From a virus, in the IMG/VR virus record IMGVR_UViG_3300046534_000306, positions 1-20,463 of that record: a stretch of DNA of 20,463 nt, one strand, 5' to 3'. Made by a program: the position numbers and the translations under genes. The notes beneath the pieces are model-generated. The model was not told where the DNA came from, did not search any database, and was given only the letters and a program-made list of their open reading frames with translations. Below are positions 1 to 20,463 of the stretch, piece after piece. How positions within the stretch are numbered: the stretch's first letter is position 1; each line of letters starts with the position of its first letter.

Positions 1-9
1 GCAATCTGC

Positions 10-228
10 ATGGTTGCAAAGTCACTAAGAGGCGATGAGACGTTTATTAATAACGTAGAGATAGACAAAGGTGACGTGTGTGTTTATAGAGCGCAACCTA
101 AGCCAGTAAAGCCAGAGCCAACAATGGCAGAGTTGTTTGATAGGGATTGGAAGGAATGCTTTTTAGGAGACCCTGCAACTTTTAATGAGAGGATGATTGC
201 TAAGGGATGGACTAAGACATGCAAATAA
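10..228 (+). CDS. Small hypothetical phage protein, start uncertain
   Basis: A 72-residue soluble protein with no signal peptide or membrane segment and no family I recognise. The N-terminal third is mixed charged, the middle is proline-rich (PKPVKPEP), and the C-terminal half reads like a small helical domain rich in Trp, Phe and acidic residues (FDRDWKE, GDPATF). The reading frame is open back to base 1, so the gene may begin before the window. The ATG at 10 has too little upstream sequence to judge a ribosome binding site. Its last ten bases overlap the next gene, which marks it as the first visible member of a tightly packed five-gene run (10-1261). Such small genes near the end of an early or middle phage operon are common; no function is assigned. 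Confidence 0.6.
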   Translation: MVAKSLRGDETFINNVEIDKGDVCVYRAQPKPVKPEPTMAELFDRDWKECFLGDPATFNERMIAKGWTKTCK

Positions 229-449
229 CAAAAGTAGATGGAACTTCAAACCGATTCTTTTTAAAAAATAACGGTCAGATAACTATATTTGATGGTGCCA
301 AATTGACTGTGGACGGAAACCTTATTATTTATTGTGACGGGAACCCAGTTTCATTGCTTGAAGAATCAGCAGTTAAAAACTCTACACAGCTTATGATTGA
401 TAACGGCATTGTAATCACTAACGAATCTGAAAATGTAGGTGCATTATGA
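219..449 (+). CDS. Small hypothetical phage protein
   Basis: A 76-residue protein that I do not recognise. It is hydrophilic and looks beta-rich, with alternating polar and hydrophobic residues (for example GQITIFDGAKLTVDGNLIIY at residues 20-39). It has no membrane segment. The start lies inside the end of the previous gene (ten-base overlap), with an AAGGGA ribosome binding site at 202-207. Its stop overlaps the next start in an ATGA junction at 446-449, so the three genes are translationally coupled. Nothing shows enzymatic function. Confidence 0.6.
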   Translation: MQITKVDGTSNRFFLKNNGQITIFDGAKLTVDGNLIIYCDGNPVSLLEESAVKNSTQLMIDNGIVITNESENVGAL

Positions 450-781
450 CTAGTGACACAACATACATAGAGCTGCTAAGAATGGCACATGAAAGCCTAG
501 ACAGTAAAGACAAGCAGATTGCAGAGCTTAAGAAAGAGCTAGAAGAGGCAGTGACTTTTAATGTAGATGTCATAAGGTGCTTATCAAGAATTGCATCAGT
601 TGAAAATCACAACGAAGTGCCCGCTTATATTGATATGTCAAGACGCTGTATCAAGACTATTGAAGCCAAGCAAGCTAAAGCACTAAAAGATGAACCTAAA
701 ACATCTAGTGAAGGCGCATTTTGGGTAGACCTAGAGGAATCATTAAATCAAGAAGAAGCACTAAAGGAACAAACCAATTGA
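446..781 (+). CDS. Small coiled-coil hypothetical protein
   Basis: A 111-residue, highly charged protein. Residues about 10-40 form a heptad-like coiled coil rich in Lys, Glu and Leu (SLDSKDKQIAELKKELEEAV), and the rest is mostly helical and polar. The pattern DKQIAELKKELEEA is typical of many phage early proteins that differ little outside the coil, so similarity to them would not be informative. It starts with an ATGA overlap to the gene before and ends with a TTGA overlap to the gene after (778-781). Function unknown. Confidence 0.65.
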   Translation: MTSDTTYIELLRMAHESLDSKDKQIAELKKELEEAVTFNVDVIRCLSRIASVENHNEVPAYIDMSRRCIKTIEAKQAKALKDEPKTSSEGAFWVDLEESLNQEEALKEQTN

Positions 782-1140
782 GTAATATACCATCAGTTAT
801 TAAGAATCTTAAATTGCGTATTACACAGTTAGAAAGTTATAACGCTGGATTAGCTGACGAGTCATGCAAACATCAAGCTAAGATTGCAGAGCTTGAGAAG
901 GCATTACAAAGGCAAACTAAGCGAGTCAAATTGCTTGAGCCATTTCTAGAAAGTGAACCAAAGAGTCAAGACATTCGTGATCTAGAGCAGCAAGCCCTAG
1001 CGTGTGACTGGATTTATACTAAATTGCCTGACTACTCAAGTGTAAATTTATCTGTAATTACAGCAAGAAGATTAGAATTAATCACCCAAGCAAATACACT
1101 AAGGGGCAAGAGTGAACAAATACAAAGTAAAAGCAGATGA
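778..1140 (+). CDS. Small coiled-coil hypothetical protein, TTG start
   Basis: A 120-residue protein. I place the start at the TTG at 778 rather than the in-frame TTG at 721. Position 778 has an AAAGGA site at 763-768 with a nine-base spacer and makes a neat TTGA overlap with the upstream stop; the extra 19 residues of the longer form would lie wholly inside the upstream gene. Residues 5-60 are coiled coil (IKNLKLRITQLESY and HQAKIAELEKALQRQTKRVK). The C-terminal part (CDWIYTKLPDYSSVNLSVI) may be a small separate fold. Its IAELEKAL segment resembles the coil of the preceding gene. Function unknown. Confidence 0.6.
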   Translation: MSNIPSVIKNLKLRITQLESYNAGLADESCKHQAKIAELEKALQRQTKRVKLLEPFLESEPKSQDIRDLEQQALACDWIYTKLPDYSSVNLSVITARRLELITQANTLRGKSEQIQSKSR

Positions 1141-1261
1141 GTATCACAAGGCTATGATTGACGCTAAAGCAACGGGCGAGCATGACAAAGCAACTTATTA
1201 TTACGAGCGATATATGCATTATAAAAACAAGGCAGAAAGCAAGGCGCTTTACCCTGATTAA
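1112..1261 (+). CDS. Very small hypothetical protein, GTG start
   Basis: A 49-residue protein that would be missed by a 60-residue cut-off. It starts at GTG 1112, preceded by a strong AAGGGG site at about 1101-1106, and overlaps the end of the previous gene by 29 bases in another frame. The sequence is helical, basic and rich in Tyr and Lys (MNKYKVKADEYHKAM, YYYERYMHYKNKAESKA) and ends at TAA 1259-1261, just before the promoter at 1288-1296. It is the last gene of the first operon. The composition suggests a two-helix bundle that might bind nucleic acid or protein, but this is a guess. Confidence 0.55.
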   Translation: MNKYKVKADEYHKAMIDAKATGEHDKATYYYERYMHYKNKAESKALYPD

Positions 1262-1287
1262 TTATCATACGTCAATAGCCAAAGCTG

Positions 1288-1296
1288 TGATATAAT
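1288..1296 (+). promoter_or_regulatory. Extended -10 promoter for the late/packaging operon
   Basis: TGATATAAT is a perfect TATAAT -10 hexamer with the extended TGn element. It lies in the 66-base gap between two gene blocks, 32 bases before the GTG at 1328. The place for a -35 box (about 1268-1273, TACGTC) is poor, as is usual for extended -10 promoters. The other extended -10, at 10910-10918, has the same form (TGnTATAAT). No terminator hairpin is visible in this gap, so read-through from upstream is also possible. Confidence 0.55.
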
Positions 1297-1327
1297 CGGG
1301 CTAATACATTCTTCATGAGTCTGGAAA

Positions 1328-1552
1328 GTGATTAAAAAATATGGTGAATGGCTTGCGGAACCAACCGAGTTTATATTAAGAAAGACGGATAAATTTGGTG
1401 AGCCTTTTAGTGCCGTATGTGTAGTTAAAATTATTGACAGGAAAGCTCATGTAGTTGGGCTTTTAAGCAATGACAAAATCACTAAATCAGACTATAGAAG
1501 TTTCAAACAATTAATAAAAGATTTAGGCTGTGAGCCGTTCAAGCGAGTTTAA
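1328..1552 (+). CDS. Small hypothetical phage protein, GTG start
   Basis: A 74-residue protein starting at GTG. An in-frame stop at 1316-1318 leaves this as the only usable start upstream of the conserved-looking body; the ribosome binding site is weak (GGAAAG immediately upstream). The sequence is basic with alternating beta strands (EFILRKTDKF, AVCVVKIIDRKAHVVGLL) and a C-terminal helix (YRSFKQLIKDLGCEPFKRV). The strand-helix pattern with a terminal helix loosely recalls an acyltransferase-like fragment in phage genomes, but it is too short to be a full domain, and I make no functional call. It is the first gene after the extended -10 promoter. Confidence 0.6.
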   Translation: MIKKYGEWLAEPTEFILRKTDKFGEPFSAVCVVKIIDRKAHVVGLLSNDKITKSDYRSFKQLIKDLGCEPFKRV

Positions 1553-1570
1553 TTATAAAAGGTAAAAACC

Positions 1571-1906
1571 ATGTCAGTATCAGTATTAGCAAGAGCCAGT
1601 AAAATAGATACAGAAGCATCCAGCATAGCAACAGATGTAAGACGCGCAACTACAGCCCTTGAGGCTTTATTTTTGCGAGCCACTGACTTTACTGCGTTTA
1701 TGAATGCAAATCTAACATCAGAATTTAGTCAATCTGACAGAGATAAATATACCGACAAGTTTGTTTTTGCAATGACAAATTTAGGCGAAGTGATGGCAAT
1801 GCTCACGCCGCTTCAAGCTTTAGAGACTGACGCTATAACCGTTGAGCAGTTTTTAGAGTCGCACACTGGCGAAAGTCCAGAGCAGTACAGCAAGCGATTT
1901 GATTAA
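1571..1906 (+). CDS. Hypothetical phage protein
   Basis: A 111-residue, almost entirely helical, mildly acidic protein with no Cys or Trp and no membrane segment. It has an AAAGG site about 10 bases before the ATG. The C-terminal segment (VEQFLESHTGESPEQYSKRFD) looks like a short helical tail. It sits between the promoter-proximal gene and a likely structural protein, six bases before the latter. It could be a small virion or assembly protein, but I see no motif to decide this. Confidence 0.6.
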   Translation: MSVSVLARASKIDTEASSIATDVRRATTALEALFLRATDFTAFMNANLTSEFSQSDRDKYTDKFVFAMTNLGEVMAMLTPLQALETDAITVEQFLESHTGESPEQYSKRFD

Positions 1907-1911
1907 CTAAG

Positions 1912-3336
1912 ATGGCTTTTACACCAGGTGGGAATTGGGGGCAGGGTCGGCTATTAACTGGTCTGATTCCTGGTAGCTCTGAAACGGGTTTTGAAGCTGT
2001 CATCACGAAAGCGAACCTACCTACATCTGCATTAGATACTGGCCTTCTTTCATTAATAAATGGCGGGGGGGATTTTCGACTTAGTACAGATATAAACGGC
2101 TTTACTCAACTTCCAGTTGACATCGTTACTTGTGTAACTAACGCATCAGCAGCAAGCACAGAATTTATAGCGTGGGTAAGATTCCCAACTTATGCAAGCG
2201 GCACACGCTCAGTTTATGCGTTTTGGAACAAAGCAGGAGAATCACAACCAGCAGCCAACGCAGCGTTTGGTACTGAAGATGTATGGCAGGATAATGAATC
2301 AGCATGGCATTTAAACGACTTAACAGACTCCGCGGGTAATGCGACAAGTTTAACAACAGTTGGAACTCCTTCTACGGTTGACGGCGTGGTTGGCGACGGC
2401 AAAAGATTTGCAAGTAATTCAGATTATTTATATACCAGTACTGTTGGCGTAGTAGAAAACGACTCATTTAACATTTCGTTTTGGTATAAAAGACAAACAG
2501 GCGACTTATTAGCTGATGGAACAGCAATCGGTATAGCTGACAGTTCTAGTCCGTTTGGCAACTATGCTATTGAATTTGATATAGGAGCAGGCGACAATTT
2601 GATAGTTGAGGTGTATTCTAGAGATGTTTCAACTACTCCGAACGAAGTGTTTAGAATACCTAATTTTTTGGAAGGCGATAGCGTATTTGTATCTATAAAC
2701 CAAAATTCGTCTGGCTCATCAGCATCAGCAATTCATCAAGGAACAGTATACACAGGGTCAGACAGCGTTAGATTATTTGGAACAACTCCGGATAGACTAT
2801 CATTTAACAGGCTAATGGACTCTAGCCCAAACGCTGGTGATTTGATGGTTCTTGATGAGATACGACTAACCTCACCAGGAAACACAAAGAGCAGCGATAG
2901 AATAGAGCTTGAATATGATAACCAGTCTAACCCATCTACATTCTGGACGGCTGGTGCTGTATTTGTGCCTGGTGGCTCATCAATATCAGTAACTGCAACA
3001 CTTGGTACAATATCTTACTCAAGCAATGATACATCAGTAAGTGTTACTGGTTCAGTTGATGTAGTTGCAACTCTTGGTACGATATCATACGCAAGCAATG
3101 ACGCTGCAATAACTATATCAGGCGCAGTTGATGTTACTGCAACACTCGGAACAATATCATACACATCTAACAACCCATCTGTATCTGTTACAGGAATTAT
3201 ACCGATTGCAGCAACACTGGGAACAATCAGTTATACTAGCAACAATGTCACAGTATTTGTACAAGACGGCCAAGACATTGGAGTTGTTACAGCAACATTT
3301 AAGCCGAACTCAATAACAGTAAATTTTAGAGGATAA
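1912..3336 (+). CDS. Virion/adhesin-like protein: DUF2341 + LamG-like lectin domain + four 24-aa repeats
   Basis: A 474-residue protein. Residues about 15-125 match the DUF2341 pattern (GGDFRLSTDINGFTQLPVDI, then EFIAWVRFPTYASGTRSVYAFWNK). Residues about 128-350 match a concanavalin-like LamG fold (WHLNDLTDSAGN, VGDGKRF, FNISFWYKRQ, LDEIRL). This pair is common in carbohydrate-binding surface and phage appendage proteins. From residue 362 there are four tandem 24-residue units beginning ATLGTISY, then a degenerate fifth (VTATFKPNSITVNF). There is no signal peptide, which fits assembly onto a virion rather than secretion. It precedes the terminase genes, an unusual place for a fibre. The likely role is a head- or tail-attached fibre binding host glycans or serving as decoration; this is inference. 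The ribosome binding site is weak, so coupling to the upstream gene is likely. Confidence 0.7.
   Translation: MAFTPGGNWGQGRLLTGLIPGSSETGFEAVITKANLPTSALDTGLLSLINGGGDFRLSTDINGFTQLPVDIVTCVTNASAASTEFIAWVRFPTYASGTRSVYAFWNKAGESQPAANAAFGTEDVWQDNESAWHLNDLTDSAGNATSLTTVGTPSTVDGVVGDGKRFASNSDYLYTSTVGVVENDSFNISFWYKRQTGDLLADGTAIGIADSSSPFGNYAIEFDIGAGDNLIVEVYSRDVSTTPNEVFRIPNFLEGDSVFVSINQNSSGSSASAIHQGTVYTGSDSVRLFGTTPDRLSFNRLMDSSPNAGDLMVLDEIRLTSPGNTKSSDRIELEYDNQSNPSTFWTAGAVFVPGGSSISVTATLGTISYSSNDTSVSVTGSVDVVATLGTISYASNDAAITISGAVDVTATLGTISYTSNNPSVSVTGIIPIAATLGTISYTSNNVTVFVQDGQDIGVVTATFKPNSITVNFRG
2995..3282 (+). repeat. Four tandem 72-bp (24-aa) repeats inside the LamG-like protein gene
   Basis: Units start at 2995, 3067, 3139 and 3211, exactly 72 bases apart and all in frame, each encoding ATLGTISYxSNxxxxxVxG-like beta strands. 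The DNA differs between units mainly at third codon positions (for example CTT GGT, CTC GGA, CTG GGA for Leu-Gly). The peptide is therefore conserved while the DNA has drifted. Two or more beta strands per unit suggest a stalk of small Ig-like or beta-prism elements. Confidence 0.85.
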
Positions 3337-3340
3337 AACA

Positions 3341-3802
3341 ATGGCACGCGGTGAATTAAAAACATTCGATTACTATCCGTATAACGCGGGTTTAAAATTA
3401 TATAACAACTCAACAGACTCGTTTAAATATGCGTTACTAAGTACAGCATTTGCATCGGTGGGTAAAGCAACGGTCGATCCTACAATCGCATCATTTACAG
3501 AAGTCGCGGCTGGTGGTAATTACTCGACTGGTGGTAATGCATTAGCTGGTGTAGCTTGGACAATTGGCGTAGTCAGTGCAGGCGTGACAGGTTTAGATTT
3601 TACTGACATAGCTTTGACTAAGCAAGCAGGCAGCCCTACCACTGCTAAAACCATGCTAATCGTAAACTCTACAGCAGGTAACAGAAGCTATCACGCTATA
3701 GATTTGACAACTGATGGCACTACTGCTATTGATTTAGTTAATAACGATTTGTCTGTTGCGTTTGCCGCTGGTGGAACGGTTAACATTACAGTAACTGCTT
3801 AA
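3341..3802 (+). CDS. Likely phage structural (decoration/fibre-associated) protein
   Basis: A 153-residue beta-rich protein with a GAGGAT ribosome binding site. The central part (residues about 50-85, FTEVAAGGNYSTGGNALAGV) and the end (DLVNNDLSVAFAAGGTVNITVTA) match a pattern I know from many phage proteins of unknown role next to head genes: a small all-beta fold with a TEVAAGxGYxxGG turn. It has no Cys and no membrane segment. It follows the repeat-bearing LamG-like gene by four bases and precedes the small terminase, so the two may form one appendage. The role is inferred from context only. Confidence 0.6.
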   Translation: MARGELKTFDYYPYNAGLKLYNNSTDSFKYALLSTAFASVGKATVDPTIASFTEVAAGGNYSTGGNALAGVAWTIGVVSAGVTGLDFTDIALTKQAGSPTTAKTMLIVNSTAGNRSYHAIDLTTDGTTAIDLVNNDLSVAFAAGGTVNITVTA

Positions 3803-3818
3803 TAATTAAGGCAAAGCA

Positions 3819-4280
3819 ATGACAAAAGCCGTTAAGAATAAAGGTGGGCGTCCTACTGATTATCTTACAGTTTACAACGCTCAAGCAACAAAGCTCGGTT
3901 TGCTCGGTTACACAGATAAAGAGATTGCAGCATTCTTTTGTGTTACTGAGCGAACATTAAACACTTGGAAACTAAAACATCCCAAGTTTCTTCATGCCTT
4001 AAAAGCCGGAAAAGAAGTGGCAGACATGGAAGTTACAGCGAGCTTATATCAGCGTGCTATTGGTTATTCTCATGTAGAGACAAAGGTATTCAACAATCAA
4101 GGTGAGATACTTACACACAACGTTAAGAAGCAATACCCGCCCGATCCAATATCAATACAGTACTGGCTGAACAACAGGCAAAAAGAAAAGTGGCGCTCTA
4201 AAGTTGAACACACGGAAGAAGGGAAAGACATGTCACTGACAGAGTCAATATCTAAACTAATTGATAAACTGCCAAACTAA
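3819..4280 (+). CDS. terS: Terminase small subunit
   Basis: A 153-residue DNA-packaging protein that recognises the packaging start on the concatemer and recruits the large subunit. The N-terminus (KNKGGRPTDYLTVYNAQATK) followed by a helix-turn-helix at residues about 30-55 (GYTDKEIAAFFCVTERTLNTW) is the classic small-terminase layout: a GRP motif and a homeodomain-like HTH. The middle (EVADMEVTASLYQRAIGYSH) is an oligomerisation helix. The C-terminus (DPISIQYWLNNRQKEKWRSK) is the W-L-NR-KEKW motif common in this family. The length is normal. Its stop shares a base with the start of the large subunit gene. Confidence is high from motif and position. Confidence 0.92.
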   Translation: MTKAVKNKGGRPTDYLTVYNAQATKLGLLGYTDKEIAAFFCVTERTLNTWKLKHPKFLHALKAGKEVADMEVTASLYQRAIGYSHVETKVFNNQGEILTHNVKKQYPPDPISIQYWLNNRQKEKWRSKVEHTEEGKDMSLTESISKLIDKLPN

Positions 4281-5596
4281 TGCAAACGGGCAACTTACAA
4301 TTAGATAGACAGCTTGCTAGATGGTATGAGCTAAAAGACCATCCTGTTCAATTGGCTTTGGTTGATGCAGTAAAAGACGGTGTAAGGTTCCCATTAGTGC
4401 CAGCCGGTCGACGCTCAGGCAAAACAGAAAGGTTTAAACGCTTCCTAGTTAAGCAAGCCAATAAAATACCAGGATGCTATTTTGCTGCAGCACCAACACA
4501 TGACCAGGCTAAGAAGATATTCTGGGATGACCTGCTTAAATTCTCACTATCATTTACACACACTAAGCGACCTAACATTGCAGAGCGGATAATCTATTTA
4601 AATAACGGCTCTGAGATACACGTTTTAGGATTAGATAAGCCACAACGCATTGAAGGAATACCGTGGAAGGGTGGCGGTATTGATGAGTTTGCAGATATAA
4701 AGCCGGAAGCTTGGGAATCAAACATCTATCCTGCACTAAATACAGTCAACCCACTTGAGCCTGGTTACAGGGCATGGTGTTGGTTGCTTGGTGTACCTGA
4801 CGGGCTTAATCATTACTACGACCTATGCCAAAAAGCAGAGGTTGATTCTGACATTAACTTTAAAGTATTTCACTGGATGACTGCTGAGATATTCCCAGAG
4901 ATGGCAGAAGATGCGAAAAAAGTCATGTCACTCAAGCAGTACAAGCAAGAGTTTGAAGCGTCATTTGAAACGGCGTCAGGTCGAATTTATGAAGATTATT
5001 CAACAGCAAATCACACAACCGAAACAATCCAAGAGCATGAACAATTACTTTGGTACCACGATTTTAACTACACACCTTTAAGTTCTGGCGTAGGTGTTAA
5101 GCGTGGCGATGACTATTATTTACTAGAAGAAATAGTTTTAATATCCGCAGTCGCTTTAAACTCAGCACAAGAATTTGTAGAGCGTTATAAGAATCACAAG
5201 AACAAAAAAGTAATCATATACGGCGACCCTGCAGGCAAGGCAGGAGAGAAGCACAGCCAAGCGTCAGACTATACAGACATAGAGGCAGAGCTTAGGGCAC
5301 ATGGTTGGACTTATGAGCGTAGGGTTAGGTCTAAGGCCATGAGCATCAAAGACAGTCAGAACGCACTTCGAGCTAAGATCAAATCAGCCGATAATGTTGT
5401 AAGCTTGTATGTCAATACAATAAACGCCCCTTATACACATAAAGGGTTAAGTACTGTACAATTGAAGAAAGGCTCAACATTTATGGAAGTCGAAAGCGAC
5501 TACCAGCACATTACAACAGCCGTCCGTTATATGATGGACTACGAACATCCGGTTAATAAGCCCGTGGCTTACATGCCAATTAGATTTAGCATTTAA
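4280..5596 (+). CDS. terL: Terminase large subunit (packaging ATPase/nuclease)
   Basis: The 438-residue motor that pumps DNA through the portal and cuts the concatemer. The ATPase domain comes first: Walker A GRRSGKT at residues 43-49, then Walker B GGGIDEF with Asp135-Glu136. The C-terminal RNase H-like nuclease has its first acidic residue in WYHDFNY (Asp261), a second in IYGDPAG (Asp316) and a downstream acidic cluster (SDYTDIEAE) before the final part of the active site. The length suits compact TerL proteins. The start overlaps the small subunit stop (TAATG at 4278-4282), and no clear ribosome binding site is present, so translation depends on coupling. It is followed eight bases later by the portal gene. 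Confidence 0.95.
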   Translation: MQTGNLQLDRQLARWYELKDHPVQLALVDAVKDGVRFPLVPAGRRSGKTERFKRFLVKQANKIPGCYFAAAPTHDQAKKIFWDDLLKFSLSFTHTKRPNIAERIIYLNNGSEIHVLGLDKPQRIEGIPWKGGGIDEFADIKPEAWESNIYPALNTVNPLEPGYRAWCWLLGVPDGLNHYYDLCQKAEVDSDINFKVFHWMTAEIFPEMAEDAKKVMSLKQYKQEFEASFETASGRIYEDYSTANHTTETIQEHEQLLWYHDFNYTPLSSGVGVKRGDDYYLLEEIVLISAVALNSAQEFVERYKNHKNKKVIIYGDPAGKAGEKHSQASDYTDIEAELRAHGWTYERRVRSKAMSIKDSQNALRAKIKSADNVVSLYVNTINAPYTHKGLSTVQLKKGSTFMEVESDYQHITTAVRYMMDYEHPVNKPVAYMPIRFSI

Positions 5597-5604
5597 GGGT
5601 TAAC

Positions 5605-7050
5605 ATGCCAGCGTCAGACCAACATAAACTTTATATAAAAAATAAAGACCAAAGAAAATTAGTGCGTGATTGTGTTGCGGGTAGTGAGGCAATTAAAACG
5701 GCACGCAGAACAGACAGCACAGAGCAAGGCGGAATCTATAATTCAATGGGGTCGCAATATTTGCCTGTGCCTAATCCCGATGATGACAGCATTGAAAACC
5801 AAGAAAGATATGCAGCTTATCGAATGCGAGCAACGTTTATAAACTTCACGGGCTACACAAAAGATGGCTTAATGGGTATGGTTGCACGTAAGCCAACCGA
5901 GATTGATTTAGATGCCAGCATTAAATACGCAGAGTTAAACGTCAACGGCTCAGGTTTAAGCCTGCAGGGCATGACGCAATCAGTTATTGGTAATCTTTTA
6001 GAGGCTGGCCAAGACGGTCTTCTTGTAGACTTCCCAATGTCAACAGGCGGCACACAACAGCAGACTGCAGGGCTTAGGGCTATCATTAAACAATACCCAG
6101 CCGAGTCGATTATTAATTGGCGTGAAGAAATAATAAATTCAGTTGTTACCGTGGTGATGGTATGTCTTGCCGAAGAAGTCACTCGTGTTGCTGCTGATGG
6201 CTTTAGTGTTGACGATGTGACTTACACTAGAGTGCTTTGCTTAAATGAAGAAGGCAATTACATACAGAAATTATACAACGAACATGACGAGCTAATGTTT
6301 AACCAGGAAGGTGAGTCTGACATGCTAATTAAAAAAGCAGACGGCTCTAACTGGAAAGAAATATTATTTGTCGCTGTAGGCTCTGAGAATAACGACCTAA
6401 CACCAGACAAATCGCCACTGTATGACGTTGCTGAAATAAATATCGGCCATTACCACAATAGCGCAGACTTTGAAGAATCTAGCTTTTTAGTTGGTCAACC
6501 AACTCCTGTATTTACTGGCCTAACACAACAATGGATTGACACAGTATTTAAAAACGGCGTAACAATAGGCTCAAGGTCTGCGGTTATGTTGCCGGAAGGT
6601 GGAAGCGCAGACCTATTACAGGCAAATGAAAACCAGATGCCATCAGCAGGAATGGATAGGAAAGAAGCTCAGCTTGTTAAGGTTGGCGCTAAAATTATAA
6701 GCGACCAAGGCGGCGTTGAAACAGCAGAAGCAGCACGCATTAAATTTGCAGGGCAAAACTCTAAGCTTGGGCTAGTAATCATGAACACTGAATTAGCTTT
6801 CGACCAGTGTTTTGATTGGATGATGGGCTTCCAGGGTAGCACTGGCGAGAATGTATTCAATATTAACAAGCAGTTTTATGATGCTACAGTGGATCCACAA
6901 TTGCTCATAGCAAACATGCAACTACTTGATAGGCAGGTTATTGCTAAAACAGACGTTAGACGCATGATGAGGAAGGGCGGCCTAATTGAGCATGACAGGA
7001 CTGACGAAGACATTGACGGCGAAGTTGAGGCGGTTAGCCCTGTTGTATGA
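5605..7050 (+). CDS. Portal protein (DUF4055 family)
   Basis: A 481-residue ring protein at the packaging vertex, the channel for DNA and the docking site of the terminase and neck. The N-terminal region (RRTDSTEQGGIYNSMGSQYLPV, then YAAYRMRATFINFTGYTKDG) matches the DUF4055 portal family, and LLEAGQDGLLVDFP at residues about 132-145 is its typical central signature. The C-terminal half carries helical stretches (ETAEAARIKFAGQNSKLGL) of the stem and crown. Position between the large terminase and the MuF gene confirms the call. An AAGGG site precedes the ATG. Its stop overlaps the next start in an ATGA junction at 7047-7050. Confidence 0.92.
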   Translation: MPASDQHKLYIKNKDQRKLVRDCVAGSEAIKTARRTDSTEQGGIYNSMGSQYLPVPNPDDDSIENQERYAAYRMRATFINFTGYTKDGLMGMVARKPTEIDLDASIKYAELNVNGSGLSLQGMTQSVIGNLLEAGQDGLLVDFPMSTGGTQQQTAGLRAIIKQYPAESIINWREEIINSVVTVVMVCLAEEVTRVAADGFSVDDVTYTRVLCLNEEGNYIQKLYNEHDELMFNQEGESDMLIKKADGSNWKEILFVAVGSENNDLTPDKSPLYDVAEINIGHYHNSADFEESSFLVGQPTPVFTGLTQQWIDTVFKNGVTIGSRSAVMLPEGGSADLLQANENQMPSAGMDRKEAQLVKVGAKIISDQGGVETAEAARIKFAGQNSKLGLVIMNTELAFDQCFDWMMGFQGSTGENVFNINKQFYDATVDPQLLIANMQLLDRQVIAKTDVRRMMRKGGLIEHDRTDEDIDGEVEAVSPVV

Positions 7051-8093
7051 CAATTGAAAACGTATTAACTCGCAGGCAAGTATTCAATCAACGGTTCGCT
7101 GGTGGTGAAGCTATTGCTGCTGAGAATATACTAAAACGTATTTATGCCAAGATTAACGAAAGGCTATTACGAGACCCTACAGAGTTTCAACAACTAAATA
7201 TGACACGTATCAGGAATGATATTAATAATATTTTAGCTATTGATTTAGTTGATATGAAGGAAGTGATTGTCGATGGTGCTTTAGACTTTGCCGAAGCAGA
7301 AGGCGAGTTTATGTACACTGCATTAAGCTCAGAAACATCGGTTGTACTTGCCTTGCCTGCAATCGAACAAATCAAGCAAGCGGTCGTACAGGCTGGAATG
7401 GATGTTGTTGTGGGCAGTGGCACTCTGACAATTAACGAAGCACTCGACAAGTTTGCAGTCAATAAAGGCGTTGAGATAAGAGCGGCCATCAATGACGGGA
7501 TATTGACAGGGCAAACTAATCAGCAGATAGCAGCACAGATTAAAGACTATGGCGACAACCTTCACAAGGGGCAGATTAACGCACTTGTAAGAACTTCAAT
7601 TAACAACGCATCAACCCAAGCCCGTAGAATAGTTACAGAAGAAAATCAAAATATATTAAAGGGTGATGAATGGGTTGCCACTCTTGACAGTCGGACAACA
7701 TTAATTTGCGGCGGTCGTGATGGTAACATCTACCCGATTAATAGTGGGCCATTTCCACCAGCACACTGGAATTGCCGCAGCTTACGAGTGCCAGTGGTAA
7801 AAGATGAATTTAGAATTGATGACGGACTAGGAAGGCGGCCAGAAGTCGGTGCTGATGGGCCTAAAGCTGTATCAGCTAAAAGAACATTTGATACATTTTT
7901 ACGTGACCAGCCAGCAGACTTTCAAGATGAGTATTTTAGTCAGTTTCCAGACGGATTGGCAAAAGCGGCATTGTACAGGCGTGGCAAGCTCCCCATTCAA
8001 CGATTTAGAGATGAGACAGGGCGTAACTACACTCTAGCTCAATTGAAGGCCCTAGAGCCTATAGCTTTTAATAAAGCAAATATTATTATATAA
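7047..8093 (+). CDS. MuF-type minor head protein (SPP1 gp7 family)
   Basis: A 348-residue head morphogenesis protein, packaged in few copies and bound to the portal. The N-terminal two thirds are helical (residues 1-190). They are followed by the conserved MuF segment: NALVRTSINNASTQARRIV, then CGGRDG starting at Cys221, then PPAHWNCRS with His240 and Cys243. These Cys and His positions are the family signature and may bind a metal. After this a basic tail of about 100 residues continues. It ends at TAA 8091-8093, inside a TATAAT element for the next genes. I see no fused toxin domain, which some MuF proteins carry. Confidence 0.92.
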   Translation: MTIENVLTRRQVFNQRFAGGEAIAAENILKRIYAKINERLLRDPTEFQQLNMTRIRNDINNILAIDLVDMKEVIVDGALDFAEAEGEFMYTALSSETSVVLALPAIEQIKQAVVQAGMDVVVGSGTLTINEALDKFAVNKGVEIRAAINDGILTGQTNQQIAAQIKDYGDNLHKGQINALVRTSINNASTQARRIVTEENQNILKGDEWVATLDSRTTLICGGRDGNIYPINSGPFPPAHWNCRSLRVPVVKDEFRIDDGLGRRPEVGADGPKAVSAKRTFDTFLRDQPADFQDEYFSQFPDGLAKAALYRRGKLPIQRFRDETGRNYTLAQLKALEPIAFNKANIII

Positions 8094-8094
8094 T
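8066..8094 (+). promoter_or_regulatory. Possible internal promoter before scaffold and coat genes
   Basis: A perfect TATAAT at 8089-8094 lies 17 bases after a weak TTTTAA (8066-8071). The -10 overlaps the MuF stop codon. The predicted start near 8101 would place the palindrome at 8102-8117 directly over the transcription start. It would give extra transcription of scaffold and coat, the most abundantly needed proteins. AT-rich sequence alone can produce such a box, so the call is moderate. Confidence 0.4.
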
Positions 8095-8101
8095 GTAAAT
8101 A

Positions 8102-8117
8102 CCCTATCAGTGATAGA
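8102..8117. promoter_or_regulatory. Palindromic operator-like site, near-identical to tet operator O2
   Basis: The sequence CCCTATCAGTGATAGA contains a perfect palindrome at 8104-8116 (arms of six bases around G8110). As I recall the 19-base tetO2 operator, the first and last two positions differ and the 16 between are the same. It sits just downstream of the TATAAT at 8089-8094, where a repressor would block initiation. A second small inverted repeat, GATT-CGT-AATC, follows at 8120-8130. No TetR-like gene is in the window, so the binder would be a host or distant phage protein, or there may be none. Confidence 0.35.
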
Positions 8118-8146
8118 TTGATTCGTAATCAAAACAGGATAATAAA

Positions 8147-8794
8147 ATGTCAGAAGAAAACCAGTTACCAGAAGAAAATGCAGCGCCAGTAACTTACACA
8201 GCAGAGCAGTATGATTTACTAGTGTCAGACAACGCAAAGATGAAGGGTCACATGGATACCTTACTTGGTGAGACAAAGACAGCTAAGGCACTAGCAAAGC
8301 AGCAGGCAGAAGACGCGACAAATTTAGCTAACGATAAAGCAAAGAGAGACGGCGATTTTGAGCAGCTTTATAATTCTTCTACTGAGCAGGCAAACGGCTA
8401 CAAGTCAGAGTTAGAAACCTTACGCGGGTCTATCTCGACAAGTAACACAAATCGTGAAGCCATGAGCATAGCAATGCAGTTGGCAGATGGCTTTAATGCA
8501 GAGTTGTTAAGTGAGAAAATTGCACAGCGGTTAAAGTACACCGACGAAGGCGTTAAAGTATTAGACGCAAACGGTCAATTAACAGTATCAACTGTTGAAG
8601 ACTTGAAGAAAGAATTTAGTAACAACGAGCGGTATGCTAGCTTGTTGAAAGGTAATCAGAGTTCTGGTGGTGGTGCCATCGGCGGAAAGAACAGCGGTGC
8701 TGCAGGTAAACTATTAACACGAGCCGAATTTGACGCAATGAACCCAGATAAAAGAATGGAATTCATTAAAGCAGATGGCAAACTAACAAATTAA
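8147..8794 (+). CDS. Capsid scaffolding protein
   Basis: A 215-residue acidic helical protein directly upstream of the coat gene, the standard place for the scaffold that shapes the procapsid. It has a disordered acidic start (MSEENQLPEENAAPVTYTAE), a long coiled coil at residues about 30-95 (LLGETKTAKALAKQQAEDA), a helical middle, a glycine-rich linker (GNQSSGGGAIGGKNSGAAG) at about 169-187, and a short C-terminal helix (LTRAEFDAMNPDKRMEFIKADGK) that in scaffolds often binds the coat. The AGGA site at 8136-8139 has a good seven-base spacer. No protease domain is visible. The call rests on position, composition and layout rather than a sequence signature. Confidence 0.82.
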   Translation: MSEENQLPEENAAPVTYTAEQYDLLVSDNAKMKGHMDTLLGETKTAKALAKQQAEDATNLANDKAKRDGDFEQLYNSSTEQANGYKSELETLRGSISTSNTNREAMSIAMQLADGFNAELLSEKIAQRLKYTDEGVKVLDANGQLTVSTVEDLKKEFSNNERYASLLKGNQSSGGGAIGGKNSGAAGKLLTRAEFDAMNPDKRMEFIKADGKLTN

Positions 8795-8812
8795 AATATA
8801 GGCAGCATCAAA

Positions 8813-9970
8813 ATGGCTAATACCCTTACAGACCTAACCCCCGATTTATATCAAGCAATGGATACAGTATCACGCGAACAAGTTGGTATGATACCCTCTG
8901 TAACTCTTGACTCAAGCATTGAACGAGTCGCAGTTGGTCAGGTGGTTCGCTCTTTCGTAACTCCAGCCGTAACAGCTTTTGACATTACCCCAGCGGTTAC
9001 AGCTCCAAACGATGGCGATCAAACCATTGGCAATGAGTCGATGACAATCACCAAATCGCGGGGCGTACCTGTACGTTATAACGGTGAAGAACAACGAGGA
9101 TTAAGTTCAGGCGCAGGTTATCGACCAATCTTACAAGACCAGTTTGCACAGGCAATGCGTACATTAGTTAACGAGATGGAGTCAGATTTAACCGCACTAC
9201 ATGCAACTACTTCACGCGCATATGGAACGGCGGGCACGACTCCTTTTGCATCTGACCTAAGTGACACAGCCCAGTTATACAAAATTCTATCTGATAACGG
9301 TGCGCCACTTACAGAGCGTAAGTTAGTTATTGACACCTCAGCAGGTGCTAAAATGCGAACGTTACTTCAGTTAACCAAGGCAAACGAAGCCGCATCAACT
9401 ACCCTTTTACGTCAAGGTATTTTACTTGATATACATGGAATGGAAATCCGCGAATCTGCGCAAATTGTAACAACTGGAACGGATGTTATTACTGGCGCGG
9501 TTACTGTAACTGGTACTAATGCAGTCGGCGCAACGTCAATCGGTGTTACTACTGCTGCTGGCGCTGCTGTTGCCGCTCTTGCTGGCGATATCATTACTAT
9601 TGCGGGTGACACTAACAAATACGTTATTGCAACCACTGTGACAATTGGTGCGGGCACTACTGGAACAATCGTTCTTGCTGCTCCAGGCTTGCGAATTGCC
9701 AAAGCAGCAACAGCGGTAATAAGTGGCGTTACCGCTGCTGCTCGTTCAATGGCCTTTAACAAGTCTGCAATCGCTATTGCTACTCGTGCCCCAGCTAGAC
9801 CTGAAGAGGGCGACATGGCTGATGATGTAATGATGATTACTGACCCTCGCTCAGGCATCTCGTTTGAAGTTGCTTTATACAAGCAATACCGTCAGGTACG
9901 TTATGAAATCTCAGCCGCTTGGGGTGTTAAAAACTTCAAGCCGGAACACTCAGCCATTTTATTAGGCTAG
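8813..9970 (+). CDS. Major capsid protein, P22-coat-like with inserted domain
   Basis: The 385-residue coat subunit of the HK97 fold that forms the icosahedral shell. The start (MANTLTDLTPDLYQAMDTVSREQVGMIP) and segments such as SMTITKSRGVPVRYNGEEQ, LTALHATTSRAYGTAGTTPF and LLDIHGMEIRESAQI are the hallmarks of the P22-type coat family, as is the C-terminal ITDPRSGISFEVALY and KPEHSAILLG. Residues about 219-308 are a low-complexity, Ala/Gly/Thr/Val-rich beta region (TGTDVITGAVTVTG, GDIITIAGDTNKYVI). It is placed where P22 coat carries its insertion domain, which stabilises the folding monomer. The ribosome binding site is weak, but the gene follows the scaffold by 18 bases. A terminator follows. 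Confidence 0.93.
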   Translation: MANTLTDLTPDLYQAMDTVSREQVGMIPSVTLDSSIERVAVGQVVRSFVTPAVTAFDITPAVTAPNDGDQTIGNESMTITKSRGVPVRYNGEEQRGLSSGAGYRPILQDQFAQAMRTLVNEMESDLTALHATTSRAYGTAGTTPFASDLSDTAQLYKILSDNGAPLTERKLVIDTSAGAKMRTLLQLTKANEAASTTLLRQGILLDIHGMEIRESAQIVTTGTDVITGAVTVTGTNAVGATSIGVTTAAGAAVAALAGDIITIAGDTNKYVIATTVTIGAGTTGTIVLAAPGLRIAKAATAVISGVTAAARSMAFNKSAIAIATRAPARPEEGDMADDVMMITDPRSGISFEVALYKQYRQVRYEISAAWGVKNFKPEHSAILLG

Positions 9971-9985
9971 GTTTACTGAATAAAG

Positions 9986-10009
9986 AAAGGGGCTTAACTG
10001 CCCCTTTTT
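9986..10009. terminator. Intrinsic terminator after the coat gene, probably bidirectional
   Basis: An eight-base stem AAAGGGGC (9986-9993) and GCCCCTTT (10000-10007) with a six-base loop is followed by a T-run. It stops the rightward coat transcript. The A-rich left flank gives a U-rich tail on the other strand, so it can also end the leftward cassette at 10015-10822, which converges here. Confidence 0.85.
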
Positions 10010-10014
10010 GTTAT

Positions 10015-10188
10015 CTATTTATCGTGATTCTGCCCAATTATAAGCGGCATCGTAAGAGGCGCAAGAAGTAACACAACAAAGGCAGGCAAAGAAAGACCTT
10101 CACCAACGCTAACTAAATTCTTACCAACTTCACCAAGTGCATAAATATAGCTAACCCATAAATACAATATAAATACATCACTCATCAT
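10015..10188 (-). CDS. Small two-helix membrane protein of the leftward cassette
   Basis: A 57-residue protein below usual gene-finder limits. It starts with an ATGA overlap to the 100-residue gene (10185-10188) and ends at TAG 10015-10017, just beside the terminator. It has two hydrophobic segments, residues about 4-20 (DVFILYLWVSYIYALGEV) and 33-52 (LSLPAFVVLLLAPLTMPLII), joined by a polar loop (GKNLVSVGEG): a helical hairpin with both ends on the same side. That shape is shared by small holins and by many phage envelope proteins. It is shorter than typical class II holins, and no endolysin gene is nearby, so I do not call it a holin. Confidence 0.6.
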   Translation of the reverse strand: MMSDVFILYLWVSYIYALGEVGKNLVSVGEGLSLPAFVVLLLAPLTMPLIIGQNHDK

Positions 10189-10487
10189 TTAGCTCTCCAA
10201 AAGCTTTCGCCCGTAGCCTTGCCCGTTATAGCACCACCATTGCCTCCAATTACGTCGCTAGGTACATTACTCCCAAGCCCTCCGCTGCCATTGTATGGAA
10301 CATTCTTTAAACTATACTTATGTAATTTAAGAGTGTAATTATTAGCCTGTATTAGCTCCGCTTTAATATCAAGCAGCACAATTAACCGCTTATTAATTTT
10401 AAAATACCAGCAAAATACTTCACGTAATAATAAAAACACACCGATTGATATTGTTATTGATAAAAATATTATTTGAGGGTTATTCAT
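10185..10487 (-). CDS. Small membrane-anchored protein with RExxCWYxKxN motif
   Basis: A 100-residue protein. I choose the ATG at 10487 because AGGAG lies eight bases before it. The longer in-frame form would add 30 residues read in another frame through the neighbour gene. Residues 5-21 form one membrane helix (QIIFLSITISIGVFLLL), followed at once by REVFCWYFKINKR (22-34), then a helical segment and a glycine-rich tail (YNGSGGLGSNVPSDVIGGNG). A similar R-E-x-x-C-W-Y-[FW]-K-x-N stretch after a membrane helix recurs, from memory, in small bacterial membrane proteins of unknown role. It is the third gene of a four-gene leftward operon. Function unknown. Confidence 0.65.
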   Translation of the reverse strand: MNNPQIIFLSITISIGVFLLLREVFCWYFKINKRLIVLLDIKAELIQANNYTLKLHKYSLKNVPYNGSGGLGSNVPSDVIGGNGGAITGKATGESFWRAK

Positions 10488-10670
10488 GTTATTTACTCCT
10501 TTATTTAATACAAGTGAACCAAAACAATGAGCGAGCATAAACACCGCCTTGATATGTGCACTCTTGATAACCAGCAAACATATTCCAAAACATAGGTGTA
10601 AGTATTGCCATCATAATAATTACAGCTAACCATTCAATTTTACTTTTACTCTTGCGCATGTTATTTACTC
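10485..10670 (-). repeat. Duplicated 14-base translation-start sequence
   Basis: GAGTAAATAACATG occurs twice on the minus strand, at 10498-10485 and 10670-10657, each time forming the ribosome binding site, spacer and start codon of a cassette gene. The flanks differ. Either the leader was copied when a gene was duplicated or inserted, or the same initiation strength was selected twice. Confidence 0.8.
10501..10659 (-). CDS. Very small single-helix membrane protein with two cysteines
   Basis: A 52-residue protein. The N-terminus is basic (MRKSKSKIEW), then one hydrophobic helix spans residues about 10-28 (WLAVIIMMAILTPMFWNMF), then a short outer part with Cys34 and Cys50 (YQECTYQGGVYARS). 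By the positive-inside rule the tail should face the periplasm, where the two cysteines could form a disulfide; this is inference. Its GGAG ribosome binding site lies inside the last codons of the HTH gene. Its start region is a 14-base exact copy of that of the next gene. It is probably an envelope-acting accessory protein. Confidence 0.6.
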   Translation of the reverse strand: MRKSKSKIEWLAVIIMMAILTPMFWNMFAGYQECTYQGGVYARSLFWFTCIK

Positions 10671-10822
10671 TCCAGTTCATTAATCTTACTTATAAGCCGC
10701 TTGTGCATTGCATGACTATTTTTTTCCCACCTGCGATAAGTCCTAAGCGATATTAGGCTAACATCGCAGAATTGAGACAATGTGTAGCCTTTGTTTTTAA
10801 TCATCTTTGTCAGTATGTTCAT
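10661..10822 (-). CDS. Small HTH (Cro/CI-like) transcription regulator
   Basis: A 53-residue DNA-binding protein, first gene of the leftward cassette. The helix-turn-helix is at residues about 13-34: a first helix TLSQFCDV, a turn, then a recognition helix ISLRTYRRWEK ending in the RxWE pattern typical of XRE/Cro-like proteins. A short C-terminal helix (MHKRLISKINELESK) could dimerise it. It is a minimal form, shorter than usual Cro proteins. A strong AGAGGGG site lies six bases before the ATG. The direct repeats at 10836-10848 and 10867-10879 upstream are its likely operators, giving autoregulation. Its stop is followed directly by the next start, so coupling is tight. Confidence 0.72.
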   Translation of the reverse strand: MNILTKMIKNKGYTLSQFCDVSLISLRTYRRWEKNSHAMHKRLISKINELESK

Positions 10823-10835
10823 TATAAACCCCTCT

Positions 10836-10879
10836 ATTTGTCATCATTGGCATTACTTTAATTCACATTTGGCATCATT
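10836..10879. promoter_or_regulatory. Direct-repeat operator candidates upstream of the HTH gene
   Basis: ATTTGTCATCATT (10836-10848) and ATTTGGCATCATT (10867-10879) match at 12 of 13 bases and are 31 bases apart, close to three helical turns, so two proteins would bind the same face. A partial third copy (ATTGGCATTAC) begins at 10846. They flank or overlap the predicted leftward promoter and lie just upstream of the regulator gene. Confidence 0.5.
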
Positions 10880-10883
10880 ACAA
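10855..10883 (-). promoter_or_regulatory. Predicted leftward promoter of the accessory cassette
   Basis: Read on the minus strand, TTGTAA (10883-10878) and TAAAGT (10860-10855) are separated by exactly 17 bases and match 4 of 6 positions of each sigma70 box. One operator-like repeat overlaps the spacer and -35, and the other lies at the predicted start site. The boxes are imperfect, so the call rests partly on this arrangement. Confidence 0.35.
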
Positions 10884-10909
10884 GCGGTTCTTTAATTTAA
10901 TTAAAATAG

Positions 10910-10918
10910 TGCTATAAT
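10910..10918 (+). promoter_or_regulatory. Extended -10 promoter restarting rightward transcription
   Basis: TGCTATAAT is a perfect -10 with the TGn extension, 26 bases before the ATG at 10945 and downstream of the coat-gene terminator. The -35 region (about TTTAAT, 10891-10896) is weak and AT-rich. It would drive the connector and tail genes that the leftward cassette separates from the head operon. Confidence 0.6.
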
Positions 10919-10944
10919 GAGTAATCAAATAGTGGGGGCTTAAA

Positions 10945-11094
10945 ATGCACTGCAATACAGTAAAAATCAAAGACTATCCAAGCGGTTATTTAACCATTAA
11001 CGAAAGTGATTATAATCCAGAAGTGCACACTCTTTTTGTTGAAGGTGAGCCAGAATTCAAGACTGTAAAGCCAGTTAAGAAAACCCGCAGATAA
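10945..11094 (+). CDS. Very small head-region protein (coat-downstream family)
   Basis: A 49-residue protein with a strong GGGGG ribosome binding site. The sequence VKIKDYPSGYLTINESDYNP and the following VHTLFVEG resemble the short conserved ORF found after the coat gene in many tailed phages; the role of that family is unknown to me. The C-terminus is basic (KTVKPVKKTRR). Its stop shares a base with the next start. In other phages the homologue follows the coat gene directly, so the leftward cassette appears to have been inserted between them. Confidence 0.65.
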   Translation: MHCNTVKIKDYPSGYLTINESDYNPEVHTLFVEGEPEFKTVKPVKKTRR

Positions 11095-11708
11095 TGACAA
11101 CTTATACAAACCCAGTGCCGGACAGTAGGACTATTGTACCTGGTGCATGGTCTGACCTACTTGACAAGCAACTATCAACACACAAAACAGATAATGCCGG
11201 AAAGGTATCGGTTAATGTATCTGACACAAACACAGTTGCACAGGCCGTATTAAGCGGGACAATGCACGCTGTAAACAATGAAATTACATTGCTTGCAGGT
11301 GATTCAGTAGGCTTTAAAATAAGGGCGGCTGGCGGTACATTTGTTAGGTTTGTTAATGCTGACGGGTTAACGATTAAATATGTTACTTCTTTTACTGGCC
11401 TTGTATTAGAATTAGGCGTATCAAAAAGCTTAAACCTTACAATTGATAATGGTTACAGGGCTTTTTATGATAAATACACAAACCTTGTTTTTACAGACCA
11501 CCAAATAATACTAAGCGGTCAAGCTCCAATGGCAACTGAAGTTTTTGCAGCAAACGAGGTTTATATTGTTGTTAAAAACAACACAGGCCAAACAGTTACA
11601 GATAACTTTAGTGCTGGGCTGCAATCGGTTGGAGAATTTACAACTCCATACGGATTAACAGCAACAACAGCATTAACAGCAACTACAGAGATGATCATTT
11701 ATGACTGA
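11094..11708 (+). CDS. Hypothetical structural protein downstream of the coat gene
   Basis: A 204-residue soluble protein, mostly beta (KVSVNVSDTNTVAQAVLSG; LAGDSVGFKIRAAGGTFVRF), with no Cys or Trp cluster. It starts in a TAATG overlap with the gene before and overlaps the next gene by eight bases. Its position between coat and connector suggests a decoration or head fibre protein, possibly working with the following gene. I do not recognise the family. Confidence 0.6.
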   Translation: MTTYTNPVPDSRTIVPGAWSDLLDKQLSTHKTDNAGKVSVNVSDTNTVAQAVLSGTMHAVNNEITLLAGDSVGFKIRAAGGTFVRFVNADGLTIKYVTSFTGLVLELGVSKSLNLTIDNGYRAFYDKYTNLVFTDHQIILSGQAPMATEVFAANEVYIVVKNNTGQTVTDNFSAGLQSVGEFTTPYGLTATTALTATTEMIIYD

Positions 11709-12090
11709 TACAGTACAGCTAGTACCTGATATATTATGGGGTGATGCAGTTATAGCAATCAACCATAACACAAACGTAGTTAACGCATCTTTGCTAACAA
11801 AGCTAACTGACGCAGACGTTAAGCTACAAAGCGAGGTAGCGGCTACTACTGGTGACGTAACTATCAACAAGCCAATGGGCAGAGTGTCATTTGTCACAGG
11901 CGGCACAACTCTGGTGGTTACTAATAGCTTGGTAACTGCTAACAGTAATGTATTTTGTGTTGTTCTGGCTGCTGACACTGCGACAATAAAAAACGTGGTT
12001 CCGGCGGCTGGTAGCTTTAATATATTATTGACAGCGGGTGCAAGTGCAGAGTTACAAGTGGCTTTCATGGTAGTCAACCCGTCAGTATGA
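11701..12090 (+). CDS. Likely trimeric fibre/decoration-type protein
   Basis: A 129-residue protein. Residues about 60-129 (GRVSFVTGGTTLVVTNSLVT, then FCVVLAADTATIKNVVPAAG and AELQVAFMVVNP) fit a pattern I know from phage fibre C-termini and small structural proteins: GxVxFxxGxTSxVVTNxLVTxxS...VxAAAGSFxI...NPS. That region forms a small beta domain in such proteins. The N-terminal part is short and helical-looking. It follows another probable structural gene with an eight-base overlap, so the pair may build a head or neck appendage. The call is from pattern memory and context. Confidence 0.55.
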   Translation: MTDTVQLVPDILWGDAVIAINHNTNVVNASLLTKLTDADVKLQSEVAATTGDVTINKPMGRVSFVTGGTTLVVTNSLVTANSNVFCVVLAADTATIKNVVPAAGSFNILLTAGASAELQVAFMVVNPSV

Positions 12091-12100
12091 GGAATTTAAA

Positions 12101-12901
12101 ATGTCACAAAATTTAGTAATAGCCAACAAAGATAATAAAGTTGTTTTTGTATTTGCGGGAATAGATTTGACCCTTGCAACTGATATATTGATTGAGTTTG
12201 GTGCCGAGTCTTACAGCAAGTTACTTAACCCGCTCATTGTCATCGTTGATAGTGCAACTGAGTTAAGTCTAAACCTATCTGCTACGGCCGAAGTCGGCAA
12301 GGTGTTTGCAACTGTCACATATAAAGATGCGGCCAGTGTTTACGGCACTGACATCACATCAAGACAGTTAGGCAATTCTGACAAAATAGTTGTGGCAATT
12401 GGAACGCAGCTAATCATTGAAGATGGTTCGATTGTGGCGAACGCTAATAGCTTTGTTACAGACTTAGAGTTGAAGGCATACGCCAGCATTAGAAATGCTA
12501 CTGTACCAGCAACGCAGCCAGACAGAGAGGCGCTTCTTATGCTGGCAATGGATTATTTAGTGAGCCGTGAACAAAGCATGAAAGGCACAAGAGTTAGCGA
12601 CCTTCAAGAGTTGCCCTATCCTCGCTTTAATGTTCGATACAATGGTTATTACATTACAGGTTCAGAGATACCTAAAGAGCTTAAAAATGCACAAAATGAG
12701 CTTGCTATACAAGCATACGTTTCTGACTTGTTAATCAGCAAAACTACTGACAATGTTCAGTCAATCAGCTTAGACGGCGTAATATCAAAATCATTTTTTA
12801 GCGGTGGCTCATACTCAACTATCCGCACTGATAAAGCTGATGCGTATCTTAATGTATTGATGAATAACAATGGCAGTAACAACCTAGTAACGAGGATGTA
12901 A
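12101..12901 (+). CDS. Head-tail connector (DnaT-like phage adaptor) with N-terminal beta domain
   Basis: A 266-residue protein of two parts. Residues 1-115 are a beta domain (NKVVFVFAGIDLTLATDILI; GKVFATVTYKDAASVYG). Residues about 120-266 (FVTDLELKAYASIRN, EALLMLAMDYLVSREQSMKG, LPYPRF, EIPKELKNAQNELAIQAYVS) match the DnaT-like connector domain found after coat genes, which acts as the adaptor on the portal; the name comes from a weak DnaT similarity, not a replication role. The beta domain is often a separate protein in related phages, as far as I recall, so a fusion is likely. GAGGAA precedes the ATG. Confidence 0.75.
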   Translation: MSQNLVIANKDNKVVFVFAGIDLTLATDILIEFGAESYSKLLNPLIVIVDSATELSLNLSATAEVGKVFATVTYKDAASVYGTDITSRQLGNSDKIVVAIGTQLIIEDGSIVANANSFVTDLELKAYASIRNATVPATQPDREALLMLAMDYLVSREQSMKGTRVSDLQELPYPRFNVRYNGYYITGSEIPKELKNAQNELAIQAYVSDLLISKTTDNVQSISLDGVISKSFFSGGSYSTIRTDKADAYLNVLMNNNGSNNLVTRM

Positions 12902-13272
12902 TGTCTAGCCTTGAATTAAGCCAGGACGTAAAAAATCTATTAGCCGAAGCTCAAAAGCTTGCAGGTTCAAGCGCTAGCGAAAAGATTTATGTAATTAAAG
13001 AAACCATTACAGGCGGTGGGCCTTTGGGCGGTGGCACTACGTCAAGCACAACAACGTTATTGCCTAATGCTAAATTCAAATCTTACAATGCAAAACTATT
13101 TGGAGATACAATTTTAGCGGGTGATAGAATGCTTGTATGTGACAACGCAACAGTCATTAATCAAGGTGAGACGATACAAGAAGGTGCAGCTAAATATATT
13201 GTTATCAACATAGATATCAAAGCCCCCACATCTGACGTGCTAGCTTACATACTACAGGTAAGGTTAAAGTAA
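12901..13272 (+). CDS. Head closure / stopper protein
   Basis: A 123-residue neck protein that seals the filled head before tail joining. The second half has the strand order of phage stopper proteins: FKSYNAKLFGDTILAGDRML, then TIQEGAAKYIVINIDIKAPT and VLAYILQVRLK, a small barrel. Residues 35-55 are a Gly/Thr-rich loop (TGGGPLGGGTTSSTTT) that would line the channel. It begins in a TAATG overlap with the connector gene and ends in one with the next gene. Confidence comes from strand pattern and neck-gene order. Confidence 0.72.
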   Translation: MSSLELSQDVKNLLAEAQKLAGSSASEKIYVIKETITGGGPLGGGTTSSTTTLLPNAKFKSYNAKLFGDTILAGDRMLVCDNATVINQGETIQEGAAKYIVINIDIKAPTSDVLAYILQVRLK

Positions 13273-13397
13273 TGAAGTCAGAACCAATAAAGACAGAAGT
13301 TGGAATTAAATCTTGGGCAAAACCTGTTGTTTGGTTGTTTGTTTTCTTAGGAATGTACCCGCCAAAATGGGTGTTTTATGGGTTTAAGGATAAGTAA
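13272..13397 (+). CDS. Very small membrane protein inside the neck operon
   Basis: A 41-residue protein, too short for ordinary gene finding. Start and stop both overlap the neighbours by one base (TAATG at each end). The sequence has a basic start, a single hydrophobic helix (residues about 14-30, SWAKPVVWLFVFLGMYP) and a short basic end (PPKWVFYGFKDK). Short hydrophobic ORFs at this spot occur in other siphoviruses, from memory, with no known role. It also supplies the AAGGA ribosome binding site of the next gene. Whether it is made or only holds translation coupling is unknown. Confidence 0.55.
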   Translation: MKSEPIKTEVGIKSWAKPVVWLFVFLGMYPPKWVFYGFKDK

Positions 13398-13840
13398 TGC
13401 CAATTAAAGGTATGGACAATGTTAAAAAGGCAATTGCTAAAACTAAGGCAGATTCTAACATTAGGCTTTACTCTATATTTTTTGATGGTGGCTCAGAAAT
13501 AATAAAAGAAACACCAGTTGATAAAGGTAGAACCAGGAATAGCTGGTTTGTAACACAAGGGCAGCCGTTTAGTATGGCATCAGGAAGGTCAGAAGATAAA
13601 AGCGGGTCAGGCTCCTTATCAAGCTTAAACACTATGCCTACGAATGTATTAAATAACAAAATTTACATTACCAATAACATGCCTAACATTATCCCGTTAG
13701 AGTTTGGCGGGTACCCAAACCCAAGCAGCGGCACTAAAACATCAGGCGGTTACAGTAAGCAGCTAATACCATTTAACACGCCTAAAGGCTGGGTTAGGTC
13801 TAACTTGATAAGGATGGCTAACAAGGTGCGATCACTATGA
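13397..13840 (+). CDS. Neck/tail-completion protein (HK97 gp10-like)
   Basis: A 147-residue protein. The core TPVDKGRTRNSWFV, a Ser/Gly-rich loop (SGRSEDKSGSGSLSSLNT), then IYITNNMPNIIPLEFGG and the final PKGWVRSNLIRMANK follow the pattern of the HK97 gp10 family: a TPVDTGxxRNSW motif, a YxxxLExG-type core and a closing helix. These act at the head-tail joint. The gene overlaps the next by four bases (ATGA, 13837-13840). Length and order suit the family. Confidence 0.82.
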   Translation: MPIKGMDNVKKAIAKTKADSNIRLYSIFFDGGSEIIKETPVDKGRTRNSWFVTQGQPFSMASGRSEDKSGSGSLSSLNTMPTNVLNNKIYITNNMPNIIPLEFGGYPNPSSGTKTSGGYSKQLIPFNTPKGWVRSNLIRMANKVRSL

Positions 13841-14265
13841 GCTATTTAAATACTCGACAGGCTTTAGTTACTCAGTTTTTAGCAACTTCCGTAACAGGAT
13901 TGACGGTTGCAAATATCGCTACTGATAATGAGTTCTTTGACCCTGCAAACAAATCTCTATGGGCAATGCTGACAGTCATTCCAGCGTCATCCGATGCACA
14001 GGGTAAAGGCTCAACAGATAAGAATGAAGACCGAGGAATATTTCAAGTAAGCGTGTTTGTTCCCGTCAACACTAAAGACCGCTCTATCCTATCAGCTACA
14101 GCAGTTGACCAAGTGCGAGCAGGCTTTCAATTCAACACGTCAACGGTGTATAATGGACAACAAGTAAGCATACAAGACATTAACGTGAATCAAGGCCGAG
14201 TAACTGAGGCGTGGTTTCAAACAGACATATCAATAAACTATTTAACATTCAGCAATAGAGGGTAA
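13837..14265 (+). CDS. Tail terminator protein (DUF4128 family)
   Basis: A 142-residue protein that caps the tail tube and joins it to the neck. Features are a first helix (YLNTRQALVTQFLATSV), a strand pattern (LWAMLTVIPASSDAQGKGST; RGIFQVSVFVPV), a helix (ILSATAVDQVRAGFQF) and the final strand (EAWFQTDISINYLTF). These match the DUF4128 tail terminator group. Its position, just before the tail tube, is standard. AAGGTG precedes the start. Confidence 0.82.
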   Translation: MSYLNTRQALVTQFLATSVTGLTVANIATDNEFFDPANKSLWAMLTVIPASSDAQGKGSTDKNEDRGIFQVSVFVPVNTKDRSILSATAVDQVRAGFQFNTSTVYNGQQVSIQDINVNQGRVTEAWFQTDISINYLTFSNRG

Positions 14266-14269
14266 GAAA

Positions 14270-14680
14270 ATGGCAGGTTCTAACGATTACGTAATAAAAT
14301 TAGGTGCAGATGGCGCAGAGGCTCTTATTGCTGGACAACTTGACGGCACAATGACAATTAACGGCGCTCCTGTTGAAATAACAAACAAAGCTAACGGCGG
14401 TAACATTACATACCTCAATAGCTTTGTCGCAGGAAAGCAAATTGCATTTGCTGGCGTGTTTACACTAACTCAAGAAACAGTGCAAGACACAATTAAAGCG
14501 GCCATCAACTCAGGCACACAAATTGCGGCTGTTGTTGAATCCGGCATTGGTGGCGAGAAATGGCAGTGTGACACATGGAGCGTGGCAGGCCGTAGTGATT
14601 CTGCAGCGGTTAATGGTGTTTCACAAATGTCAGTGACGTTCAGCACGTCAGGTGCTTTCGCATATACAGCGCCTAGCTAA
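14270..14680 (+). CDS. Major tail (tube) protein
   Basis: A 136-residue tail tube subunit that stacks in hexameric rings. It has an N-terminal strand set (DYVIKLGADGAEALIAGQLD, GTMTINGAPVEITNK), a helix (TVQDTIKAAINSG) and strands that end in QMSVTFSTSGAFAYTAP, a common closing pattern of the TP901-1-type tube family. It is among the shorter tube proteins, with no Ig-like extension visible. A GAGGGT site precedes the ATG, and the next gene starts at once after the stop. Confidence 0.85.
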   Translation: MAGSNDYVIKLGADGAEALIAGQLDGTMTINGAPVEITNKANGGNITYLNSFVAGKQIAFAGVFTLTQETVQDTIKAAINSGTQIAAVVESGIGGEKWQCDTWSVAGRSDSAAVNGVSQMSVTFSTSGAFAYTAPS

Positions 14681-15106
14681 ATGAAGTTTAAACTCTGTTA
14701 CAAAGAGTATGACTACAAAATAACATGGTCGGCGAAACGTGATTTTAAGCGTGAAACTGGCCGAGGTTTATGGTCTACACTGCAAGGCGTGATGGGGATT
14801 GTGCACGCTAATAAAGGCGGCTCAGTATTTAACCTGATGTCTGAAATTGGCAAGCATATTGACGATGTTGATGGGCCTATCCTGCTTTATACGCTGGCTA
14901 AACAATGCAACGCATCATTGCAGATATCTGAGATAGCAGACGCATGTGATCGCGTAGGCTGGCGACCCGTTGAAAATGATAACGAGTATGCCCAGCCTTA
15001 CACTTTGGTTTTATATGCCATGTTATTAGATATTGACAGCATGTATGAGCAGGAGGCAATCCAAGCAAAAAAGGATTTATGCCCCTCCGAGGAAGGGCAA
15101 GACTAA
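14681..15106 (+). CDS. Tail assembly chaperone G (zero-frame product, DUF6246-like)
   Basis: A 141-residue protein that coats the tape measure during tail assembly and is absent from the finished virion. It starts at the base after the tube stop, so is coupled. Helical features (WSAKRDFKRETGRGLWSTLQ; ILLYTLAKQCNASLQISEIA) match the DUF6246 chaperone group. The end QAKKDLCPSEEGQD spans the slippery heptamer: codons GCA AAA AAG at 15065-15073. A -1 slip there gives the longer G-T form. In lambda G and GT are both needed in a fixed ratio; by analogy, the same is expected here. Confidence 0.82.
   Translation: MKFKLCYKEYDYKITWSAKRDFKRETGRGLWSTLQGVMGIVHANKGGSVFNLMSEIGKHIDDVDGPILLYTLAKQCNASLQISEIADACDRVGWRPVENDNEYAQPYTLVLYAMLLDIDSMYEQEAIQAKKDLCPSEEGQD
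15067..15098 (+). promoter_or_regulatory. Programmed -1 ribosomal frameshift signal (G to G-T)
   Basis: The heptamer AAAAAAG (15067-15073) is read in the zero frame as A AAA AAG, one of the strongest -1 slippery sites in bacteria. After a seven-base spacer there is a stem-loop at 15081-15098: GCCC pairs with GGGC, a C/A mismatch, then TC with GA, around loop CGAG. Slippage joins residue 131 of G to the -1 frame open to 15309, giving a fusion of about 209 residues. Confidence 0.82.
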
Positions 15107-15309
15107 AAGAGCAAAGATTAGTTAATGATTTTGATTACTATGACTGGTGGAAGGCGTTAATAAAATCAGGCGTCCAACCGTCCGAAGCTTGGGCAATGGA
15201 CTTTATAGAGTCGGCACATGCTTTAGAACTTGAGCCCAAGAGACTAGACTTCACGCTAGCTTTATATCACCAGCGCAAACAAAACGGAGCGCCAAACTTT
15301 GACCACTGA
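15073..15309 (+). CDS. Tail assembly chaperone T part, made as G-T fusion by -1 frameshift
   Basis: This frame has no independent start of normal quality: the ATG at 15079 has only AGGA three bases before it. It follows the slippery heptamer in the -1 frame, so the natural product is G residues 1-131 followed by about 78 residues. The T part holds DFDYYDWWKALIKSGVQPSE and AWAMDFIESAHALELEPKR, a helical region typical of tape-measure chaperones. It ends 11 bases inside the tape measure gene. A separate protein from ATG 15079 is possible but less likely. Confidence 0.75.
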   Translation, partial: GFMPLRGRARLKEQRLVNDFDYYDWWKALIKSGVQPSEAWAMDFIESAHALELEPKRLDFTLALYHQRKQNGAPNFDH

Positions 15310-17212
15310 ATCATTAATTGTTGAACTAGACGCGAGAACCGCAAAGCTCGATGCTAAGTTAAATTCAACAAATGACAAGCTAGACAAGCTGACTCAAAGC
15401 TCTGAAAAGTCAGACGGCGGCTTACGTAAGCTTGGTGCTGGTGCTGCTGTTGTAGGTTCTGCCATCATAAAAACCGCAGCGGCGGCTGTTGCACTCGGTT
15501 CAGCGGTATCAGCAATTGTTTTATCATCTGCAAAAAGCAGGCGTGAGTTGGAATTACTCGCAAAGCAAGCAAAGACAACAACATCTGACTTTCAGGCTTT
15601 ATCATTTGCCACAAACAAATACGGAATAAACGCCGAGCAGATTGGCGATATATCAAAAGACATAGCCGATAAAGTTGGAGAGTTTAGCGCCGCTGGTACT
15701 GGTGCGTTTCAAGACTATGCAGATGTAATGAAGCTGTCAAAGGATGAGGCAAGAGCAGCGGCAAATGAATTTGAAGGGCTATCATCTCAGGAAATACTTG
15801 GGAAAATGGTCTCAAGAATGGAAGATGCAAGTGTGTCAGGCGACAAAATGACGTTTGTTCTTGAGTCACTTGGTAATGACGCATCAAGATTAATCCCATT
15901 GTTTTCTAATAACTCAAGAGAGTTAACAGACCTTAAAAAGCGGTTTGATGATGTAAATAATTCTTTGCAAATAACAGGAACGCAAGCAGCAGCATTACAG
16001 GATGTATCAAACACATTTACTTTGCTAACATCATCCGCAGGAAACGCCACAACAGCTATAAGCGCAACTTTAGCGCCTGTACTTGATGACTTCTTTAATG
16101 ACATCATTGCCGTTGTTCCTGATGCGACACAGACAATCATTGATTTTATTAACTCGTTTCTTGATGCTGAAAATATTACTTCAATGCCAGGTGTAATTAA
16201 GCAAATAGATGATGTAACTAAAAGCATTGAGCAGACCACTAAAAATATGGAAGGGCAAGTTCCAAGAATGAGAGCCGGTTCTGAAGCTCAACTTGCATTT
16301 GATGAAAAGAGATTAGAAAAGTTAGAGGCTCAGTTATTAGCTCTTAAAAACCAAGAGAAAAAGCTTGAAGATGTCAACCGATTAAGCGGTCGTCAAATTG
16401 GCGGCGAAGTAGTTACGCCAATAGACTCAGGCTTAGGCACTGGTGACGAGATACAGGCGATAGCTGACAGGTTTAAGGAAGAAGAAACCCTATTAGCTGA
16501 AAAGTTAGTTAGAGAGCTTCAAATAATTGGCGACAACAATAATCTTAAGCTTGAGTTGGAAAAGGAATTTACTGAAAACATTGAAGAACTTAGAGCTGAA
16601 GCAAAAGAAAAGCAGGACGAAGCCAGACAAGAAGAACTTGAAGCAGCAAAGAAGATTTTAGATGATAGAGCAGAATTAGATTTAAAAGCAGGCAAGGCCA
16701 AAATAAAGCTCGAAGATAGCGTCGCACAAAATGCCGTCGGGCTGCTTAAAATGATAGGCGGCGAAAACAAGGCTGCTGCATTAATTGCTCTTGGTATACA
16801 AAAAGCTACGGCCTTATCTGCTAACGCTACTGCTACACTATCAGGCTCGCTTTTAGCTTACGCATCTCAGCTAATACCTGGAGACCCAACCTCAATAATT
16901 AGAGCCGAAGCAGCAAGGGAATACACTATTGGTTTAGGCGCTGTAAATGCAGGCTTAATTGTAGCAACTGGATTAGGTCAAGCAGCAGGTATTTCAAAAG
17001 GCGGTGGCGGTGGAGGTGCAGGAATTAGCGGCGGCGGCAATCCAGAGCAATCGGAAAACCCAGTAAATAATTTTAATGACCAAGGCGCAGCAATAACAAA
17101 TATTAGTGAAGGAGAGATGACAACTCAACGAATGATAATTGAATTTAGTGATGAGTCAGTTGATGTACTTTCTAGGCAAATACAAAAATCACAGAGCGAC
17201 GGAAGAACATGA
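15299..17212 (+). CDS. Tape measure protein, TTG start
   Basis: A 637-residue protein that sets tail length and is ejected with the DNA. It starts at TTG 15299, with CGGAG at 15285-15289 and a nine-base spacer; no other good start is near. An N-terminal helical part is followed by a hydrophobic stretch (residues about 45-77, AAVVGSAIIKTAAAAVALG), a large helical middle, coiled coils at about 320-475 (FDEKRLEKLEAQLLALKNQE), and hydrophobic segments at about 491-530 and 540-570 near a Gly-rich patch. No peptidase or lysozyme domain is visible. At about 0.15 nm per residue the tail would be near 95 nm. Confidence 0.93.
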   Translation: MTTESLIVELDARTAKLDAKLNSTNDKLDKLTQSSEKSDGGLRKLGAGAAVVGSAIIKTAAAAVALGSAVSAIVLSSAKSRRELELLAKQAKTTTSDFQALSFATNKYGINAEQIGDISKDIADKVGEFSAAGTGAFQDYADVMKLSKDEARAAANEFEGLSSQEILGKMVSRMEDASVSGDKMTFVLESLGNDASRLIPLFSNNSRELTDLKKRFDDVNNSLQITGTQAAALQDVSNTFTLLTSSAGNATTAISATLAPVLDDFFNDIIAVVPDATQTIIDFINSFLDAENITSMPGVIKQIDDVTKSIEQTTKNMEGQVPRMRAGSEAQLAFDEKRLEKLEAQLLALKNQEKKLEDVNRLSGRQIGGEVVTPIDSGLGTGDEIQAIADRFKEEETLLAEKLVRELQIIGDNNNLKLELEKEFTENIEELRAEAKEKQDEARQEELEAAKKILDDRAELDLKAGKAKIKLEDSVAQNAVGLLKMIGGENKAAALIALGIQKATALSANATATLSGSLLAYASQLIPGDPTSIIRAEAAREYTIGLGAVNAGLIVATGLGQAAGISKGGGGGGAGISGGGNPEQSENPVNNFNDQGAAITNISEGEMTTQRMIIEFSDESVDVLSRQIQKSQSDGRT

Positions 17213-17937
17213 TTTTAAGCAAAAGTAATATCATAAGAAACAACTCAATAGCTTTAAATACTGGCTCTATATCTTCTGGCGCATTAGCTAACGTGCAAAA
17301 CCCAGACTTTTCAAAAGTTGTGAGCAGCACATCTACGACGTTTAAATTTACTTTTGCATCCGTTGGCTCATCTAAATACGTTGCTTTGCATGGTATATCA
17401 TTCCCAATTGGCGCAGTTGTGACAGTTACAGGAACAGGATTTAGTGAGACCTACACAATGGTTAGAGATATCAAAAACCTTGTCTTCTATGTAGGAACCG
17501 CTGTAACGTTAAACTCGCTAGCAATACAAGTCGCTGGGGCAGGCACTAAAACAATAAGCTATGTATCAGCCGGACTAACCACCGAAGTCACGTGGGGTGT
17601 CACTGCGGGCCAAACGTTGCGGTATTTGTCGCATAACAAGAGAAGTCGAGTGGCAACTAATAGCCGAGGTATGCCAACAAAGGCAATTCAAGAAGAAACC
17701 AACAACAAGCTAAATGTCAATTATACCAATGCACCTAAAACATGGGCAAGGACTGACTTCCTTGAAGTGCTGGCACACTATGACACTGATAGTATTGTTT
17801 CAATGATTGACTATGAAGCTGATGACAATCCAGAGGATAGCTATTGTATGTTTGACTTAACAGGTGGCGAAGTTAACGCACATGCAGAAGCGCCGCTCTT
17901 AGTTAACGTAACCATGTCATTCAGGGTTATTGCATGA
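17209..17937 (+). CDS. Distal tail protein-type minor tail protein
   Basis: A 242-residue protein between the tape measure and the hub, the place of the distal tail protein. The N-terminal part is polar (MILSKSNIIRNNSIALNTGS), then beta-rich (KFTFASVGSSKYVALHGISF; GAVVTVTGTGFSETYTMV) and ends with a final region (FLEVLAHYDTDSIVSMIDYE) and a closing strand. The start overlaps the tape measure stop (ATGA). The family is unknown to me by sequence; the role is from gene order. An alternative is a lambda gpM/L-like minor tail protein. Confidence 0.65.
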   Translation: MILSKSNIIRNNSIALNTGSISSGALANVQNPDFSKVVSSTSTTFKFTFASVGSSKYVALHGISFPIGAVVTVTGTGFSETYTMVRDIKNLVFYVGTAVTLNSLAIQVAGAGTKTISYVSAGLTTEVTWGVTAGQTLRYLSHNKRSRVATNSRGMPTKAIQEETNNKLNVNYTNAPKTWARTDFLEVLAHYDTDSIVSMIDYEADDNPEDSYCMFDLTGGEVNAHAEAPLLVNVTMSFRVIA

Positions 17938-20225
17938 GCCTGTACCATTATTATATTGTCGAATTAGACTTACTTGAAGTTGTCGGGGCTTGTACTAATA
18001 ACGGTAATCCAGGCTTTTCAACTACACTAACTTGTAACGATCAATCAAGCTATTCTACATCAGTTAAGACGCATAAATTCACAGATACAGGATTAATCCT
18101 TGCAGAGTCTGACATTCATAAGTGCGTCACTAAAGTAAGCGAGACAACGCCAAAGCTAAAAGCTGGTAATGGTGTTGCGTCGCGGGCTAAATGCACTGTT
18201 AATTTTAGAAACTTTGTAGGCGATCCAAATCTAACATCTCCGGCTTTAGTTGCTAACACAACGTTAGAAGATAACGGCACTTTTTTTGGCAAAATGAAGC
18301 AGCGTAATATACTGACCAATAGACCAGTAAGAATTAAATATTACAAAGTTGACGCTGGCGCTACAACACTAGTCAGAACTAACCACTATATATGCGTAGG
18401 CTTTAAACAGTCTAAGTCTGATATGTGGACTATGAGTTGTCAGGACATTTTATACAAAGCTGATAATAAAAAGAGCCAATTTCCGCGAATTATTAAAGCT
18501 AAATTAACAAGCAATATTACCGCAGGCGCAACAAGTATAGCGGTCACGGGTGACATTGCCGATTGGACAGCATATACAAAATACACAGCTGTTATCGGTG
18601 ATGACTTATTAATGATAACAAACGCCACTGGTAACTCTACATCAGTCACATTAACGGTTGTAAGGTCAAATACCATAACACTTGGTTCACGCACCATAAT
18701 AAACGAGCCAAGCACGCACAATGCTGGTGACGAGGTATTTAGAGGCCGTAAATTTGTAAACGCTGATTTGTTTGATGTAATCGAAGCAGTCTTTGAAGAC
18801 GCTGACATGCTTACAACTGACTATGACGGCACAGCCATTGCTGCTGAATTGGATGTTTGGCTACCAAGCATAGCAAGCTCGGTCGATGCTATATTTTATG
18901 AGTCAGATGATTCCGAAAGTGTATTGAATGATTTATGCCAAACTTTTATGTTAGACATTTACACAGATACAAGTATAGGAAAGGCAACGCTAAAAGCTAC
19001 ATCACCATGGAACAGCACGACTGCAGTACTAACAGAAGGTGTTGAAATAACTTTTAACTCTGTAGACATAGACGAGCCAAGCGACCTATTTTATTCACGG
19101 GCTTTTTTGCAATACGATAAACGCAACCTTTTAGCAAATGATGATGACGTTAACTTTAAGCGTTCAAGCATTACGTTTAATACTGACCTTGAAGGCGCTA
19201 ATTTCTACGGTGAAGAAAAACTTAAAAAGATGGGTAAATCAATTATCCTGTCTAACAAATCTAATAACATAGAAGTTGCTGACTTAACAACGGTTCGCTA
19301 TGCGCAAAGATTCAGCAACCGACCTCAGACGATTGACTTCGAGATGGAAGAAGATGACGTCAACTTTAAAATTGGAGATGTGTTAGAGGTTAGAGCGTTA
19401 CAGAATCAAGACAATGAAGGTAATGTTAGATTTGGAGTTAGGGCGCAAGCGGTACAGATAACACCATCTTATAATATTGGCAGAACATACAAAGTTAAAA
19501 CAATTACATACAACCCTTTTATCGGTGGTATATCTGGCTCTGACTTGCCTGTTAATTCTACAACTGATAATAATATGTTTACGATTGCAGGCGGGCCAGT
19601 TGCATCTGATACGTTTACATTTATTTTTGATAAGCCATATTTTGGACAAGATGCTACAGGTCAAGCCATAATTATAGGGTCTTTCCCAAGTGGTTCAACT
19701 GTTAACCTAGTCTACATCAACGGCTCTGTGGCTATCGGTCGCGGTGGTGACGGGTCAAATATCAACGGCTCTAATGGTGGACTAACTTTGAAAGGTCAAT
19801 CAGGAGTAACAGTCAACATCTACCTAAACGGCACTACGCCAGATTTTGGTAATGGCACATACACAGCCAACGGTAAGCTTATTGCTGCTGGTGGTGGTGG
19901 TGCTGGATCGGATGGCACTGGTGAAGACGAAAGCTTTAGGGGTGGCGGTGGCGGTGCTGGATTTATTATTAGCTCCGGCGGTGTTGGTTCAATACCTGGG
20001 CTTGATGGTGATGATGGTTCAGAAGAAGCAGGCGGAGCACCAGGTTTAAATGCTGGTGCAGGTGGCGACCCTGGCGAAGATGGAGAGGATGGAGCGCAGT
20101 CGCAGGTCGGAGGCTTAAAAGGTAACTGCTTAGAGCTAAATTCTGGTATTATAAATATTATCACAAATGGCGATACATCAAGATTTATACAGGGTGGCGG
20201 CGATGCTCCCTCATCAATTAGTTAA
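17934..20225 (+). CDS. Tail tip hub with C-terminal polyglycine adhesin domain
   Basis: A 763-residue protein. Residues 1-530 are the beta-rich hub typical of long-tailed phages, with CVGFKQSKSDMWTMSCQDIL near residue 152 and EGVEITFNSVDIDEPSDLFY later. From about 540 the sequence resembles a receptor-binding end: TFTFIFDKPYFGQ, then VAIGRGGDGSNINGSNGG from residue 599, AAGGGGAGSDGTG near 651, RGGGGGAG at 669, and collagen-like GLDGDDG and GDPGEDGEDGAQ up to about 720. Glycine-rich runs like these form polyglycine-II helices in phage adhesins such as the S16 gp38 type. Host choice is probably set here. It starts in an ATGA overlap. Confidence 0.82.
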   Translation: MSLYHYYIVELDLLEVVGACTNNGNPGFSTTLTCNDQSSYSTSVKTHKFTDTGLILAESDIHKCVTKVSETTPKLKAGNGVASRAKCTVNFRNFVGDPNLTSPALVANTTLEDNGTFFGKMKQRNILTNRPVRIKYYKVDAGATTLVRTNHYICVGFKQSKSDMWTMSCQDILYKADNKKSQFPRIIKAKLTSNITAGATSIAVTGDIADWTAYTKYTAVIGDDLLMITNATGNSTSVTLTVVRSNTITLGSRTIINEPSTHNAGDEVFRGRKFVNADLFDVIEAVFEDADMLTTDYDGTAIAAELDVWLPSIASSVDAIFYESDDSESVLNDLCQTFMLDIYTDTSIGKATLKATSPWNSTTAVLTEGVEITFNSVDIDEPSDLFYSRAFLQYDKRNLLANDDDVNFKRSSITFNTDLEGANFYGEEKLKKMGKSIILSNKSNNIEVADLTTVRYAQRFSNRPQTIDFEMEEDDVNFKIGDVLEVRALQNQDNEGNVRFGVRAQAVQITPSYNIGRTYKVKTITYNPFIGGISGSDLPVNSTTDNNMFTIAGGPVASDTFTFIFDKPYFGQDATGQAIIIGSFPSGSTVNLVYINGSVAIGRGGDGSNINGSNGGLTLKGQSGVTVNIYLNGTTPDFGNGTYTANGKLIAAGGGGAGSDGTGEDESFRGGGGGAGFIISSGGVGSIPGLDGDDGSEEAGGAPGLNAGAGGDPGEDGEDGAQSQVGGLKGNCLELNSGIINIITNGDTSRFIQGGGDAPSSIS

Positions 20226-20234
20226 GAGGCAATT

Positions 20235-20463
20235 ATGTCAGTCGATTCGCAAAGAATGCTAAAATTAGAAACCGAAGTCAAAGAATTAAAAACTTACATT
20301 GATAAACTTGTCGGCGCTGCAAAGTCAGAATCAAATAATTCTATAGAATCGCTTAAAAAATCAGTTGCTCAAATTGATGTTTTTAATAAGCATTCAATGC
20401 AAGATAAAAAATATCCAACAATAGATGTTGAAAGCAAAATAAAATCTATTGTTACTAAAGATT
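20235..20463 (+). CDS. Partial coiled-coil protein, cut by the window end
   Basis: An open frame from ATG 20235 to the last base (76 codons seen), with AGAGG at 20225-20229. The visible part is helical and charged (RMLKLETEVKELKTYIDKLV, ESLKKSVAQIDVF), a coiled coil in the first 50 residues. After a hub gene this fits a tail-tip accessory or fibre protein, or the start of a lysis gene with an N-terminal coil. The rest is needed to decide. Confidence 0.6.
   Translation, partial: MSVDSQRMLKLETEVKELKTYIDKLVGAAKSESNNSIESLKKSVAQIDVFNKHSMQDKKYPTIDVESKIKSIVTKD

Follow-up and report, generated by a model that had tools for sequence, protein, structure and literature searches.

HK97 gp15 is reportedly a superinfection exclusion moron, and the PeSL of T4-like phages are said to be mobile promoter-terminator cassettes (attributed to Arbiol 2010 and Comeau 2014). 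Morons of tailed phages have been defined (PMC6316719), acr-aca operons and their Aca repressors, Aca1-10, have been described (PMC9410906, PMC7648647), the PeSL cassette studies are cited in PMC4503421, and published YefM operators have TGTACA cores spaced 12 bp apart (PMC7730913). Here we analysed a linear viral record of 20,463 bases (the window), in which a cassette of four small antisense genes lies among the virion genes. We consider it to be, most probably, an autorepressed antisense moron that works in an acr-aca-like manner, its membrane-rich cargo being pulsed and then shut off.

The genes of the window run rightward in the order TerS, TerL, portal, head morphogenesis, scaffold and P22-type coat, followed by head-tail adaptor, head closure, neck and tape measure. 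Upstream of the terminase genes, a 474-aa protein (1912-3336) carries about four C-terminal repeats of the type VTATLGTISYTSNNxxVSVTG. The cassette consists of four minus-strand ORFs (10015-10822) between the coat gene, which ends at 9970, and a rightward 49-aa gene (10945-11094), which is the immediate downstream neighbour of the coat gene at the cassette-free site, as judged by synteny with the relative L005. Its first gene encodes a putative autorepressor, a 53-aa HTH protein with a weak HTH_3 match (10661-10822). It is followed by c2 (10501-10659; 52 aa), predicted from hydropathy to be a single-pass protein with two Cys past the helix, by c3 (10185-10487; 100 aa), which is modelled as a membrane-type protein, and by c4 (10015-10188; 57 aa), for which hydropathy and a family alignment point to a hydrophobic protein with two hydrophobic segments. 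The genes are closely joined, with 1 nt between the HTH gene and c2, 13 nt between c2 and c3, and a 4-nt ATGA overlap of c3 and c4, and all are preceded by ribosome-binding-like sequences (GAGGGG, GGAGAG, AAGGAG and GGAGAG, in gene order); coordinates and gaps were checked and agree with an earlier sequence-only reading of this DNA. The frames, whose lack of conservation that reading had named as grounds for abandoning it, are kept in relatives with dN below dS in all four genes: ratios computed from dS and dN of pairwise relatives are about 0.2-0.4 for the HTH gene, 0.2 for c2 (the same in the comparison with L118; the L044 protein is 94% identical to c2), 0.2-0.5 for c3, and 0.6-0.7 for c4, which is the weakest case. 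The genes are very small, as might be expected of spurious shadow-frame ORFs in a chance layout, but conserved frames, purifying selection and a conserved promoter contradict this explanation, whose probability we regard as negligible.

At the coat border lies a bidirectional intrinsic terminator (9984-10009; stem-loops with T runs on both strands), and on the other side a rightward extended -10 restart promoter, TAGTGCTATAAT (10907-10918, plus strand), the only regular-expression match in the window; the sequence-only reading had placed the cassette between two such elements, and both were found. The site is empty in L005, whose coat protein and 49-aa gene are 83% and 86% identical to those of the window, and there nothing lies between the two genes but this terminator, then 30 bp, then this restart promoter. 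The cassette sits exactly between terminator and restart promoter, with its leftward -35 at the edge of the sequence shared with L005. Insertion at this point, which the sequence-only reading had suggested, can now be read from the empty site, and comparison at the sequence level shows that the cassette is an insert and its layout real. The terminator and restart promoter frame the site without proving an insert, because both also exist in L005.

About 40 related phages carry versions of this unit, hereafter islands, with different cargo elsewhere among their virion genes. Few islands have a clear 3' terminator (7 stems among 36), and most abut the next stop codon; the terminator at 9984-10009 may be part of the coat junction rather than of the cassette. 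The idea that islands are generally insulated, each ending in a terminator of its own, was rejected, since most have no 3' stem-loop. In most islands a divergent extended -10 is found 28-29 nt from the leftward -35, a spacing that hardly varies; a strict regular expression recovered 17 cases in 31 islands where 0.9 would be expected, and the majority of the remaining islands are off by one base. The co-oriented islands of L086 and L087 have a terminator-like stem in its place. At the adaptor/head-closure junction of the window there is no promoter and the genes overlap by one base, whereas the island-bearing L064, L066 and L118 have a restart promoter there, so at this junction the promoter arrived with the island.

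The leftward promoter-operator (10837-10884, minus strand) comprises a -35 (10883-10878), a 17-nt spacer and a weak -10, TAAAGT (10860-10855). A putative operator, O2, of the form TGCCA-N4-TGACA (class R; 10839-10852), lies just downstream of the -10, and a putative second, O1, is present between -35 and -10 as a minus-strand half-site TGCCA (10870-10874) whose second half is imperfect in the window. Island promoters in general have a -35, a 17-nt spacer, a -10, and half-sites forming palindromes TGNCA-N4-TGNCA or TGCA-N5-TGCA, which lie in the interval from -35 to -10 and across the start. Across the island family, operator half-sites occur 1.87 times per 110 nt, compared with 0.40 ± 0.095 in shuffles. 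With a 48-nt matrix built from island promoters, the window promoter-operator scores 56.7 and is the sole match above 0 in the window; scores upstream of 28 HTH genes were 36-62, with 11.9 for one more (L118), and the maximum in 940 shuffled sequences was -1.6. In the contigs of 12 relatives and in the window, matches fall at island starts only.

The recognition helix of the window HTH protein is LRTYRRW, with R31 as the class residue. Arginine at residue 31 goes with an operator C in 7 of 7 cases and other residues with A or T in 22 of 22, an association that a Fisher p overstates because the tree contains only about three switches and two to three independent pairs. Closely related helices change together with the operator (RTYRR vs RTYRT in L066; RTYRRR vs RTYRAR in L097 and L098; RSYRRY vs RSYRTY in L099), and we take this co-variation to suggest direct recognition rather than as a large-sample statistic. 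When 2.9 million viral contigs were scanned for the operator pattern, an HTH gene of the matching class followed every match that had a full promoter and sufficient downstream DNA; the scan tests specificity and adds few cases, because nearly all matched contigs were already known. Since cognate operators lie in the island's own promoter, a role of the HTH protein as repressor of its own island is supported in silico.

Like morons, the cassette has been added between two genes that are neighbours in a relative and forms an independent transcription unit with, as judged in silico, a promoter and a terminator of its own, although the latter is also present at the empty site. On the evidence of the L005 site and the matrix score, the moron interpretation of the sequence-only reading is supported insofar as the unit is inserted and brings its regulator, promoter and terminator. 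Unlike morons, the islands at many junctions have one repressor-operator family in common and dedicated autorepression. The 2.9 million viral contigs were scanned with alignments of c3 and of the HTH protein; together with profile searches this yielded 47 distinct HTH proteins, 41 of which are encoded in a run of small genes antisense to the flanking genes. In L092, L094 and L115 the HTH gene is co-oriented with its neighbours, beside a 417-aa gene outside the virion module, and has no island promoter. Thirty islands are closed on both sides; they span 0.6-3.7 kb (median 1.1 kb), have the HTH gene as first to third gene, and occupy the portal/terminase, scaffold/head-morphogenesis, coat/49-aa gene, coat/head-tail adaptor, adaptor/head-closure and other junctions. 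The five-gene antisense island of L010 (L093:5717-6738), at a scaffold/head-morphogenesis junction, has only the HTH gene and the promoter type in common with the window.

The four genes had been expected to travel together elsewhere. All four occur in L044/L064, but with an extra gene between the HTH gene and c2, and no other full set was found; L003 carries the HTH gene, c3 and c4. What the sequence-only reading missed is that islands headed by this repressor family are numerous, carry unrelated cargo and occupy many junctions, so that the unit is a regulated slot for cargo in general, not a single fixed set of four genes. Two HTH queries against 50,697 phage and 72,556 plasmid records gave nothing convincing (two weak local matches), a DNA search of phage records with the coat-to-neck region gave no match, and no description of antisense late-operon islands was found in the literature searched, with subscription papers mostly outside its reach.

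The likeness to acr-aca operons lies in a tiny putative HTH autorepressor (here a small single-domain protein of 53 aa encoded in an operon), in palindromes inside the core promoter (O2 past the -10, half-site O1 in the spacer), in swappable small partner genes, and in horizontal exchange of the locus. In contrast to acr-aca operons, the island HTH gene is among the first genes rather than the last, and here, where it is the first, no validated anti-CRISPR gene lies upstream of it; the islands also run antisense within virion operons and have a divergent restart promoter. An AlphaFold model of the 53-aa protein has four helices (pLDDT 88.7), and in structural comparison it comes closest to Aca1 chains (Z 5.6-5.9, the next being 4.7), a level at which fold alone proves nothing. 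Foldseek comparison of the model with the PDB and viral models gave nothing at E <= 0.001, and sequences of the family had no match at E <= 1 among PDB chains, including the Aca1 and Aca2 structures. No known anti-CRISPR was found among the island cargo with libraries that contain few such models. A true anti-CRISPR operon, with the HTH protein as its Aca and an anti-CRISPR among the small proteins, would fit the tiny regulator, its palindromes, the variable partners and the structural nearness to Aca1, but with the HTH gene in first place, membrane proteins as cargo, and neither a known Acr nor a sequence match to a solved Aca, we consider it very unlikely. Similarity to acr-aca operons is thus supported for regulation alone; we do not claim Aca membership, because no anti-CRISPR was identified and no sequence link was found.

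Island cargo amounts to 157 proteins in 96 clusters, 75 of them singletons, with c3 the commonest (15 islands) and c4 present in six. Membrane proteins make up 55 of the 157, whereas among 567 small phage proteins they number 87 (p 2e-7, or p 8e-4 when clusters are counted), an enrichment across islands that is not universal, as some islands carry soluble cargo. Known families are few (YopX, an AP2/HNH nuclease and two lipoprotein-like clusters); other Pfam and PHROGs matches are mostly coiled-coil noise, and the two PADLOC matches are both marginal. The earlier description of the cassette products as small membrane proteins agrees with hydropathy and with the model of c3, in which a single long N-terminal helix (residues 4-61, 58 residues) precedes a disordered tail. 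The N-terminal transmembrane helix of c3 runs into a helix with the motif RExFCWYFKIN, and the Gly-rich tail ends in ESFWRAK. In bacterial genomes c3 has seven distant MAG matches, which give no indication of a host. Since the RExFCWYFKIN motif occurs in spirochaete MAG contigs, c3 belongs to a wider uncharacterised family of small membrane proteins that is also found in bacterial MAGs; in two such contigs (L057:3194-3643 and L058:648-1052) the motif is fused to a Cys-rich, zinc-ribbon-like C-terminal part. A first search of viral contigs with c4 alone found no relative, and the alignment now contains 10 members, usually located 3' of c3. No family that would name c2, c3 or c4 was found in Pfam, PHROGs or NCBIfam. 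Three small hydrophobic proteins, one of them (c2) with a very weak match to a holin PHROG (E 0.22), might instead be holin, antiholin or spanin parts of a lysis module under separate control; given that no endolysin was found in the island, that c2, c3 and c4 come and go among relatives, and that other islands have soluble cargo, we regard this as highly improbable.

The preferred reading, an autorepressed antisense moron, builds on features observed in silico: the genes, their insertion, the promoter-operator, the repressor-operator match and the spread across junctions. The sigma-70-type leftward promoter (10884-10837) would fire on repressor-free DNA, most likely just after DNA entry, and leftward transcription would make the HTH protein and the three small membrane proteins. 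By binding the palindromic operators within this promoter, the HTH protein would then shut the unit off, so that cargo is made in a brief pulse. Leftward transcripts would end at the terminator without running into the coat gene, and beyond the cassette transcription of the virion genes would start again from the rightward extended -10 promoter. The most likely site of action of the membrane proteins would be the host envelope, where they might, for instance, serve superinfection exclusion or block an envelope-linked defence. It should be noted that HTH repression, timing and cargo function are the parts of this model that we infer. The cassette could also be expressed from a prophage and protect the lysogen, in the manner of HK97 gp15, and its own promoter and small membrane proteins do match classic prophage morons. 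However, we prefer a role in infection because tyrosine integrases are absent from 20 island-bearing records (up to 55 kb; the window and many of the records are fragments). No HTH homologue was found in 398 Pseudomonadota genomes either, a sparse sample searched without a positive control, and lysogenic conversion seems to us rather unlikely.

A further and more tentative possibility is that the divergent promoter pair toggles between early and late expression. With the leftward -35 (10883-10878) so near the rightward -35 region (around 10890), a polymerase on one promoter would be expected to block the other, and repression of the leftward promoter by the HTH protein would free the rightward one, making shut-off of the island and onset of virion-gene transcription a single event. 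Exchangeable repressors with different operators would then allow several islands to coexist in one genome.

Our comparisons point to islands as a common format in which accessory genes are plugged into phage genomes, one that has so far not been described. If so, the 48-nt DNA signature and the 53-aa marker protein could reveal cargo among the virion genes of uncultivated phages, much as aca genes were used for finding anti-CRISPRs, and the 96 cargo clusters, mostly without a known family, would be candidate counter-defence and envelope-acting proteins. The natural repressor-operator pairs of different specificities would provide a simple protein-DNA recognition system, and the islands would allow one to study how late operons tolerate opposing genes.

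Parts of islands seem to move between sites. Window positions 10341-10678 (c2 and the start of c3) are 94.7% identical over 338 bp to L044/L064, where the island is at the adaptor/head-closure junction, unlike the coat/49-aa site of the window, and the restart promoter regions are 88% identical over 50 bp. L071/L072 and L077/L099 have a portal/terminase site and restart promoter in common and differ in HTH, operator and cargo, which suggests allele exchange with a breakpoint near the leftward -35. As in the PeSL of T4-like phages, a regulatory cassette accompanies small-gene shuffling; a PeSL reportedly relies on an early promoter with a stem-loop, whereas the islands have a repressor gene with operators and lie antisense.

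Two HTH islands of different classes occur per record in G011 and G002, and the island repressors themselves appear to be interchangeable. In L049/L050 and one G005 island, a Phd/YefM-like gene (E 3e-9 and 0.003) is found with no HTH gene of the family, and in the promoters GTAC occurs three times, at intervals of 12 and 12 bp; within 349 kb of contigs this arrangement turned up a single time, at the G005 island. The 12-bp spacing resembles Phd/YefM autoregulation (PMC7730913); unlike in Phd/YefM systems, no toxin was identified beside the gene, and the Phd/YefM-like protein substitutes for the island HTH protein. On the single contig G005 (L131, L132 and L133), the portal/head-morphogenesis module is present twice, together with two HTH islands and a Phd/YefM-type island; the contig might be an assembly chimera, or two related phages might have been joined in it. 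HNH-type nucleases might aid island movement. The island of L085 contains an AP2-domain HNH-type gene, and a lone antisense HNH endonuclease gene lies between virion genes of G028 (L144:8891-9388).
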